Shown here: piece by piece, positions 1-64,000 of the stretch | Layout: each line of letters starts with the position of its first letter | Position numbering within the stretch: the first letter of the stretch is position 1 | NCBI RefSeq assembly: GCF_014201315.1 | Contig: NZ_JACHDY010000002.1 | Span: forward strand, 868,001 to 932,000 | Direction: 5' to 3' | Source: Edaphobacter lichenicola | GTDB taxonomy: Bacteria > Acidobacteriota > Terriglobia > Terriglobales > Acidobacteriaceae | DNA length: 64,000 nucleotides | Translations under genes and position numbers: made by a program | The notes under the pieces: generated by a model | What the model was told of the DNA's origin: nothing | The model's database searches: none | What the model saw: the letters and a program-made list of their open reading frames with translations, nothing else

Positions 1-537
1 GCCTATCCAGTTGGTCTAAGATTGACGCCATAATAGATCAGCAATACCCCGAGGTTTGAGTAGAAAAACTCAGTACGTAAAAAAAACCAAACGTCTTACC
101 GCTGCCCGGGCCCTGGTGAGGCAAAACCGACTGAGTCTCGGAGTGCGGAACTAGAGTGCGGGTCGACTTTGAAAACAAATGCATAACCATACTGTGCCGA
201 GTGCGTCGCTCGTCCGGTCAGGGGTAAGTGTCCTGATGGCCGAATGCACGAGAACGAGGAAGTCTTGCGGTGCCCCGCCAAGGCGGCTGCCCTGTTCAAA
301 GCATCTTCGCCTTATACGACTATCGGTTATGTTAGCAGAGCCACGAAGAAATGCGACGCGTCATCGCTTTTCAAGAGCCGACGCACCACGCAAGCTCCGT
401 CTGGTCCGAATTTCCTTGATTCCGATTAAGTCTTCGCGCTAGCATCGACTTTGTACGCTGCCAGGGCGGGGCAACAGATCCGCTGCTTGCTTCGGCCACC
501 GCTGCTACCTGACCTGGATGCGTCGGACTTAATAAAT
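1..537. other. No recognisable gene at window start
   Basis: Several short open frames overlap here on both strands, but none shows a family motif, a signal peptide or a convincing ribosome binding site. The stretch is read as the non-coding upstream region of the desaturase gene. A gene cut by the left edge cannot be excluded, but nothing supports one. Confidence 0.5.
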
Positions 538-1692
538 ATGATTGCGGAGGCCCGGGTGTCTGAGACAGAAGCGGTTATCACTCTAACCCCGGATATCGGC
601 GATCTTGTACCATCTGAGGCCTTGCCGCAGCAGTCGGTCGACGGCCCTGCAGGTGTCTCTTCCTTTCCGAAAGTCTTACGCCGGCGCCTCGACAAGTTCT
701 TTGCCGACGGGAACATTTCTCCCAAAGCCGACCGCACGATGTGGGTCAAGATCACAGCGGGTCTGGCAGTGCTGGCAGGCAGCTGGATTGCTCTCTACGC
801 GTTCGAGCCGGATTCATGGAAGTTTGTTGCCCTCTATCTTTTGGGCGGCCTCGCCCAGACATTCCTCTTGCTGAACATCGCCCACGACAGCAACCACAAC
901 GCGATCTCTTCTGTACCGTCGGTCAATAAGACACTGAACTATGTCTTCGATGTTTGCGGAATAAACTCGTACATGTGGCGTATCCTCCACCATCGAGGCC
1001 ACCACTCCTGCGTCAATGTCCACGGCGAAGACGACGCGCTTACGGGACGCGGCATCCTTCGGTTTACGCCCCATGAACCCCGCAAGCCCCTGCAGCGGTT
1101 CCAACACATCTACGGGCTGTTCCTGTACGCGCTGTTCTCGCTGGATTATGTTTTCGTAAGGGACTTTGAGTGCTTCTTCTTTCCGTCCCACGACTATCTG
1201 AGCCGGACCAGGCATCCGGTGCGGGAATACGCCATCCTCTTTGCGGGGAAGGCGTTCTACCTCACGTACATGCTCATTTTGCCGGTGGTGGTTCTGGGGA
1301 AATCGCCTCTGTTAGTTGCTGCGGCGTTCGTGCTAGTCCATTTAATCGTCGGTTCGACTGTATCGCTGGTATTCCAGACTACGCACACTGTCGACAGCAC
1401 GTACTTTCCCTCGGACCGTGGCGAGTTTGACAACGGCGTATATCACATCTTCGCGACCACGGCCGATTACGCGACGACGAACCCGGTCGTGAGCTGGCTC
1501 GTGGGCGGGCTCAACCATCACATCGTCCATCATCTGTGCCCCTTTGTGTGCCACACCCACTATGCTCCACTTACCCGGATTGTGAAGGAGACCGCCGAAG
1601 AGTTTGGCATTCCCTATCGTCAACACTCCACCATGACGCGCGCAATCTGGCATCATCTGATACTTTTGAAGCAACTGGGCAACGAAAACTGA
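538..1692 (+). CDS. Membrane fatty acid desaturase
   Basis: Di-iron membrane desaturase that would introduce a double bond into acyl chains of lipids at the cytoplasmic membrane. All three histidine boxes are visible: HDSNH near residue 116, HHRGHH near 151, and HHIVHH near 326, where the third box lies in NHHIVHHLCP. Hydrophobic segments lie between the boxes, and the length (about 384 residues) is normal for the family. The open frame extends upstream to a TTG at 451, but that extension is basic and cysteine-rich and unlike the family. The ATG at 538 is therefore preferred. The P450 gene follows 98 bases downstream on the same strand, so the two may act on the same lipid. Substrate and regioselectivity cannot be read from the sequence. 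Confidence 0.9.
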   Translation: MIAEARVSETEAVITLTPDIGDLVPSEALPQQSVDGPAGVSSFPKVLRRRLDKFFADGNISPKADRTMWVKITAGLAVLAGSWIALYAFEPDSWKFVALYLLGGLAQTFLLLNIAHDSNHNAISSVPSVNKTLNYVFDVCGINSYMWRILHHRGHHSCVNVHGEDDALTGRGILRFTPHEPRKPLQRFQHIYGLFLYALFSLDYVFVRDFECFFFPSHDYLSRTRHPVREYAILFAGKAFYLTYMLILPVVVLGKSPLLVAAAFVLVHLIVGSTVSLVFQTTHTVDSTYFPSDRGEFDNGVYHIFATTADYATTNPVVSWLVGGLNHHIVHHLCPFVCHTHYAPLTRIVKETAEEFGIPYRQHSTMTRAIWHHLILLKQLGNEN

Positions 1693-1790
1693 TTTTGAGC
1701 CTTTCGTCTTTTACCTATGACTACCCTACCGACTCCGGCAAACTACCTGAAATCTCTCACCGTTCTGGGCCAGCAGCCTAGCCGCGAGGT

Positions 1791-3197
1791 GTGACGTTGC
1801 CGTCACCTGTACCCTCTGTCTCCCGCCTTCGCTCCTTTGTGGATTCGCCTGCGATGGCTCGAAACCCCGTAAGAGTTTTGTCGAAGTACACGGAACGCCT
1901 CGGCGATACATTTCGGTTCTACCTGGGTGGTCTCAAAGAGGTCATCATTACGACCAATCCAGCGGTCATTCAGCATGTATTGAAGACCAACGCGGAGAAT
2001 TACCAGAAATCCGAGATTCAGGTAAAACGGATGGGCCACTTCCTGGGAAAGGGGCTTTTGACGACCCACGGCGAAGCCTGGCGCACGCAGCGACGGCTTA
2101 TACAGAAGGGCTTCGATCGAAAGCAACTTGATGCTCTGTCCTCAATCATGCAGGAGTCTCTCACCGAGTCGCTCCGGGATTTCGACCGGCAAATCAGTGC
2201 CGGCCCCGTCGATATCTACCCCCACCTGATGAAGATGACCTTTGCGATGGTCGCCCGGTCGCTGTTTGGCGCCAAGCTGAAGGACGAAGACATCGACCTC
2301 GTCAGCCATACCATCTGCACGGTCCAGGAATTTATCGTTCGTCAAACCCTTCAGCCTTACCTGAATCCATGGTTTGCTGCTTCCGGCGAATTGCGCAAAC
2401 ACGAAGAGATGCGAGTCCGCGCTGACAGCATTCTGATGGCGTACATCAAACAACGCCGCAACCAGGAGCCCGGCCATGATCTGCTGCAAACCTTGATGGA
2501 TGCGCGCTACAGCGACGGCGATGGCATGAGCGATGAGCTGGTGCTGAGCGAGAGTATGCAGCTTCTGGTCGCTGGCCATGAAACATCGTCGAACGGCCTA
2601 TCGTGGTTGCTCTATCTCTTGAGTTCGCGTCCTGATTGCCTGGAAAGGGTGAGGCAGGAGTTTGATTCCGTGCTGGGCGAAGCGCCTCTGAGTCACGGCG
2701 ACCTTCCCAAGCTCGAATTCACCACGCAGGTCATTCAGGAGGGGCTCCGCCTCTATCCGCCGTTTTGGATGATCGACCGCATGGCTGTCGCGGACGATCA
2801 GGTAGGGGACATCGACATACCCCGGGGATCGACGGTCATTGTCTATGTGTACGGCGCGCACCATGCCCCGGCCCACTGGCAGAGTCCTGAGACCTTCGAC
2901 CCGGAACGTTTTATCAAAGGTAGCGACAAGCTGCGCACGCCCTTCACCTATCTTCCCTTCGGAGGCGGACCGCGGGTCTGTATCGGGAATCACTACGCAA
3001 TGCTGCAGATCCTCATGATTCTGAGCGAGCTGCTCAGAAAATATGATTTTCAGCTGACCCCAGGCCAGACGATCGAAGCTCGACCGATGGTCATCCTACG
3101 ACCGAAGCAAGGAATCCGGATGACCTTCAGCAAGGCAATCGCACGCGACCTGTCCTCGCCAAAATACCATCCGGTGGGGAACTGGCCTGAGTTTTAA
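1791..3197 (+). CDS. Cytochrome P450
   Basis: Heme-thiolate mono-oxygenase of 468 residues. The oxygen-binding I-helix motif AGHETSS is near residue 263, the K-helix ExxR (EGLR) near 316, and the heme-binding loop FGGGPRVCIG near 390-400 with its cysteine ligand. The sequence resembles the bacterial CYP102/CYP4-like fatty acid hydroxylase group more than steroid or camphor P450s, but no reductase domain is fused, so it needs separate redox partners, which are not in the window. The chosen start is GTG; an in-frame ATG lies at 1854, and the proline-rich leader before it could be either real or untranslated. Its position behind a fatty acid desaturase suggests a lipid substrate, which is inference. 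Confidence 0.92.
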   Translation: MTLPSPVPSVSRLRSFVDSPAMARNPVRVLSKYTERLGDTFRFYLGGLKEVIITTNPAVIQHVLKTNAENYQKSEIQVKRMGHFLGKGLLTTHGEAWRTQRRLIQKGFDRKQLDALSSIMQESLTESLRDFDRQISAGPVDIYPHLMKMTFAMVARSLFGAKLKDEDIDLVSHTICTVQEFIVRQTLQPYLNPWFAASGELRKHEEMRVRADSILMAYIKQRRNQEPGHDLLQTLMDARYSDGDGMSDELVLSESMQLLVAGHETSSNGLSWLLYLLSSRPDCLERVRQEFDSVLGEAPLSHGDLPKLEFTTQVIQEGLRLYPPFWMIDRMAVADDQVGDIDIPRGSTVIVYVYGAHHAPAHWQSPETFDPERFIKGSDKLRTPFTYLPFGGGPRVCIGNHYAMLQILMILSELLRKYDFQLTPGQTIEARPMVILRPKQGIRMTFSKAIARDLSSPKYHPVGNWPEF

Positions 3198-3690
3198 TAG
3201 TCGTGAAAGGTTTCGGAGGGTCACGCGACCAATACACGACCACCGTACGGTCGAAAACATCCCAAACCGTCCCAGCTGCTACGTCCGATCCAGACAACCA
3301 GGAGCAGGAACACGAGGATGGCCGCTACCGCTCCCAGAAAGCCGAGCAAAACGGTGGTAAAAACGGAAAGGGGTGTGTGCAGCACTCACCCAAAGCAGTC
3401 TCTGGATTCGAATCGCCGAACAACTCTCAATGTACGAGCATTATCAGGAAAAATGATGAAGCGAGTAACCGACCGTCATCCCCCCTACGAGAATCTCCTG
3501 ATCGGGATGAAAGAAGACTGAACCGATGATCCAAAACCAGTAGGTTCGAATCTGGAGCGTGGGAGCAAAAAACCGATTTCTGGGAACAATCCGGGAACAA
3601 TAAGCGGTTCTACGGATACTTTCAGGGCCTTTGTGAGCGACGAGGACCTTTCAGAGTCAATAAGTTAGCGGTTGCCCAAATTTTTGAGAC
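3198..3690. other. Non-coding stretch after P450
   Basis: No supported gene. Short open frames (for example 3203-3529) have low-complexity, charged translations with no motif. It contains a T-loop-like TTCGAAT at about 3545 and a tandem GGGAACAAT repeat, and it leads directly into a tRNA 3' fragment. Together these suggest the edge of a decayed integrated element. Confidence 0.45.
3582..3603. repeat. Tandem GGGAACAAT repeat
   Basis: GGGAACAATcc is followed immediately by GGGAACAATaa, two 11-bp units. A weaker copy, GGGAGCAAAA, lies 21 bases before. The site is about 90 bases before the tRNA fragment. It could be a recombinase arm-type site, but the sequence shows only the repeat. Confidence 0.5.
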
Positions 3691-3728
3691 GGTAGAGGTC
3701 AGCGGTTCGAATCCGCTCATGCCTACTA
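3691..3728 (+). pseudogene. 3' part of a tRNA gene (attachment-site remnant)
   Basis: The bases after 3700 form a perfect T arm (AGCGG, loop TTCGAAT, CCGCT), followed by CATGCCT as a 3' acceptor strand, A as discriminator and CTA in place of CCA. GGTAGAG just before resembles a D-loop. The 5' acceptor strand (it would be AGGCATG) and the anticodon arm are missing, so this is not a working tRNA. Tyrosine integrases commonly use tRNA 3' ends and leave such fragments. Which tRNA it came from is unclear. Confidence 0.6.
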
Positions 3729-3948
3729 AATTCTCAATCAGCTACATCCGTCCAATTTTTGAAAATGGGCACAAAACCCATCAACGGTGCATGCTGCCCA
3801 CGATGCCACCGCCTTTATGCACGTTCTTCCAAACAGAACATCCCCGACCTTACTCTTGTAAACGGATGGGGTTAGCGTCGTTCAGCGCCAATGAATCTCC
3901 ATGTAACCCCGAACTTCTCAACGAAACGCAGAACTTCGACTCTGGTTG

Positions 3949-5124
3949 CTATTTGGCAGGTGAATTCGTCGGAGACTTCTTATCTTTGTCGGAAGCGCTG
4001 GACATCACAGTAATAAGCGCATCGTGGGTGGTTCTGTTCAGGTTACGAGCTTTGTCAAATTCGTTCTTAGCTTCACTTGCCTCCCCCATCGAACGGTACA
4101 GGCGCCCAAGCCGCATGTGGACATTCACATCATCCGGCTTGAGTTGAGCGGCCGCTTTGAACTCTCGTAGCGCGTCCTCCTCACGGTTGGCCTCGGCGTA
4201 GACAATGCCCAGATCGAGGTGCCCCATAGAAGTTGCAGGGTCGATCTTCACCACCTTTTCCAGCAAGGACCGGGCATCTTCATTGCGGTTCAATTGAATA
4301 TCCGCATCGGCCAGGTAGAGCATAGCCTGGGGGTAATCCGGCGTATTCTCGAGCTCGGCCTGAAACTCCTGGGAAGCCTCCTGGTACTGCCGTTGCGTCC
4401 ACAAGAGGTAGCCTAGTCCGAAGTGCGCATTAGGCTCCTTCGGGTTGGCCTGAACTGCGGCGCGAAACTCCCGCGTCGCGCCGATCGTATCTTTCATTTC
4501 GTCTAGCGCTTCACCAACCAGCATATCGGCCTCGGCGGACTCGGCATTTTGTGCAACCATCCGGTGGTAGGCATCCAGAACGCACTGATACTGCTTCGAC
4601 AACAGGCAGCTATGCGCCAACGTCAAGAGCAGCGAAAGATTTTGCCCGTCACGGTCCGCAGCCTGCTTCAGATACGGTACTGCAGCCTGGTATTCGCCCA
4701 GGCCATAGTGCGACATTCCGACCAGCACAGTCAGGCGCTGCCTCTCAGGTGAAGACGGCGACTGTGACCTGAGCAGCGGAGTGAAGGTTTGAATAGCCTG
4801 TTTGTATTGGCCATCCTTGAAGAGTGCCAGGCCCAGGTTCAAACGCAGGCCAGGCATCGTGGGTTTCAACGCCATGGCCTTACGATAGAAGACAATCGCC
4901 TGCGGATAGTGGCCCCGGCGGGCTTCAAGAAGGCCCAACTGGGCAAAAGGCTCGGCCTTCGTTGGATGGGCCTTCGATAAGGCAATCAGGGTCGCTTCGG
5001 ACTCAGTCGCGCTCTGTTGTTGATCGCGTGGAAGCGCCGCCTGTGTCGGATCGCCCTGTGGCTGTACCAAAGGACTCCAGGTGACCATCCCCAGTGCCAG
5101 CCAGATAGCTAACCTGTAACTCAA
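3949..5124 (-). CDS. Exported TPR-repeat protein
   Basis: A 391-residue protein built almost entirely of tetratricopeptide repeats after a signal-peptide-like N-terminus (about residues 1-24, ending near VQPQG). At least eight TPR units are recognisable by spaced motifs such as AQLGLLEARRGHYPQA, LGLALFKDGQYKQA and HFGLGYLLWTQRQYQEA. TPR arrays are protein-binding scaffolds, and a partner cannot be named. The start is TTG with a strong AAGGGGAG nine bases upstream. The gene lies behind the GH20 hexosaminidase on the same strand with 157 bases between, so co-transcription with the glycan locus is possible but not certain. Confidence 0.82.
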   Translation of the reverse strand: MSYRLAIWLALGMVTWSPLVQPQGDPTQAALPRDQQQSATESEATLIALSKAHPTKAEPFAQLGLLEARRGHYPQAIVFYRKAMALKPTMPGLRLNLGLALFKDGQYKQAIQTFTPLLRSQSPSSPERQRLTVLVGMSHYGLGEYQAAVPYLKQAADRDGQNLSLLLTLAHSCLLSKQYQCVLDAYHRMVAQNAESAEADMLVGEALDEMKDTIGATREFRAAVQANPKEPNAHFGLGYLLWTQRQYQEASQEFQAELENTPDYPQAMLYLADADIQLNRNEDARSLLEKVVKIDPATSMGHLDLGIVYAEANREEDALREFKAAAQLKPDDVNVHMRLGRLYRSMGEASEAKNEFDKARNLNRTTHDALITVMSSASDKDKKSPTNSPAK

Positions 5125-5290
5125 TAGATATCTCCCCTTACATCCGCTCCGATTTTCTCTCGCGGAAGCGTGACACGCAACGGCATCGTTTCAGTGGACT
5201 GACGTCCTCAGTCTTCCAGCCGTTGGGGTAAATCGATAATTGGGGAACGAGAGATCAGGTCGTGCTCCTCAAAACACATATCTATTGAGT
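5119..5290. repeat. 12-bp perfect inverted repeat pair
   Basis: ACTCAATAGATA at 5119-5130 and its exact reverse complement TATCTATTGAGT at 5279-5290 bracket the spacer between the hexosaminidase stop codon and the TPR start codon. One arm covers the TTG start of the TPR gene and the other covers the TAG stop of the hexosaminidase. Pairing in RNA could couple or hide the downstream start. Chance cannot be ruled out. Confidence 0.4.
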
Positions 5291-7333
5291 CCTGGTTGCC
5301 TGTACCAGCACTTCCACTCCCGGGACGATCCTGTTCAACAGGACGGCCTCTGGCTTCTCAAACTCCTTGAGTTCGGACAGTTGCTTCTTCTGCGTTTCGG
5401 CATTTACCGGCGTGCTGTTTTGCAAGGCATCAAGGGCGAGTAGACCGATCGTGGCAGCCTGCGAGAGATTGCGGGACAGCGGTACTAACTCGGCGGTCAA
5501 TGAGGATTTCACCAACGAAGGCTGGAGAGCTGCATCATTGTCTCGCCACAACACCAGCCATTGCCGCGTCTTCTGCCAATCTCCCGAGACGGCTTTTCCT
5601 GTTGCGATTCGCGCAGCAACCTCATTGAACTCCCGTGCCTTGTCGCTTTCGGGGGGAACCGTATCGACAAGTCGATTCAGAGGGGAGAAGACATCATAAG
5701 ACTTCAACCCCTCTCGAGCGTAATCCCTCGGCGGCTGCACCACGCTCGCAAGTACCTGCAGAGCAGCTGGATCGGAATAGCCACTCAGACGCCTCAGCAT
5801 CTGCTCGCGGACGCTTTGGTATGGCAAACCGTAATACGCGAGCTTTTGTGAAAGAACGTCGAGACGTTGGTACATGGAGTTGACATCTTTCACACTCTGA
5901 GCCGACCAAAGCCGCTCCGCGATGGCGGCAGTCCGCGGCCAGATTCGGCTGTTTACGATCTCGGGTGTGGCATACTCCGTCCACATGGTCGCCTCACCAC
6001 CGAGGACATTGGCTATCTGCGCTGAGGATAGCGCGACCGTGCCGTTCACCAGAGGATCCACTGCATAGTGATCGGCTGCCGATTGATTCAGGTCAACGTA
6101 ATAGCCTGCTGACAAAATCCCGCGATAGCCCCGCCGTGCAGCCTCTGCCAGCGAATCCTGGCCGCGCCAGGACTGGATAACGACATCGTGGGGTGTGTCT
6201 GGCTGTAAGACTTCGTCCCAACCCACCGTAATCTTGTGGCGCTTGGTGACGAGCTTCTGCACCCTGCCCGTGAAGTAGGCCTGCAAGGCAGCGTCATCCT
6301 GGATATGGTGCGCTTGCATGAACTGTTTGATGCGTGGGTTAGCGTCCCACTCCTTACCGTTGCACTCATCCCCGCCGATGTGGAAGTAGGCATCTGGAAA
6401 AAGCGCCGTCATCTCCCCGATGAACTGGTCGAGAAACTGATAGGTGCTCTCACGGGTAGGATCCATTGCCGGATCAAAGACTCCCCAGTGGCGTTCGATC
6501 TGGTACGGTCCGCTACCACTCGCCAGATCGGGATACCCGACAAACCACGATGTTGCGTGACCCGGCATGTCGAACTCCGGGACGACGCGAATGCCGCGGT
6601 CGCGAGCGTACTCGAGAATGCCTCGAACCTGATCCTGTGTGTAATACAGACCGTCTGAGCCTTTTTCCTCTAGCAAAGGAAAGGTCTTGCTCTCAATCCG
6701 AAAGCCCTGGTCTTCTGAGAGATGCCAGTGAAAGACATTCATCTTCACCGCTTCCATGCCATCGAGATTCTGTCGAATCACATCGAGCGGCATAAAGTGC
6801 CGGCCTGCATCGATCATCAGTCCGCGCCAGGGAAAGCGTGGCCGGTCATCGATCGTCATTGCTTCCACTGCAAATCCTTCAGGGGTGCTGTGGACAAGTT
6901 GCAGAATAGTTTGCAGCCCATGTAGGACGCCGAGAGGATTGGGCGCAGTGAGGAGTGCCCCTGTTGCCGTAATCTCCAAATGGTAAGACTCATCTTCACC
7001 AAGCTGCTGCACGGCTGCGCTCGGCCCGGCGGTCTTGATGACTAACTGCTCTCTCTTGACAGGCGAGGCGGGCACTCCGGGAATCCCGATTTCACGATAT
7101 AGAGTATCGAAGAAACGTATTCGCGCTCGTTCCAGGCGCGGCTCAGTATGGCCCTCGAATACAACCTGCAGCCCATGATCGACTAACAGACTCCCCGACC
7201 CTTGTACTGCAGTCGCAGGAAGAGGGATGACGGGCAGCACCGTTTGCGCCAGCACTGACGACTTGCTGCCAAGCAGCACGAAACATAGCGCAAAAATTGC
7301 GCAACAGGTGCGCATCATACTAAAACTAAACAT
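5282..7333 (-). CDS. Beta-N-acetylhexosaminidase, GH20
   Basis: Secreted exo-enzyme removing terminal GlcNAc or GalNAc from glycans, for example chitobiose from chitinase action. The protein of about 683 residues has a signal peptide (MFSFSMMRTCCAIFALCF, ending near VLAQ), a GH20b N-terminal domain, then the catalytic barrel with HWHLSEDQGFRIES and the catalytic Asp-Glu pair in HIGGDECNG near residue 320. A C-terminal helical extension follows. The frame is open further upstream to 7450, but ATG at 7333 follows GAAGAGGG and starts the signal peptide, so it is preferred. It is transcribed after the GntR/UTRA regulator gene, which ends at 7443, and probably responds to it. Confidence 0.93.
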   Translation of the reverse strand: MFSFSMMRTCCAIFALCFVLLGSKSSVLAQTVLPVIPLPATAVQGSGSLLVDHGLQVVFEGHTEPRLERARIRFFDTLYREIGIPGVPASPVKREQLVIKTAGPSAAVQQLGEDESYHLEITATGALLTAPNPLGVLHGLQTILQLVHSTPEGFAVEAMTIDDRPRFPWRGLMIDAGRHFMPLDVIRQNLDGMEAVKMNVFHWHLSEDQGFRIESKTFPLLEEKGSDGLYYTQDQVRGILEYARDRGIRVVPEFDMPGHATSWFVGYPDLASGSGPYQIERHWGVFDPAMDPTRESTYQFLDQFIGEMTALFPDAYFHIGGDECNGKEWDANPRIKQFMQAHHIQDDAALQAYFTGRVQKLVTKRHKITVGWDEVLQPDTPHDVVIQSWRGQDSLAEAARRGYRGILSAGYYVDLNQSAADHYAVDPLVNGTVALSSAQIANVLGGEATMWTEYATPEIVNSRIWPRTAAIAERLWSAQSVKDVNSMYQRLDVLSQKLAYYGLPYQSVREQMLRRLSGYSDPAALQVLASVVQPPRDYAREGLKSYDVFSPLNRLVDTVPPESDKAREFNEVAARIATGKAVSGDWQKTRQWLVLWRDNDAALQPSLVKSSLTAELVPLSRNLSQAATIGLLALDALQNSTPVNAETQKKQLSELKEFEKPEAVLLNRIVPGVEVLVQATRTQ

Positions 7334-7442
7334 GGCACCCTCTTCATGGTTGAACCGTCTCGGGGCTAATCTGCAAAAAGGAAATCGTAACGAATAAGGT
7401 TGCTTTTGTATGGTGTTCCGTTTGCTGCTTGCGATATCTTCC

Positions 7443-8255
7443 TTATGCAAAATATCCCTCTTCGTAGACTCTCTCGCCTCTATGGATTGTTGCCGCAGGA
7501 ATACGAATCAGCGCGCGATATCGGTCGCCGCGATATCGTGAGACTGTTACTTCGATCGGCGTCTGCTCTGCTGTGATTGTGTTTCTCGAGATCGACAACA
7601 CGCTCGTTTTTGCCGGAATGTCCAATAGCTCCGACTCTTCCCGTGTCGCCGCCAGAACTTCGATTGCCTCAGCCGCCCAGGCCACACGAACACCAAATTG
7701 TTCACGCAGGGTATGGTAGAGCGACTGCTCAGCGAAGTTAGTCCGTTCGATACCCGGAAATTGCACGAGCGAGACGTAGGTTTTCTCGACTGCCATGGGA
7801 GTTCCATCGGCTAGACGAAGGCGACGAAGTATCATCACGGGTGCTCCAACTTGAACTTCCAGGTTCTCGGCCAATTCGCTATTGGCATCGACGACTCTCT
7901 GCTCCAACACACGCGAGGATGGCACCATGCCGCGCTGCATAGTCTCCTCCGTGAAGCCGCGTAACTGCGACTGTTGTTCTTCAATTTTAGACTTCGTGAC
8001 AAAGGTACCGCGCCCCCTTTGGCTAAACGCATAGCCGCTAGCCTTCAGTCCTTGCAGAGCCTGCCGCGCTGTCACCCGACTTACTTGATAGAAACGCGCA
8101 AGCTCCCCCTCAGAAGCCAAAAGATCTCCTCTCCGCAGTTCTCCTGAATGAATTTTTTCCATCAGTGCGCGCTGAATCTGGTAGTACAAGGGAACAAATC
8201 CGTTCTTGTCGAGCGACCGCACCGTTGAGGCTGTTTGAGACGGAGTTGTAGTCAT
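7443..8255 (-). CDS. GntR-family regulator with UTRA domain
   Basis: Transcription factor of the HutC/NagR subfamily, about 270 residues. An N-terminal winged helix-turn-helix (PLYYQIQRALMEKIHSGEL through SRVTARQALQGL, about residues 15-85) precedes an effector-binding UTRA domain (about 105-250) with the usual PMAVEKTYVS and SISRNTI strands. NagR/YvoA/DasR members of this subfamily bind phosphorylated amino sugars and control chitin and GlcNAc genes, and the flanking hexosaminidase, receptor and chitinase fit that role. The frame is open to 8324, but MTTTPSQTAST at 8255 is the more normal start. A 9-bp inverted repeat lies just upstream at 8280-8312. Confidence 0.88.
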   Translation of the reverse strand: MTTTPSQTASTVRSLDKNGFVPLYYQIQRALMEKIHSGELRRGDLLASEGELARFYQVSRVTARQALQGLKASGYAFSQRGRGTFVTKSKIEEQQSQLRGFTEETMQRGMVPSSRVLEQRVVDANSELAENLEVQVGAPVMILRRLRLADGTPMAVEKTYVSLVQFPGIERTNFAEQSLYHTLREQFGVRVAWAAEAIEVLAATREESELLDIPAKTSVLSISRNTITAEQTPIEVTVSRYRGDRYRALIRIPAATIHRGERVYEEGYFA

Positions 8256-8279
8256 ACGCTCACAGTGTCTGCTCGCAAA

Positions 8280-8312
8280 GGTGGACCAGACGCAAGCATC
8301 GCGTGGTCCACC
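8280..8312. promoter_or_regulatory. Inverted repeat, candidate GntR operator or hairpin
   Basis: GGTGGACCA and its perfect complement TGGTCCACC are separated by 15 bases, between the receptor stop codon and the GntR start. The half-site TGGTCCA resembles the TGGTCTAGACCA-type boxes of NagR/DasR regulators, which suggests autoregulation. It could also act as a transcription-termination hairpin for the receptor gene, although only three T residues follow on the minus strand. Confidence 0.45.
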
Positions 8313-8333
8313 CTTCGCAACCATGTGTTCTTG

Positions 8334-11300
8334 TTAGAAGTATATTTTTCCGCTGAACTGCATGGTGCGCGGTATACGAGTGCTTGTGGCCTGTCCAAAT
8401 TGGCTGTCTCCAATAGCAACATCTATGCCATTGAGTGTCGAACCAACACCTCCGCCGCTATTGCCGAAATTGGTGTGATTGAAGAGGTTGAAGGCCTCAG
8501 CACGCAACTGAAGATTGATAGTTTCAGTGAATCTGAAGTTCTTCAACAAACCCAAATCAATCCTTTCCACGCCCGGACTCAAGAAACTTCCAGGCGCTGC
8601 ACTGCCAAAGTGACCCTGGGCAGTGGCGAAGGAGCTGGTCGAGAACCATTGAGCCTGAGTCTTGATCATGTGAACTGGAGCCACCTGATCGGCACGAGGC
8701 ACAATGTCAGCGTTCGGACTATAGATGCCCAGGCCGCCTGGGTAGGTTCCCGCGAATGGGTCAACTGCCTGAGTGACGGTCGTCGATACTCCGGAGTTGA
8801 AGGAGGTGATGCCTGAGAGCTCCCAGCCGCCAAGCACATGCCCAGTGAGTCCATGCTGCTGGCGGAAGAACGGCGCCTTGTAAACGAAGTTCGCGATGAA
8901 GATCTGCGGTTCGTTCAGCCCAGAAGGTCCATAGTCCAGCTTCGGATCATAGGTATAGGTGTTTGCAGTGCCGCGGTCGTTGGTCTGGGATGACAGATTC
9001 TTCGACCAGGTATAGGCGACGCCCAGTGTCAAATCGCGCGTCGTCCGAAGATTCAGCGATACCTGTAGTGAGTTGTAGTTGGAGGTGAAGATGGGCAACC
9101 TTGTGTGGAAGTCCGAATAGCCCAAATAGGGGCGTATGTTGTTGAGAGGTGAGAGGGGATTGTCCACGCGGGTGGAGAGCGTCGGCTGATTCAGATCCAG
9201 TTCGCCGAGTAGGTGCCTAGACTGCGAGCCAACATACGCGATCTCAAGGGTTGCTGTCGGGGCCAGCTGCTGTTGCACCGACAGGTTGTAATCCGAATAC
9301 GAGGGAACCTTGAAGGCGGGGGTTCCTGTTGTTGTCAGCGCGTTCGGTCCTAGTGCCGGAGGCGCAGCAGAACCAACTCCCGTCGGGTTGTCAAACGACG
9401 CGTTGACCACTGTAGTCGTCTGCACCAGCGGCGGGTCTCCGAATGCATTCTGCTCCCAGATACCATTGAGCGTGCGATCGAAGAAGAGACCGAATCCGCC
9501 GCGCAGAACGGTCTTGCCGTCTCCAAAAGGAGAGTAGGCAAAGCCCACACGTGGTCCAAAGTTCCAGTTGTAGTTGGGGTTCACGTTGCTACCATAAGGA
9601 GAGCAGGTGACCTGCGCCGAGATGGCCTTGGCGGCTGTACAGGCAGCACCCTGGGGAAAGATCAACCCATTGGTGTAAATCGCAGGCGGGAAGGCCTGCC
9701 CAGGCACAAAGTTTCCGGTGTTGTCGAGGGCCGGGGCCAGAGTCGACTTGTACACCAACGGATCGAAGTTGGTCAAAGTATTCTTTGCGTCGGAAGGCGA
9801 AGGGAATCGTGTCCAGCGAAGGCCCAGATTCAGCGTCAGCCTGTGGCTCACCTTCCAATCGTCCTGAACATAGGCTTCCGTGTTCCAGAAGCGCAAGTCC
9901 GGGATGATGTCCCGATTGGCCTGCGTGTATTGATTCACATTACCCAGCAGGAAGTCTCCCCAGCTATTGAAGGTGAAGCTTGGATTACCCTCAGAGGCGT
10001 CCTCCGTCTTCAACAGCTGCTGAGCCGTTACGCCTGCGCGTAGGGTGTGGTTCCCCAGAGTCACCGAAAAGTTGTCAAAGATATTGCGATCCAGGTTTCT
10101 TTCAAAATATGGAGCGCTGCCTTGCGAAACGCCGGTGACTGATCCGTCCAATATATTCACAGTCGGAATGCGTCCGTAGGGGTCTGGGTTGGCCAGGTTG
10201 TTGGTCAGCGACGAGAGGATGGAGGATGAGTTTGCTGGACCGGAGAGCGCGCCTTTGATTGTTCCCTGCGAATAGGCAAACTCTACCTCATTCACCATCT
10301 TCGGAGAGATCGTCCAGGTAAGGTTGGCCACGACATTCTTACCAGGAGCATTGATGCCCACATTTACAACTCCTGGGTAGTTAGTTCCCCCCCAAAGCCC
10401 CAGAGGCTGATTGCTGGGTGCGTCATCCTGCATGCCGCGAGCGAAGAAATGCAGCTTGTCGTTAAAGTAGTGGTCCACGCGAACCAGGTCTTGGCGAAAG
10501 TTGTTCAACGTAGAGAAAGACGAGATCTGGCTGCCACCGATAAAGCCGGTGTTGGTGTTGACGGCCGTGGCGTTGGCCTGGTTCTTACTGAAAATTTGCG
10601 AAAGATATACCTTGGAGTTTGCGCTAAAGCAGGTGGGATTGATGGTGCCCGTGCCACCCCCTACTACCGTATTCGGGTTAGGTGTCCATCCTGTTATGCA
10701 ACCGGCGGGTGCGCTCGGCTCACTCGCTGCGTAAAACGAGCCGCCCAGCTGTGCCGCGGTAGGCGCCGCAACGTTTTCTCCATTGGGACTTGTGATCTTG
10801 CGCCATTCCTCCGACCAGAAGAAGAAGGTCTTCGTTTTGCCAGTGTTGTAGACGCGGGGAATATAGATTGGTCCACCCAGGGTAAAACCGAAGTTGTTGT
10901 AGTGATCTGGGGCGCGTGCAATACCTAGTTGATTGTTGAAGTAGGTGTTTGCGTCTGTGTTTGCCGTGCGCACAAACTCATAAGCTGAGCCATGGAACGA
11001 GCTGGTACCGGATCGGGTGGCTACCAGGACCTGGCCGCCGCCGCTGCGCCCAAAGCTCGCATCGTAGGAGCTTCGCTCCAGCGTAAACTCCTGAATCGCA
11101 TCGACGCTGGGGATATTAAGCAATGTGGCATTCGAGCCGCTGTCGTTGACGTCGGCCCCGTCCACCGACCAGTTGTTGGCTGTACTGCGTGCTCCGTTGA
11201 TCGAAACAGCAGAGGTACTATTGATCCCGCCAAAGCCGGGCTGATCGCCGAGCAGGTTCACAACCCCCGGTTGCAGCGTAACCAACTGTTGAAAGTTGCG

Positions 11301-11861
11301 ATTGACCAGCTCTAGCTCGCGCAACTGCGTTCCGGAGATGGTCCCGGCCTGGGAACTACTCTCCGTTTCGACAGTCACAGGGTTATCCTCAACCGTCACG
11401 GTCTGGCTCTGGGATCCGGCCTTCAGTTGTACATTTACGGTTCGTTTCTGCGCAACATTCAGGATGACGTTACGATCCGAGAACTTCTCGAAGCTCGGAA
11501 CCGAGACGGTGATCGTATAGGTTCCGGCAGGAAGGTTGGTGGCGGTATAGTTGCCAGAATCATTCGATTGCACCACGCGAGAGTTGCCGTCCACTCCATT
11601 GAGTGTGATGGTCACGAGGGCATGCGGAATCACGGCTCCCGTGGTGTCCGTGACCGTACCGGTGAAGGTTCCTGCCAGCTCCTGTCCGCGCGTCGGTAGA
11701 GCGAACACAAGCAGAATCATCATCAACAGACAGGAGTACCGTTTGATGAAACTCGTCCTCTTTGCAGAGGAATCAACGAACGCAACATCTTCACACGACC
11801 TTGAAATGTTGAGTTGTATTCGGCAACCAGCGGAACGTGACTTTAGCATGAGCCTCTCCAT
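8334..11861 (-). CDS. TonB-dependent receptor, Oar-like, with carboxypeptidase regulatory domain
   Basis: Outer-membrane receptor of 1,175 residues. After an N-terminal leader (hydrophobic stretch LLMMILLVFALP near residue 50) comes a carboxypeptidase-regulatory-like beta-sandwich (GTVTDTTGAVIPHALVTI, about 65-150). The plug region carries the typical NRNFQQLVTLQPGV, and a long beta-barrel ends in an aromatic C-terminus (GKIYF). This layout is characteristic of Acidobacteriota Oar/SusC-like receptors. Placed between a chitinase and a GntR/UTRA regulator, it probably imports amino-sugar oligosaccharides; that is inference, and no SusD partner is seen. A second in-frame ATG at 11849 follows GGAGAGG closely and could be the true start. 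Confidence 0.9.
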   Translation of the reverse strand: MERLMLKSRSAGCRIQLNISRSCEDVAFVDSSAKRTSFIKRYSCLLMMILLVFALPTRGQELAGTFTGTVTDTTGAVIPHALVTITLNGVDGNSRVVQSNDSGNYTATNLPAGTYTITVSVPSFEKFSDRNVILNVAQKRTVNVQLKAGSQSQTVTVEDNPVTVETESSSQAGTISGTQLRELELVNRNFQQLVTLQPGVVNLLGDQPGFGGINSTSAVSINGARSTANNWSVDGADVNDSGSNATLLNIPSVDAIQEFTLERSSYDASFGRSGGGQVLVATRSGTSSFHGSAYEFVRTANTDANTYFNNQLGIARAPDHYNNFGFTLGGPIYIPRVYNTGKTKTFFFWSEEWRKITSPNGENVAAPTAAQLGGSFYAASEPSAPAGCITGWTPNPNTVVGGGTGTINPTCFSANSKVYLSQIFSKNQANATAVNTNTGFIGGSQISSFSTLNNFRQDLVRVDHYFNDKLHFFARGMQDDAPSNQPLGLWGGTNYPGVVNVGINAPGKNVVANLTWTISPKMVNEVEFAYSQGTIKGALSGPANSSSILSSLTNNLANPDPYGRIPTVNILDGSVTGVSQGSAPYFERNLDRNIFDNFSVTLGNHTLRAGVTAQQLLKTEDASEGNPSFTFNSWGDFLLGNVNQYTQANRDIIPDLRFWNTEAYVQDDWKVSHRLTLNLGLRWTRFPSPSDAKNTLTNFDPLVYKSTLAPALDNTGNFVPGQAFPPAIYTNGLIFPQGAACTAAKAISAQVTCSPYGSNVNPNYNWNFGPRVGFAYSPFGDGKTVLRGGFGLFFDRTLNGIWEQNAFGDPPLVQTTTVVNASFDNPTGVGSAAPPALGPNALTTTGTPAFKVPSYSDYNLSVQQQLAPTATLEIAYVGSQSRHLLGELDLNQPTLSTRVDNPLSPLNNIRPYLGYSDFHTRLPIFTSNYNSLQVSLNLRTTRDLTLGVAYTWSKNLSSQTNDRGTANTYTYDPKLDYGPSGLNEPQIFIANFVYKAPFFRQQHGLTGHVLGGWELSGITSFNSGVSTTVTQAVDPFAGTYPGGLGIYSPNADIVPRADQVAPVHMIKTQAQWFSTSSFATAQGHFGSAAPGSFLSPGVERIDLGLLKNFRFTETINLQLRAEAFNLFNHTNFGNSGGGVGSTLNGIDVAIGDSQFGQATSTRIPRTMQFSGKIYF

Positions 11862-11945
11862 AAGTGGTGCGGGTTTCTGCTGTAAGAATTAAATTTTCTG
11901 TATCACAGCCACAACTAAAATCGGTCTTCAGCAGGTTTAGGTTGG

Positions 11946-11975
11946 AGTCAGATCGCGGCTCGCCGCGATCTGACT
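11946..11975. terminator. 13-bp perfect hairpin between chitinase and receptor genes
   Basis: AGTCAGATCGCGG pairs perfectly with CCGCGATCTGACT around a CTCG tetraloop, about 65 bases beyond the chitinase stop codon and 85 before the receptor start. No T-run follows on either strand, so it is not a classical intrinsic terminator. It could end or protect the chitinase transcript, or set differential expression of the two genes. Confidence 0.5.
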
Positions 11976-12041
11976 GGTGAACTTATAAGGCGCCCCGTCC
12001 CAGGAGATCGGTTAGGACGCCTTTGATTGCATAGCTATAGG

Positions 12042-14558
12042 TCACGGATTGAGACCTGCAGCCAGGGCTTTCACGATAGTTCCATTGGCATCGTCGTCTT
12101 TCACCGCCCACACGTAGCCGCCACCAAGACCATGCGCCTTGATGTAGGTTGCCTTTGCAGCGATCGAGGTGGCATCGTCGTAGCTGAAGACGGTCTGTGT
12201 GGTTGGGTTGAACGCCGAAGTGGCGATTCTTGTGGAGTCGTAGCAGGCGGTATACCCGTTGCTCAATAGGTTCTTGATCGTCCCATAGGTTGCTAGTCCG
12301 TTCGTCAGCAATGTGTCACATCCTGCCGCTGGCGAACTTTGGTTATTCCCCGTTGAACAGACCCCAGCGCCATTGGCGTTAGGAACTGGAGAAACCGCAG
12401 TCGCGTTCTGATACTCGCCACAGTTTGTATTGTTTAGTCCCCCGGTCCACCCGGCACCGTACGCCGGGAAGCCCATGGTGTATTTGTAGGCCGGTACGCC
12501 TTTTGCGAGGTAGTAGTTTACCGTCGCATCAATCGTATTGCCGGTTCCGTTCAAGGGATCGGCAGCATCGTCGTAAATAGGAGATGCGTCGTTGGTTGCT
12601 AACTCCCAATCTCCGGCGTAGTTGTAGCCATCGATGGTGACGAAATCCGATTGAGCGAACGTACCTGGAATATCGATCGTATCGAAGCCGCCTGGGTTGT
12701 TCGCGTCTGACGGGCCAGCAGGCGCGTCAAAGGTCAACTGATACGTCTTACCGGTGGTTGCCGTTAGAGCGGTCAGTTGCCTGCGGAACTCTGTCAATAG
12801 TGCAGTGAAGTTAGTTGTGTCAGTCGGAGTCGGGAACTCCCAATCGATGTTGATGCCATCGAACAGGCCCGGAGCAGTGATCCCTGAAGCGATATTGCCT
12901 TGAATGAAGATGTTGATGCAGGAGCTGGCAAGCGCTGTGCGTCCGGCTGCAGTGCTGGCGGCAGTTGTGAAGGCAGACACTGCAGCAGCGTTTGCACCAC
13001 CTATAGAGATGATCGTCTTCAGGTTAGGATAAGCCGCCTTGAGTTGCTGGATTGCGCCAAAGTTTCCATAAACACCCCCAGCTCCGCTGTAGGGTCCAGT
13101 TACCTGGGGCACGCCCAACTTCTGATAGTCGGCATAGGAGTCGGCGATGACGCATGCTGCGGTCGCAGACGTTGGCGCGGTCAAACCGCTGAAAGCATAG
13201 AAGAGATGCGTGAGTTTACTGGCAACACCATTTGTCTGCATGTTCGCGATGTTGTAGCCGGCATAATAGATGCTCCACTCTTCAAACCATCCCCCAACGA
13301 TCAACGTGCTCGGTGCGGTTGTCGTAACGTTTACCGAAGTTCCGGGCGATGTACCGGCATAGTCGGTAGCAACAACTGTGAAGGTATAGGTGGTGGATGG
13401 AGCTAGCCCACTCTCAACGTCGGATGCGGTCGTTGAAGTAAGAGTAGAAGGACCTCCGGATATCGAGTAGCTGATAGTGCAACCAGACGGCGCTGATACT
13501 GCTGTCCAACTAAGGTTTGCAGTTGAGGAGGTCGCACCCGAGGCTGTTAGTCCTGTCGGGGCGCTGGGTTTAGTCGTGCAGGAGCTTGGAGAGGTCTTCA
13601 CACTTAGAGCAGAACTCGCTGCTGATGTGCCAGCGGCGTCAGTCGCCTCCACCGTGAAGCTGTAAGTAGTCGAAGGAGAAAGGCCACTAACAGCATCGGA
13701 TGGTGCGGTCGGGGTTGCGATGGAACTCCCTCCCTGCAGTACCTTATAGCTAACGGTGCAACCCGTGGGAGTAGTGTCCGCTGTCCAACTCAGGTTCGTA
13801 CTGGAGCTGGTCGTACCGGAAGCTGCCAAACCAGTTGGGACACTAGGCACAGTTGAGCAGGTCGAACAGGCTCCTGTCGCAGTCCAGGGCTGGCCGCTGC
13901 CGGCGCCACCGCTGTTGGTCGCCGGACTCTGGTTTTGGGTCCAGTAGTTGGCGACGTAGTTTTCCCCTGCCAGGCTGGCCGTCATTCCCGAAGTGTAGAC
14001 AGCAGTCGCGCTCCACGCTGTACCGCATGTGCCTCCGGTACCGGAACTTGCCAGAGTCGTGACGCTCACGGCAGAGCTGGCTGCTGATGTGCCGGCGGCG
14101 TCAGTCGCTTCGACGGTGAAGCTGTAGGCAGTCGAAGGAGAGAGGCCAGTTACGGCATCGGATGTTGCTGTCGGCGTTGCAATAGAGGTCGCCCCCTGCA
14201 AAACTTTGTAACTAACGCTGCAGCCCGTGGGGAAGGTAACTGCAGACCAACTAAGGTTTGTACCGGAGCTGGTAGTCCCAGAAGCCGTCAAACCGGTAGG
14301 AGTACTGGGTATCGTTGTACAGGAGCTACCGCTGCCGACCTGTTGCCAGAGGGCTGGTGCGTCGATGGGATCCCAACCTACTTCGGATACGTTAGCTTGG
14401 AGCGCTTTGTATTCGACACCTTGGTACATCACCAGCGAACCAACAGAGTAAGACACGCCGACTGCCCAATTGGGAATACTCTGGGCTGACGCCGCCCCAG
14501 GCAGCATCAGAGCGATGAGGCTGCAGAGCAGAAATGCGGAGAGGACAATACGCTTCAT
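12042..14558 (-). CDS. Secreted multidomain chitinase, GH18
   Basis: Endo-chitinase of about 838 residues. The order of parts is a signal peptide (MKRIVLSAFLLCSLIALML, cut near ASAQ), a chitin-binding CBM5/12-like module (NWAVGVSYSVGSLVMYQGVEY, about 30-78), a fibronectin type III domain, a second CBM5/12-like module (AWSATAVYTSG through GSGQPW, about 175-225), two more Fn3 domains, and a GH18 barrel from about 415. The barrel carries DGINIDWEF near residue 570, which satisfies DxxDxDxE with the final Glu as proton donor. ATG at 14558 follows AAGGAGAT, so the frame upstream of it is not used. It cleaves chitin outside the cell, and the adjacent receptor and GH20 hexosaminidase would take up and finish the products. 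Confidence 0.93.
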   Translation of the reverse strand: MKRIVLSAFLLCSLIALMLPGAASAQSIPNWAVGVSYSVGSLVMYQGVEYKALQANVSEVGWDPIDAPALWQQVGSGSSCTTIPSTPTGLTASGTTSSGTNLSWSAVTFPTGCSVSYKVLQGATSIATPTATSDAVTGLSPSTAYSFTVEATDAAGTSAASSAVSVTTLASSGTGGTCGTAWSATAVYTSGMTASLAGENYVANYWTQNQSPATNSGGAGSGQPWTATGACSTCSTVPSVPTGLAASGTTSSSTNLSWTADTTPTGCTVSYKVLQGGSSIATPTAPSDAVSGLSPSTTYSFTVEATDAAGTSAASSALSVKTSPSSCTTKPSAPTGLTASGATSSTANLSWTAVSAPSGCTISYSISGGPSTLTSTTASDVESGLAPSTTYTFTVVATDYAGTSPGTSVNVTTTAPSTLIVGGWFEEWSIYYAGYNIANMQTNGVASKLTHLFYAFSGLTAPTSATAACVIADSYADYQKLGVPQVTGPYSGAGGVYGNFGAIQQLKAAYPNLKTIISIGGANAAAVSAFTTAASTAAGRTALASSCINIFIQGNIASGITAPGLFDGINIDWEFPTPTDTTNFTALLTEFRRQLTALTATTGKTYQLTFDAPAGPSDANNPGGFDTIDIPGTFAQSDFVTIDGYNYAGDWELATNDASPIYDDAADPLNGTGNTIDATVNYYLAKGVPAYKYTMGFPAYGAGWTGGLNNTNCGEYQNATAVSPVPNANGAGVCSTGNNQSSPAAGCDTLLTNGLATYGTIKNLLSNGYTACYDSTRIATSAFNPTTQTVFSYDDATSIAAKATYIKAHGLGGGYVWAVKDDDANGTIVKALAAGLNP
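13618..14164. repeat. Direct repeats from Fn3 duplication inside the chitinase gene
   Basis: About 85 bases starting at 13618 (GCTGCTGATGTGCCAGCGG) recur at 14080-14164 with only a handful of changes, 462 bases apart. They encode the end of successive Fn3 domains (AYSFTVEATDAAGTSAASSA). The high DNA identity points to a recent intragenic duplication or gene conversion. Confidence 0.7.
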
Positions 14559-15115
14559 CAGATCTCCTTGAATTCGGGGGGCATAGTCCCCGCCCACCCG
14601 CGGTTGGAAGTTTGGGAACTCGAGTGGAGTCGCATCAGATTACTCTCGGGTAAAACCTGTGAGCGGCCCCATGACAAAGCCTTGAGCAAACAGGATAGGA
14701 GAGAGGATCCATAGCGCGACCCAAGTGCCCATGAAACAGCCAACCAATGATTGCGGGTAGTAAGCGCTTCGACGTTCGTTGACATTCGAAACCTCCATCG
14801 ATGCGTCGACAGAACAGACCGAAATGGGCAGCCAGAAAACGAGTTAGCCGCAAAAAGCTCTGCTTACAACGACATCAACCCGAAATGTAGACATTAAATC
14901 TTAGGCTCAAAAAAGATACTTACGAACCTATCATTACAATGTCGGTCGGTCAACAAGATTTCAACCTAAACCACCATTTCTTCTTCTCTACGGAGAGGTC
15001 CGCCCGCAGGCCAGCTTATTACCGCAAGGCGATGGAAAGTGTTGTCAGGTCTTACGATCACGTCTCTGTGGGCCGTGGATCGCCCCAGCAGGACTGGAGT
15101 AAACCCGCGTCCGAT
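14559..15115. other. Long upstream region of the chitinase gene
   Basis: No supported gene. Open frames such as 14635-14853 lack motifs and run antisense or in unsupported frames. The stretch is the 5' region of the chitinase gene and the space behind the ROK gene. An AT-rich segment at about 14890-14940 could hold a promoter, but no clear -35/-10 pair was fixed. Confidence 0.45.
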
Positions 15116-16309
15116 TTAGTAGCGATATAGATTCTGTTCCGCATCTTTCATTGCGACGGCGATGGCGCCCCATACGACCGCCGAATTTCCAAGGCTGCTC
15201 GGGAGCACCCGGGCGACCGCGACTTCACTCTTGCGGAGCATCTCCACCGTCGGCTCAAATAGCGCCGGATGGGCGCCAAGATCGCCTCCGAATACAAAGA
15301 GGCTGGGATTCAGAGTTAAAGAGAGATTCAGAACCACGTCCTTAAGAAGGCGGGCGCGTTGATGAACGATCCTCTGTGCAACTGAGTTCCCTTCTCGCGC
15401 AAGGTCAAGCACACTACTTGCTTTACGTATCTTTGCCGATACCCCAGCCTTATTACTAACTGCGTTCCAGCTTCTTAAAATGCCTGGAGCGCCCAGTACC
15501 TGCTCGAGGCGGCCGAATTCGTACAACGCAGGCTGCATGCTGGAGATATTGGGGATACGAAGATAACCGATTTCTCCAGCCGACCAACTTGATCCATGCA
15601 CGATCCGGCCATTGATAAATATTCCCGCACCCACTCCCGCACCCACAGTCACGAAGATAAAGCTTTCCTCGGCTTGGGCGATCCCGCGAAAGTGTTCTCC
15701 AATCGCAGCAAGGTTGGTATCATTCTCAACAAACAGAGCACAAGAAAACTGCTTTTTTAGCATCTCCAGAAGAGGAACGTCTCTCCAGGTGTCTGAACTA
15801 CTGACAGAGATGACAATTCCATCTCTGGTATTGGTGATTCCCGCCACACCGACTGTCATCCCTAATAACTTTTTCCATGGCAGACCACGTCTCTGCATTA
15901 GTTCCCTCAGAGAGACGCGCAACACCTCAATAACGGCACTCGGGCTCCGGGCTTCCTTCGCAAGAGGTTCATATTGCTCCTCGAGAAGAGTTCCGTTAAG
16001 ATCAGTCAGCAGCACTCGAAACGAATCAACCGTGACATCCACGCCTGCGAGATACCCATAGTCAGCTTTGAAACGAAGATTGTCAGGTCGTCGCCCTCCA
16101 CTCGAGGTACCTTCCCCGATCCACTCAATAAGCCCCAGATCGTTGAGATCAGAGATGACGTTCGCAACCGTTGGTGCGCTCATGCCGGTTTCACGTGCAA
16201 TATCTGCGCGCGACGAGTGACCCAGTTTCTTCAACAGCATCAAAATTATGCGCGCATTCGTCTGACGCATTAATGCTGGATTACCAATCAACAACCGATT
16301 CTTACTCAT
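15116..16309 (-). CDS. ROK-family transcriptional regulator
   Basis: A 397-residue NagC/XylR-type repressor. A winged helix-turn-helix (ADIARETGMSAPTVANVISDL, about residues 35-60) is followed by an ROK sugar-binding domain with the phosphate-binding glycine run VGAGVGAGIFINGRIVHG near 210-230 and NDTNLAAIGEH. The usual zinc cluster (CxCGxxGCxE) that should follow GEIGYL is missing and replaced by RIPNISSMQPALYEFG. Loss of the cluster suggests it is purely a regulator and not a sugar kinase. The start has AGGCGG four bases before ATG. The nearest targets are the chitinase gene and the permease/kinase operon on either side. The effector is unknown; an amino sugar or sugar phosphate is likely from context. 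Confidence 0.87.
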   Translation of the reverse strand: MSKNRLLIGNPALMRQTNARIILMLLKKLGHSSRADIARETGMSAPTVANVISDLNDLGLIEWIGEGTSSGGRRPDNLRFKADYGYLAGVDVTVDSFRVLLTDLNGTLLEEQYEPLAKEARSPSAVIEVLRVSLRELMQRRGLPWKKLLGMTVGVAGITNTRDGIVISVSSSDTWRDVPLLEMLKKQFSCALFVENDTNLAAIGEHFRGIAQAEESFIFVTVGAGVGAGIFINGRIVHGSSWSAGEIGYLRIPNISSMQPALYEFGRLEQVLGAPGILRSWNAVSNKAGVSAKIRKASSVLDLAREGNSVAQRIVHQRARLLKDVVLNLSLTLNPSLFVFGGDLGAHPALFEPTVEMLRKSEVAVARVLPSSLGNSAVVWGAIAVAMKDAEQNLYRY

Positions 16310-16327
16310 TACGCCGCCTTAAATAGC

Positions 16328-16346
16328 GATTGGAATTGCACCAATC
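16328..16346. promoter_or_regulatory. Inverted repeat upstream of the ROK gene
   Basis: GATTGG and CCAATC are separated by seven bases (AATTGCA), 19 bases before the ROK start codon. The position suits an autoregulatory operator. This rests only on symmetry and position. Confidence 0.35.
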
Positions 16347-16593
16347 AGGCTTATCTACCACAACCCCTCCGGTGATACTTGGTGCTGTCGGTCAGATTCC
16401 AGTTCAAAATCATATTCTCACCAGGTCCACGATCAAAAAACTATCCGAGATCTTCAAATCAAATCGCTTTGGCGTTTACTAATTCGCAGAAAACTGCATG
16501 CGACGTCAGAATCCTTCTTTGACCATTATGGATTGAGATTAGCCACGATCAGCCACCGCCCGTGTCGGTGCGCATGCTGAAGGGGCCATGGGC

Positions 16594-17544
16594 TCACAAC
16601 TGCTCCGATTTGCTCGAAAATGCACCACGCAACACCTCGACCTGCTCTTTCAACAACCGCTTTGAGATCGCCGCGGATGGAATACTAGCGAAGCCATGAG
16701 GAATCGATGGCACCAGATGGAGTTCAACGGCTACTCCGGCTTCTGTCAGATGACGTGCATAGTCAAGACCTTCATCACGCAACGGATCAAGGCCGGCGCA
16801 GAGAACATAGGAAGTGGGCAGATGAGATAAATCTTTAGCTCGTGCCGGTGCTGCATAGGGCGAAATATCATGTGCGTGTTCACCCAGGTACCAGCGCCAC
16901 ATAACCTCTGCCTCGGATCTCCCAAAGTCAGGAACGTCCGTAAATTGACGTGCTGACATTGTCTCCAAACGGTCATCCAGGGCCGGAATCAATAGCATCT
17001 GAAAGCAGATCTTTGGTCCCATACGATCGCGAGCAAGAAGAGCGACCGCGGCAGCAAGGTTCGCTCCCGCACTCGAACCTCCTACAGCAATTAAGTCTCG
17101 ATCGAGATTCAAATCGCGGCTTTCGCTCCAAAGAAACTCAAGCGTCCGATAACAGTCGGTAAGAGCAGCAGGGAACGGTTCCTCAGGTGCGAGTCTGTAT
17201 GCAACACATACAACAGCGCACTGTGCGTTCAGAGCGTAATGGACACATTGTGACTCTTCAGAAAAAAGGTCGCCGCAAAAAAATCCACCACCGTGAAAGT
17301 AAAGCAATACAGGCAGCGAGCCCACCGCATTTTTTCTGCGATAGATCCGCACGGGTATCTGCACCCTCTCCTCATCAGAGGAGAGAACATCGTAGTCTTT
17401 AATCTCAAGGTCAGATTCTGATAATGCCCGCGTTCCCAGCCGAGCTGCAGAGAGCGCTTCACGCGCGACGTTTGGATCACGAAGGACTACTCTCGGTTGC
17501 TTAGCTAGTGGCGCGAACGCAGGATCCATCGACAGGTTCGACAT
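16594..17544 (-). CDS. Alpha/beta hydrolase, HSL-type esterase
   Basis: A 316-residue esterase of the hormone-sensitive lipase family. The oxyanion motif HGGGFF is near residue 84, the nucleophile elbow GGSSAGAN near 156 (GxSxG), the acidic residue in GLDPLRDEG near 253, and the catalytic histidine in HGFAS near 286. No signal peptide is present, so it acts in the cytoplasm. It is the last gene of a tight operon, starting 14 bases after the PfkB kinase stop with GGAG in place. In this setting it may remove acyl or acetyl groups from imported sugars, but the natural substrate is not evident. Confidence 0.88.
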   Translation of the reverse strand: MSNLSMDPAFAPLAKQPRVVLRDPNVAREALSAARLGTRALSESDLEIKDYDVLSSDEERVQIPVRIYRRKNAVGSLPVLLYFHGGGFFCGDLFSEESQCVHYALNAQCAVVCVAYRLAPEEPFPAALTDCYRTLEFLWSESRDLNLDRDLIAVGGSSAGANLAAAVALLARDRMGPKICFQMLLIPALDDRLETMSARQFTDVPDFGRSEAEVMWRWYLGEHAHDISPYAAPARAKDLSHLPTSYVLCAGLDPLRDEGLDYARHLTEAGVAVELHLVPSIPHGFASIPSAAISKRLLKEQVEVLRGAFSSKSEQL

Positions 17545-17558
17545 TCGTTCTCCACGAT

Positions 17559-18491
17559 TCAGAAGATAGATTTTTCCAGTACATCATCCAGAATCTCTTC
17601 GCGGAAGGGCAAAGCGGTAAGTGCGCCGCGAGCACGGGTAGACAAGGAGCCGCAAATACACGCCCTCCGTAGTTGCTCTTCGAGATCGGCCCCGCATAGC
17701 CAGGCATCGATGAAGCCGGCATCGAAAGCATCGCCCGCGCCGGTAGTATCTACAACTTGAACATTGGGTGGCTCCATCGTGTACAGGCGATCGTGTTGAA
17801 GAGCGACTGCTCCCCGGGATCCCAGTTTGATAACCGTGTGTTCCAACCCTAGCGCTGCAAATGCACGTAACATCTGCTCCGGTGTCTTATGCCCGGTCAG
17901 CAACTGCGCTTCACTTTCGTTTGGTAAGAACAGATCTACCATGCGCAATACATCAAGATTGTCGGTGTTAAGGAACCAATCCTTACGCCATCCCGGATCA
18001 ATAGAAAGAGTGCAACCGGCGTTTCGCAGAGAAGGCAACAATACTCTTGCAACTCCCACTTCGAGCGGCATTGCAAAGTGAATATGCTGAGCCATGGAAA
18101 GGGCCGCAATTGTCTCCGGCGAAACTACAAACTCTTCCAGAATTCTATTTGCTCCCGCATAACTTAGAAAGCTGCGATCCACTGTGGTCGACATACTTAT
18201 CGTAAGCGCATTGGGCAACTCGGAGGAGCAGGAATGCTCGGCATGCACGCCAAACGAACTGAGTCTCGATCGAAGCCACGCCTCTTCATCTTTACCAAAC
18301 ACGCCGAAAATGGACGAGTGATGTCCAAGACGAGCCAAAGCACATGCTGTGTTGACAGTCCCGCCTCCAGCCTCGCGGTGATACTGCTCCGCGAAGACCT
18401 CTTCTCCCGGCAATGGGACGTGATCAAAATCAGTAAAAATATGGTCTACAAACACTTCACCTGCAACGGCAATATTCCAGCTCTTAGTCAT
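17559..18491 (-). CDS. PfkB-family sugar kinase
   Basis: A 310-residue ribokinase-type kinase. The N-terminal substrate-binding GEVFVDHIF and the glycine-rich GGGTVNTACALARLG (about residues 38-52) are present, with the ATP/catalytic signature DTTGAGDAFDAGF near 248-260, where GAGD carries the catalytic Asp. The start codon overlaps the permease stop codon in an ATGA arrangement, so translation is coupled. It probably phosphorylates the sugar or sugar-like compound brought in by the upstream permease. Which sugar (GalNAc, tagatose-6-phosphate, ribose or other) cannot be decided from the motifs. Confidence 0.88.
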   Translation of the reverse strand: MTKSWNIAVAGEVFVDHIFTDFDHVPLPGEEVFAEQYHREAGGGTVNTACALARLGHHSSIFGVFGKDEEAWLRSRLSSFGVHAEHSCSSELPNALTISMSTTVDRSFLSYAGANRILEEFVVSPETIAALSMAQHIHFAMPLEVGVARVLLPSLRNAGCTLSIDPGWRKDWFLNTDNLDVLRMVDLFLPNESEAQLLTGHKTPEQMLRAFAALGLEHTVIKLGSRGAVALQHDRLYTMEPPNVQVVDTTGAGDAFDAGFIDAWLCGADLEEQLRRACICGSLSTRARGALTALPFREEILDDVLEKSIF

Positions 18492-19849
18492 ATGATTTCA
18501 AAAGGCCATCTTTGTTCCTGCCGTGATTTATAGAGAAAAGCCGCTACTCCTATCAGCGTCATCGCAAAAGCGATGAGTATATCTCTCGCTCCAGTGGAGA
18601 TAAGAACAAGAAGCCACCCCACAAAAGCAATCACTACCGGCAAGGGATAGAGCGGCATAAGAAACGTGGAGTTGTCTTCTTCAGTATGACGACGGCGCAA
18701 TAAAACCACGGCGACGCACTGAGCGAGAAACTGGATCATCGCCTGAATGACAATCACAAGGCTGATGAGCGTACTGAGGCTGAGCATGCAAGCACAAGCG
18801 GAGAGAACGCCCAGGATAACCAGCGAGATATGTGGAAAGTCTTTCGTTGGATGCAGCTTCGCAAAGATGCTGAAAAACTCCCCTTGTTTTGCGGCAGCAA
18901 ATGGAATGCGCGAGTAGCCAAGCAGAATCGCAAACACTGAAGCGAATGACGCAACCAGAATGAGCACATCGGCCACTCTTGCAGACTTGGCACCGTAAAC
19001 CGTCTGCATGAAGTCCGCTACGATCGCGCTTGAATGCATGCTCTGCTGAACCGGTAATACACCTAGAATGGCAAGGTTCATGGCAATGTAAAGAATAGCC
19101 ACCATTAGGATGGAGACGATAATCGAGTATGGGATCGTGCGTTCGGGACGCTTCAGTTCGGCACCGATCAGGCAGACGTTATAGTAACCGGCATAGTCGT
19201 AGACCGCTATCAGAGTCGCTGCACCCACGCCCTTCCAAAAAGCGCTATCTAGAACTGGATACCCACCGCCGATCTGCGCTCTGAGAGCAGATGGAATGTG
19301 CTCCGCTCCACCAATGATGATCCAGACGATTGTTCCGACGACTAGTATCCAGAGACCAATCGAGATCGCGCTGATGGTAGTGATCCTGCGATAGAGCAAC
19401 ACGACGTTGATAAGACAGACCGCCATCGCCAGCGCGCAAAGACCCGCATCGTGAACGGACGGTCTGAGGTAATGAAAATACTGTGAGAAGCCTACTGCGC
19501 CCGAGGCGATAAGAAGCGGCGCAGTAAGTACAGAGGACCAAAGAACAAGAAAGCTTGCTGCCCTGCCATAAGTCTGGGCTCCAAATGCATGTCGCAAATA
19601 AAAGTAAGGGCCGCCAGAGTAAGGCATGGCAGATCCTAACTCTGCCCATACAAGACCATCGCACAATGAAATTGCCGCACCTAGAATCCAGGCCAGCAAA
19701 ACCTTTGAACCATGCACTGCGACCAGGATAAGAGGAATACTCAGAAAGGGTCCCACGCCTATCATGTTGAGCATGTTGGAGGTGCAGGCTCCGAAGATCC
19801 CCATCCGGCGATCTAAATCCTCCTCTACAACCGCTAGATCGACCTGCAT
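18488..19849 (-). CDS. APC-superfamily permease
   Basis: Inner-membrane secondary transporter of about 453 residues with some twelve hydrophobic segments. It begins with the APC signature GIFGACTSNMLNMIGVGPFLSIPLIL in the first helix and contains WAELGSAMPYSGGPYFYLRHAFG near 90-110. The family usually carries amino acids or amines. ATG at 19849 has GGAG six bases upstream and is preferred to a TTG at 19912. It leads an operon with a PfkB kinase and an esterase. An amino-acid-type permease next to a sugar kinase is unusual and could mean an amino sugar, a glycosylated amino acid or a nucleoside-like cargo; this is open. Confidence 0.85.
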   Translation of the reverse strand: MQVDLAVVEEDLDRRMGIFGACTSNMLNMIGVGPFLSIPLILVAVHGSKVLLAWILGAAISLCDGLVWAELGSAMPYSGGPYFYLRHAFGAQTYGRAASFLVLWSSVLTAPLLIASGAVGFSQYFHYLRPSVHDAGLCALAMAVCLINVVLLYRRITTISAISIGLWILVVGTIVWIIIGGAEHIPSALRAQIGGGYPVLDSAFWKGVGAATLIAVYDYAGYYNVCLIGAELKRPERTIPYSIIVSILMVAILYIAMNLAILGVLPVQQSMHSSAIVADFMQTVYGAKSARVADVLILVASFASVFAILLGYSRIPFAAAKQGEFFSIFAKLHPTKDFPHISLVILGVLSACACMLSLSTLISLVIVIQAMIQFLAQCVAVVLLRRRHTEEDNSTFLMPLYPLPVVIAFVGWLLVLISTGARDILIAFAMTLIGVAAFLYKSRQEQRWPFEII

Positions 19850-20053
19850 CAGAGGCTCCGGGTCACCATGGATGATACAGACGAGTATCGGGCAGTAGAG
19901 ATTCTTTGTCAATAGTCGTTAATAAGTTTCCAAAGTCATTTGCAGTTTGAGGAGCGATTACGACAAAGAGCGAACAGGGATTAGCCTATGACGTAATTCA
20001 TTCAGTCCTTTAGGAGTCGAAGTCATCCTCGTGTAGCCCGGCGTCTCGAAAGA

Positions 20054-21928
20054 CTACTCGGGCACTCTCAGCAATTCTGGAGAACCCCCTCCTAGCACAG
20101 GCTTTTCCAAACCGCGAACAACAGCTCCCATCTTTCCCTGCAGGTCAAACACTACAATCTCATTCCGGCCCTTCCTCAGCCATGGGCTGGGAGCATACAA
20201 CGTCTTCTGCGGTCCGATATTCCATATCCTGCCAAGCGCCTGTCCATTCAGCCATAGCTCGCCCTTCGTAAACTCGCTGGTGTCCAAAAATGTGTCTGCC
20301 ACCCCAGCCAACTCGAAGGAACCACGATAGAAGCACGCGCCGTCACAAGGCTTCGTGGAATAGTGAAGATTATCTACCGCCGTCATACGAAGCGAGAATA
20401 TCTCCCATCCAAAAAGCGGTCTTCCAGCCAGCGTCACCTGCTTCGTAATACCGGCTCGCTCTCCACCAATCATGCGACCGAAGTTTACACGCCCTGTATT
20501 CTCCACCAGAATATCGAGCTGAGCGTTTTTCTTCGTAGCTGGAAGAGAGAGCCGGTCCTGCTTCAGTCTGCGATCGAGCGTACCCACCAGTTTTTCATCC
20601 AGATAAACCTGCGCGTAGCTATGCAGTTGATCGAGCACCAAATCGGCCCCGGTAGCAGCCTTCAGATGAGTGCGATAAAGAATGTACCCATACGCTTGGT
20701 CCACGTCCTCCATGCTCAACACCTCTTCCGAATGAATCGGTGCCGGCAGGTTCTTCCACAATGAAGCCGATTGCGCCAACGTCACCGAAGGAACGCCGAT
20801 CGTCGCAGCTACCTCCGGCACGGGAGGCGGAGTAACGCCGGCGGCCCCCGCAATTACATCGCGAAACGCAAAATACTTCGCAGTTGGCCGCCCACTCTCG
20901 TCCAGAACTGAGTCGTAGTCATAGCTCGTCACATCCGGCTCATAGACTCCCCCGTCGATATTCGCTCCATTCATCCAGCCAAAGCTAGTCCCACCGTGAA
21001 ACATGTAGATGCTCACCGAATACCCCTGCCGCAGGATCCAGTCCAGGTTCGTTGCTTGATCCTTGGTACTGGTGTCCGCGTGCTTGCCGCCCCAGTGATC
21101 GAACCACCCCGCCCAATACTCGCTATTGAAAAGCAACCCATCCGGCCGAAACTTCTTCAGAGTCGCAAAAGAATTCTGCGCCGAGCCAACACCATCGCCG
21201 CCAAAGTTAATTCCAACCGGAAGCTCCGGCAGCGACCCATCCGGCACCTCTTCCGGCCCATCCGCTGTATAAAGCTGTGACTTCGTAAACCCGGCGTCCA
21301 CCAATGCTTTACGCATCTGCTCCATGTACGCGTGGTCCTTGCCGTAGGAGCCATACTCATTCTCAACTTGCGTCAAGATGATCGGGCCGCCATTACCAAT
21401 CTGCAGCGGGGCCAGCTCCTGTCCCAGTCTCGTAATCCATTGCGTCGCCGGTCCTATGAACTTCGGATCGCTGCTCCGCACCACGATGCTGTGATCCTTC
21501 AACAACCAGGACGGATAACCACCCCACTCCCACTCCGCGCAGACATAAGGTCCTGGCCGCAGGATCACATACAATCCCTCCTGCTGCGCCTCTCGTACAA
21601 ACTCGGCAACGTCGTTGTTCCCCGAAAAATCGTAGACCCCAGGCTTCGGCTCATGCTCGTTCCAGAAGACATAGGTCGTAATTGTGTTCAGCCCCATCGC
21701 CTTTGCCATTCTGAGGCGAGCTCGCCAGTAGGCTTGCGGAATCCGAGGATAGTGTATCTCGCCCGAGATAACACGAAACGGCTTCCCGTCCAGAACAAAG
21801 TGGTCGCCCTGCACCTCAAACGTATGTCCCTCCTCATGGGGGGTGGCCGGTACTTGTGCGCCAGCGTAGAAGGCCGTGGTCAGACAACAGCCTACGAATA
21901 AGGAAACCATCTTGAGATACGCGAACAT
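20054..21928 (-). CDS. Beta-galactosidase, GH35
   Basis: Exported exo-beta-galactosidase of 624 residues. A signal peptide (VSLFVGCCLTTAFYAGAQ) precedes the GH35 barrel with GKPFRVISGEIHYPRIP, the acid/base Glu in ILTQVENEYGSYG near residue 190 and the nucleophile Glu in FNSEYWAGWFDHWG near 270. C-terminal beta domains follow (WLNGQALGRIWNIGPQ). The start has AAGGAGATTGA before ATG. It lies directly behind the GH36-like enzyme (77 bases) on the same strand, suggesting paired removal of beta- and alpha-linked galactosyl residues from one glycan. Confidence 0.93.
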   Translation of the reverse strand: MFAYLKMVSLFVGCCLTTAFYAGAQVPATPHEEGHTFEVQGDHFVLDGKPFRVISGEIHYPRIPQAYWRARLRMAKAMGLNTITTYVFWNEHEPKPGVYDFSGNNDVAEFVREAQQEGLYVILRPGPYVCAEWEWGGYPSWLLKDHSIVVRSSDPKFIGPATQWITRLGQELAPLQIGNGGPIILTQVENEYGSYGKDHAYMEQMRKALVDAGFTKSQLYTADGPEEVPDGSLPELPVGINFGGDGVGSAQNSFATLKKFRPDGLLFNSEYWAGWFDHWGGKHADTSTKDQATNLDWILRQGYSVSIYMFHGGTSFGWMNGANIDGGVYEPDVTSYDYDSVLDESGRPTAKYFAFRDVIAGAAGVTPPPVPEVAATIGVPSVTLAQSASLWKNLPAPIHSEEVLSMEDVDQAYGYILYRTHLKAATGADLVLDQLHSYAQVYLDEKLVGTLDRRLKQDRLSLPATKKNAQLDILVENTGRVNFGRMIGGERAGITKQVTLAGRPLFGWEIFSLRMTAVDNLHYSTKPCDGACFYRGSFELAGVADTFLDTSEFTKGELWLNGQALGRIWNIGPQKTLYAPSPWLRKGRNEIVVFDLQGKMGAVVRGLEKPVLGGGSPELLRVPE

Positions 21929-22005
21929 TCAATCTCCTTAAAATCCTGCTTTGCTATGGCTGTTCTGCCTCATCACGCTCGCAGACCGCGATGAGGCGGA
22001 GAAGG

Positions 22006-24087
22006 CTACTTCGGCTGGAGATCAAGTGTCAGCACTTCAAAGGGCCCGAGGTCGAACTGGTGCGGAGTGCGAGCGCTCAAGCTGAGTGCAGCCTTCCCCT
22101 CGTCAGACTTCCAAGGACTCTTGGCCGAGTAAGATTCAGACGCACCCGCCGGCAACTCCAGCGCCTTGCGAAGGTCGATCGTGATGCTCTGTGGTTTATC
22201 GGATGGATTCCGCAGAACCAGAATACTCTTCTTCGGCGACCACGAAGCCCAGCCATAAACATTCAGCCAGTTTGGATCGCCGCCAACCCAGTGTGTATCT
22301 TTCAACACATCCGAGTTGTGGCGCGACCACTTTGCTGCCTCCGCCAGTACGTCCCAATTGCTCGTGGTCAACAAGGACGGTGTAATGTAGAGCTCCTGCA
22401 GTTGAGTTCCCGTTCCAAAGTAGTCATGCACCTCGTTGGTAAAGTCGTTGCCCGGATCTGTGTTCAGAAATCTCTCTTCCTTCGCGAAGATAATCCCATG
22501 CAGCATTAGCGAATTCAGTGGATAGAGCGGCCCCCGCGACACAATATGGGCGTAGGTGTCCGCATCGCGATAGGTAATCCAGCGCTCGCGATTGCTTCCA
22601 ACCCCGGCATAGTCATCATCTTCACCGCCGCGCCATATTGAATCCGCATACAACAGCCAGAAGGGTGAGGCGTCGGTTCCCGTGGTGAGATTGATGTAGA
22701 TATCCGGCTTCTCCTGACGCAGCTCGCCGATCAGATGAATCATGGCGTCAAAGTCACTGTCGAACCGGCTTCCCCGGAAGACGGTATTGGCATTGCCAGT
22801 TCCATCGAACTTGAACTGATTGACACCGTACTTGCGGATCATCTCAACACACGCATCGCGGAAGGCGTCGTAGTACTTTGGCCCGGAGAGAGCATACCCG
22901 CCTGAAACAATCTCATACCCGGCCGCTTTGCCAAACTCAATGCGCTCCTGCTTGGGCTTGTCATATCCTCCCCAGGGGGAAAGCCACACGCCGGGAGCGG
23001 CCCCCAACTTTGCCGCCGCTTCCGTCACCCCGGTAAAGCCGTCAGGAAATCCCTTGTTGAACTTCCACAAGGAAGCATGATTATCCCAGCCATCATCGAA
23101 CAAGAAGGAATCAAGCTTCGCGCCGCGCTTTTCCTGCAACTCACGGCCAAAGGTATTCACGCGATCAATCGCCTGCGCCTGATCGTAAGGATTAAAGTAC
23201 CCAATGTCGTACCAGGAGTTGTAGTGCAGAAAGGTGCGATAGGGATGTGCCCGCTCGCGTTCGAGATACGCAAGAAACGCTCTCCGCATCTGGCCTGTAG
23301 GAGCTACACCGATCACGGAAGAGTACTGGATCGACTGGCCTTTCGGCAGAGGCAACGCGCGCTCCAGATCGGCGAGCGCGTGGCCTCTCACCTTTTGAAC
23401 CAGCGCGAGTGGGTGCTCAAAGCCGAAGTAGAAGTTGCCATCAACAATAGGACTGCCTGCCACCGTTCCAGAGACCTGCGCTTCCGGAAGGTCCAGGTCG
23501 ATCATGCGAACATCACGAATCGCAAGAGCATTCTGCGGCGCCGAAACCACAATGATCTGACGAAAGTAGTTCGACCCGTCTCGAAGCACAAACGAAACGT
23601 CAACGCGCAGATCGCCCGTTTTATTCTCAAGCACACCTTCAAACACCTTCCCGTCAATCTCGTCCGAGTAGCGAGAAACGTTCGGCTGTCCCTTCAGATC
23701 GTGAACCATTGGCGGTGCCGCGAAGTGAAGGTCTTGCGAACGCACGATCGAACCGTCGGCGAAGCGAAGACTAAAGGACGACGGCACCGAAACCGTGCGC
23801 TTATCCCGCAGATCCGTCACAGAGATATCACTCAAGCGAGTGTCCGCGACAGTCCATCTGGCTTCGACGGCGCTGTCTCTCAGGAAGTACTTGCCTCCAT
23901 CGTTATGAGACGTTACCGCGCCCGCATCGAACAAATCCTGCGCAGACCCGGACACCGCACTACCAACACACAACAAAGTGGCACTGGAGATCCAACTCAG
24001 AAACATACGTACTTGCCGGGATCGCATAGAGATTGTCTTGCCGCCTTTTCCAAGAGATTGTTTCCCAGAACGTGTCTGGAACTTCAT
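22006..24087 (-). CDS. GH36-type alpha-galactosidase or alpha-N-acetylgalactosaminidase
   Basis: Exported glycosidase of 693 residues. It has a leader (hydrophobic SWISSATLLCVGSAVS, cut near GSAQ), an N-terminal beta-sandwich, a clan-D barrel with FLFDDGWDNHASLW, the likely nucleophile Asp in FKFDGTGN near residue 427, and the candidate acid/base in WRGGEDDDY near 520, followed by a C-terminal beta domain. It resembles the bacterial proteins often labelled enterotoxin, which include GH36 alpha-GalNAcases. The neighbouring AgaS/AgaZ/DeoR genes favour alpha-GalNAc over plain galactose, but the sequence alone does not settle it. An alternative start is the Met at 24027, just before the leader helix. 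Confidence 0.8.
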   Translation of the reverse strand: MKFQTRSGKQSLGKGGKTISMRSRQVRMFLSWISSATLLCVGSAVSGSAQDLFDAGAVTSHNDGGKYFLRDSAVEARWTVADTRLSDISVTDLRDKRTVSVPSSFSLRFADGSIVRSQDLHFAAPPMVHDLKGQPNVSRYSDEIDGKVFEGVLENKTGDLRVDVSFVLRDGSNYFRQIIVVSAPQNALAIRDVRMIDLDLPEAQVSGTVAGSPIVDGNFYFGFEHPLALVQKVRGHALADLERALPLPKGQSIQYSSVIGVAPTGQMRRAFLAYLERERAHPYRTFLHYNSWYDIGYFNPYDQAQAIDRVNTFGRELQEKRGAKLDSFLFDDGWDNHASLWKFNKGFPDGFTGVTEAAAKLGAAPGVWLSPWGGYDKPKQERIEFGKAAGYEIVSGGYALSGPKYYDAFRDACVEMIRKYGVNQFKFDGTGNANTVFRGSRFDSDFDAMIHLIGELRQEKPDIYINLTTGTDASPFWLLYADSIWRGGEDDDYAGVGSNRERWITYRDADTYAHIVSRGPLYPLNSLMLHGIIFAKEERFLNTDPGNDFTNEVHDYFGTGTQLQELYITPSLLTTSNWDVLAEAAKWSRHNSDVLKDTHWVGGDPNWLNVYGWASWSPKKSILVLRNPSDKPQSITIDLRKALELPAGASESYSAKSPWKSDEGKAALSLSARTPHQFDLGPFEVLTLDLQPK

Positions 24088-24322
24088 TACATCGAAAAAG
24101 AAGTATAACGAAATAAAAGATAATCGGTCTTGTTTTTGAGCCTATTTATTTGTGAGGTCTCAGGAAGCAGGATTATGAGCGAGTTCGTTTGAGTGAGTGC
24201 AATCGAGCACGGAAGAAATCCGTCTCTCACGGGCGCAACCTTGCGTGCGATCAGAACAATCCGTTGACAAGATCAACGTGCGACGTTCGCGGCTTGAATC
24301 CCGCCTCATTGAGAGCGTGATC

Positions 24323-25153
24323 CTAGACCAAAGTCAGCTTGAGACCCAGATCCCGTATTCCTTCCGCCATTGCCTTCGGAAGATCGGTATCTGTAATCAC
24401 ATGATGGATCGCAGCAACGTCAACGATCTTAGACAGGCTTCGTCTATTAAACTTGGTCGAGTCGCAGACGGCTACAGTCGTTGTAGAAGCTTTTACCATT
24501 GCTCGATTGACTCGTGACTCCATGACATTCGGCGTCGTAAGCCCAATCTCCAGATCGAACCCATCAACCCCCAGAAAGAGAATGTCGGCGTGCATCTCGG
24601 CCAGCACCTCTTCGGCAAGCGGGCCCACCAGCGAGAACGAATTCCTGCGCAGCGAGCCTCCGGTCAGAATAACTTCAAAATCTGTCCCGCTGAGCTCAGC
24701 AGCAATATTGACCGCATTCGTAATAATGGTCAGATAGGAAAACTTCTTTAACCCCTTGGCAATCGCAGTGGTTGTTGTGCCCGAGTCGAGCAGAACACAT
24801 TGCCCCTCCTTAACGAGCGCCACCGCAGCATCCGCGATACGCTGTTTTTCCTGTGAGTGCTGTGTTTCCTTCTCTTTCAAAGAGGGATCAAACAAAGCTC
24901 CCGATTGGGGAAGGAGAGCACCCCCATGGGTTCTTTGCAGAACACCTTTTGCCTGCAGATAGTCGAGATCCTTGCGGATGGTAATGCGCGAAATACCAAG
25001 GTCCTTCGAGAGATCCTCAACAATTACGCGCCCATTCTGACGAGCCAGCGCGAGGATATATTGACGGCGTTCTTCAATGAGCATCTGCGAGCCGGGCTCA
25101 ACCTCTGGCGACGCGGCCTTGATGGGAAGCTTTGGAGCATTCCTGTGCTTCAT
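24323..25153 (-). CDS. agaR: DeoR/GlpR-family regulator (AgaR-like)
   Basis: Repressor of about 276 residues. The N-terminal DeoR helix-turn-helix (ERRQYILALARQNGRV through LGISRITIRKDLDYL, about 24-60) precedes a DeoRC effector domain (DSGTTTTAIAKGL, TGGSLRRNSFSLVGP, FLGVDGFD) that binds sugar phosphates. GlpR/AgaR-type members answer to phosphorylated intermediates of the pathway they control. The gene follows agaS-agaZ on the same strand, matching AgaR of galactosamine loci. The start is uncertain: 25231, 25153 and 25084 are all in frame; 25153 has a GAGGTAGG upstream, and 25231 has AAGGGTGAT. The symbol is given by context. Confidence 0.8.
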   Translation of the reverse strand: MKHRNAPKLPIKAASPEVEPGSQMLIEERRQYILALARQNGRVIVEDLSKDLGISRITIRKDLDYLQAKGVLQRTHGGALLPQSGALFDPSLKEKETQHSQEKQRIADAAVALVKEGQCVLLDSGTTTTAIAKGLKKFSYLTIITNAVNIAAELSGTDFEVILTGGSLRRNSFSLVGPLAEEVLAEMHADILFLGVDGFDLEIGLTTPNVMESRVNRAMVKASTTTVAVCDSTKFNRRSLSKIVDVAAIHHVITDTDLPKAMAEGIRDLGLKLTLV

Positions 25154-25273
25154 ATGATTTCGAATCCTACCTCTATGGTGGTCTTTGACACTATCATGCA
25201 CCAATATAGCGCGCAATTCGCAGCCAGACATGCATCAGCCGATCACCCTTGCGCGGGCTGGTAAAAAACGTGG

Positions 25274-26551
25274 CTACTGCCGTCCACACGCCGCCCCATA
25301 GACTCGCAGCACGTCGCGAACGCGATCCACAATCAGAGACACAGCATCACCGGCAATCTCGCCTCGACGAAGGCGTTCATACTGCGCCGGCAGATAGCGG
25401 CTGCACATACTCTCCGGAATCGAGACAGAGGACAGATTAGAGATCAGCCGATCGACCGCAGCAGTAATCTCCGGACGATGCCAGTAGTACCGGATCCGGT
25501 CACTATAGCTGTAAATCCGCAAAAGCCGCTGCTGCTCCAGCGTGCCCTGGTAATACACCTGCCAATCTGCGGGCTCTCGCAGCATCGTCTCCTCCACTAC
25601 CCGTGCAAGGTCCGAGCGCTGCGCCGCGTGAAGCAGTTGCGATTCCATATCTTCAAGCGCATACAGAGCTTCACGCATGGCAAAGGTCAGCACAGGGCCT
25701 ACCTTCAAGATGGCAAAGCCGTCTTCAACCAGCTCAACATATCCGCCGGAGAGTTGATAGTCAGTGGAATGTGCCTCGAAGACGATGTTCTCGGTTTGGG
25801 CGCGAAGCCAGTCGACCAACGGCTTCGCCTTCTTCCGATCGTAGGAGATCACAGAATCATGACCGAACTCCACTCCAGGCTGCACGACCAGAGCGATCAC
25901 GCGACGCCACGCATCCGACAAACCCTGCTCTTCGAAGACGCGCTTGTGCACAGCCAGGGTATGGGTTGCGGCGGCAGTTGAGGTCACCTGCAGCTCGTCA
26001 AGAGCGTGTGTAGCGCCGCCGGGTGTAGGCACTTCCGTGCCAATCACATAGACCGGAGCCGGACCTGCGCCGCGCGCTCTCTCTGCCGCCTGGCAAAGCT
26101 GCGCTGTCCGTTGCGCAACCACCTCATCCGGCAGCACCGCCGGGTCATCGCCACACGCCATGCTGGCATCAAGGTGAATCTTGGTAAAGCCAGCCAGCAC
26201 ATATTCCCCAACCATTGCCTCGGCAAACCCCATTGCCTTCGCTGCCGGCTGAGCTCGCCATGGGTTCGGTCCGAGATGGTCTCCCCCCAGGATCAACGAC
26301 TCTGGCAAAAAACCCGCATCGGCAACGTGCCGCAGAACAAACTCGCGAAAGGCCGCTGGCCGCTTCCCTGTGTATCCGCCAAACTGATTAACCTGGTTAC
26401 TCGTAGCTTCAATCAGCAGAAGCGAGCGTCCATGCGCTGCCTGCTCTGCTGCCGCACGAATCACCCATGGATGTGCGGAGCAGACCGAGTACACAGCAGA
26501 GGCGATCCCCGCCTTGCGTTTCGCGAGATGATCCTGAAGAAGAGAGGACAT
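25274..26551 (-). CDS. agaZ: GatZ/KbaZ/AgaZ-family tagatose-bisphosphate aldolase subunit
   Basis: A 425-residue member of the GatZ/KbaZ family with its hallmarks: ASAVYSVCSAHPWVIRAA, LLIEATSNQVNQFGGYTG and GGDHLGPNPW (about residues 95-105), then DPAVLPDEVVAQRTAQLC and YVIGTEVPTPGGA. In enterobacteria this protein is the non-catalytic stabiliser of the class II tagatose-1,6-bisphosphate aldolase AgaY/GatY. No such partner is in the window. Some members of the family are, as I recall, used as tagatose-6-phosphate/fructose-6-phosphate 4-epimerases, which would let it work alone here. It begins three bases after agaS, so the two are translated together. Confidence 0.88.
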   Translation of the reverse strand: MSSLLQDHLAKRKAGIASAVYSVCSAHPWVIRAAAEQAAHGRSLLLIEATSNQVNQFGGYTGKRPAAFREFVLRHVADAGFLPESLILGGDHLGPNPWRAQPAAKAMGFAEAMVGEYVLAGFTKIHLDASMACGDDPAVLPDEVVAQRTAQLCQAAERARGAGPAPVYVIGTEVPTPGGATHALDELQVTSTAAATHTLAVHKRVFEEQGLSDAWRRVIALVVQPGVEFGHDSVISYDRKKAKPLVDWLRAQTENIVFEAHSTDYQLSGGYVELVEDGFAILKVGPVLTFAMREALYALEDMESQLLHAAQRSDLARVVEETMLREPADWQVYYQGTLEQQRLLRIYSYSDRIRYYWHRPEITAAVDRLISNLSSVSIPESMCSRYLPAQYERLRRGEIAGDAVSLIVDRVRDVLRVYGAACGRQ

Positions 26552-26554
26552 CGT

Positions 26555-27736
26555 CTAATAAATCCCAAACTCCTGCACGACACGATTGATCACGCCATCC
26601 GGACTGGGCGCGTCCGGCTTCAATTGGTGAAAGACGGAGCAGTAAAGTCCAAGCAACTGTCCGAAGATGACGTCGAGCGCCGGTCTGTAGGCATCGGGAA
26701 TCTCATCATGGATAGAGAGGTACGACTCGCAGCAGGATTTGATCTCAGCCTCTTCCGATGCTGGACCAACCGCGATACGCTCCGCGGTAATTCCCTTCTC
26801 GCCTACCTCACGGAGAAGATCTCGCGCATACAGAGCCCTGCGATGATCCTGGGAGACAAAGCACACGAAGATCGTCTGGTCATCGAGAGCGGCCATCGGT
26901 CCATGACGAAGACCAAGCACCGTCTCCGACATCGTCTTCACCTGGCCCGCCGTCATCTCAAGCACCTTCAGCGCCGACTCCTTCGCAACGCTGAACAACG
27001 AGCCACTACCCACCAGGCAGATACGCGAGAAGCCTCGCGACGCAAGACGTTCTGCTTCCTCCGCGCCGCTGACCAAAAACTGCCGTCCCGCGCGAACCAA
27101 CCGATGCAGGATGGGGCGATATTCCTCGATCGACCAGGCATGCGCGAGGCATTGCCCCATCACAACCATATTTGTAAACGAGCTGGTCATCGCCAGGCTG
27201 CGATCGTTCACTGCGGCATCCAGCACGACAACGCAGGAGTGTGTGGCGTGCTTGCACACGGCGATCATTCGCGCATCCGCGTTGCAGGTAATGATGAGGT
27301 GAGCAATCTCCGGGTAAAACTGGATTGCCCGTTCCAGCACAGCCACGCCTTCGGGGGAATCACCCGATCTTGAAAACGAGATCCAGAGATAGTTTCGCCC
27401 TGGGACAATGTAATCCTCGAGGTTAGGCAGCAAATCAGTACTGGGACAGGCCAGCACTTCGCACCCCCAACTCTGCCGCAACAGAAGAGTGAGAGCCTGC
27501 CCTATATAGTCGGAGGTTCCTGCGCCAACAAGAATAACGACCGGCCTCTTCTCGACTGGTCCGCGCAAGCCGATCTGGTCAAGAAAACTACAGATCTGTT
27601 CTTGATTCTCTTGAAAGATGCCCAGCGTCGTCTCCCAAGTGTCTGGTTGCTGCGCAATCTCTCGTGGCGTAAATACCAGGCCTAGTGCCTGTTGCTTCTC
27701 TGCCGGCATTTTGACAAAACTGGATAGGGTGGCCAT
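26555..27736 (-). CDS. agaS: SIS-domain amino-sugar-phosphate deaminase/isomerase AgaS
   Basis: A 393-residue protein with two SIS domains: VVILVGAGTSDYIGQAL near residue 67, SFSRSGDSPEGVAVLERA near 125, and ICLVGSGSLFSVAKESALKVLEMTAG near 245. Length and motifs match AgaS, which converts galactosamine-6-phosphate to tagatose-6-phosphate and ammonia. GlmS-like amidotransferase parts are absent. ATG follows AAAGGAAACC. It leads the agaS-agaZ operon and is divergent from a PfkB kinase gene across 114 bases. The glucosamine-6-phosphate isomerase reading is less likely because the next gene is AgaZ. Confidence 0.88.
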   Translation of the reverse strand: MATLSSFVKMPAEKQQALGLVFTPREIAQQPDTWETTLGIFQENQEQICSFLDQIGLRGPVEKRPVVILVGAGTSDYIGQALTLLLRQSWGCEVLACPSTDLLPNLEDYIVPGRNYLWISFSRSGDSPEGVAVLERAIQFYPEIAHLIITCNADARMIAVCKHATHSCVVVLDAAVNDRSLAMTSSFTNMVVMGQCLAHAWSIEEYRPILHRLVRAGRQFLVSGAEEAERLASRGFSRICLVGSGSLFSVAKESALKVLEMTAGQVKTMSETVLGLRHGPMAALDDQTIFVCFVSQDHRRALYARDLLREVGEKGITAERIAVGPASEEAEIKSCCESYLSIHDEIPDAYRPALDVIFGQLLGLYCSVFHQLKPDAPSPDGVINRVVQEFGIY

Positions 27737-27850
27737 TGGTTTCCTTTACAAGCTATAATCTACACCGTATTCCAGTAAATGGAAACAAAAAGATGGTAAT
27801 CATAATAAGCGCACCTCTCAGTGCCATAAGAAACCAGGAAAGAGGCTCCG
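27737..27850. promoter_or_regulatory. Divergent promoter region between agaS and a PfkB kinase gene
   Basis: The 114-base spacer drives both directions. On the minus strand TTTACT, 16 bases and TATAGC form a plausible promoter for agaS. TATAAT also occurs on the plus strand at 27754-27759. TTCCA-GTAAA-TGGAA at 27770-27784 is a symmetric element, and the minus strand around it reads CTTTTTGTTTCCATTTAC, similar in style to the TTTC-repeat boxes bound by AgaR. A related pyrimidine-rich run occurs upstream of the GH36-like gene (24094-24127). Confidence 0.45.
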
Positions 27851-28813
27851 TTGGCAAATATCTCTTCAGGGGAAGCAAAAAAGCGCTTTGACATCACAAT
27901 TGCGGGTGAGACGAATCTCGACCTCATCCTCTATGGCCTGCCTGAAGTAATGCCCACGGAGCGTGAGTTGCTCGCATCCGATTTCAAGATCACCTTGGGC
28001 GGCTCCTCGTCCATCCTGGCGCACAATTTAGCCATGCTGGGTAGTCGAGTCGGCTTTATCTCCCAGGTCGGTACCGACGAGCTTGGACAAATCGCACTCG
28101 CACGCCTTGTAGAAAGCGGCGCGGACCTCTTGCTAGTGCCTTCTCGAGAAAATACGAGTACTGGAGTAACGATTCTGTTGCCACACGGCGCGCATCGTCA
28201 TATCTTGACCAATCCCGGTACCATGGCTGAGATGAAAGTTGCCGATCTCGATATGGCTTATCTCACATCCGCTCGGCACTTTCACCTCTCCTCTCTCTTT
28301 CTGCAGACTGGGCTCCAACCCGATCTGCCGCAACTATTTGCTGATTTGAAGAACGCAGGCCTGACACTCTCGCTCGACACCAACGACGACCCCAGCGACC
28401 AATGGTCCGGTGTTCTGGATCAGCTCCTGGATAGCATCGACCTTCTGCTACCTAACGAGGATGAGATCAAGCGCATCACGCGCACCGCCACTCTCGAACA
28501 GGCTCTCGATGCTCTGTCGGAACGCGTGCCGCTCATCGTCGTAAAGTGCGGCTCTCGCGGCGCTGTCGTGCAGCAGGGTAGAAGCCGGCAGCGGGTTCCG
28601 TCGCTCCAGGTACAGCCTGTAGATACTATCGGTGCTGGCGACAGCTTCAATGCAGGCTTCCTGAGCTCTTATCTCACTGGCAAAGATCCGCTCCGCGCTG
28701 CAGCAATGGGAAACGTTGCAGGAGCCCTCTCAACGTTGAAAACAGGAGGTACCGAAGCGTACAGGGACGCTACGCTCCGCGAAAAATTTTTAGCAGAGCA
28801 CCCGATCGTGTAG
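27851..28813 (+). CDS. PfkB-family sugar kinase (candidate tagatose-6-phosphate or amino-sugar kinase)
   Basis: A 320-residue ribokinase-fold kinase. GETNLDLILYGLP and the GGSSSILAHNLAMLGSRVG loop (about residues 52-72) bind substrate, and DTIGAGDSFNAGFLSSYL near 262 holds the anion hole and catalytic Asp. The start is TTG with AGGAAAGAGG five bases upstream. Divergent from agaS, it could phosphorylate tagatose-6-phosphate (classical pathway) or the imported free amino sugar, as no phosphotransferase system is present. It differs clearly from the other PfkB at 17559-18491, so the two probably have different substrates. Confidence 0.86.
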   Translation: MANISSGEAKKRFDITIAGETNLDLILYGLPEVMPTERELLASDFKITLGGSSSILAHNLAMLGSRVGFISQVGTDELGQIALARLVESGADLLLVPSRENTSTGVTILLPHGAHRHILTNPGTMAEMKVADLDMAYLTSARHFHLSSLFLQTGLQPDLPQLFADLKNAGLTLSLDTNDDPSDQWSGVLDQLLDSIDLLLPNEDEIKRITRTATLEQALDALSERVPLIVVKCGSRGAVVQQGRSRQRVPSLQVQPVDTIGAGDSFNAGFLSSYLTGKDPLRAAAMGNVAGALSTLKTGGTEAYRDATLREKFLAEHPIV

Positions 28814-28948
28814 AAGACGAAATCTCGCAAAGAGGGGACTGGAAGATGAGCCCGGTGATTCAAAAGACACGAAACAAGTAGAAGCTATTTAGTATTTCGA
28901 TTTATATTCTTTATGTTGTTCCGGGGCGGAGTGGGCGAGGAGAAGGGC

Positions 28949-30016
28949 ATGTCGCAACAGAACGAAGACAAGTTTATCGCGATGGTTACGGCAAAGGCAG
29001 ATGTCACACTTCCGCTCAGCGACTTCCATCCCAGATCGATGCTCACCACACCGATCCACGAGATCACGCATCCCCGTTATCCCGTAATCGACTACCACAA
29101 CCATCTGGACGCACAAGACCCGGAGCACGTACTGCGGATCATGGATGCCTGTGGCATCGAGCACATCGTCAATATCACGATGAAGGTTGGTGACGAGGCT
29201 CTGAGAATGATCGATCGCTACCATCAGGCTTCCCCGGCACGCTTCTCGACGATTGGCTGGATGGATTGGACCGGTGTAGAGCGTAACGATTTCATCGCTC
29301 TCAGCCTGGAGCGTCTGGAGCGTCTGGTGGAGCGCGGAGCCATTGGCTTCAAGTTCTGGAAGGACCTGGGACTTACCATCCGTGACGTATCGGGCGAGCT
29401 GCTGCAGGTCGACGACGAACGACTCGCCCCGATCTTCGAAAGGTGCGGCGAACTGGGCATTCCGGTCATGGTTCACATCGGCGATCCCGAGGCCTTCTTC
29501 CTGCCCATCGATGCGAACAACGAACGCTTTGAGGAGCTCTCAGCCCATCCCGATTGGAGCTTTTACGGAGCAACCTTCAGCAAGCATCAGTTACTGGAGC
29601 AGCGCGACCGCGTCTTCAGGAGGCACCCCAAAACCACCTTCGTAGCCGCGCATGTGGCCGAAAACGGAGAAGATCTGCAACGCGTAACCGCCATGCTCAA
29701 TGCCAATCCAAACGTTCTAGTCGATATCAGTGCACGCGCGTCGGAGCTGGGGCGTCAGCCTTTCTCGGCACGCAGGTTCTTCTTGCGCTTTGCGGACCGC
29801 ATCCTCTTCGGCGCCGACCTCGTGCCGGATATCGAGATGTACCGCCTCTACTACCGATTCCTCGAAACAGAAGATGAGTACTTTGAGTACCCGACACATG
29901 CCTCCAGGCAGGGTCGCTGGAATATTTGCGGCATGAATCTCCCCGATGACGTCCTGCGCAAAGTCTATCGGGAAAATGCGCTGCGCCTGCTCCCATCCAA
30001 CCGTGCGCGGATCTGA
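28949..30016 (+). CDS. Amidohydrolase-family 2 metal hydrolase
   Basis: A TIM-barrel hydrolase of about 355 residues. The metal-binding HxH is in YHNHLDAQD near residue 50. Further metal and active-site positions are probably VMVHIGDPE near 175, FVAAHVAENGED near 230 and ILFGADLVPD near 285. There is no signal peptide. ATG at 28949 follows AGGAGAAGGG and is preferred to the in-frame ATG at 28913. It is not of the NagA/AgaA deacetylase family, but it lies between a sugar kinase and a sugar porter, so it may hydrolyse a lactone or amide of the imported compound. The substrate is unknown. Confidence 0.8.
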   Translation: MSQQNEDKFIAMVTAKADVTLPLSDFHPRSMLTTPIHEITHPRYPVIDYHNHLDAQDPEHVLRIMDACGIEHIVNITMKVGDEALRMIDRYHQASPARFSTIGWMDWTGVERNDFIALSLERLERLVERGAIGFKFWKDLGLTIRDVSGELLQVDDERLAPIFERCGELGIPVMVHIGDPEAFFLPIDANNERFEELSAHPDWSFYGATFSKHQLLEQRDRVFRRHPKTTFVAAHVAENGEDLQRVTAMLNANPNVLVDISARASELGRQPFSARRFFLRFADRILFGADLVPDIEMYRLYYRFLETEDEYFEYPTHASRQGRWNICGMNLPDDVLRKVYRENALRLLPSNRARI

Positions 30017-30124
30017 TCTCACGCCCAACCTATATTGGAATAGTTATGATGTCCCAGTAGAACCTCCGAACAAAACCACTTTGCGGCGCATGGGCTTCTT
30101 CCAATCTTCTTTTGGCCCGCGAGA

Positions 30125-31930
30125 ATGGAATCTATGATCTCCGGCCCCACCCAGTTATCCGTCAGCCAGCGCCGATACAGCGCATTGCTTCTGGTGGTTG
30201 CAGGTCTAGGTGGCCTGCTCTACGGCGTAGATGTGGGCATCATCGGAGGCGCCCTCCCTTATCTTGAGGCAACCTCAGGCCTTACCGCCGGGCAGCTCTC
30301 TGTCATCGTTGCAGCGGTACTGCTCGGCAGCGTCATCTCCACCTTGTTTGCCGGTCTGCTCGCCGACTGGATGGGCCGCAAACCTTTAATGCTCCTGAGC
30401 GGCGGCATCTTCGTCATCAGTATCCCCGTCATCGCCATCTCCTCCGGCTACGAATCGCTGTTTTTCGGACGGCTGCTCCAGGGCGTCAGCGGAGGACTCA
30501 TCGGCGTGGTGGTTCCGCTCTACCTCGCCGAGTGCCTCCCATCGTCGACTCGCGGCAAGGGCACCGGTATCTTCCAATGGTTCCTCACCTTGGGCATCGT
30601 TGGCGCGGCAGTGATCGGCATCTATTACAGCTACCGCGTTCAGGCCGTGGCGCAGGCCTCGGACCCGGCGACTTTGTTCCACTTCAAAGACCAGGCATGG
30701 CGGCGCATCTTCTGGGTCTCTCTTCCGCCCGGAGTTCTCTTTGTTCTTGGCACGTTGTTCGTACAGGAATCCCCTCGCTGGCTCTTTCGCCGCGGCCACA
30801 GAGATCGCGCTCTCGTTGCGCTCCGTCGCTCCCATCCTACCCATGTCGCACAGGCCGAACTCGACACGATGCAGCAAGTCACCATCACGTCTACAGAAAA
30901 GACCTCCTCGAAAGCGGCCGTCCACGACACCATCTTTCGTCGCCGTTATATGATCCCTTTCCTGCTGGCCTGCGTCATTCTCTTCTGCAATACAGCGACA
31001 GGAGTCAATTCGATCATTAGCTATAACACCGGCATCCTCCTGCAGAGCGGTCTCTCCGATCTCAGTGCGCACTGGGGGTATGTCCTCTTCACCGCGGTAA
31101 ACTTTCTCATTACCGCGGTGGGCATGTCTCTGGTCGATCGCAAGGGCCGTCGGTTCCTTCTCATTCTTGGTACAACCGGTGTCATCGCCTCTCTGATCAC
31201 AGTCGGCACCCTCTTTCTGCGAACCGAAAGATCAAACCTTGAGTGCCGCACCGCCGTGCAAGCTCTTGTCAGCCCGCAACAGGACCTATCTCTTGCCTTC
31301 AACCGGGCCGAGGCCAGCAGACTTTTGCAGGCGAGCGGTTACAACGAGGATCAGTTCAACGACAGCAATACCTCTCTCGCTGTCATCTACTCCTATGGCG
31401 GGTTCAGTGCCGCAACCACCTTTGTACGCTCCGACGACGCCGCAGCAGCCCCCATTCACATCACCCGCGAAAGCTGCGTGCCTGCCAACCGGATCGAAGC
31501 CTTCTTCAAAAATCCCTTCGCGGATCTGGCTGCTGCTCAGACAGCGCCTCTCAAGATCCAGCGAGCCCTGATCAACCGTGTCCCTGCCACCAGGCATGGA
31601 TGGCTGGTGGCCCTTGGCCTCTATGCCTTCATGGCGTTTTATGCTGTAGGCCCCGGGGTATGCGTCTGGCTGGCCCTGTCGGAGCTAATGCCCACCCGCA
31701 TTCGTTCGGTAGGCATGAGCATCGCTCTCGTCATCAATCAGATGGTCTCGACCACGCTTGCTGTCCTCTTCCTGCCCGTCGTCAGCAAGTACGGCTACTC
31801 CACCATGTTCTTTATCTTTGCTGCCTTCACCGTCATATACTTCCTCACCGCAACCTTCCTCCTGCCCGAAACCAAAGGCAAAACTCTGGAAGAGATCGAG
31901 CAGCACTTCGAGGGAGTAAGAAAAATATAA
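30125..31930 (+). CDS. MFS sugar porter with large extracytoplasmic insertion
   Basis: Proton-coupled sugar transporter of 601 residues, longer than the usual 450-500. Sugar-porter signatures are present: GLLADWMGRKPLML after helix 2, GRLLQGVSGGLIGVVVPLYLAE, SPRWLFRRGHRDRA and the C-terminal PETKGKTLEEIE. The extra length is one block of about 120 residues (roughly 370-490, with conserved-looking cysteines in NLECRTA and ESCVPANR) between predicted helices 9 and 10, on the periplasmic side. It is probably the inner-membrane importer for the locus. The ATG begins within ATGGAATCTATGATC, and the second Met at 30134 is possible. Confidence 0.9.
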   Translation: MESMISGPTQLSVSQRRYSALLLVVAGLGGLLYGVDVGIIGGALPYLEATSGLTAGQLSVIVAAVLLGSVISTLFAGLLADWMGRKPLMLLSGGIFVISIPVIAISSGYESLFFGRLLQGVSGGLIGVVVPLYLAECLPSSTRGKGTGIFQWFLTLGIVGAAVIGIYYSYRVQAVAQASDPATLFHFKDQAWRRIFWVSLPPGVLFVLGTLFVQESPRWLFRRGHRDRALVALRRSHPTHVAQAELDTMQQVTITSTEKTSSKAAVHDTIFRRRYMIPFLLACVILFCNTATGVNSIISYNTGILLQSGLSDLSAHWGYVLFTAVNFLITAVGMSLVDRKGRRFLLILGTTGVIASLITVGTLFLRTERSNLECRTAVQALVSPQQDLSLAFNRAEASRLLQASGYNEDQFNDSNTSLAVIYSYGGFSAATTFVRSDDAAAAPIHITRESCVPANRIEAFFKNPFADLAAAQTAPLKIQRALINRVPATRHGWLVALGLYAFMAFYAVGPGVCVWLALSELMPTRIRSVGMSIALVINQMVSTTLAVLFLPVVSKYGYSTMFFIFAAFTVIYFLTATFLLPETKGKTLEEIEQHFEGVRKI

Positions 31931-32122
31931 GCCGCAGCAGTCCCTCTGAAGACCCGTTCCCACCGATCGCATGCGCATTACGTAGCGGCTCCGGCTGCAA
32001 TCAAGCCCGACCTTCTGTGGATAGGGAGCATTTTTCAGCATTCAGCCGGTTCGTCTCTTCAAACCCCGGCTCGGGCCTTTGTCGTATTCTCGTAGTCATA
32101 AACACATGGTCAAGGAGGATAC

Positions 32123-32365
32123 ATGTCTGAAGAGGATTTGAGAGCAGAGCTCGAGCGCCTGCGAGCAGAGAACGATCAACTGAAGAACAAGGCTGTGCGT
32201 GGGCTGAGTCTCAAGGTCAGCGAGAAGGGCGGATTGTCCCTCTACGGAGTCGGTAGATTTCCTGTGACTCTGTATAAGGAGCAATGGCGCAAGATCCTCG
32301 CAATGGCACCTGAGATCGAAGACTTCATCGTAAAGAACGACAGCCTGCTCAAGACCAAAGAATAG
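32123..32365 (+). CDS. Small coiled-coil protein of unknown function
   Basis: Eighty residues, very strong ribosome binding site (AAGGAGGATAC before ATG). Residues 1-25 (EEDLRAELERLRAENDQLKNK) form a clear heptad coiled coil. The rest is a compact basic-acidic region with SLKVSEKGGLSLYGVGRFPVTLY and a final helix. No signal peptide or membrane segment. It resembles short uncharacterised proteins common in soil bacteria, but I do not recognise a named family. It is separated from the MFS gene by 190 bases and convergent with the GH2 gene, 19 bases apart. Confidence 0.8.
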   Translation: MSEEDLRAELERLRAENDQLKNKAVRGLSLKVSEKGGLSLYGVGRFPVTLYKEQWRKILAMAPEIEDFIVKNDSLLKTKE

Positions 32366-32384
32366 GCGCGTCTTCAGGCGCGGC

Positions 32385-35066
32385 TCACCGGGCCCCTTCC
32401 ATTGGTAACCCGGTGAGCGGCCAGTGATCGACCAGAGCTCCCACGTTAGCTTCAACGCTAACCCCCGCTGAAGTAGCGGCGGTCACTCCAACATTCCATC
32501 CATCCAACGCGACCAGGGCGTCCTCTCCCTTTAGATCCGCAGCCGCAGCTTCAATCGTGATCGTCCTTGTCTCGTTCGGCAGCAGAGACACATAGTTGTC
32601 GCTGTAATAAACGGGCAGCACTCGTTCTCCCGAGCGCTTGCGCCGCAGCTGCAGGTGAGTCATCAGCGCAATTCCTTTCCCTGTATTTTGCAGCGTGACC
32701 GTGACGAAGACCTTGCCCTCCGTCTCGCGGCGAACCACCGAAGCCCCAAGCGTCACCACGGGCAAACTGCCCAACGCTTTGAGATCATTCTGATGCTCCG
32801 GCAGCCCACGCCAGTAGAAGTTCTCCGAGATCAGTTTCCCCGTCGCATCGCGCAGCTCAAGCTTCACAAAGTGAACCGCCGAAAGGGTTGAAGGCCACTC
32901 CACGCTTCCAAGCGTCGTTGCCAGGCTCGGTGCAGCCGACACTTCAAAGTCGTGTTGATACTGCACTGCCCCATCCAGGTTGTAGATCGCCAGGTGAGCA
33001 TGCGCACTCTCCAGCGGAGTATCCAGATTATTGATCACCTGGACCTCGCCATTCGCCTCATTCAGCTGAATATGAATCGGCTCGGCCGCCTTCTTCACCG
33101 CAAACAAAGCTGAGTTAGGCTCAAGATCGTGGTGGTAAAGCTGCCACACAAAGCTGGGCTGCGCAGGATTGCTCATCCACGTAATCACTCCCGTCGTCGG
33201 ATGAAACAGCTTCGCATTGCGCCCCTCGTACATCGCGCGAAACGCCTCATAGTTCGCCAGCTGCGACTTCCTCACAAAGTCCGCGAGGTTCGCCACCTTG
33301 CCATACCGATCCGCAATAATCGCCGGATATTTGTCGCCATCCGCCGCGCCCTTGGCAAAGTCATGCTGCGCCCAGTCGTCGTTGATCGTCTCCCAGTCTT
33401 TCTCCGGCATCATTCCGTGAATTGACTCCAGCGTCGGCACCGACATGCTTCCAATCTCTGTCTTGAACGCCTCGTCATAAACATAGAACTCCCGCGGCGT
33501 CCTCCAGTGATACGGCCCATGCGAGTTGACCCCGCGCCCATCAGCCGAGTTCGCCTGATACAACCTCGTCGGCTCCAGCTCAGTCATCAAAACGCGCAGC
33601 GCATCGTCAATCGTCTTCGGCGGATATCCTTCATTCCGCGCACACCACAAAACAATTGCGGCATGATTGCGAAACCGCAGAATCTTGTCGCGCACATTTG
33701 CCATGTACGTATCAAAATCATCCGGATCAGGTCCATCCGAAGGATTCGGCTGAAAAAACTCATCCCACACCAGAATCCCGTACTTGTCGCACAGCTCATA
33801 AAAATCTTCGCTCGTGCTCTGCCCCACCCAGTTGCGAATCATGTTCATATTCGCGATCTGGTGCATCCGAATCTGCGCCTCGAGCCGCTCCCGCGGATTG
33901 CGCTTCATCGCTTCATCCAGACCCCAGTTCCCCCCACGAATAAACACGCGAACCCCATTCACCGAGATCGTCAGGTTCTCCGAATCAGGCACCGCATACG
34001 TAAACTTGCGAACGCCGAAGCTTACATCCTTATCGTCCGACGCCTTCCCATCCACCTCAAAACTCAAATGCAGCTTATACAGATTCTGCGGCCCATATCC
34101 ATTCGGCCACCACAGCTTCGGATGCTCCACATGCATCGCCGGCGTGTTCTTCGGATCGACCGTAACCATCTGCGAACTATGCGCCGCCACTTCCACGCTC
34201 TGCTCGAACGTCACATCCCCAAAGCTTCCCTTCAACACGCCCTTCTGTGGGGCATCCGTCACATTCTCCACTCGCGCCTGCACCGAGACATCAGCCGTAT
34301 CCGTCTTAGGCAAGGGAAGATCCGTCGTCACCAGCGGATCTTTAATCACCACCGGCCCACTCGCCGAGAGGAACACCTTCTGCCAGATGCCCGTATCCCG
34401 GTCCCTCATCGCCGGAATCCAGTCCCAGCCAATCGTCGAAAGAAACGTCGGCCCATCGATCGCGGTGATGCCGCCGTTCGTGCCCACGCCATCTCGAATC
34501 GTATGTTCATGTGGCACGCCCGGATGAGGCTGCGGCGACACCAGCACCGCCAGAACCGCCTGCTTCCCAGGCTTCACCGCGGGCGAGATATCAAAGATCC
34601 CCCGCTTGAACGCGCCCTTCATCGTGCCAACCTGCGTCCCGTTCACCCACACCTGTGCTGAAAAATTAATCCCCTCAAGGTTCAGCCACACATGCCTCCC
34701 GGCGTACGTCTTCGGCACCTCAAAGACCGTGCGATACCAGTACGGCGTGCGCGCAAGGCTGTCAGGAATCTTGTCGGGGCGGCTATTCTCCCCATACAAA
34801 GGCTCCCGGTAGACGCCTGCATTCACCAGGCTCGTCAGCACCGTCCCAGGCACCGTCGCGGAGTACCAGCCCTGCGGTTTAAACTTCGCCGAAGCGATCG
34901 CATCCCCGGTCTGCGTCACCTTCGCCGCATCCTGCAGCTGCCAGCCAGCCGACAGAGTCACAGCCTCAGGAAGTGACGAACTAGCTGCCAAAGCCACCGA
35001 ACCTAACCCCACCGAACCTGCTGCAAACAACAGCACCAACGCCGATCCCCAGACTCTCATTCGCAT
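32385..35066 (-). CDS. Glycoside hydrolase family 2 (endo-beta-mannosidase / exo-beta-glucosaminidase-like)
   Basis: Exported 893-residue GH2 enzyme: signal peptide (MRMRVWGSALVLLFAAG, cut near ALAA), sugar-binding jelly roll (GTVLTSLVNAGVYREPLYGEN, about 70-200), immunoglobulin-like domain, and the catalytic barrel with VRVFIRGGNWGLDEAMKR. The candidate acid/base Glu is in WCARNEGYPP near 475 and the nucleophile Glu in FKTEIGSMS near 537, followed by beta domains. The barrel and C-terminal part (LANYEAFRAMYEG, TGVITWMSNPAQPS) look like mannosylglycoprotein endo-beta-mannosidases. The chitosan-degrading exo-glucosaminidases of the same subgroup are, as I recall, different at the acid/base, so the chitosan reading is weaker. 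Confidence 0.85.
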   Translation of the reverse strand: MRMRVWGSALVLLFAAGSVGLGSVALAASSSLPEAVTLSAGWQLQDAAKVTQTGDAIASAKFKPQGWYSATVPGTVLTSLVNAGVYREPLYGENSRPDKIPDSLARTPYWYRTVFEVPKTYAGRHVWLNLEGINFSAQVWVNGTQVGTMKGAFKRGIFDISPAVKPGKQAVLAVLVSPQPHPGVPHEHTIRDGVGTNGGITAIDGPTFLSTIGWDWIPAMRDRDTGIWQKVFLSASGPVVIKDPLVTTDLPLPKTDTADVSVQARVENVTDAPQKGVLKGSFGDVTFEQSVEVAAHSSQMVTVDPKNTPAMHVEHPKLWWPNGYGPQNLYKLHLSFEVDGKASDDKDVSFGVRKFTYAVPDSENLTISVNGVRVFIRGGNWGLDEAMKRNPRERLEAQIRMHQIANMNMIRNWVGQSTSEDFYELCDKYGILVWDEFFQPNPSDGPDPDDFDTYMANVRDKILRFRNHAAIVLWCARNEGYPPKTIDDALRVLMTELEPTRLYQANSADGRGVNSHGPYHWRTPREFYVYDEAFKTEIGSMSVPTLESIHGMMPEKDWETINDDWAQHDFAKGAADGDKYPAIIADRYGKVANLADFVRKSQLANYEAFRAMYEGRNAKLFHPTTGVITWMSNPAQPSFVWQLYHHDLEPNSALFAVKKAAEPIHIQLNEANGEVQVINNLDTPLESAHAHLAIYNLDGAVQYQHDFEVSAAPSLATTLGSVEWPSTLSAVHFVKLELRDATGKLISENFYWRGLPEHQNDLKALGSLPVVTLGASVVRRETEGKVFVTVTLQNTGKGIALMTHLQLRRKRSGERVLPVYYSDNYVSLLPNETRTITIEAAAADLKGEDALVALDGWNVGVTAATSAGVSVEANVGALVDHWPLTGLPMEGAR

Positions 35067-35176
35067 TCAACCCACACCTTTGATCGCTGATCTCAAAATT
35101 TTTCGGACGCGAAAACCGCACCGCGCCAGACATAGAAACCCTACACGATCATCACGCAAAGGTCACACCTTCAGCC

Positions 35177-36703
35177 TCATCGTTGAACTGTCGTCTCTGC
35201 CTTCGTCAACTTCTCGGAGACCTGCGCCGGCGTAGGCAGTTGCGATCGATCCCATCCTCCACCCAGCGCCTCGATCAACTGTACCGAAGCGGTCATCGCC
35301 TGCACTCGCAGAGTCGCGACCGACTGCCTGTCCGTCAGCAACGTCGTCTGCGCCGTCACCAGGTTCACGTAAGGATCGATGCCCGTCTGGTACCGCGCCG
35401 TCTCGAGCGTCACAAACTCCTCCGCCGACTTCACCGCCTCCTGTTGCTGTAACTGCTGCTGCGAAAGAATACGCACGGAAGCAAGCGCATCCTCCACCTG
35501 CTGAAACCCCGTAAGAACGGTCTGCCGGTAGCTCGCGACATCAGCGTTATATACCTCCACAAACTGATTTACCGTGGCCCGCCGCAACCCAGCGTCGAAG
35601 ACCGTCTCGCTCACCGTAGGCCCGATCGACCAGAACCGGCTCGGCCAATCAAAAAGATGTTTGAAGGTCGAGCTCTCGAATCCACCCGAAGCGCTCAACG
35701 TCAGATTCGGATAGTACGCCGCGGTCGCAATACCAATCTGGGCATTAGCAGCCGCCATGTTTCGCTCCGAAGCAGCAATATCAGGTCGCCTTTCCAGCAA
35801 CGCCGACGGCAACCCAATCGGTATCGGTGGAGGAGTCACGCTCGAAGCCTTCACCGGAATAGAAAAAGTCGAAGCATTGGCCCCCACCAGCAGCGCAATC
35901 GCATTCTCATATTGTGCGCGCGCCACGCCAAGATTGATCGCCTGCGACTGCACATTCTGCAGTGTGTTCTGCGCCTCCACCACCGAAATCCGATCGCCAA
36001 CGCCGGTCTCGTACTGCGCCTGTGTCAACTCCAGCGCCCTCTTATCTGCCTCCACCGTGTCCTCCAGAATCGCCTGCAGCGCATCCTGACCGCGAATCTC
36101 AAAGAAGAACGTAGCAAGACTCGCCTGCTCGGTCAGCTTCTCATTCTCAAGATCGGCGGCACTCAACTGCGCGTTGAACTGCTGTTCGTGAATCGTGCTG
36201 CGAACTCTGCCCCAAAGATCCGGCTCCCACGAAATCGAAGCAGGCAGAGAGCCGACAGAGTTCGTTGAGCCCGTGTTGGCTTGCGACGAACGTCCCAGAT
36301 TCGCTGAGGACTTGGAACGGGTATACGACGGCCCCACAGAAGCAGTCGGATAAAGCTGCGAACGTGCCTGCGCCACAAGAGCACGCGCCTCCATGAAGTT
36401 CGCGAAGAACTGTTTGATGTTCTGGTTGTCGATATTCAACCGCTCTTCCAGCGCATTCAACTCCGGATCCCCGTAGATCTCCCACCACTTCCCATGCAGC
36501 ATCGCATCCTGCGGTTGTGCCACCTTCCAGCCGTCCGTATCCTGAAACTGCGTCGGCGACTCCTTGTAAATCGTTGGCGGCCCCTGCGCAACGGCGGGCG
36601 GCGTGTGGTACTTAGGCCCCACCATACATCCGGTCAACAAAAGCGCCGTCAACGCCGGGCAAATCGCGATGGTGAATCGAAGGTTCGTCATAGGGTTAGA
36701 CAT
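35177..36703 (-). CDS. Outer-membrane efflux lipoprotein (NodT/OprM type)
   Basis: TolC-like channel of 508 residues that links the periplasmic adaptor and inner-membrane pump to the outside. A lipobox (LTALLLTGC) near residue 26 predicts lipid attachment. Two outer-membrane efflux repeats follow, with long helices (for example ALVAQARSQLYPTASVGPSY and PDIAASERNMAAANAQIGIA). It is the last gene of the four-gene operon, starting six bases after the stop of the second permease with GGAG upstream. RND operons of mdtABC type often lack their own channel; here it is included. Confidence 0.92.
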   Translation of the reverse strand: MSNPMTNLRFTIAICPALTALLLTGCMVGPKYHTPPAVAQGPPTIYKESPTQFQDTDGWKVAQPQDAMLHGKWWEIYGDPELNALEERLNIDNQNIKQFFANFMEARALVAQARSQLYPTASVGPSYTRSKSSANLGRSSQANTGSTNSVGSLPASISWEPDLWGRVRSTIHEQQFNAQLSAADLENEKLTEQASLATFFFEIRGQDALQAILEDTVEADKRALELTQAQYETGVGDRISVVEAQNTLQNVQSQAINLGVARAQYENAIALLVGANASTFSIPVKASSVTPPPIPIGLPSALLERRPDIAASERNMAAANAQIGIATAAYYPNLTLSASGGFESSTFKHLFDWPSRFWSIGPTVSETVFDAGLRRATVNQFVEVYNADVASYRQTVLTGFQQVEDALASVRILSQQQLQQQEAVKSAEEFVTLETARYQTGIDPYVNLVTAQTTLLTDRQSVATLRVQAMTASVQLIEALGGGWDRSQLPTPAQVSEKLTKAETTVQR

Positions 36704-36709
36704 CCAAAT

Positions 36710-39700
36710 CTACTCCGCAGCAACGGCAGCAGGGCCGCCCCCGGGGTTAAAAGTATCGTGCTTACGACCCAGTGCACGCAGACGCAAGCGATCCAGCGTG
36801 AGATAGACAACGGGAGTGGTGTAGAGCGTCAGCATCTGACTCACGATCAAACCGCCGACAATCGTAATGCCCAGCGGCCGCCGCAGCTCCGACCCCGTGC
36901 CGGTACCGAACGCCAGCGGCAACGCCCCGAAGAGCGCCGCCATCGTCGTCATCAGAATAGGACGAAAACGCAGCATGCACGCCTCAAAGATCGCATCTTC
37001 CGTATTCATGCCACCCTCGCGCTCGGCCTGCAACGCAAAGTCGATCATCATAATCGCGTTCTTCTTCACAATGCCGATCAGCAGCACAATCCCGATGATC
37101 GAGATGACGTTCAAGTCCGTCTTGAAGAGCATCAGCGCAAGCATCGCGCCAACACTCGCCGAGGGCAGCGTCGAAAGAATCGTCAACGGATGCACCAGGC
37201 TCTCGTACAAAACTCCCAGCACAATATAAACCGCAAGCAGCGCAGTCAAAATCAGCAGGGGCTCAGTCCCCAGCGACTGCTGATACGCCAGCAGCGTCCC
37301 TGCGAAAAACCCATGCACCGAGGTCGGCGTCCCCAGCCTCTGCTGCATCTGGGCAATCTCAAGCGTCGCGTCGCTCAACGACATCCCGGGAGCCAGATTG
37401 AACGACACAGTCACCGAAGGAAACAACCCGGTGTGATTCAGAGAGAGCGGAGTCGTATTGGTCGTAGACGTCGCCATAGTAAACAACGGGACATTGCCGC
37501 TGGCCGTTGTGCTGCTCGTGCCGGCAGGATGAAAATAGATATTCTTCAATCCCTCCGGCGTCTGCCAGTACTCCGGCGCGACCTCCAGCACAACGTAGTA
37601 CTGATTCAGTTGGGTATAGATGATCGAAACTTGCTGCTGCCCAAACGCGCTGTACAACCCCTGATCGAGCGACTGCGCCGTCTGGCCCAGCTTCGCCGCC
37701 GTCACCCGATCGTAAGTAAGCAGCTGATCCAGTCCCCCATTCTGCTGATCCGAGCTCACATCCAGAAACCCGGGCAGATGCATCATCGCCGCTAGCAGCT
37801 TAGGACCCCATGTAGAAAGATCCGTAACGTTATCAGCCTGAATCGTGTACTGATAGAGCGCGTTGCTCGAACGTCCGCCGATACGAAGATCCTGTGACGC
37901 CTGCAGAAACGCCGAGGCCCCTGTCACGCGGTTCAACTTCGGACGCAGCCGATTGATAATATCCGGCGCTCCGATCTTGCGAACGTTCAGCGGCTTCAGC
38001 GTCACAAACATATTCCCTGTATTCGTGGCCCCGCCTCCACCAGTAAAGCCGATCACATTCTGAACCGCCGGATCGTTCTTCACGATATTCGCAACTTCCT
38101 GAAGTGCCGTATTCATCGAAGCGAACGAAGCATCCTGCGGCCCCCGAACCGCCCCTGCCAGCGACCCCGTATCCTGTTGCGGAAAAAATCCCTTCGGAAT
38201 CTTGATCACCAGCGCCACATTCAAAGCGATCGTCAGGAGCAAAACAGTCAGCGTCAGTACAGGATTTTCCAAAACCCAATGCAGGCTCCGCCGATAGATG
38301 GAAAGCACCCAGTCAAAGAACCTCTCCGACGCCATATACAACCGGCCGTGCTTCTTCTCATGCTCGCTCCGCAGCAGATAAGCGCACATCATCGGCGTCG
38401 TCGTCAGCGAGATCAACATCGACACGAAGATCGCAGTAGAAAGCGTCACCGCGAACTCGCGAAACAATCTGCCCACAATCCCGCCCATCAACAGCAGCGG
38501 AATAAAAACCGCAACCAGCGAGATGCTGATCGACACAACCGTAAAACCAATCTCCTGCGCTCCCTTCAGCGCCGCGGCAAACGGAGCCATCCCGTTCTCG
38601 AGATGTCGCGTGATGTTCTCCATCACCACAATCGCATCATCCACCACAAACCCGGTCGAGATCGTCAGCGCCATCAGCGAAAGGTTGTCGATGCTGTAGC
38701 CGAACATGTACATCACCGCGAAGGTCCCGATCAACGAAACCGGAACCGCCACCGCGGGAATCAACGTCGCCCTCCCGTTTCGCAAGAAGAGAAACACCAC
38801 CACAATCACCAGCGCGATAGAGAGCAACAGCGTTCGCTCCACATCGCTCACCGACGCACGAATCGTCGTCGTGCGATCCAGCACAATCGTGGTATCGATC
38901 CCCTTCGGAATCGAAGCCTCCACCGATGGCAGCTCCGCCCGAATACGATCCACCGTATCGATGATGTTGGCCCCAGGCTGCCGAAAGATAATCAACATCA
39001 CAGCCCGTTTGCCGTTCAGGTATCCTGCCGCACGCAGGTTCTGCGTTGAATCGACCACATCCGCCACGTCAGATAGCCGCACCGCCGACCCACTATTGTA
39101 ACCAATGATGATCGGCTTATAGTCCTCCGCATGTGAGATCTGATCATTCGCAACGATGTCCGCAGACACATCTCCGTTCGTGATCTGCCCTTTCGCCAAA
39201 TTCGAATTCTGCAGACTCACCACCGACTGCACATTCGCCATCGTCATCCCGAAGCTCGCCAGCTTCGTCGGATTCACCTCAACGCGAACCGAAGGCAACG
39301 CACCTCCACCCGGATTGACCTGCCCCACTCCCTGAATCTGCGAAAGCTTTTGCTGCACCACCGTCGAGGCTTCGTCATACAGCTTGTCCGGCCCATATTT
39401 ATCGGACGTCAAACCGAGAATCATGATTGGAGCATCAGCCGGATTCACCTTGCGATAGGTCGGATTCGCCGGAAGATTTGCCGGAAGATAAGTTCTCGCC
39501 GCGTTGATCGCCGCCTCAACATCACGCGCCGCGCCATCGATATTCCGGCTCAAATCAAACTGAATCGTCACCGACGTCGAGCCGAGGCTGCTCGCAGACG
39601 TCATCTCCGTCACACCTGCAATGTGCCCAAACTGCCGCTCCAGCGGTGTCGCCACAGACGACGCCATAATCTCGGCGCTCCCACCCGGCAAACCCGCACT

Positions 39701-39841
39701 CACCGAGATCGTCGGGAAATCCACCTGAGGCAGCGGAGACACCGGAAGCACATTGAACGCAATCGCCCCGGCAATTGCGATCGCAACCGTAAGCAGTGTC
39801 GTCGCTACAGGCCGATGGATGAACGGCGCAGAGATGTTCAT
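36710..39841 (-). CDS. RND efflux permease, MdtC-like second subunit
   Basis: Inner-membrane proton-driven pump subunit of 1,043 residues with the HAE1/AcrB architecture. It has an N-terminal helix (FIHRPVATTLLTVAIAI), a first porter loop (ATPLERQFGHIAGVTEMTS), the transmembrane motif with proton-relay acids in STGFVVDDAIVVMENI, and a matching second half (PLTILSTLPSASVGAMLALM, GIVKKNAIMMIDFALQAE). Its start codon overlaps the stop of the preceding permease in ATGA. Two permeases encoded together usually make a mixed trimer, as MdtB2C in E. coli. Substrates are not predictable. Confidence 0.93.
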   Translation of the reverse strand: MNISAPFIHRPVATTLLTVAIAIAGAIAFNVLPVSPLPQVDFPTISVSAGLPGGSAEIMASSVATPLERQFGHIAGVTEMTSASSLGSTSVTIQFDLSRNIDGAARDVEAAINAARTYLPANLPANPTYRKVNPADAPIMILGLTSDKYGPDKLYDEASTVVQQKLSQIQGVGQVNPGGGALPSVRVEVNPTKLASFGMTMANVQSVVSLQNSNLAKGQITNGDVSADIVANDQISHAEDYKPIIIGYNSGSAVRLSDVADVVDSTQNLRAAGYLNGKRAVMLIIFRQPGANIIDTVDRIRAELPSVEASIPKGIDTTIVLDRTTTIRASVSDVERTLLLSIALVIVVVFLFLRNGRATLIPAVAVPVSLIGTFAVMYMFGYSIDNLSLMALTISTGFVVDDAIVVMENITRHLENGMAPFAAALKGAQEIGFTVVSISISLVAVFIPLLLMGGIVGRLFREFAVTLSTAIFVSMLISLTTTPMMCAYLLRSEHEKKHGRLYMASERFFDWVLSIYRRSLHWVLENPVLTLTVLLLTIALNVALVIKIPKGFFPQQDTGSLAGAVRGPQDASFASMNTALQEVANIVKNDPAVQNVIGFTGGGGATNTGNMFVTLKPLNVRKIGAPDIINRLRPKLNRVTGASAFLQASQDLRIGGRSSNALYQYTIQADNVTDLSTWGPKLLAAMMHLPGFLDVSSDQQNGGLDQLLTYDRVTAAKLGQTAQSLDQGLYSAFGQQQVSIIYTQLNQYYVVLEVAPEYWQTPEGLKNIYFHPAGTSSTTASGNVPLFTMATSTTNTTPLSLNHTGLFPSVTVSFNLAPGMSLSDATLEIAQMQQRLGTPTSVHGFFAGTLLAYQQSLGTEPLLILTALLAVYIVLGVLYESLVHPLTILSTLPSASVGAMLALMLFKTDLNVISIIGIVLLIGIVKKNAIMMIDFALQAEREGGMNTEDAIFEACMLRFRPILMTTMAALFGALPLAFGTGTGSELRRPLGITIVGGLIVSQMLTLYTTPVVYLTLDRLRLRALGRKHDTFNPGGGPAAVAAE

Positions 39842-42800
39842 GGCTGCCCCGCCGGCTCTAACTCGCCTCCACCCTGCTCCTCTTTCTTCGACCTCTTCGA
39901 AAACCGATGCGAAAGGTTGTCAAAGAAGATGTAGATCACCGGAGTCGTATACAGCGTGAGCACCTGGCTCACCAGCAGGCCGCCCACCATGGCGATTCCA
40001 AGCGGCCTCCGCAACTCCGAGCCGATACCCTGACCAAACGCCAACGGCAGGCCACCCAGCAACGCCGCCATCGTCGTCATCATGATCGGACGGAAGCGCA
40101 GCAGACACGCCTCATAGATTGCATCGGTCGAGCTAAGCCCGCGATGGCGCTCTGCATCAAGAGCAAAGTCGACCATCATGATTCCGTTTTTCTTAACGAT
40201 GCCTATCAGCAGAACCAGCCCAATAATCGCTACAACACTGAGATCCTGGTGAAAGAGAATCAGAGAAAGAAACGCACCCACACCCGCCGAAGGCAGTGTC
40301 GAAAGAATCGTAACCGGATGAATAAAGCTCTCGTAAAGAACACCCAGAACGATGTACACCGTCACCAGCGCAGCCAGAATCAGCAGTGGCATTCCCGAGA
40401 GCGAGTTCCGAAACGACGCCGCAGTCCCCTGAAAGTCCGCCTGCAGGCTCGCCGGCATGTGCATGTCCTTCTGCACCTTCGTAATCTCGGTGATCGCCCC
40501 ACCCAGCGCAGCATTCGGCGCAAGATTGAAGGAGACCGTAATCGCCGGGAACTGTCCCTGGTGCGTAATCGAGAGCGCCTCCGTCGTCGTCTCAAAGTGC
40601 GAGAACGCGCTGAACGGCACTGCATTGTTGAACGCGGAACTCGTCGTCCCGGCCGAAGTCGCACCCTTGCTCGAGGTCGAATTCACGGTGCTCGAAGTGA
40701 GCGCATTGATCGGAGGAGCCAGCGTATTCGCCGAAGCGGTAAACAAAGCAGAGCCCGTCAGCGCATTCGATCCCGCCGAGCTAGAGCCATTGCCCGAAGA
40801 AGACGTCGCCGCCGCGCCACTGGTCCCCGACGCCGACCCCGACCGAATATAGAGATGGTTCAGCTTATTCGGATCGAGCTGAAACTGCGGCTCTGCCTCA
40901 AGAATCACGTGATACTGATTCAACTGCGTGTACATCGTGTTGATCTGCCGTTGGCCAAACGCATCATAAAGCGTGTTATCAATCGTCGTCGGCGCCACAC
41001 CAAGCCGCGAGGCCGTCGCGCGATCGATCACCAGCGACACCGCCAACCCGCCCAACTGCTGGTCCGTCGCAACATCCTCCAGCTCCGGCAATTGCTTCAA
41101 ACGAGTTACAAATCGAGCCGTCCAATCGTTCAACTCATTCTGATCCGGATCCTCCAGCGTGTACTGATACTGCGTGCGGCTCACCCGGTCATCCACCGTA
41201 ATGTTCTGCACCGGCTGCATGTAGATCTGAATATCCTGCACATCTTTCAGCTTCGACTGAAGCCGCCGAATCACATCGGAGGCATTCAGGTCGCGATCTT
41301 CGAGCGGTTTCAGGTTGATCGACATCCTTCCACTATTCGTAGTGATATTCGTTCCATCCGCTCCAATAAACGACGATAGGCTCTCGACAGCGGGATCCTG
41401 CAGGATCACCTTCGCCACCTCCTGCTGCTTGGCCGCCATCGCCTTCGACCCAATCGTCTGCGGAGCCTGCGTAATTCCCTGGATCACGCCCGTATCCTGC
41501 ACAGGAAAAAATCCCTTGGGAATAATGATGTACAGATAAATCGTCAGCATCAACGTCGCAAGAGCAACCAGCAGCGTAATCGTCTGGTAGCGAAGCACAA
41601 CCTTCAACGTCCGCCCGTAGAACGCAATCATCCGCTCAAAGACGTGCTCCGAGGCTCGATAGAAACGTCCCTGCTGCGCTTCCGGATTGTGTTTCAAAAT
41701 CCGCGAAGCCATCATCGGCGTCAGCGTCAGCGAAACCACTGCTGACACAACGATCGTCACCGCCAGCGTCACCGCGAACTCACGGAACAGGCGGCCGACA
41801 ACATCTCCCATGAACAACAGCGGAATCAACACCGCAATCAAAGAGACCGTCAACGAAAGAATCGTAAACCCGATCTGCTCTGCGCCCTTCAGCGCCGCCT
41901 CCATCGGCGTCTCGCCCTCTTCCAGATAACGCGAAATGTTCTCCACCATTACGATCGCGTCATCGACGACAAATCCAGTTGAGATCGTCAGCGCCATCAG
42001 CGACAGGTTATCCAGGCTATAGCCGAGCGAGTACATCGCCGCAAAGGTTCCAATCAGCGACAGCGGCACGGCCACACTCGGAATGATCGTTGCATACAGG
42101 TTCCGCAGGAACAGGAAGATGACCAGCACAACCAGCCCGATGGTCAGCATCAGTTCAAACTCAACATCGCTCACAGATGCCTGAATCGGTGTCGTCAGGT
42201 CAGTAAGAGTCGTCACCTCGATGCCCTTCGGCAGATTGGCCTCAAGCTGAGGCAGTAACTTCTTAATGCTCTCGACTACTTTGATCGTGTTTCCACCCGG
42301 CTGGCGTTGCACGTTCACGATTACAGCAGGCGTCTGATTCATCCACGCAGCCTGCGTCGTGTTCTCGACGCCATCACGAATGTGCGCGACGTCGGTCAAC
42401 ATCACCGGCGCGCCGTTGCGATACGCAACCACAACGCTTCTGTAATCCTTGCTGGTTACAAGCTGATCGTTCGCGTCGATCTGGTAGTCCTGCCGCGGCC
42501 CGTCGAAGTTTCCCTTCGCGGCATTCACGCTGCTCTGGCTCACCGCCGTACGCAGATCTTCAAGATTGATGCCATACGACGAGAGCGCTGTAGGATTCGC
42601 CTGTATCCGCACCGCCGGCTTCTGTCCTCCGCTGATGCTCACCAGTCCCACGTCTTTCACCTGCGAGATCTTCGGCGCCAACCGCGTATCGACCAGATCC
42701 TCTACCTGGGAGAGCGGCACCGTCTTCGAAGTAATCGCCAGCGTCAGCACCGGCGCATCTGCAGGATTCGTCTTGCTGTAGATCGGCGGCGCAGGCAGAT

Positions 42801-43164
42801 TCGCCGGCAGAAAGCTCTGCGACGCATTGATCGCCGACTGCACCTCTTCTTCCGCGATATCGATGTTCAGGCTGAGGTTGAACTGCAGCACCACCACCGA
42901 CGTCCCGCCCGAGCTGCTCGAGGTCATCTGGCTCAACCCCTGCAATTCGCCGAACTGGCGCTCCAGTGGCGCCGTCACCGTCGTCGCCATCACCTGCGGA
43001 CTGGCGCCCGGATAGAACGTCAGCACCTGAATCGTCGGATAGTCGACCTCGGGCAGCGCCGAAACCGGCAGTTGCGTGTAACTCACAATACCGACTAGCA
43101 GAATCGCGGCCATCAACAACGAGGTTGCGACCGGTCGCAGAATAAACGGACGAGATGGACTCAA
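39838..43164 (-). CDS. RND efflux permease, MdtB-like first subunit
   Basis: A 1,108-residue AcrB-type pump subunit. FILRPVATSLLMAAILLVG opens it, the porter region includes TAPLERQFGELQGLSQMTSS, and the proton-relay helix reads STGFVVDDAIVMVENISRYL. It is about 65 residues longer than its partner because of a low-complexity Ser/Thr/Gly/Ala insert (roughly residues 775-855) in the second periplasmic loop. It overlaps the adaptor gene stop by ATGA and the next permease start by ATGA, so all three are translationally coupled. Confidence 0.93.
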   Translation of the reverse strand: MSPSRPFILRPVATSLLMAAILLVGIVSYTQLPVSALPEVDYPTIQVLTFYPGASPQVMATTVTAPLERQFGELQGLSQMTSSSSGGTSVVVLQFNLSLNIDIAEEEVQSAINASQSFLPANLPAPPIYSKTNPADAPVLTLAITSKTVPLSQVEDLVDTRLAPKISQVKDVGLVSISGGQKPAVRIQANPTALSSYGINLEDLRTAVSQSSVNAAKGNFDGPRQDYQIDANDQLVTSKDYRSVVVAYRNGAPVMLTDVAHIRDGVENTTQAAWMNQTPAVIVNVQRQPGGNTIKVVESIKKLLPQLEANLPKGIEVTTLTDLTTPIQASVSDVEFELMLTIGLVVLVIFLFLRNLYATIIPSVAVPLSLIGTFAAMYSLGYSLDNLSLMALTISTGFVVDDAIVMVENISRYLEEGETPMEAALKGAEQIGFTILSLTVSLIAVLIPLLFMGDVVGRLFREFAVTLAVTIVVSAVVSLTLTPMMASRILKHNPEAQQGRFYRASEHVFERMIAFYGRTLKVVLRYQTITLLVALATLMLTIYLYIIIPKGFFPVQDTGVIQGITQAPQTIGSKAMAAKQQEVAKVILQDPAVESLSSFIGADGTNITTNSGRMSINLKPLEDRDLNASDVIRRLQSKLKDVQDIQIYMQPVQNITVDDRVSRTQYQYTLEDPDQNELNDWTARFVTRLKQLPELEDVATDQQLGGLAVSLVIDRATASRLGVAPTTIDNTLYDAFGQRQINTMYTQLNQYHVILEAEPQFQLDPNKLNHLYIRSGSASGTSGAAATSSSGNGSSSAGSNALTGSALFTASANTLAPPINALTSSTVNSTSSKGATSAGTTSSAFNNAVPFSAFSHFETTTEALSITHQGQFPAITVSFNLAPNAALGGAITEITKVQKDMHMPASLQADFQGTAASFRNSLSGMPLLILAALVTVYIVLGVLYESFIHPVTILSTLPSAGVGAFLSLILFHQDLSVVAIIGLVLLIGIVKKNGIMMVDFALDAERHRGLSSTDAIYEACLLRFRPIMMTTMAALLGGLPLAFGQGIGSELRRPLGIAMVGGLLVSQVLTLYTTPVIYIFFDNLSHRFSKRSKKEEQGGGELEPAGQP

Positions 43165-44411
43165 GGAGCGCTACTCCCAGCAGTTGCTGCGGCAGAAATC
43201 GGCTTATTCGAAACGCTAACCTTCGTCTTGTCCTGCAACTTGTCGAAGCTGCTGTTGGCAACCACATCTCCGGGATTGATCCCGGTCACCTGCGTCGTCT
43301 CACCCTCGATCACCCCCGGCTTCACCGATCGCATATGCGCCGTATCGTTCTGCAGAACATAAACAAACGAAGCCGCGCCGTTATGCTGAATCGCGGATGT
43401 CGGAATCAGCGTCGCTCCCTGCAGCGTATTCACCAGCAGCCGCGCATTCACAAACTCATTCGGAAACAGCGACGAATCCTTGTTCTCGAACGACGCCCTC
43501 GCCTTCACCGTTCCCGTCGTCGTGTCAATCTGGTTATCCAGCGTCAACAACGTCCCCGTCGCAATCTGCTTCAACGCCGCGCGGTCAAACGCCTCGACAG
43601 GCAACTTCGCCTGCTGACGAAGTCGCGGCTGAATCTGCCCCAGATTATCCTCCGGCACCGTAAAGATCACCGTGATCGGCTGTATCTGCGTAATCACCGC
43701 AAGCGTCGTCGTCCCCGAGGCCTGCACCACGTTCCCCGGATCGACCAGTCGCAAACCAACCCTTCCCGCAATCGGCGCTCTGATATGGCAGTACCCCACC
43801 TGAATCTGATCGAACTTCACGATCCCTTCGTCGTTCTTCACCGTGCCCGCGTCCTGCAGCACAATCTTCTCCTGATCGTCCAGCGTCTGCTTCGGAATCG
43901 CATTCCTCGACCACGCATCGCGATACCGATTCAGATCCATCGTCGCCTGCGCCAGTGTCGCCTGATCCCGCTCCAGCACACCCTGAGCCTGCATCAGCGT
44001 CGCCTCAAACGGCCGCGGATCGATCTCAATCAACGGATCGCCCTTCCGCACAGTCTGCCCCTCCTTGAAGCGCACCGCGACCACCGGCCCCGTCACCTGG
44101 CTCGTAATCGAAGCCGTATAAACCGGCGTCACCGTCCCAATCGCCTCCAGGTACACACCGATATTGCCCTTCTGCGCCGTCGCAGTCGTCAGCGCCACAG
44201 CCCCGCCACCGGCTCCGCGCTTGGGAGCTGCGCTCGTGCTCGAATCGTCGTGATGCCGCAACACCAGATAGAAGCCAACAGCAAAGATCAGCAGCAAAAC
44301 GATCCACACAACAACCCGAACGAGCTTACTTCCGGGCGAGGGCGGAAGAGGAGCCGGCAGTTGATGATCCGGCCCCACGATGGGGTGCTGTTCGTGCGAT
44401 TCGGCTGGCAA
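43161..44411 (-). CDS. RND periplasmic adaptor (membrane fusion protein), MdtA-like
   Basis: A 416-residue adaptor. An N-terminal anchor helix (LVRVVVWIVLLLIFAVGFYL, residues 30-50) is followed by the lipoyl/biotinyl-like half motif VTPVYTASITSQVTGPVVAVRFKEGQTVRKGD, an alpha-hairpin, the barrel domain (GRVGLRLVDPGNVVQASGTT) and the membrane-proximal domain ending near residue 380. A short Ala/Ser tail closes it. It is the first gene of the operon and bridges the permeases with the outer-membrane channel. The region before it (44412-44631) is the likely promoter zone and shows no regulator gene. Confidence 0.92.
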   Translation of the reverse strand: MPAESHEQHPIVGPDHQLPAPLPPSPGSKLVRVVVWIVLLLIFAVGFYLVLRHHDDSSTSAAPKRGAGGGAVALTTATAQKGNIGVYLEAIGTVTPVYTASITSQVTGPVVAVRFKEGQTVRKGDPLIEIDPRPFEATLMQAQGVLERDQATLAQATMDLNRYRDAWSRNAIPKQTLDDQEKIVLQDAGTVKNDEGIVKFDQIQVGYCHIRAPIAGRVGLRLVDPGNVVQASGTTTLAVITQIQPITVIFTVPEDNLGQIQPRLRQQAKLPVEAFDRAALKQIATGTLLTLDNQIDTTTGTVKARASFENKDSSLFPNEFVNARLLVNTLQGATLIPTSAIQHNGAASFVYVLQNDTAHMRSVKPGVIEGETTQVTGINPGDVVANSSFDKLQDKTKVSVSNKPISAAATAGSSAP

Positions 44412-44631
44412 TACGTCTCCCTTGCCACATCAGAGATTTTTTTTGGACAGAAAATGTACAGCAGGTCCGTAACCCTATCGACGGATGAGCCCGTACTTAA
44501 AGACTCAGCTCAGCCCTCACAACCATCAACTTTTTCTGATCAACAGCTCCAATAAGCAATGACCCCTCAATAAGATGCCTGCGAAACTCCGCACGATGCC
44601 CCCACCCTGCCCCTCCCCGCCCAGTCTCCGA

Positions 44632-44661
44632 TTGAGCCCACCGCCCCCCGCATGGTATGAT
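44632..44661 (+). promoter_or_regulatory. Predicted promoter of rpmB
   Basis: TTGAGC, an 18-base spacer and TATGAT form a sigma-70-like promoter. Transcription would begin near 44668, giving a 5' leader of about 140 bases before the rpmB start codon, which is long for one ribosomal-protein gene. Confidence 0.5.
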
Positions 44662-44809
44662 TACGAATCGGCAGACTACCCTTCACCCGGTAGCGGTCAG
44701 GAGCGACCCCGCTCCCAGTACCACCCTTCCCGACCCCGTTTTGAGGCTTCTTTCACTCAGGCGCACGTCCCCGGGAATCTTCTGCGACTCAGGATTGGAG
44801 CACTTCGTC

Positions 44810-44998
44810 ATGGCACAAAAATGTGATCTTTGCGGCAAAGGCCCGCAGTTCGGCAACAACATCTCTCACGCCCACAACACCACCCGTCGTCGTTGGAACG
44901 TGAACCTCCAGCCCGTCAAGGCCCAGGTCAACGGCGGCAGCAAGCGCATGCGCGTCTGCACCAGCTGCATCAAGACCGGCAAAGTCGTCAAGGGCTAA
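44810..44998 (+). CDS. rpmB: Ribosomal protein bL28
   Basis: A 62-residue protein of the large ribosomal subunit. It starts MAQKCDLCGKGPQFGNNISH and includes the conserved TTRRRWNVNLQ segment. Two CxxC pairs (Cys5/Cys8 and Cys50/Cys53) are kept, so this is the zinc-binding form. The frame is open upstream to 44657, but ATG at 44810 is the family start, with GGAG nine bases before. It stands alone, without rpmG, and is followed by a strong terminator. Confidence 0.96.
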   Translation: MAQKCDLCGKGPQFGNNISHAHNTTRRRWNVNLQPVKAQVNGGSKRMRVCTSCIKTGKVVKG

Positions 44999-45024
44999 CC
45001 GCCTCAAAACCCCAAAAACAGAAC

Positions 45025-45066
45025 GCCCCAGCCGCGACCTAGCCGGCTGGGGCTTTTCCTGTTTTT
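45025..45066 (+). terminator. Intrinsic terminator after rpmB
   Basis: GCCCCAGCCG and CGGCTGGGGC form a 10-bp perfect stem with a nine-base loop, followed by TTTTCCTGTTTTT, beginning 27 bases after the rpmB stop codon. Confidence 0.9.
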
Positions 45067-45077
45067 CAACTCAATCT

Positions 45078-45122
45078 ACTGCTTCTTAAATCACTGCTTC
45101 TCAAATCACTGCTTCTCAAACC
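45078..45122. repeat. Three tandem 15-bp repeats at the end of msrB
   Basis: The unit ACTGCTTCTCAAATC occurs three times head to tail (45078-45092, 45093-45107, 45108-45122) with one or two changes. The last copy encodes the C-terminal FEKQ of MsrB, and the stop codon lies at the border of the second and third, so each unit repeats the end of the gene. Confidence 0.85.
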
Positions 45123-45516
45123 CCAGCGAAGCGCTATTGATGCAGTACCGCAACCCCGAGGGCTTCGGCCCATCCGGGAACACATGCCCCAGGTGAGCCC
45201 CACAGGTTGCACACTGCACCTCCACCCGCCTCATCCCAAGCGAATTATCCTCGATCGAAACAATCGCATCCGGCGAAACCGGGTTCCAGAAGCTCGGCCA
45301 CCCGCTCCCCGACTCGAACTTTTTATCCGAGGTAAACAAAGGCGCATTGCAAGCCCCGCAGTGATACACCCCGTCCTCATGGTTATTCACCAGCGCCCCG
45401 GTAAACGCCCGCTCCGTCCCGCCCTCGCGCATCACATGAAACTGCTCCGGAGTCAGCAGCTCGCGCCACTCCGCCTCCGTCTTATGAACCTTCTGTACCT
45501 TTGTCGCTTCGGCCAT
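45106..45516 (-). CDS. msrB: Peptide-methionine (R)-S-oxide reductase
   Basis: A 136-residue enzyme repairing the R-form of methionine sulfoxide in proteins. The zinc cysteines are in CGACNAPLF and CATCGAHLGH, the fold motif GSGWPSFW is at about 70-77, and the catalytic cysteine is in RYCINSASL near 127. No MsrA domain is fused and there is no signal peptide, so it acts in the cytoplasm. ridA lies 53 bases upstream on the same strand, and both deal with damage products, so they may be co-transcribed. Confidence 0.95.
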   Translation of the reverse strand: MAEATKVQKVHKTEAEWRELLTPEQFHVMREGGTERAFTGALVNNHEDGVYHCGACNAPLFTSDKKFESGSGWPSFWNPVSPDAIVSIEDNSLGMRRVEVQCATCGAHLGHVFPDGPKPSGLRYCINSASLGFEKQ

Positions 45517-45569
45517 TACTCAAACCTCCTGTCGTGCAATCGATTAGATGCCCAGGCCCAGGTTATGTT

Positions 45570-45974
45570 TCAAGCCGCTCCCTTGGCGATCACTTCAATC
45601 TCCACCAGCGCATCCTTCGGCAGTCCGGCCACCGCCACCGTAGACCGCGCCGGCGCAACCACCCCCTCAGGCGCCAGGTACTTCGCATACACCTCGTTCA
45701 TCGCCGCAAAGTCGCCCATCGACTTCAGAAACACAGTCGTCTTCACCACATGGCTCAGATCCAGCCCAGCCTGCGCCAGCACCGCCTTCACATTCTCCAG
45801 CGCCCGAACCGTCTGCTCCGTAATCCCCCCGGCAACCAACTGCCCCGTAGCCGGATCCAGCCCAACCTGCCCCGACCCAAACAACGTATCGCCCACCCGC
45901 ACCGCCTGCGAGTACGGCCCAATCGCCGCCGGAGCCTCTTTCGTAGAAACTGCAGTCTTCCCCTGATCGCTCAT
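45570..45974 (-). CDS. ridA: RidA-family reactive enamine/imine deaminase
   Basis: A 134-residue YjgF/YER057c/UK114 protein that hydrolyses reactive 2-aminoacrylate-type intermediates. Motifs include APAAIGPYSQAVRVGDTLFGSGQ and the substrate-binding Arg in PARSTVAVAGLP with the Glu in LVEIEVIA. The open frame reaches 46004, but MSDQGKTAVST at 45974 is the better start by family length. It lies just upstream of msrB. Confidence 0.93.
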   Translation of the reverse strand: MSDQGKTAVSTKEAPAAIGPYSQAVRVGDTLFGSGQVGLDPATGQLVAGGITEQTVRALENVKAVLAQAGLDLSHVVKTTVFLKSMGDFAAMNEVYAKYLAPEGVVAPARSTVAVAGLPKDALVEIEVIAKGAA

Positions 45975-46044
45975 GCGGCCTAGTCTATCTGGTTCCCAGG
46001 CCAAAGAAAATCGGCCACAGTCATCGGCCGCAATCTAGAGAAAG

Positions 46045-47256
46045 CTATCCCCAGGTATTCCTCGCCCATTGAATCAGCTGGATCATCGCCGGCCCAGCCG
46101 AAGCAACGTTGTTGAGCTCTGTGGTGAAGGGCCAGAAGAAATACTCCTCTTCCTCGGCAACCAGCACGGCGACAATGTAAGGTCCGTCGTCCCAGAACGC
46201 GAACATCGGCCCCCCGGAGTCTCCGTGGTTTGCATCGCCATTCTCGGTCTCCAGTTCGAGCGCGTCTCCGTGATCGTTGCTGTCCTCATCATCATCGTGG
46301 AAGCTGATTCCGCTTTGAGAGGACGGCTGCTCTGCGCCGGCCACGTCGCCTGGGTACCCGACAAGAGTCCAGTAGTTCCCATCGTTCCAGCCCGTGTCAT
46401 AGGACTTCGCTCCAAAGTAGCCCAGACTGTCCCCGAGACGATCCTGCAGACGGAGCACGGCATAATCGAAGGCAGGCGCAGGGTTCGACAGGTTATCGAC
46501 GTAGGTTGAGGCGTCCACGACATAAGATGAGACGTTGGAGCCCAGCGTGGAAACCCCCTCAAAGTAGGCAGGAATGAACTGGATCATGGCAGGGTTCGAG
46601 TTCCACGGCACGCAGTGCGCCGCCGTCAACACGATATCCGGCCCCACCAGCGCCCCCGTGCCAAACTCCGAGGGCACGAAGCTGTACGGATCGGTATAGA
46701 TCAGCAGCTTCCCGATGCACTGCAAAGGGTATCCAGACGGGAAAAACGGCTGCCGCGCATCCTGACCCCAGATGTACAGCGGCGTCACACGATCGCCGTT
46801 CTTGCGCCGCATCGTCGGTCGCGGCATCCGCGTCACCATCTTCGGGTGATAGATCTGGTCGGCCCATTCAGGGCGGAATGGCGGAGGCACAGGCAGAGTC
46901 GGGCTGTTGCGCTTCCCCTCGCCAGGTGGAGGCAGCGGTAGCGTCGGCGCTTCGTTGGCCTCGCCCGGACGCAGAAGATGAAACTTCTCAATGGGCTTCC
47001 CGCGAATGATCTTCACATCGCCCTCAACCTGCCAGGACACCGTCCCGTCCTTCGTGCGGATCTGGCGAATCGCCTTCTCCAGGTTGAACTTGCTTCCTGC
47101 ATCGGGAATCGTGTAGGTGTTGGAACTCTTCAGGGAATGAAGTTCCTTGGGCGATGGCTTGTGTTTGTAAATATTGTCGAGCCGGAGAATTTGATCTGCG
47201 CTCAACGGCGGCTTGGACGTGGTTTGCTTTCGAGCAACTCTGCTCTTTGCGCTCAT
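46045..47256 (-). CDS. Trypsin-like serine protease (S1/V8 type)
   Basis: A 403-residue protein. Residues 1-130 are a basic, proline-rich region; the protease fold begins near 150. The catalytic triad is visible: His in VLTAAHCVPW near 215, Asp in FDYAVLRLQD near 264 and Ser in HGDSGGPMF near 347. The pattern of a glutamyl-endopeptidase-like domain fits best. There is no recognisable signal peptide or membrane segment, which is odd for this family; export by another route or an unusual cytoplasmic role is possible. An acidic stretch (HDDDEDSNDHGD) near 325 may bind metal. Divergent from the YidB-like gene over 232 bases. Confidence 0.87.
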   Translation of the reverse strand: MSAKSRVARKQTTSKPPLSADQILRLDNIYKHKPSPKELHSLKSSNTYTIPDAGSKFNLEKAIRQIRTKDGTVSWQVEGDVKIIRGKPIEKFHLLRPGEANEAPTLPLPPPGEGKRNSPTLPVPPPFRPEWADQIYHPKMVTRMPRPTMRRKNGDRVTPLYIWGQDARQPFFPSGYPLQCIGKLLIYTDPYSFVPSEFGTGALVGPDIVLTAAHCVPWNSNPAMIQFIPAYFEGVSTLGSNVSSYVVDASTYVDNLSNPAPAFDYAVLRLQDRLGDSLGYFGAKSYDTGWNDGNYWTLVGYPGDVAGAEQPSSQSGISFHDDDEDSNDHGDALELETENGDANHGDSGGPMFAFWDDGPYIVAVLVAEEEEYFFWPFTTELNNVASAGPAMIQLIQWARNTWG

Positions 47257-47497
47257 AAACGCCTCCCCTGTCTTCTATGGGGCCCGCGATCGTAAAGCTT
47301 CCCGAATACTGAGACCAAGAACGAGCAAAGTATACGCCTGTCTTCAGCTACCAGCTACCGGCAGGAAAATGGCCTGGTCAACTAAAAAAACCGACCGAAC
47401 TGCACTTTCAATCCCATGACAAATCAATAATAAATATTTTTCTCGAACCGCGGCACTTGTCCTAAATCGGTCATATATTGGGGGCGAGGTGAACAAC

Positions 47498-47905
47498 ATG
47501 GGAATTATGGATATGATTCAATCACTCGCTGGTCAGACCGGAGCCGCAGCCGGCACCGATCAGGCCAAAGTTGCAGGTGGCTTTATTGAAGCGCTCACCC
47601 AGCACCCCGAAGGAATTCAGGGCGTTCTCGACGCCTTCAAGAACAACGGAATGGCCGAGCACGTCAACAATTGGGGCGCAGGTCAGGCCACAACAGCCAC
47701 TCCCGAACAAGTGCAGCAGGGCCTCAGCGGAACCGGCCTCATCGAGTCGACCGCAGCGAAAGCCGGCGTCTCGCCTCAGATCGTCCAGGTAGCCCTCGCC
47801 ACCGTCCTGCCTATGGTCATCCAGCACTTCGCTCCCAACGGGCAGGCTACCCCGACCAGCTCGATGGGCAGCATGGCGCAGAGTCTTCTCAGCAAATTCG
47901 TCTAG
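47498..47905 (+). CDS. YidB-like protein (DUF937)
   Basis: A 135-residue helical protein with the DUF937/YidB pattern: MGIMDMIQSLAG, ALTQHPEGIQGVLDAFKNNGM, NNWGAGQATTATPEQVQQGL, KAGVSPQIVQVALATVLPMVI and a glycine/serine-rich C-terminus. The function is unknown in the family. The frame begins with GTG at 47489, but that GTG lies inside the Shine-Dalgarno GAGGTGA, so ATG at 47498 is preferred. Followed 115 bases later by a BON-LysM gene on the same strand. Confidence 0.88.
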   Translation: MGIMDMIQSLAGQTGAAAGTDQAKVAGGFIEALTQHPEGIQGVLDAFKNNGMAEHVNNWGAGQATTATPEQVQQGLSGTGLIESTAAKAGVSPQIVQVALATVLPMVIQHFAPNGQATPTSSMGSMAQSLLSKFV

Positions 47906-48020
47906 CCCGTCATCTTTTCGAGAGCGGGACTTACTTCGAGCAGGCGCCGGGGCCACAGCGCTCACTCCCAAAACAGCATCACACAACAGTCAGCCAAGCT
48001 GACCAAGGAGAAGCTACGTC

Positions 48021-48413
48021 ATGGCAGATCTCAACGCTTTGAAACAGAAGTACGCCGGTGTCATTGAATCCCTGCAGAAGTTCGCCCCCTACGGAGCCAC
48101 CCTCGACGCAGTCGACCTCGACGGCGAGCAGCTCCACATCAAAGGTACCGTTCCCTCCAGAGTCATCCTCGAGCGCGTCTGGGACAACATCAAAAAAGCC
48201 GACCCCACCTACTCCGACCTCCACCACGAGATCGCCAACACCGGCGGCGACACCCAGGCCTACACCATCAAATCCGGCGACACCCTCGGCGCCATCAGCC
48301 AGCTCTTCTACGCCACCGCCAGCAAATATCCTCAGATCGCCCAGGCCAACAACATCGCCGACCCCAACAAGATCAACGTCGGCACCACCCTTCAACTCCC
48401 CGTCATCACCTAG
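48021..48413 (+). CDS. BON-LysM domain protein (Kbp/YgaU-like)
   Basis: A 130-residue protein with an N-terminal BON-type domain (about 1-70, LHIKGTVPSRVILERVWDNI) and a C-terminal LysM domain (YTIKSGDTLGAISQLFYATASKYPQIAQAN, about 78-128). In E. coli, Kbp of the same layout is a cytoplasmic potassium-binding protein; no signal peptide is seen here either. ATG follows AAGGAGAA. It shares orientation with the YidB-like gene. Confidence 0.9.
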   Translation: MADLNALKQKYAGVIESLQKFAPYGATLDAVDLDGEQLHIKGTVPSRVILERVWDNIKKADPTYSDLHHEIANTGGDTQAYTIKSGDTLGAISQLFYATASKYPQIAQANNIADPNKINVGTTLQLPVIT

Positions 48414-48430
48414 GGCGTTCGCACGCCTTT

Positions 48431-49408
48431 TTAGAGCTTCGCGTGGCCCTCCCGTTGGTCGGAATCATCTTCCTCGCGACCAACGGGAGCGGCCAACCGA
48501 AGGGGTATACCCATCACGAAGTGATCGCCGCGAACCGGGGTCCCCGCAAACAGGTCTTCGTTTACGGGGTGGCCACGCGCAGGGCGCACTTCCGCAGCCA
48601 GCCGCTGAAAGGCCCAAACTGCCAGCACCGTAAATACGATCGCCTGCATCACGTGTATCCAAAACCAATTGTCAGTTCCACCGTCCCGGACCAGTCGTCG
48701 CGCTACGTCATGCGGCCACACCAAGGTAAAAAATGTCAGGTCGCCGATCATGTGAGGCAGAATGGCCGGAAGCGTAGAGTTGGTGAGATACGCCGTCGTG
48801 CCAAACCCAACGCCCACAAGAAAGTACACCAGAAGCTTTGGCCACAAGATGCCATGAGCGAAGTGCGCGAAGGCAAACACGAGGGAGGAGACGGTGACCG
48901 CGACCCAACCGCGAACTTCCCGTTCGAGCGCGACCTGAAAATATCCGCGAAACCCAGCCTCCTCCATGAATGGCGCAACCAGGGACCCCATCAGAATCAT
49001 GAGGGCTACAGTCATGCGGGGATAACTCGACATATCTGGGAGTGCGTTGGGTGGCATCTTGACCAATCGGAACAGCACGATCCAGTATCCAGCCAACGCA
49101 ACCACAGATAGAACACCAGCAGCGAATGACCACAGGTAGGTCCGAGCAGATCTTCTGTTGGCCCGCAAGTAGTGGCGTCGCGCATCGGATGTGCTCCGTG
49201 GCCATCCCTTTCCACCCAGATAGCTCCACATCAGCCACAGCAGAAGGGTCATCACGGGAACGGACCAGGGAACCGCAGGGCTGCTCCGAAGATTGGTGAC
49301 GAGCAGGGCACTCCAGATACCGCCGGCGAGAATGGTGATAGCAAATGCCAATAGACCAAAGCCGATGATGCTTAAAGTGCGAGTAGCAAAAGAACTCTCT
49401 TTCTCCAT
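48431..49408 (-). CDS. CPBP-family intramembrane metalloprotease
   Basis: A 325-residue membrane protein with about eight helices and the CAAX-protease/bacteriocin-processing motifs: the EE pair with the arginine in FMEEAGFRGYFQ near 168, the first His in FAFAHFAHG near 203, and NSTLPAILPHMIGD near 250. Members cleave within or next to the membrane; the substrate is unknown. The last 30 or so residues (from about GDHFVMGIP) are encoded by a copy of a dispersed inverted repeat and differ in character from the rest, so the original C-terminus was probably shorter. Confidence 0.88.
   Translation of the reverse strand: MEKESSFATRTLSIIGFGLLAFAITILAGGIWSALLVTNLRSSPAVPWSVPVMTLLLWLMWSYLGGKGWPRSTSDARRHYLRANRRSARTYLWSFAAGVLSVVALAGYWIVLFRLVKMPPNALPDMSSYPRMTVALMILMGSLVAPFMEEAGFRGYFQVALEREVRGWVAVTVSSLVFAFAHFAHGILWPKLLVYFLVGVGFGTTAYLTNSTLPAILPHMIGDLTFFTLVWPHDVARRLVRDGGTDNWFWIHVMQAIVFTVLAVWAFQRLAAEVRPARGHPVNEDLFAGTPVRGDHFVMGIPLRLAAPVGREEDDSDQREGHAKL
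48433..48535. repeat. Dispersed inverted-repeat element, shorter copy
   Basis: CTCCCGTTGGTCG at 48449-48461 and CGACCAACGGGAG at 48477-48489 form a 13-bp perfect stem around a 15-base loop. Read on the minus strand, GCGATCACTTCGTGA, GGTATACC, the same stem, and GCGAAGC line up with the element at 55502-55587. The outer arms found there are absent here. It forms the end of the CPBP protease gene. Confidence 0.8.
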
Positions 49409-49593
49409 CTCCGCCTCCGCTTGCTGCGCAAAACTACGGCTGCAATTTAATCACTTTGCGCTGAGACGGTCTCCTTCGCACGAACAGGATCAAAGATCCT
49501 GTCAAGCCCCCTCACCACGAAAACCCGCGCCAATCCAGCAGATTCGCGTGGCGTATCAGTTACCCTCCATCCGCTATACTGAATACAGATCGA

Positions 49594-49621
49594 AAAAGCC
49601 CCGGCCAACCCCGGGGCTTTT
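49594..49621. terminator. Bidirectional intrinsic terminator
   Basis: AAAAGCCCCGG and CCGGGGCTTTT form an 11-bp perfect stem with a six-base loop and T/A runs on both sides. On the minus strand it would stop transcripts leaving the GGDEF gene before they reach the CPBP gene. Confidence 0.85.
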
Positions 49622-49654
49622 CCTATGGAGGCTGCTAAAAAAACTGTTTTGCTT

Positions 49655-49749
49655 AAGGGCACGGCTGGTAGCCCAAGGCTTTAGCCTTGGGTCTCCGTGC
49701 CGCAAATGCTTTGGTTGCATTGCGGCTTTAGCCGCTGAGGCCTGCCCTT
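49655..49749. repeat. Compound palindrome with TTTA-loop hairpins
   Basis: The outer arms AAGGGCA (49655-49661) and TGCCCTT (49743-49749) enclose several stems: GCACGG/CCGTGC, CCCAAGGC-TTTA-GCCTTGGG (49672-49691) and GCGGC-TTTA-GCCGC (49722-49735), plus an imperfect GCCGCAAATGC/GCATTGCGGC. The whole lies in the 541-base gap between the GGDEF gene and the CPBP gene. This is the pattern of a REP-like or small non-autonomous element. No gene is supported in the gap. Confidence 0.65.
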
Positions 49750-49925
49750 CGTTTCGGGGGGTACTTTTCATCACCCTCTTTGTTGCTTTCCGATGGAGGA
49801 GGAGAGACATAACCGTAACCCCTTTGTTTGCACGAATCTGCAGGCAAACCCTTTGGAATCTAGTTTTTGCAGCTGGCTATAGCTTGTAAATCATTAAAAA
49901 TAAAGACTTTACGCGCGGGTAATAT

Positions 49926-49940
49926 GGGGGGGGGGATGGG
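49926..49940. repeat. Poly-G tract
   Basis: Ten G residues (49926-49935), AT and five more G, about ten bases beyond the stop codon of the GGDEF gene. Such tracts slip during replication; it is outside coding sequence here. Confidence 0.8.
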
Positions 49941-49949
49941 GGTACCCGG

Positions 49950-51794
49950 CTAACTAGAGATCGTCGAAGCCGCAGCCACCTCAACCCGATTTCTGCCCGC
50001 GGACTTTGCTTGGTAGAGCGCCTGGTCCGCCTCATCCACCAGCACCGTCGAAGCTGAGTCATACCCCAGCGTCTTGGTCGCACAGCCGATACTCACCGTC
50101 ACCACCCCGCTGGGACTGCCCGAGTGCGGCAGGCCAAGCATCTCCACCGTCCGTCGAATCTGTTCGGCCACCAGCTGCGCGCCGCTGCTGTCGGTGTTCG
50201 GCAGTACCGCCACAAACTCCTCGCCCCCATACCGGGCGAACAGGTCCGACGAGCGGTGAATCACCTCCTGCGCCGCCACGGCAACCTGGCGCAGGCAGCT
50301 ATCGCCCATCACATGCCCATAAAGGTCGTTGTAAGGCTTAAAGTGATCGACATCAATCATCAACACCGAAAGCGGAGAGCGATCGCGCATCGCTCTCCGC
50401 CACTCGTTGTCCATCTTCTCCTCGAACCGCCGCCGGTTGGCTACGCCGGTGAGGCCATCAGCCATCGCAAGATTCTCCACCAGCCGGAAGGCACGGTTCA
50501 GCTCCTCCTCAGCCGTCTTGCGAGCAGTCACATCCCGCACCACGTTGACGAAACCAATAGGCTCCCACGTCGTCTCGTCGTGATAGAGCCGCATGCTCGC
50601 CTCCATCCAGACATAGCTTCCATCCTTTCTGGCGCACCGATAGATCAACGCCTCGACCGGCCCCCCCTCACGGCAAGCCCGCATCAAGGCCTCCACCGCA
50701 GCAAGATCGTCCGGATGAACGATCTGAAGGTGAGTGTGACCAACCAGTTCTCCGGGCTCCCACCCCAGCACGGTGGTCACAGCCGGCGAAATATACCGCC
50801 GCGCGCCAGATAAATCGGAGAGAACAATCACATCGTTCGAAGCCTCAGCCAAAAGACGAAACAGCGTCTCGCTGGACTTCAGGTTGACCTGCAGCCTCTC
50901 GCGCTCGGCGATCACAACCTCAACGACATAAAGCACCAGCATCGAGACTGCCACGAAGAACTGCAGCAGCAGATCGCCTGTCATCGAAGAGCCGGAGTGC
51001 ACCAGTGCGATCGGACCCTGTCCCCGAATCGTCAGATATCCGCCGATGATCGACACAATCAACAGCCCAAGCGCAGAGCCTGCCAGGCGCAGACGAGCGC
51101 CAAGCAGCAGCAGCACAGGCAAGAGCAGGAACAGAAGTGGAAACCGCGTCTGCCAGAAGACTCCCAAAGCAGCAACGACCAGCAGCGTCAACAGTCCAGC
51201 AACCTCAAGCCGGGATCGGCCGGGAAACTGCTCCCTCTGCCGGAACGACAGATACAACGGCGTCATCACCGCGATCCCAAGAGCATCCGCCACAAACCAG
51301 TGTCTGGCCGCGGTAAATCTCGGCACCGCATGAAGGTTCGAGATGCTCAACTGAGCCAGCGCCGAGGCGATCGCCGGCGCTAAGACAACACCAAACAGCA
51401 GCAGGCTCATCAACTGCCTGCGTTGGGTAAGGTCTGGATTGGGCGAGATCGTCCGGTACATCAGCGCAGCCGCAATGCCGACCTCCAGCATGTTGCAGCC
51501 GGCAAGATAAACCGAGGTCCACGGTGCAAACGTCAACGCCAGGTTGAGCCCAAGATCGACCGCAAAGCCTACAACCAGATAAGCCGCCCACTGTCGGCGC
51601 CTCGAGCACAAGAGGACCCCCAGCAGCAGACCGTTTGAAGGCCACAGGATCGTGACCCCGCCGTTGTCCCAGCTCCGGATATTCAGCAGCAACGCGGCAT
51701 AGCCCAGGCACACCAGCACCAGCGCGACCGTCGTCAGTCGCCACAGAGACGATCCACGATCCTCTACTGTCTCATTGAGAGAACCAATACCCAT
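49950..51794 (-). CDS. MASE1-PAS-GGDEF diguanylate cyclase
   Basis: Membrane-bound sensor of 614 residues making cyclic di-GMP. The N-terminal MASE1 domain (about 15-305, with ILWPSNGLLLGVLL) spans the membrane some eight times. A PAS/PAC pair follows (about 310-435, RYISPAVTTVLGWEPGELVGHTH), then GGDEF (445-605) with the intact active-site GGEEF in FARYGGEEFVAVLP. An RxxD inhibitory site (RSSD) lies five residues before GGEEF, so product feedback is expected. No EAL domain is present. It is isolated by the bidirectional terminator downstream. Confidence 0.93.
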   Translation of the reverse strand: MGIGSLNETVEDRGSSLWRLTTVALVLVCLGYAALLLNIRSWDNGGVTILWPSNGLLLGVLLCSRRRQWAAYLVVGFAVDLGLNLALTFAPWTSVYLAGCNMLEVGIAAALMYRTISPNPDLTQRRQLMSLLLFGVVLAPAIASALAQLSISNLHAVPRFTAARHWFVADALGIAVMTPLYLSFRQREQFPGRSRLEVAGLLTLLVVAALGVFWQTRFPLLFLLLPVLLLLGARLRLAGSALGLLIVSIIGGYLTIRGQGPIALVHSGSSMTGDLLLQFFVAVSMLVLYVVEVVIAERERLQVNLKSSETLFRLLAEASNDVIVLSDLSGARRYISPAVTTVLGWEPGELVGHTHLQIVHPDDLAAVEALMRACREGGPVEALIYRCARKDGSYVWMEASMRLYHDETTWEPIGFVNVVRDVTARKTAEEELNRAFRLVENLAMADGLTGVANRRRFEEKMDNEWRRAMRDRSPLSVLMIDVDHFKPYNDLYGHVMGDSCLRQVAVAAQEVIHRSSDLFARYGGEEFVAVLPNTDSSGAQLVAEQIRRTVEMLGLPHSGSPSGVVTVSIGCATKTLGYDSASTVLVDEADQALYQAKSAGRNRVEVAAASTISS

Positions 51795-51936
51795 AACCAG
51801 CCCGGAGTTCCCTTATCGGCAGAAGCAGCGTTCCGCTTCATCGCCTGTCATCGGACTCCTAGTATGCTCCTTCCTGAAAGTTCAGCCACCCAACGAACGA
51901 TCTCGAACCATGTTGTTCAACTGAGCGTTCGATGCC

Positions 51937-52947
51937 TCAGTTCGTGTTTGCCGCGGCGGCATCCAGCTCGCCGGCAAAGTAGCTCTCGCGAAAGCGGATT
52001 CGTGCCTCAGGATAATCGGGGATCTTGACCCGTATCCTGTGCATTCCCGACGCAGGCTCGCCGTTCGCCTCGGCATGCGGCTGAAAGCTCAATAAATAGT
52101 AGTTATGGACGTGATTCGAGAGCTGATGCAGACCTTCATCGAAGCCTCGCTGCGTGGTGAAGTTGATATACTCGCCGCCGGAGAGCGCAGCTAGCTCATG
52201 CGCCGCATTCTTCTTCAGGGCGTTCACCGCCATCACCAGAAGACCGATCGGCCCGCTGCCGCCGCCGTACTTCAGATCGCTCATAACCTCCGTCTTTCCT
52301 GGCCCAAACGCCACGGAGTCGACGACGGTATTGGTTCTCCCAAGCGCAGCAACCACCTCGGCCGGCTTGGCTGTGCTGCCGTGGTCGCGGGTCTCGCTGA
52401 TCAGCAGAATTGCGTGGCGATAGTGGTTCTGGCGAGCCTCTAACAGCTTCGTCGCGTAGGCAACGGCGTCGAGCGTTGAGGCTTCGGGATCGTCGCAGGG
52501 CTCGAGCTGCGCAAGCGCGCGGGCCATGGCGTCGACGCTGTTCGAGAACTTGCCGAGCAGCAGCGGCGCGGAGCCGTAGGTGACGATGGCGACCTCGCGC
52601 GGGGCGTCGCCGGCGATGCCATCGATCATGGAGCCGAGGCCGCTTAGCTTGGGGTACTCGTAGCCTGCGGCGCGGCTGCATTGGACGACGACGACGAGCG
52701 ACAGGCCGAGGGAGTCCGTGTCTTGATCGACGTGAACTGCCTGGGGAACTCCATTGTCTTCAACGACAAACTGCTCCGGCTTGAGCTCGTAGATCATCTC
52801 GCCGTGTTTGGTCTGGACGGTGGTTGGGACCAGGACCACATTGGACTGGGCTTTGAGGGTGTAGCTCTGGTTGTCCGTCGGCGGCGCGGTCTGGGCAATG
52901 GCTGGGAGTGCGGCGCAGAGCAGGAGGACGGGGTGGAGAGTCCGCAT
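51937..52947 (-). CDS. Secreted VWFA-related domain protein
   Basis: A 336-residue protein of the VWFA-related type common in Acidobacteriota. A signal peptide (MRTLHPVLLLCAALPAIAQT) precedes a conserved leader (VPTTVQTKHGEMIYELKPEQFVVEDNG) and a von Willebrand A fold (about 85-280). The metal site is altered: where DxSxS is expected, the text reads VVVVQCSRAAG, so the first Asp is a Gln. The last part (MHRIRVKIPDYPEARIRFRESYFAGE) is the usual end domain. It probably mediates protein contacts outside the cytoplasm without a working metal site. Stands alone, divergent from the prolyl oligopeptidase across 425 bases. Confidence 0.87.
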   Translation of the reverse strand: MRTLHPVLLLCAALPAIAQTAPPTDNQSYTLKAQSNVVLVPTTVQTKHGEMIYELKPEQFVVEDNGVPQAVHVDQDTDSLGLSLVVVVQCSRAAGYEYPKLSGLGSMIDGIAGDAPREVAIVTYGSAPLLLGKFSNSVDAMARALAQLEPCDDPEASTLDAVAYATKLLEARQNHYRHAILLISETRDHGSTAKPAEVVAALGRTNTVVDSVAFGPGKTEVMSDLKYGGGSGPIGLLVMAVNALKKNAAHELAALSGGEYINFTTQRGFDEGLHQLSNHVHNYYLLSFQPHAEANGEPASGMHRIRVKIPDYPEARIRFRESYFAGELDAAAANTN

Positions 52948-53159
52948 AGCTCAAGTCTAAACGGAGTGAATTTCGGTTTTGATTACAAAAAAAATGGTTT
53001 GGGGCAAAGAGGTGGTTTTTGCTGGGGGTTTTGCATTTTTGTGGTGTTTTGCGATGGTTAAATCGTGGTGTGATCGTGGTGGATTGCATGGCTGACGTGG
53101 TGTTTTAGCCGTCACTTTTTCGGAGTCGAACGATGCGCCACGTTTCTCAACTTTATTTT

Positions 53160-53209
53160 CGTGTCCGGATTTTCGCGTCCGGATTTTGGCCTCTGGATTT
53201 CACGTCCGG
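53160..53209. repeat. Tandem GTCCGGATTTT repeats in a divergent intergenic region
   Basis: About 14-bp units (CGTGTCCGGATTTT, CGCGTCCGGATTTT, GGCCTCTGGATTTC, then ACGTCCGG) repeat head to tail. They lie in the 425-base space between the VWFA gene and the prolyl oligopeptidase gene, which otherwise holds T/G-rich sequence, and a second small repeat (GTTGAACCGA-type, 53340-53368) just before the oligopeptidase start. No gene is supported in the space. Confidence 0.65.
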
Positions 53210-53372
53210 GAAAGAGGTCTTTCCCATTTGCGTCCACCCGATAGGAATCTGTACTGTCTCGCGGCGACTTACTTCAGGATTACTCATCTAAGTTATAGTC
53301 CGAGGGTGGCTGTCTGACCTACCTCCCCCCGGAACCAAGATTGAACCGAGAGTTGAACCGAAAGTTGACCTG

Positions 53373-55466
53373 ATGACTACAAGCTCTGCTGTTGCTTCAC
53401 CCTCCCTTGAAACGAATTCAGCTCTCACCTATCCCACTGCCCGCAAGGTGGAGCAGACGGACGCTTACTTTGGCACTTCTGTCAACGATCCCTACCGGTG
53501 GATGGAGGATGTTGACTCCGCGGAGTTGAAGACCTGGGTGGACGCCGAGAACGAACTGACACAGAGCTATCTTGCGGAGGTTCCCTCTCGCGAGGCGATG
53601 CAGAAGCGGCTGATGGAGCTGATCAACTTCGAGCGATACACCGCTCCTGCGCGACGCGGCGCGCGATACTTCTACTCGCACAACAGCGGGTTGCAGAATC
53701 AGAACGTCCTCTACTGGCAGCAGGGGTTGGAGGGTGAACCCAAGGTACTGCTTGATCCGAACACCTTCTCGGCCGATGGCACGGTTGCGATCAGCGGCCT
53801 CAGCATCACCGACGATGGATCGCTGGCGGCTTACTCGATTGCGGACGCAGGCAGCGACTGGATGAAGTGGCATGTCCGCGATGTCACGACCGGCAAGGAT
53901 CTGCCCGATATTGTCGAGTGGTCGAAGTTCAGCGGGGCCGCGTGGCTCAAGGACGGCAGCGGCTTCTTCTACGAGGGCTACGACGCGCCAGAGGCCGAGG
54001 CGTTGAAGGCGGCGAACTACTTTCACAAGGTGTTCTTTCACAGGCTCGGCACGCCGCAGAGCGAAGACAAGCTGATCTTCGACCGTCCCGACGATAAGGA
54101 GTTGAACCTCGGGGCACAGGTGACCGACGACGGGCGATACCTGGTGCTCTATCAATCCAAGGGCACAAATCCGAACAACGAGATCGCCATTAAGGATCTC
54201 GAACAGCCTGAGTCGGCGATTCTGCGGCTGATCGATACCGCGGACGCGACCTACGCCCCGATCAACAACGATGGCACTCTCTTCTGGCTGCTCACCACGC
54301 TCGATGCCCCCAACGGCAAGGTTATCTCCATCGACCTGAATCATCCTGAGCGCGAACACTGGAAGACGGTGATTCCCGAGAGCAAGAACAAGCTGAGCGA
54401 TATCTCGATCATCGACAATACGTTCATCGCGAACTATCTCGCCGACGCGCAGAGCCTGATCGAACTTCGCAGTCTCGACGGGCAGTTGTTCGAGCGACTG
54501 AAGCTGCCGGCGATTGGCACGGCGTACGGCTTCGGCGGACTGCGCGAGGACACTGAGACCTTCTACCAGTTCACCAACTTTACGACGCCGGGTACGATCT
54601 ACCGGCTCGATATGAAGACGCGCCAATCAACCGTCTATCGACAGCCGAAGCTGTTGTTCGATCCGGTGCTCTATGAGACGACGCAGATCTTCTACAACAG
54701 CAAGGACGGCACGCGTGTGCCGATGTTTATCAGCCACAAGAAGGGCCTTGTGCTCGACGGGAGTGCGCCGACGCTGCTGTACGCGTATGGCGGATTCAAT
54801 GTGCCGCTGATGCCGGAGTTCTCTTCCGCGCATGTGATGTGGATGGAGATGGGCGGGGTCTACGCGCAGCCCAGCCTGCGCGGCGGTGGCGAGTATGGCG
54901 AGGCGTGGCACGAGGCGGGAACGCGGCTGAAGAAGCAGAACGTCTTCGACGACTTCATTGCCGCAGCGGAGTGGCTCGTCGCGAACAGGTACACCTCGGC
55001 GGCGAAGCTGGCCATCTCCGGCGGAAGCAACGGCGGATTGCTGGTTGCCGCATGCGAGTTGCAGCGGCCGGATCTGTTCGGCGCCGTGATCGCGCAGGTT
55101 GGCGTGATGGATATGTTGCGCTTCGACAAGTTCACGATTGGCTGGGCGTGGAAGGAGGAGTATGGATCTCCTTCAGAGAACGCGGAGGAGTTTGCTGCGA
55201 TCTACAAGTACTCTCCGCTGCACAATATCCGGCAGGGCGTGGCTTATCCGGCGACACTGATCACCACTGGCGATCATGATGATCGTGTTTACCCGGCGCA
55301 CAGCTTCAAGTACACGGCGGCCTTACAGGCCGCACAAGGCGGCACGAATCCGATCCTGATCCGTGTAGAGACACGGGCGGGACATGGGGCTGGAATGCCG
55401 CTCAGCAAGAGGATTGAGGCGACGGTGGATCAGTATGCCTTTCTGGTGCGGGAGCTGAACCGGTAG
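53373..55466 (+). CDS. Prolyl oligopeptidase (S9A)
   Basis: A 697-residue serine peptidase cutting after proline in short peptides. An N-terminal beta-propeller (about 70-420, starting after DPYRWMEDVDSAELKTWVDAEN) controls access to the C-terminal alpha/beta-hydrolase domain. The triad is Ser in ISGGSNGGLLVA near 555, Asp in DHDDRVYPAHSFKY near 640 and His in RAGHGAGMP near 673. There is no signal peptide. Its stop codon lies seven bases before a 191-bp inverted-repeat element. Confidence 0.95.
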   Translation: MTTSSAVASPSLETNSALTYPTARKVEQTDAYFGTSVNDPYRWMEDVDSAELKTWVDAENELTQSYLAEVPSREAMQKRLMELINFERYTAPARRGARYFYSHNSGLQNQNVLYWQQGLEGEPKVLLDPNTFSADGTVAISGLSITDDGSLAAYSIADAGSDWMKWHVRDVTTGKDLPDIVEWSKFSGAAWLKDGSGFFYEGYDAPEAEALKAANYFHKVFFHRLGTPQSEDKLIFDRPDDKELNLGAQVTDDGRYLVLYQSKGTNPNNEIAIKDLEQPESAILRLIDTADATYAPINNDGTLFWLLTTLDAPNGKVISIDLNHPEREHWKTVIPESKNKLSDISIIDNTFIANYLADAQSLIELRSLDGQLFERLKLPAIGTAYGFGGLREDTETFYQFTNFTTPGTIYRLDMKTRQSTVYRQPKLLFDPVLYETTQIFYNSKDGTRVPMFISHKKGLVLDGSAPTLLYAYGGFNVPLMPEFSSAHVMWMEMGGVYAQPSLRGGGEYGEAWHEAGTRLKKQNVFDDFIAAAEWLVANRYTSAAKLAISGGSNGGLLVAACELQRPDLFGAVIAQVGVMDMLRFDKFTIGWAWKEEYGSPSENAEEFAAIYKYSPLHNIRQGVAYPATLITTGDHDDRVYPAHSFKYTAALQAAQGGTNPILIRVETRAGHGAGMPLSKRIEATVDQYAFLVRELNR

Positions 55467-55472
55467 AAACTG

Positions 55473-55663
55473 TCCTGCCGGACGGGCGCCCTACGCAGGC
55501 AGCGGTCACTTCGTGACGTGTATACCGCTTCGCGTGATGCTCCCGTTGGTCGCTAGTCAGATTGTGCCGACCAACGGGAGGACCGAAGCATGTAGCCTCG
55601 CCCAGACAAGGTACACACGTCACGAAGTGACCGCCCCACGCGCAGTGGGCCCGTCCGGCAGGA
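55473..55663. repeat. 191-bp nested inverted-repeat element
   Basis: Three layers of complementary arms: outer TCCTGCCGGACGGGC (55473-55487) with GCCCGTCCGGCAGGA (55649-55663); middle, 25 bases beginning GCGGTCACTTCGTGACGTG (55502-55526), with 55610-55634, one mismatch; inner CTCCCGTTGGTCG (55540-55552) with CGACCAACGGGAG (55568-55580). It fills the space between two convergent genes and runs into the second, whose stop codon lies in the right middle arm. A shorter relative is at 48433-48535. No open frame for a transposase is inside, so a MITE- or REP-like mobile repeat is the best guess. Confidence 0.9.
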
Positions 55664-56558
55664 TGTTTTTGCGAAGGAAGACAGTCGCCTGGGGATTGTC
55701 GTTGTAGCGTTCGCATGGGACGTAGCCGCGTCTTCGATACAGAGCTATTGCAGTCTTCAGACCGTCATGGCTATCAAGATAGATCCAACGCAACCCTCTG
55801 CTTCGAGCGAACTCCTCCTGCGCGTCCAGCAGCTTGTCTGCGATGCGGTGCCCGCGGGCAGCAGGCTGCACGTAGAGCCGCTTGCACTCGCCGGCAAACG
55901 GAATGGTTGTCATCTTTCGCAGCAGGACGCAGCCAACGGGCTTGTCTTCCAGGTAGGCGAGCCACACACCAGAGGAGGGCTCGTCGATGATCTTCTGTAT
56001 TGCCGGGAGTGTATCGCGTACAACGACATCGATTGCATCGTAGTACTCCTTCAGCAGTTGAAGGACCTCGTCGCTGCACTTCGATACGCGAACGATTCGC
56101 AGAGAAGATTCTTTCGGCCGACTCAGAATGGAGCGAACCTTCGCGAGCGAATCAACCAGCACCTCGCGGTCGGAGGAATCAAGGTCAGCGAGCAGCTGTT
56201 GTATTTGTAACTCAGACTGTTCGTTGAGCCGCGCTACGGCTCTGTCTCCTGTTGGCGTGAGTGTAAGCAATCTCTCCCGGCCGTCCTGCTTTGAGGCGAT
56301 CTGGCGCACCAGCTTTCGCCGGGTGAGCAGGGCGAGGCTTCGACTGATGTATCCGGCGTCGAGGCCGAGCGTGTTGCGTAACGAGGATGCGGTCTGTCGT
56401 GGGTTGGCTCCGATCTCATACAGAATCCGAGCCTCCGTCAGCGAAAAGTCTCCGTCCAGATGCCGCCTTCGCAACAAGCCCAGCCGCGCGGTGTAGAAGC
56501 GGTTGAACTCTCGTACCGCAGAGACCTGATTCCGTTCTTCGAGGTTGCTGATAGCCAT
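55620..56558 (-). CDS. MarR-type HTH fused to GNAT acetyltransferase
   Basis: Two-domain protein of about 312 residues. Residues 10-145 form a MarR winged helix (EARILYEIGANPRQTASSL, LGLDAGYISRSLALLTRRKLV). Residues 155-305 are a GNAT acetyltransferase with the acetyl-CoA loop in LYVQPAARGHRIADKLLDAQE near 235 and ALYRRRGYVPCERY. The fusion type is widespread; the acetyl acceptor is unknown and it may regulate its own gene. The start is either TTG at 56576 or ATG at 56558. The last 14 or so residues (ILPDGPTARGAVTS) are encoded by the right arms of the inverted-repeat element. Confidence 0.9.
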   Translation of the reverse strand: MAISNLEERNQVSAVREFNRFYTARLGLLRRRHLDGDFSLTEARILYEIGANPRQTASSLRNTLGLDAGYISRSLALLTRRKLVRQIASKQDGRERLLTLTPTGDRAVARLNEQSELQIQQLLADLDSSDREVLVDSLAKVRSILSRPKESSLRIVRVSKCSDEVLQLLKEYYDAIDVVVRDTLPAIQKIIDEPSSGVWLAYLEDKPVGCVLLRKMTTIPFAGECKRLYVQPAARGHRIADKLLDAQEEFARSRGLRWIYLDSHDGLKTAIALYRRRGYVPCERYNDNPQATVFLRKNILPDGPTARGAVTS

Positions 56559-56576
56559 AGGGGAGTCTAACTTCAA

Positions 56577-56872
56577 ATAGTTGCCAAAAGCAAGTATATA
56601 AACCCCGCGTTTTCAATGACGTTCAAGAGAGCGGCGGGGTGGTTGGATTGAATGGACAAAAGGGCGCTAGGCGGGTAATAACCAGTTGCGTAATACAGCT
56701 TGCGGCACGTAGTGGAGGGATTCAAATTTTTATCGCTATTTTTGCGGCGATACTGGGCTTGTCCCGCTTTCGGGGTATATCCAAATACCCAGCATTTGTG
56801 GTGATCCGGCGGAGAAATGTGAATCCGGGGACATCGCCTACGCGTCTTATAAACACGTAGAAAGGTTGCCTT
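56577..56872. other. Intergenic region before the small exported protein
   Basis: Nothing is supported as coding; an open frame at 56639-56860 gives an unstructured translation. The stretch should contain the divergent promoters of the MarR-GNAT gene and the small exported protein gene. Confidence 0.4.
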
Positions 56873-57028
56873 ATGAAACTGAATATTTCTATCGCGTTAC
56901 TGCTGGCACTGGCTCCTGCGTTCGCCTTGGCGGCACCAAAGCAGCCTACAGGCCATTTGCGGCCACAGGGTTATCATGACCGCGCCCCGAAGGCTCACAT
57001 TCAACATTCGTATTCGCACCACGCCTAA
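56873..57028 (+). CDS. Small exported His-rich protein (51 residues)
   Basis: ATG at 56873 follows AGAAAGG and opens a 51-codon frame ending in TAA. The translation starts MKLNISIALLLALAPAFALA, a clear signal peptide with an Ala-x-Ala cut near residue 21, leaving about 30 residues rich in histidine (GHLRPQGYHDRAPKAH, SHHA at the end). The mature part looks like a small periplasmic or secreted peptide, perhaps metal-binding. No family is recognised. The gene is convergent with trpF, whose stop lies 25 bases away. Confidence 0.65.
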   Translation: MKLNISIALLLALAPAFALAAPKQPTGHLRPQGYHDRAPKAHIQHSYSHHA

Positions 57029-57053
57029 TCGCTTGTTTTAGCTGGCGTTAGGC

Positions 57054-57737
57054 TTAGATCGAGTCGCCCCTCGACTCTCGTGCCTTGCGGATAAACGCTG
57101 CTAGTTTTTCCGGGCTCTTCTTACCCGGCTCCAACTCCACACCACTCGCGACATCCACCCCCCAGGGATTTAGCCCCTGAATGGCCTCTGCTACGTTTTC
57201 CGGTCGGAGGCCTCCTGCGACGATCAGCCTGAGTTCAGGCGCGGCCTCGTCGAAGATGTTGCGCGCGGTGTCCCAGTCGAACGAGACGCCGGTGCCGCCG
57301 AGGGCTGCGCCTACCTTCGAATCGATCAATACTCTATCGACCAGACCGTCGGCCGCAATCTTGCGCAACTGTGCAGCTACGATGGCGCCGCTTGCTACGT
57401 CGGGCTCGACGTTCCAATGAACTGTCTGGATCAACGAGACCTGGCCTGCGAAGAGCTTGTGGAGGCGATGCAGAAGTGCGAAGTCGACGCCACTGTGGAG
57501 CTGAACCGCGGTGAGACCAGCCTCATGTGCTGCGCGGGCGATCTCGTAGGCATCGACTGCGTAGAAGACGCCTACGCGCTCGACGGTGGAGGGAAGATGC
57601 GGCGTGATCTTTGCAACCTCGGCAGAGGTGACCCGGCGAGGGCTGGGGGCGAAGACGAACCCAAGCGCATCGGCGCCAAGCTCGGCGGCTAGTTTCGCAT
57701 CATCAAGGTTGGTGTTGGCGCAGATCTTAATCCACAT
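57054..57737 (-). CDS. trpF: Phosphoribosylanthranilate isomerase
   Basis: Tryptophan synthesis, third step: Amadori rearrangement of phosphoribosylanthranilate. The 227-residue barrel has IKICANTNLDDA with the catalytic Cys7, GADALGFVFAPSPRRV, and the catalytic Asp and phosphate loop in LIDSKVGAALGGTGVSFDW and LIVAGGLRPENV. A slightly unusual Ala replaces Gly after the Cys. It follows trpC by 43 bases on the same strand. The other trp genes are not in the window. Confidence 0.95.
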   Translation of the reverse strand: MWIKICANTNLDDAKLAAELGADALGFVFAPSPRRVTSAEVAKITPHLPSTVERVGVFYAVDAYEIARAAHEAGLTAVQLHSGVDFALLHRLHKLFAGQVSLIQTVHWNVEPDVASGAIVAAQLRKIAADGLVDRVLIDSKVGAALGGTGVSFDWDTARNIFDEAAPELRLIVAGGLRPENVAEAIQGLNPWGVDVASGVELEPGKKSPEKLAAFIRKARESRGDSI

Positions 57738-57780
57738 GAGGTTGACCGGCTCCGCTGGCGGGCCTTCTTGTGCCTTCTGG

Positions 57781-58584
57781 TTAGATGTCGGAGGAGTACT
57801 CGCGATCCAGAAGGGTGGCGAGCGCGGCGGCGGGGTCGGGCTGCCGCATCAGCGTCTCGCCGATGAGGAAGGCATCGTATCCGGCGGCTCGCAGACTGGC
57901 GATGTCTTCGGCGGTGCGGATGCCGCTCTCGGCAACGGTGACGGCGGACTTCGGCAGGGATGCGGCGAGCTCGAAGAGAACTTCGGTGCGGACGGAAAAG
58001 GTGCGCAGATCGCGGCTGTTGACGCCGATGAGGTCGAAGCCCAGGGCGATGGCGCGTTCTAGCTCTTCGCGATCGTGGGTCTCGCAGAGGACATCGAGGC
58101 CGCTGGAGCTGGCTTCGTCGCGCAGATCGCTGAGTGCGGTGTCGCTGTGGGCGGAGACGATGAGCAGAATCGCATCGGCTCCGTAGGCGCGGGCTTCGAG
58201 GATCTGGAAGGGATCGAGGATGAAGTCCTTGCGGAGGCAGGGAATGTCTACGACGCTCGATGCCTGTTGCAGGTAGGCGAGCGAGCCCTGAAAGAACTCC
58301 TCGTCGGTGAGGATCGAGAGGGCTGCGGCGCCGGAGGACTCGAAGGTCCTGGCCAGGGTGGCGGGATAGAAGTCGCTGCGGATGAGGCCCTTTGAGGGCG
58401 AGGCTTTTTTGATCTCGGCGATGATGGCTGGGCCGGTCTTTGCTGCGGCTTGAAGGCCGGCACGGAAGCCGCGCGGGATGTGAGCAGCCGCCATGCTCTC
58501 GAGCAGCCCGAAGTCCGCGACCGCCTTGCGAGCTCTTACCTGCAGGAGCGTGTGCGCAAGAATCTGATCGAGCTGAGTGGGCAT
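57781..58584 (-). CDS. trpC: Indole-3-glycerol phosphate synthase
   Basis: Tryptophan synthesis, fourth step. The 267-residue barrel shows the family motifs in order: IIAEIKKASPSKGLIR near 54, CLRKDFILDPFQILEARAYGADAILLI near 115, VNSRDLRTF near 185, VAESGIRTAEDI near 213 and DAFLIGETLMR near 237. The catalytic Lys/Glu residues are kept. ATG follows AAAGGGACT. It is the first gene of the trpC-trpF pair. Confidence 0.96.
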   Translation of the reverse strand: MPTQLDQILAHTLLQVRARKAVADFGLLESMAAAHIPRGFRAGLQAAAKTGPAIIAEIKKASPSKGLIRSDFYPATLARTFESSGAAALSILTDEEFFQGSLAYLQQASSVVDIPCLRKDFILDPFQILEARAYGADAILLIVSAHSDTALSDLRDEASSSGLDVLCETHDREELERAIALGFDLIGVNSRDLRTFSVRTEVLFELAASLPKSAVTVAESGIRTAEDIASLRAAGYDAFLIGETLMRQPDPAAALATLLDREYSSDI

Positions 58585-58698
58585 AGTCCCTTTGCGATGG
58601 CTGGGTGGTAGTTCCGGATGATGAGACCGGTTCGACCCGCACTCGGCTGCCCTTGGCGGCTACTGAAAGCTGCCTGCCTGCAACCGAGGTTGAAACTT

Positions 58699-58723
58699 TG
58701 GTGCCGAAGGGGGGACTCGAATT
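58699..58723 (-). pseudogene. 3' end of a tRNA-Leu-like gene (attachment-site remnant)
   Basis: On the minus strand the bases read TTCGAGT (T-loop), CCCCC (3' T-stem), CTTCGGC (3' acceptor), A and CCA, preceded by AA. This equals the last 24 or so bases of a typical bacterial tRNA-Leu, but the rest of the tRNA is absent: upstream sequence does not offer the GGGGG partner in place or the other arms. It marks the edge of the fragment-rich stretch at 58.7-59.6 kb and looks like the duplicated end left by an integrating element. Confidence 0.65.
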
Positions 58724-59099
58724 GCGTGCCCCGAACATCTTCTATTTATTGGCAGCTACGCCTCTAAGATTATGATTCAAAAGAGACTTACTATATCGCT
58801 CACTCCAGCTATTGCCAGCGGCGTCCAGCCGTTGACAACATTAATACTACGCATGATTAGTAAAACAGTAAAACGCTATCGCGGGCGGTTCAGTAGGTGT
58901 CAGTCCTGAGTCGGTTCAGGTCGACACCTTCCTGGAAATGCGTGCCGGCCATTTGCGGTTTCTCGAACCGTACGTTATCGCCGATTCGAATGCTGCAAAA
59001 CACTGCGCCGTACCATGTCATTCATCGCAGCTCTTCCGAAATCAAACAACTCGCTCAATTTGGCGAACATAGTTGCGTGGTCGATTGATGGTATGGCGT
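58724..59099. other. Non-coding remnant region
   Basis: No supported gene. A short hairpin-like segment (GGTGTC through TCGACACC, near 58893-58926) is present. Composition and the flanking remnants suggest decayed inserted DNA. Confidence 0.4.
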
Positions 59100-59376
59100 C
59101 CAATTATTGGAATTGACTCTCCCTTAGCAAACCTCGCTGCAAAGCGAGCGAAAGGTTTGGATGTTCAACCTCGCTTGCCGGCATAGTCATTGCGGTGTCT
59201 GCAAAGCCGGACTGATCGACTCCGTGCATCTCGCGTTGGTGCCGGTTCTCCTCGGTCAGGGCGAGCCGCTGTTGCACGGTCTGGACCTGCCTGCGCTCGG
59301 ATCTTGCGTAACCGATCGCATGGCTTCGGAATACGCGACGCACTTTGTGCTGGAGAAAGTAGCAATACAGAGCTAA
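59100..59376 (+). pseudogene. C-terminal fragment of a RibD/dihydrofolate-reductase-like protein
   Basis: The frame at 59161-59376 ends with AGLIDSVHLALVPVLLGQGE, LDLPALG and ATHFVLEKV, the typical end of RibD_C/YwjB-type dihydrofolate-reductase-fold proteins. The preceding part is broken: GDKDV and the glycine-rich strand are only partly readable across shifted frames (a GATGTTCAAC trace at 59160, then a shift before the CKAGLID segment). The N-terminal two thirds are missing. It is a decayed remnant. Confidence 0.7.
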
Positions 59377-59398
59377 CGACGAAGGCCGACGAAACGAC

Positions 59399-59539
59399 CG
59401 CGAGTACGACTACCGCTACTCGATCCTCCCCTTCGTCCTCGCAAATCTCCTCAGCGGTGGCCGCCTCAACGAGAGCGAACTGCACGGCCTGGGCGAAGAC
59501 AAACTCGGCGACATCCACCGCGCAGCGGTGCACCTTTAA
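59399..59539 (+). pseudogene. C-terminal fragment of an unrecognised protein
   Basis: A frame without its own start codon reads REYDYRYSILPFVLANLL, then SGGRLNESELHGLGEDKL and ends GDIHRAAVHL with a TAA at 537-539 of the 59-kb block. The codon use looks like a real gene end, with helical, well-spaced hydrophobic residues. It begins shortly after the previous fragment in another frame. I do not recognise the family. Confidence 0.4.
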
Positions 59540-59736
59540 AACTCTCGCTCTACTGGCGGTTCGCAAATACGGAAGGTTGTCAGGATGAGTTCAAGACGAG
59601 CCGTGTTCACATCAAGTGAGAACCCGCCAATTACTACCCAACGTCGATCAATTCATTTTCTTTCTGTCTCGATTACGTTACATATCGTAGTATGGCCGCA
59701 TACGTCCCCATGACAACGCGACTGATAGGTTTTTTC

Positions 59737-62700
59737 ATGTCTCTTCGATTCCGGATATCTCACTTCTTCCCTCTGTCCCTTTTCGGGTTATTTGCCATTC
59801 TTGGCGGCTGTTCCAGCGGTTCCGGCAACTCTGGCGGAGGTGGGTCGCAACAAAAAACGCCAGCACCAATCGTTACAGGCATCTCTCCGTCAAGTGTTCC
59901 AGTCGGTTCACCGGCTTTCACGCTTTCTATTACTGGCAGCAACTTCCAGCCCCAGGCTGTGGTGAACTGGAATACAACTGCCCTCGCAACTACTTTTACG
60001 AGCGCATCCGCGCTGAGCGCCGCCGTTCCAGCTAATCTTGCCGCAACAGGATCCACCGCAAACATCACGGTCACCAATCCTGACGGCCAGTCCACGACCG
60101 GGAACACCTCTTCACAGCAGGTCTCGATTACGAATCCCGCCCCTACGCTCTCCGGCGTCACCCCTCAGTTACTTTATGCCGGCTCACCGAACACGGTCTT
60201 CACTCTCACCGGCACAAACTTTAACTCGTCTTCCGTAGTCATGGCCGGAACAACATCGCTGACGACGACCTTCGTCAGTGCCACCCAGCTCACGGCGTCC
60301 GCCCCAGCTGCGCTTCTGGCCACTGTTGGCACTTTGAGCCTGGCTGTCTTGAATCCCGCGCCAGGTGGCGGCAGCTCACAAACAATTCCTGTCACGCTGA
60401 GCCAGCCGCCCGCGACACTCGCATCACTCTCGCCTGCGACTGCGACGGCCGGTTCGTCGCCGGTAAACGTTACCTTGACTGGCACCTACTTCACACCTAC
60501 GTCCGTCGTCTACATCAACAATTACCTCGCCGCAGCCACCACTTACATTTCGTCAACCTCGATTCAGTTCACAATTTCAGCGCAAGCCCTGACGAGCACA
60601 GGCAATCTCATCGTCACAGTTCACGACTCGGCATGGCCGAATAATATCTCCAATCAACTAATGTTTCAGGTCGTCAATCCTGTGCCTGTTCTCAGCAGTA
60701 TCTCTCCCGTCTCGATCACGGCTGGTGCGCCAAATTTCTATCTCACACTCTCCGGCAGTAACTTCGTCTCGTCCTCGACGGTTCTGATCAACGGGGCGCC
60801 AACGCAGCCGGATTCCTCGTCGGGTACGACCGCCACGGTCATTGTTCCCGCAAGCGCCGTCTCTACCGTTGGTACCGTCACAATCGCTGTCTCAAATCCG
60901 GCTCCCGGCGGCGGCACTTCTGCCTCTCAGACGCTCAATGTCATCAGCGCCAACAACCGTATTCGGACCGTGAACATCGAGGCGGCTGATCTCGGCTGGG
61001 ATCCCGCGCACAATTTGCTTATCGCGTCGACTCTCTCAGGCTCTTCCAACAATGCGAATAGCATAGTCACCATCGATCCGCTGCAGGGCACAGTGATTAC
61101 CGCCGCATCTCTCCCCAGCCAGCCCTCCGGCATCTCTGTCACCGCCGACGGCAGTTATGTCTACGTAACACTCCCGTCCACTGGGCAGATCGAACGCTTC
61201 ACCCTCCCATCGCTTACGCCGGACATCACCTTCGGTCTCGGCAGCGCCAACGGCAAGCCCAACAGCGCCACTTCCGTAGCTTCTGCTCCCGGAGAACCTC
61301 ATACTGTTGGCGTTTCACTTCAGAACGCATCTGTTAACAGCAGTGTTGCTGTCTTCGATGATGGTGTTGTCCGTTCGAACATCGCAGTTCCCACGGGCTT
61401 TGACAACAACTTCAACACTCTCGTCTGGGGGAGCGACGCCACCACTCTCTATGGCTCCAACGCGATAATCTCCACTGCAGATGAAGACACGTTCTCCGTC
61501 AACAACAGCGGTGTGACACTTCACAGCGACCAGCCCGGAGCACTCGGCGAATTCGTCAGGCATCTCGCCTTCGACACGAAGACCGGTCGTCTGGTCGACG
61601 GCTATGGCGATGTCGTCACCGCCGCCAGCGGTCAGAATGTTGGTCAGCTTCAAGTGCAGAACACCATCGGCTACGAAGAAAATCCCTTCGCGCTCGACAC
61701 CGCCCAGCGCACCGTCTTCTACTTAAACGTCAACGGCTTCTATCCCAACGGTCCCGTGAACGGTACATACATTCAGGCCTTCGGCCTCGATCAGTTCAAC
61801 TACATCAACTCGATGTTGGTCAACGGTCTCACCGGAGGCTCGACAATCGTCCGGTGGGGTACCAGCGGTCTCGCGATCAACGGTTCGTCGCAGATCTACC
61901 TGATCGACGGCTCGTTCATCGCGCCCACAGGTATCTCTTCGCCCGCCGGCGGTTACGTCGCCCCTTCGCCAACCCTGATCTCTGTCACTCCCGCTGCAGT
62001 CACTGCCGGCAGCGCTGATGTGAAGTTTACGCTCACCGGCCGCGACTTCACGCAATCTTCACAAGTGACATGGAACAACCAGACTCTTCTGATCGATTCA
62101 GTCTCCGACACACAGATCGTTGCCACCATTCCTGCTTCCTCGCTCACCAGCCCTGTAGCGAGTGGCATCGCGGCCACAAATGGCGTTGGAACCGCCAGTT
62201 CCGGCGCACTCGGTTTCACGGTTCTTCCTGACCTGGGGCCAGGTACGCAGATCAACACCCTGGACATCTCCGGTCAGGATCTCGCCTGGGACAGTAAACA
62301 CAACTTGCTTTATGTCGCTGTTCCCGGCAGCGATCCCGTCTTTCCCAACACGATTGCGGTCGTCGACCCAACGAAGCCCACCCTAACCCAGGCTGTTCCC
62401 ATCGCCGACAACCCAAGCGTTATCTCGCTCTCTGACGACAACCAGTACCTTTATTCCGGGTTCTACGGGCAGGCCATCATTCAGCGCTATGCGCTGCCGT
62501 CTTTCTCGCTCGATCTAACCATACCCACAGGCGTAGGGTACCCGGCAAACACTGTGGGAACGCACGGCAGCTGTACGTTCGCGACAGAGGTCAAGGTTGC
62601 ACCGGGCAATCCTCAGTCCATCGCCGTGACGAGTGGGAACAACAACGTAGAACCCAGAGGATGTGGCAATTTAGCCATCTACGATAGTGCCACCCCGCGC

Positions 62701-63270
62701 CCCGGCTTCGTGGTGTATGGCTCCGGTGCATTTGACTTCTCGACCCTCGCTTGGGGTGCAGACACCACCACGCTCTATGGGCAGTCCGATTATGGTGGTC
62801 AGCCCCAGAGCCTTGGCGGGTTTGCCGTGTCATCCACCGGCGTCACGGTCGCGGGCGCCCTCAACAGTGGCAATCTTGGGCTCAGGGTCCATTTCGACCC
62901 CGGGACAAATCTGATCTACAGTGATTCGGGAGTCATTACGAATCCAGTGGGTCCAGCACAAGTCGGCACGTTCCCTTCAGGAGTGGCCGTCGTAACCGAT
63001 TCCACTCTCAAACGAGCCTTCGTTCTCAGCTCCTCTAGCTCGAACAACTCCGGTCAGGGCGCAACATCCTACACGCTCAATATCTTCGACCTCAACACTC
63101 GAGGTCTGCTGAATTCAATTGTGATTCCCGATGTCCTCGGATATCCGACACGAATGGCTCGCTGGGGCTCGAATGGCCTCGCATTCGTGACGAACAGCCA
63201 ACTCTACACGACGGGCTCTGCCGGAGTCCTTTATATCCTTCAAGGAAGTGGCATTTCGGGTTTGCCATAG
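59737..63270 (+). CDS. Large lipoprotein with IPT/TIG domains and two beta-propeller halves
   Basis: A cell-surface protein of about 1,177 residues. A lipobox (LFAILGGC) near residue 26 and a Gly/Ser linker follow a short leader. Four IPT/TIG domains (each starting like PIVTGISPSSVPVGS, PTLSGVTPQLLYAGS, ATLASLSPATATAGS, PVLSSISPVSITAGA) precede a repeat-rich beta-propeller-like region beginning ADLGWDPAHNLLIAS. Then comes a fifth TIG (PTLISVTPAAVTAGS) and a second propeller-like region beginning QDLAWDSKHNLLYVA. The two TIG-propeller parts look duplicated. Such proteins are thought to bind polymers or partners at the surface. ATG at 59737 is preferred over 59692. Confidence 0.85.
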   Translation: MSLRFRISHFFPLSLFGLFAILGGCSSGSGNSGGGGSQQKTPAPIVTGISPSSVPVGSPAFTLSITGSNFQPQAVVNWNTTALATTFTSASALSAAVPANLAATGSTANITVTNPDGQSTTGNTSSQQVSITNPAPTLSGVTPQLLYAGSPNTVFTLTGTNFNSSSVVMAGTTSLTTTFVSATQLTASAPAALLATVGTLSLAVLNPAPGGGSSQTIPVTLSQPPATLASLSPATATAGSSPVNVTLTGTYFTPTSVVYINNYLAAATTYISSTSIQFTISAQALTSTGNLIVTVHDSAWPNNISNQLMFQVVNPVPVLSSISPVSITAGAPNFYLTLSGSNFVSSSTVLINGAPTQPDSSSGTTATVIVPASAVSTVGTVTIAVSNPAPGGGTSASQTLNVISANNRIRTVNIEAADLGWDPAHNLLIASTLSGSSNNANSIVTIDPLQGTVITAASLPSQPSGISVTADGSYVYVTLPSTGQIERFTLPSLTPDITFGLGSANGKPNSATSVASAPGEPHTVGVSLQNASVNSSVAVFDDGVVRSNIAVPTGFDNNFNTLVWGSDATTLYGSNAIISTADEDTFSVNNSGVTLHSDQPGALGEFVRHLAFDTKTGRLVDGYGDVVTAASGQNVGQLQVQNTIGYEENPFALDTAQRTVFYLNVNGFYPNGPVNGTYIQAFGLDQFNYINSMLVNGLTGGSTIVRWGTSGLAINGSSQIYLIDGSFIAPTGISSPAGGYVAPSPTLISVTPAAVTAGSADVKFTLTGRDFTQSSQVTWNNQTLLIDSVSDTQIVATIPASSLTSPVASGIAATNGVGTASSGALGFTVLPDLGPGTQINTLDISGQDLAWDSKHNLLYVAVPGSDPVFPNTIAVVDPTKPTLTQAVPIADNPSVISLSDDNQYLYSGFYGQAIIQRYALPSFSLDLTIPTGVGYPANTVGTHGSCTFATEVKVAPGNPQSIAVTSGNNNVEPRGCGNLAIYDSATPRPGFVVYGSGAFDFSTLAWGADTTTLYGQSDYGGQPQSLGGFAVSSTGVTVAGALNSGNLGLRVHFDPGTNLIYSDSGVITNPVGPAQVGTFPSGVAVVTDSTLKRAFVLSSSSSNNSGQGATSYTLNIFDLNTRGLLNSIVIPDVLGYPTRMARWGSNGLAFVTNSQLYTTGSAGVLYILQGSGISGLP

Positions 63271-63346
63271 CGACGTCGGATGATTGCTAATCTGGGTTCG
63301 GGTTCTAATCCCCCGCCGTAGAGCCTGGTCGAGGAGGATCTCTAAC

Positions 63347-64000
63347 ATGTCACGGAAAGTGGATCTCTACGATAGTGCTTATGGAAATTATGAGTCGGCG
63401 ACCTACCGCCAGGTGCGCATCGAGACCTATGGCAAGGATTTCGGGCAAACGAGCTGGGTGACAACGGAAGAATCTAATGCAATCCCCCAACTGCTGGGGC
63501 TGAGATCCGATTCGTTTGTGCTGGAAGTGGGGTGCGGTTCGGGGGGATATGCGTTGCACCTTGGAGAAAAAGTGGGCTGTCGGCTCATAGGGCTGGACAT
63601 TAACAAACCGGGAGTTCGCAATGCGAACCAGCTTGCGCAGGCAAGAGGTCTCGCTTCCCAGGTGCGTTTTGAACAGTGTGACGCCTCGAAGAATCTACCT
63701 TTCGACGACAACACCTTTGATGCAGTGTTCTCGAATGACGTTCTGTGCCATCTTCCAGGACGCCCCGAGGTATTGGTTGAGATGTTTCGCGTACTAAATC
63801 CCGGCGGACGGATGCTGTTCAGTGACGCTCTGATAATTGGCGGAATGGTTTCCCACGAAGAGATCGCTACGCGTAGCTCGATCGGCTTTTACGTGTACAG
63901 CCCGCCTGGAGAGAATGAACGCCTCATGGAGCGAGCGAAGTTTCGACACATCCGCGTACAAGATACAACCGAGAGCGCGGCTCGGATCGCGAAGCAGTGG
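63347..64000 (+). CDS. Class I SAM-dependent methyltransferase, cut by window end
   Basis: The frame opens at ATG 63347 after GAGGAGGATC and has no stop before the end of the window (218 codons seen). The SAM-binding GxGxG loop reads VLEVGCGSGGYALHL near residue 67, followed by the acidic LIGLDINKPG, CDASKNLPFDDNTFDAVFSNDVLCH near 122 and VLNPGGRMLFSD near 150, the layout of UbiE/CycloP/phosphoethanolamine-type methyltransferases. The substrate is unknown. Confidence 0.88.
   Translation, partial: MSRKVDLYDSAYGNYESATYRQVRIETYGKDFGQTSWVTTEESNAIPQLLGLRSDSFVLEVGCGSGGYALHLGEKVGCRLIGLDINKPGVRNANQLAQARGLASQVRFEQCDASKNLPFDDNTFDAVFSNDVLCHLPGRPEVLVEMFRVLNPGGRMLFSDALIIGGMVSHEEIATRSSIGFYVYSPPGENERLMERAKFRHIRVQDTTESAARIAKQW

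Follow-up and report, generated by a model that had tools for sequence, protein, structure and literature searches.

How does a protein come to end inside a palindromic repeat, and what kind of element is the repeat itself? Both questions are raised by a 191-bp nested inverted repeat in the window, the whole stretch of 64,000 nt of Edaphobacter lichenicola DNA that we analysed (GCF_014201315.1, NZ_JACHDY010000002.1, 868,001-932,000, forward strand). A preliminary description had proposed that the repeat is a mobile element whose arms replace protein C-termini. The explanation we favor, with a probability of roughly 0.8 for the whole of it, is that it is a composite palindromic repeat of the soil bacterium Edaphobacter, REP/BIME-like and non-autonomous, and that the tail of the neighboring MarR-GNAT protein arose through a later deletion.

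Anatomy of the palindrome and its family

The features of the locus, with those of a second family member in the window, are listed below.

55473..55663, no strand: whole composite palindromic repeat, 191 bp; left half of type a1, right half of type a2
55465..55472, + strand: outermost conserved layer, consensus RAGAnnnTG, here AGAAACTG; overlaps the AG of the prolyl oligopeptidase TAG
55473..55487, + strand: outer terminal arm T (TCCTGCCGGACGGGC), left copy
55488..55500, + strand: left-arm mini-hairpin region; family form NNNN-T[AG]CGC-NNNN, imperfect in this copy (GCCC/AGGC)
55502..55526, + strand: middle arm, S module (GCGGTCACTTCGTGAC...), left copy
55540..55580, no strand: central hairpin H, CTCCCGTTGGTCG, 15-nt loop, CGACCAACGGGAG
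55610..55634, - strand: middle arm, S module, right copy; contains the TGA (55620-55622) that terminates the MarR-GNAT ORF
55649..55663, - strand: outer terminal arm T, right inverted copy; pairs with the left copy
53373..55466, + strand: prolyl oligopeptidase, convergent neighbor, with its own TAG stop
55620..56576, - strand: MarR-GNAT protein; the repeat encodes residues LPDGPTARGAVTS and the stop
48413..48562, no strand: second, degraded family member with modules B-H-h-s-x; begins at the stop of the upstream gene
48431..49408, - strand: Rce1-like (CPBP) protease ORF; approximately its last 45-55 codons read through the second element

The nested structure is real and far above chance. The RNA fold of the palindrome reached -123.2 kcal/mol against a mean of -73.1 (sd 4.65) for shuffled sequences (z -10.8), and the DNA fold gave z -11.2. 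The long arms (55473-55526 and 55610-55663, 54 nt each) are 85% complementary, and the inner arms (55540-55552 and 55568-55580) pair at 13/13 positions around the 15-nt loop. The concentric, near-perfect arms of 15, 25 and 13 bp that had been noted before are indeed present, the outer 15 bp being perfect and the middle 25 bp having one mismatch. The location between convergent genes also held, with a distance of 6 nt between the prolyl oligopeptidase TAG, which ends at 55466, and the arm.

The repeat is a mosaic whose two halves meet head to head, and each half consists of several small hairpins in a row. Across 820 kb of E. lichenicola sequence we found 36 clusters with at least two modules or a terminal arm, three of them single arms, and a single module order, T[X]{S|B}H-h{s|b}[x]t, ran through all of them, whole or partial; the order is mirrored after hairpin H, and modules are absent in many clusters. 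Halves come in at least three types (a1, a2 and b), each found on either side, and the two halves of an element may differ; some terminal arms are single. The mini-hairpin was perfect in 126 of 160 arms, compared with 31.6 in shuffled sequences, and had seven stem types; every arm therefore forms a hairpin unit of its own, like the units of REPs. Identity between the two arms of one element was weaker (16/49 vs. 8.9; 5 of 1000 shuffles as high), and the G-U vs. A-C asymmetry of the mini-hairpins (9 vs. 4) involved too few cases to use. By eye, the S module has a GTC inside its stem, and a GTAG/CGTC tag layout was not evident.

Beyond the 15-bp arm approximately eight outer bases recur (consensus RAGAnnnTG), and since they do so beside stop codons as well as elsewhere, we regard them as part of the element. 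At the locus under study the matching layer next to the GNAT gene is gone, removed by a 14-bp deletion. Complementarity between the outer flanks of individual loci, striking by eye, did not exceed permutation (204 paired positions vs. 195.1 permuted; 41 pairs, 342 of 2000 permutations as high), and the outer bases are therefore taken as a consensus layer only. A rarer outer end, AAGTGCGCCC, gave 10 pattern matches, nine of them family-like, against one for the control. In some copies (L028, L031 and L039 among them) an alternative outer end of this kind, AAGTGCGCCCTGCGC, with the same nine of 10 family-like matches, stands in place of the usual terminal arm, mostly on half type a1 by eye. A minimal version of 51 bp (L068, 1084-1134) comprises just a small hairpin and a pair of terminal arms, like the outer shell without inner modules.

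Copy number, genomic position and turnover

The repeat is a high-copy family of Edaphobacter, the genus to which named relatives also assign the DNA, with a few hundred copies. Its 15-bp terminal arm, with at most one mismatch, occurs in the E. lichenicola genome 148+151 times (0+2 for the reversed-pattern control), and the exact central hairpin core 68 times (control none). Of 235 first-look blastn candidates in this genome 40 were scored, and most of those were full length with 77-84% identity. The search for further arm copies, which the preliminary description had called for, was thus answered in the same genome and beyond it: among 40 relatives searched, the repeat was matched in 17 of 24 other Edaphobacter genomes, some of the seven without a match being incomplete assemblies, and in none of 16 genomes outside the genus. 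Match counts differ widely among the Edaphobacter genomes, two of which (G014 and G002) have 184 and 112 first-look candidates. Two others (G001 and G023; L076 and L077) have only two matches each, which probably reflect a single copy found on either strand, and this copy lies between the same two neighbor genes, terminase-like and HipA-like by eye. Literature searches, confined to open-licence papers, turned up no account of the family in Edaphobacter.

Many copies sit a few bases past stop codons. We surveyed the positions of 143 arms in approximately 1.9 Mb of three genomes, using genes from a home-made gene caller and counting orthologous copies of the three genomes separately, so that the position counts are not all independent. 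The 3′ end of a gene is faced by 88 of these arms and a gene start by 55. Among the 3′-facing arms, the distance from stop codon to arm was 1-20 nt in 59 (6-9 nt in 32), and the stop lay inside the element in four. Start-facing arms were at least 17 nt from the gene in 53 of 55 cases; in the remaining two the gene starts were called within the element and are probably miscalled. The 36 clusters comprised 14 in convergent, 13 in tandem and nine in divergent gaps, against 92, 319 and 111, respectively, of 522 intergenic gaps. Convergent gaps were therefore enriched for clusters (14/36 vs. 92/522), tandem gaps were not (13/36 vs. 319/522), and the divergent share was 9/36 vs. 111/522. The idea that the element donates a TAG stop found weak support (25 of 47 stops within 12 nt vs. 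469 of 1186 in the background, p 0.04; at 6-7 nt, 8 of 13, p 0.09), and we do not claim it.

Turnover was followed in syntenic segments of three genomes, the two relatives being 89 and 93% identical to the E. lichenicola genome. The C2 segment of E. lichenicola holds 25 elements. Among those whose site could be mapped, G041 had an element at 8 of 11 sites and G042 at 11 of 12. Comparison of 32 orthologous element pairs left 12 that were not typable; the 20 typed pairs comprised 13 of the same type, two cleanly inverted, three half-replaced and two scored as inverted plus half replaced, one of which is doubtful because its direct alignment is better (0.74 vs. 0.63 inverted). In the two clean inversions the inverted identity was 0.86-0.87, compared with 0.75-0.78 for the direct alignment. 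Counted by site, inversion or half replacement was seen at four of 12 typed sites, including the GNAT site, where the element types in the three genomes are a1-a2, a1-b and b-a1. Empty sites were found as well: at G42:87581 both relatives lack the element, and at G41:331857 G42 does. At the filled sites the outer layer directly follows the stop codon wherever the gene end is readable. Most mappable orthologous sites therefore retain an element, with halves inverted or replaced at some of them.

Protein ends encoded by the repeat

Rickettsia palindromic elements lie inside ORFs and contribute amino acids to unrelated proteins. The Edaphobacter cases differ from them in being C-terminal tails, that of the GNAT copy having arisen through a later deletion. 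The minus-strand MarR-GNAT ORF reads ...RKNI and then, within the repeat, LPDGPTARGAVTS and the stop. The repeat had been credited with approximately 14 residues; it supplies 13 whole residues, two bases of the preceding codon, and the TGA. The matches to the GNAT domain stop at residues 285-290 of the 318-residue protein.

The comparison with orthologues did not bear out the proposal that an insertion replaced the C-terminus. In two orthologues (L120 and L121, 88 and 94% identical) the element occupies this site and a native stop precedes it: their proteins end ...NIS and ...KIS, the stop is followed by AAACTG or AGGCTG, and then the arm begins. Aligned with these two, the window has a 14-nt gap between AACA and TCCTGCC, bounded by TC microhomology. 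The native stops and the gap indicate that the tail most simply derives, by parsimony, from a 14-bp deletion in the window lineage with the repeat already in place. The gap takes out the native GNAT stop, so that the reading frame continues into the repeat and stops at its TTCGTGA. The other six GNAT relatives, of which four were matched along only a part of the protein, are without an element at the site and have different ends, and thus all eight are without the repeat-encoded tail. It is scarcely conceivable that the tail belongs natively to the GNAT family and is merely overlapped by the repeat, a reading for which nothing speaks beyond the open frame: the ends of the eight relatives examined are different, in the two closest the stop comes directly ahead of the repeat, and the same tail is found on unrelated proteins.

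Three other proteins, an AraC regulator, an RND-like pump and a WYL regulator, finish with that tail, VLPDGxPARxAVTS. The AraC-type regulator ends ...VLPDGRPARAAVTS, and its convergent neighbor, an RND pump by eye, ends ...VLPDGPPARSAVTS. Both genes end inside one element (L016, G000:C3:398324-398513; L231 and L232). The two tails are in frame in two further genomes (97 and 90% DNA identity), three in all, and remain so in the one of the three in which the halves of the element differ. The WYL regulator of G042 ends ...VLPDGPPARRAVTS. An oxidoreductase (L074) ends ...PARAAITS and was not counted, because its element is without a left terminal arm.

How often does the repeat form gene ends? In 78 of 120 element ends the short-tail frame meets its first stop at base 44, and of the other two frames one has no stop along the entire element in 59 and the other in 46 of the 120. 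In that one frame of the three, the common early TGA would keep the tail at 13-14 residues. Of 249 distinct arms 18 are entered by a coding-like frame, nine of them in the short-tail frame. Seven of these nine look real and represent three loci (AraC/RND, WYL and GNAT); two common-frame rows, L020 and L076, were excluded as doubtful. The nine ORFs that enter in the other two frames appeared antisense or spurious by eye and were not counted. Eight called genes have their 3′ end in the element or in the 80-base padding, and the four that do not end at the common TGA were likewise left uncounted. The suggestion that the repeat repeatedly forms gene ends thus stands in so far as unrelated proteins share the tail, but few genes end at the repeat TGA (4 of 88 gene-facing arms). 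As for the second element of the window, G042 also carries one at this site and G041 none; in G014, which has the best relative of the Rce1-like protein, an element is at the same place, the frame is shifted and the protein end is different. Repeat-encoded C-termini are therefore real, if rare, and in the GNAT protein secondary to a deletion; the tail is probably a tolerated by-product.

Relation to known repeats and possible means of spread

BIMEs are high-copy, extragenic mosaics of motifs arranged in inverted doublets. The Edaphobacter repeat is like the BIMEs and REPs of enterobacteria and pseudomonads in being high-copy, extragenic, palindromic and mosaic, with inverted doublets, in its proximity to stop codons and in its preference for convergent genes, and terminal inverted repeats are also present. 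It differs from them in its longer concentric stack, in its five module types, and in showing neither a RAYT association at the examined loci nor, by eye, a GTAG tag. REPs are placed, in PMC3733652, less than 20 bp from the ends of convergent ORFs and at ORF ends, where they supply stop codons; a position just downstream of stops, between convergent or tandem genes, is common to them and to our repeat. In CGTC-tagged REPs, as the same source describes them, the unit is one stem of 8-9 bp that has a CCA-like tail and whose CGTC tag is left unpaired, and no dedicated transposase is reported for them (PMC3733652). These too are palindromic and mostly inverted dimers, and some units encode parts of proteins, but the CGTC-tag layout was not evident by eye in the Edaphobacter repeat. 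Together with the lack of a RAYT association at the examined loci, the tag layouts not being evident by eye led us to keep the repeat apart from the named REP subclasses. The TIR families of TIRYTs, reported from Acidobacteria among others, flank Y1 genes, and are similar to our repeat in phylum, in their long terminal inverted repeats and in the moderate abundance of some families (PMC3733652), whereas the Edaphobacter arms flank none of 31 examined Y1 loci. Rickettsia palindromic elements are also mentioned there, alongside REPs (PMC3733652). A REPIN, according to PMC3116915, is a replicative unit of two inverted REP arms and a spacer with a predicted hairpin. The Edaphobacter repeat shares the inverted arms with a spacer and differs in its several nested arms, in the exchange and inversion of halves at fixed sites, and in that no RAYT partner was found.

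Which enzyme, if any, moves the repeat? The linked REP-associated tyrosine transposase that the preliminary description had suggested looking for was sought and not found. A search for Y1_Tnp (E 0.001) gave 58 matches in the genus and Y1 genes in 20 of 25 genomes searched, which, with the inverted hairpin doublets, extragenic location and high copy number described for REPINs in PMC3116915, would suit a REPIN mobilised by a RAYT, a Y1 tyrosine transposase. Yet the flanks (up to approximately 1.5 kb) of 31 of the 58 loci contained no terminal arm and one weak single-module match, the three Y1 (RAYT-type) genes of the E. lichenicola genome have no full arm within approximately 3 kb, and the repeat-rich G014 and G002 have no Y1_Tnp match at E 0.001. 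Moreover, other inverted repeats of at least 14 nt were seen at 18 of these 31 loci, many of them on both sides of the gene, and we consider mobilisation by a RAYT quite improbable. Among loci L092-L119, several Edaphobacter Y1 genes have other inverted repeats at their flanks, such as GGGTGCCCCATTC or GGGGCTTTAGCCCC, apparently separate RAYT-linked families. Most MITEs are expected to have target duplications. The repeat had earlier been called MITE- or REP-like, and its anatomy and position agree with the REP/BIME side of this proposal, while direct repeats of at least 5 nt were found at 5 of 60 elements, against 3.6 permuted (largest permuted value 7), and thus gave no sign of a target-site duplication. 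Sharp inverted termini and the empty sites in relatives are what a MITE would show if it were a deletion derivative of a TIR DNA transposon and were moved by the enzyme of that transposon. However, the three widely spaced inverted arm pairs in approximately 1.9 Mb of three genomes enclose no gene that is transposase-like by eye in its first 60 residues, and terminal arms occur singly too, which together with the missing duplications makes such an origin rather unlikely.

An altogether different possibility is that the repeat is not truly mobile, and that a cis-acting RNA structure, a bidirectional terminator or 3′-end stabiliser, is maintained by selection. The position straight after many stop codons, the convergent bias, the compensatory changes within arms and the retention at most mapped orthologous sites would all suit such a structure. 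We nevertheless judge it unlikely, as the likeness among a few hundred copies and the empty sites point to spread, matches are confined to 17 of the 24 relatives (some incomplete) in very uneven numbers, and nine of the 36 clusters lie between divergent genes. Nor does the 191-bp copy have a strong T-tract: the terminator scan of the element gave only one weak match with five pairs (55652-55665; 0.3 expected in shuffles). Rfam covariance models had no match in the window at the gathering score, and the plasmid and phage collections had no match to the repeat. A bolder proposal combines some dedicated enzyme, which would use the hairpin and arms to flip or exchange half-elements at stop-adjacent sites, with a role of VLPDGxPARxAVTS as a functional C-terminal tag, for example in stability. 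The in-frame tail on both convergent AraC/RND genes in three genomes can be cited for the tag, but as a whole we hold this proposal very unlikely.

Under the REP/BIME-like explanation, copies would spread by recombination or in the form of folded single-stranded DNA, helped by some enzyme, and would persist best at the 3′ ends of genes because they would do least harm there. We infer the movement itself only from copy number and empty sites. Once transcribed, the hairpins would act as 3′-end structure, in termination or mRNA protection, and these roles, like any function of the tail, we also infer.

The GNAT locus offers a small-step case of how a repeat beside a stop codon may become a protein C-terminus, from a native stop followed by the repeat, through a 14-bp deletion, to a fused tail. 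The family is abundant, its match counts vary within a single genus, some of its sites are empty in close relatives, and halves are inverted at fixed sites. These properties would make it a usable system for studying how palindromic repeats spread and are kept up without an evident RAYT.
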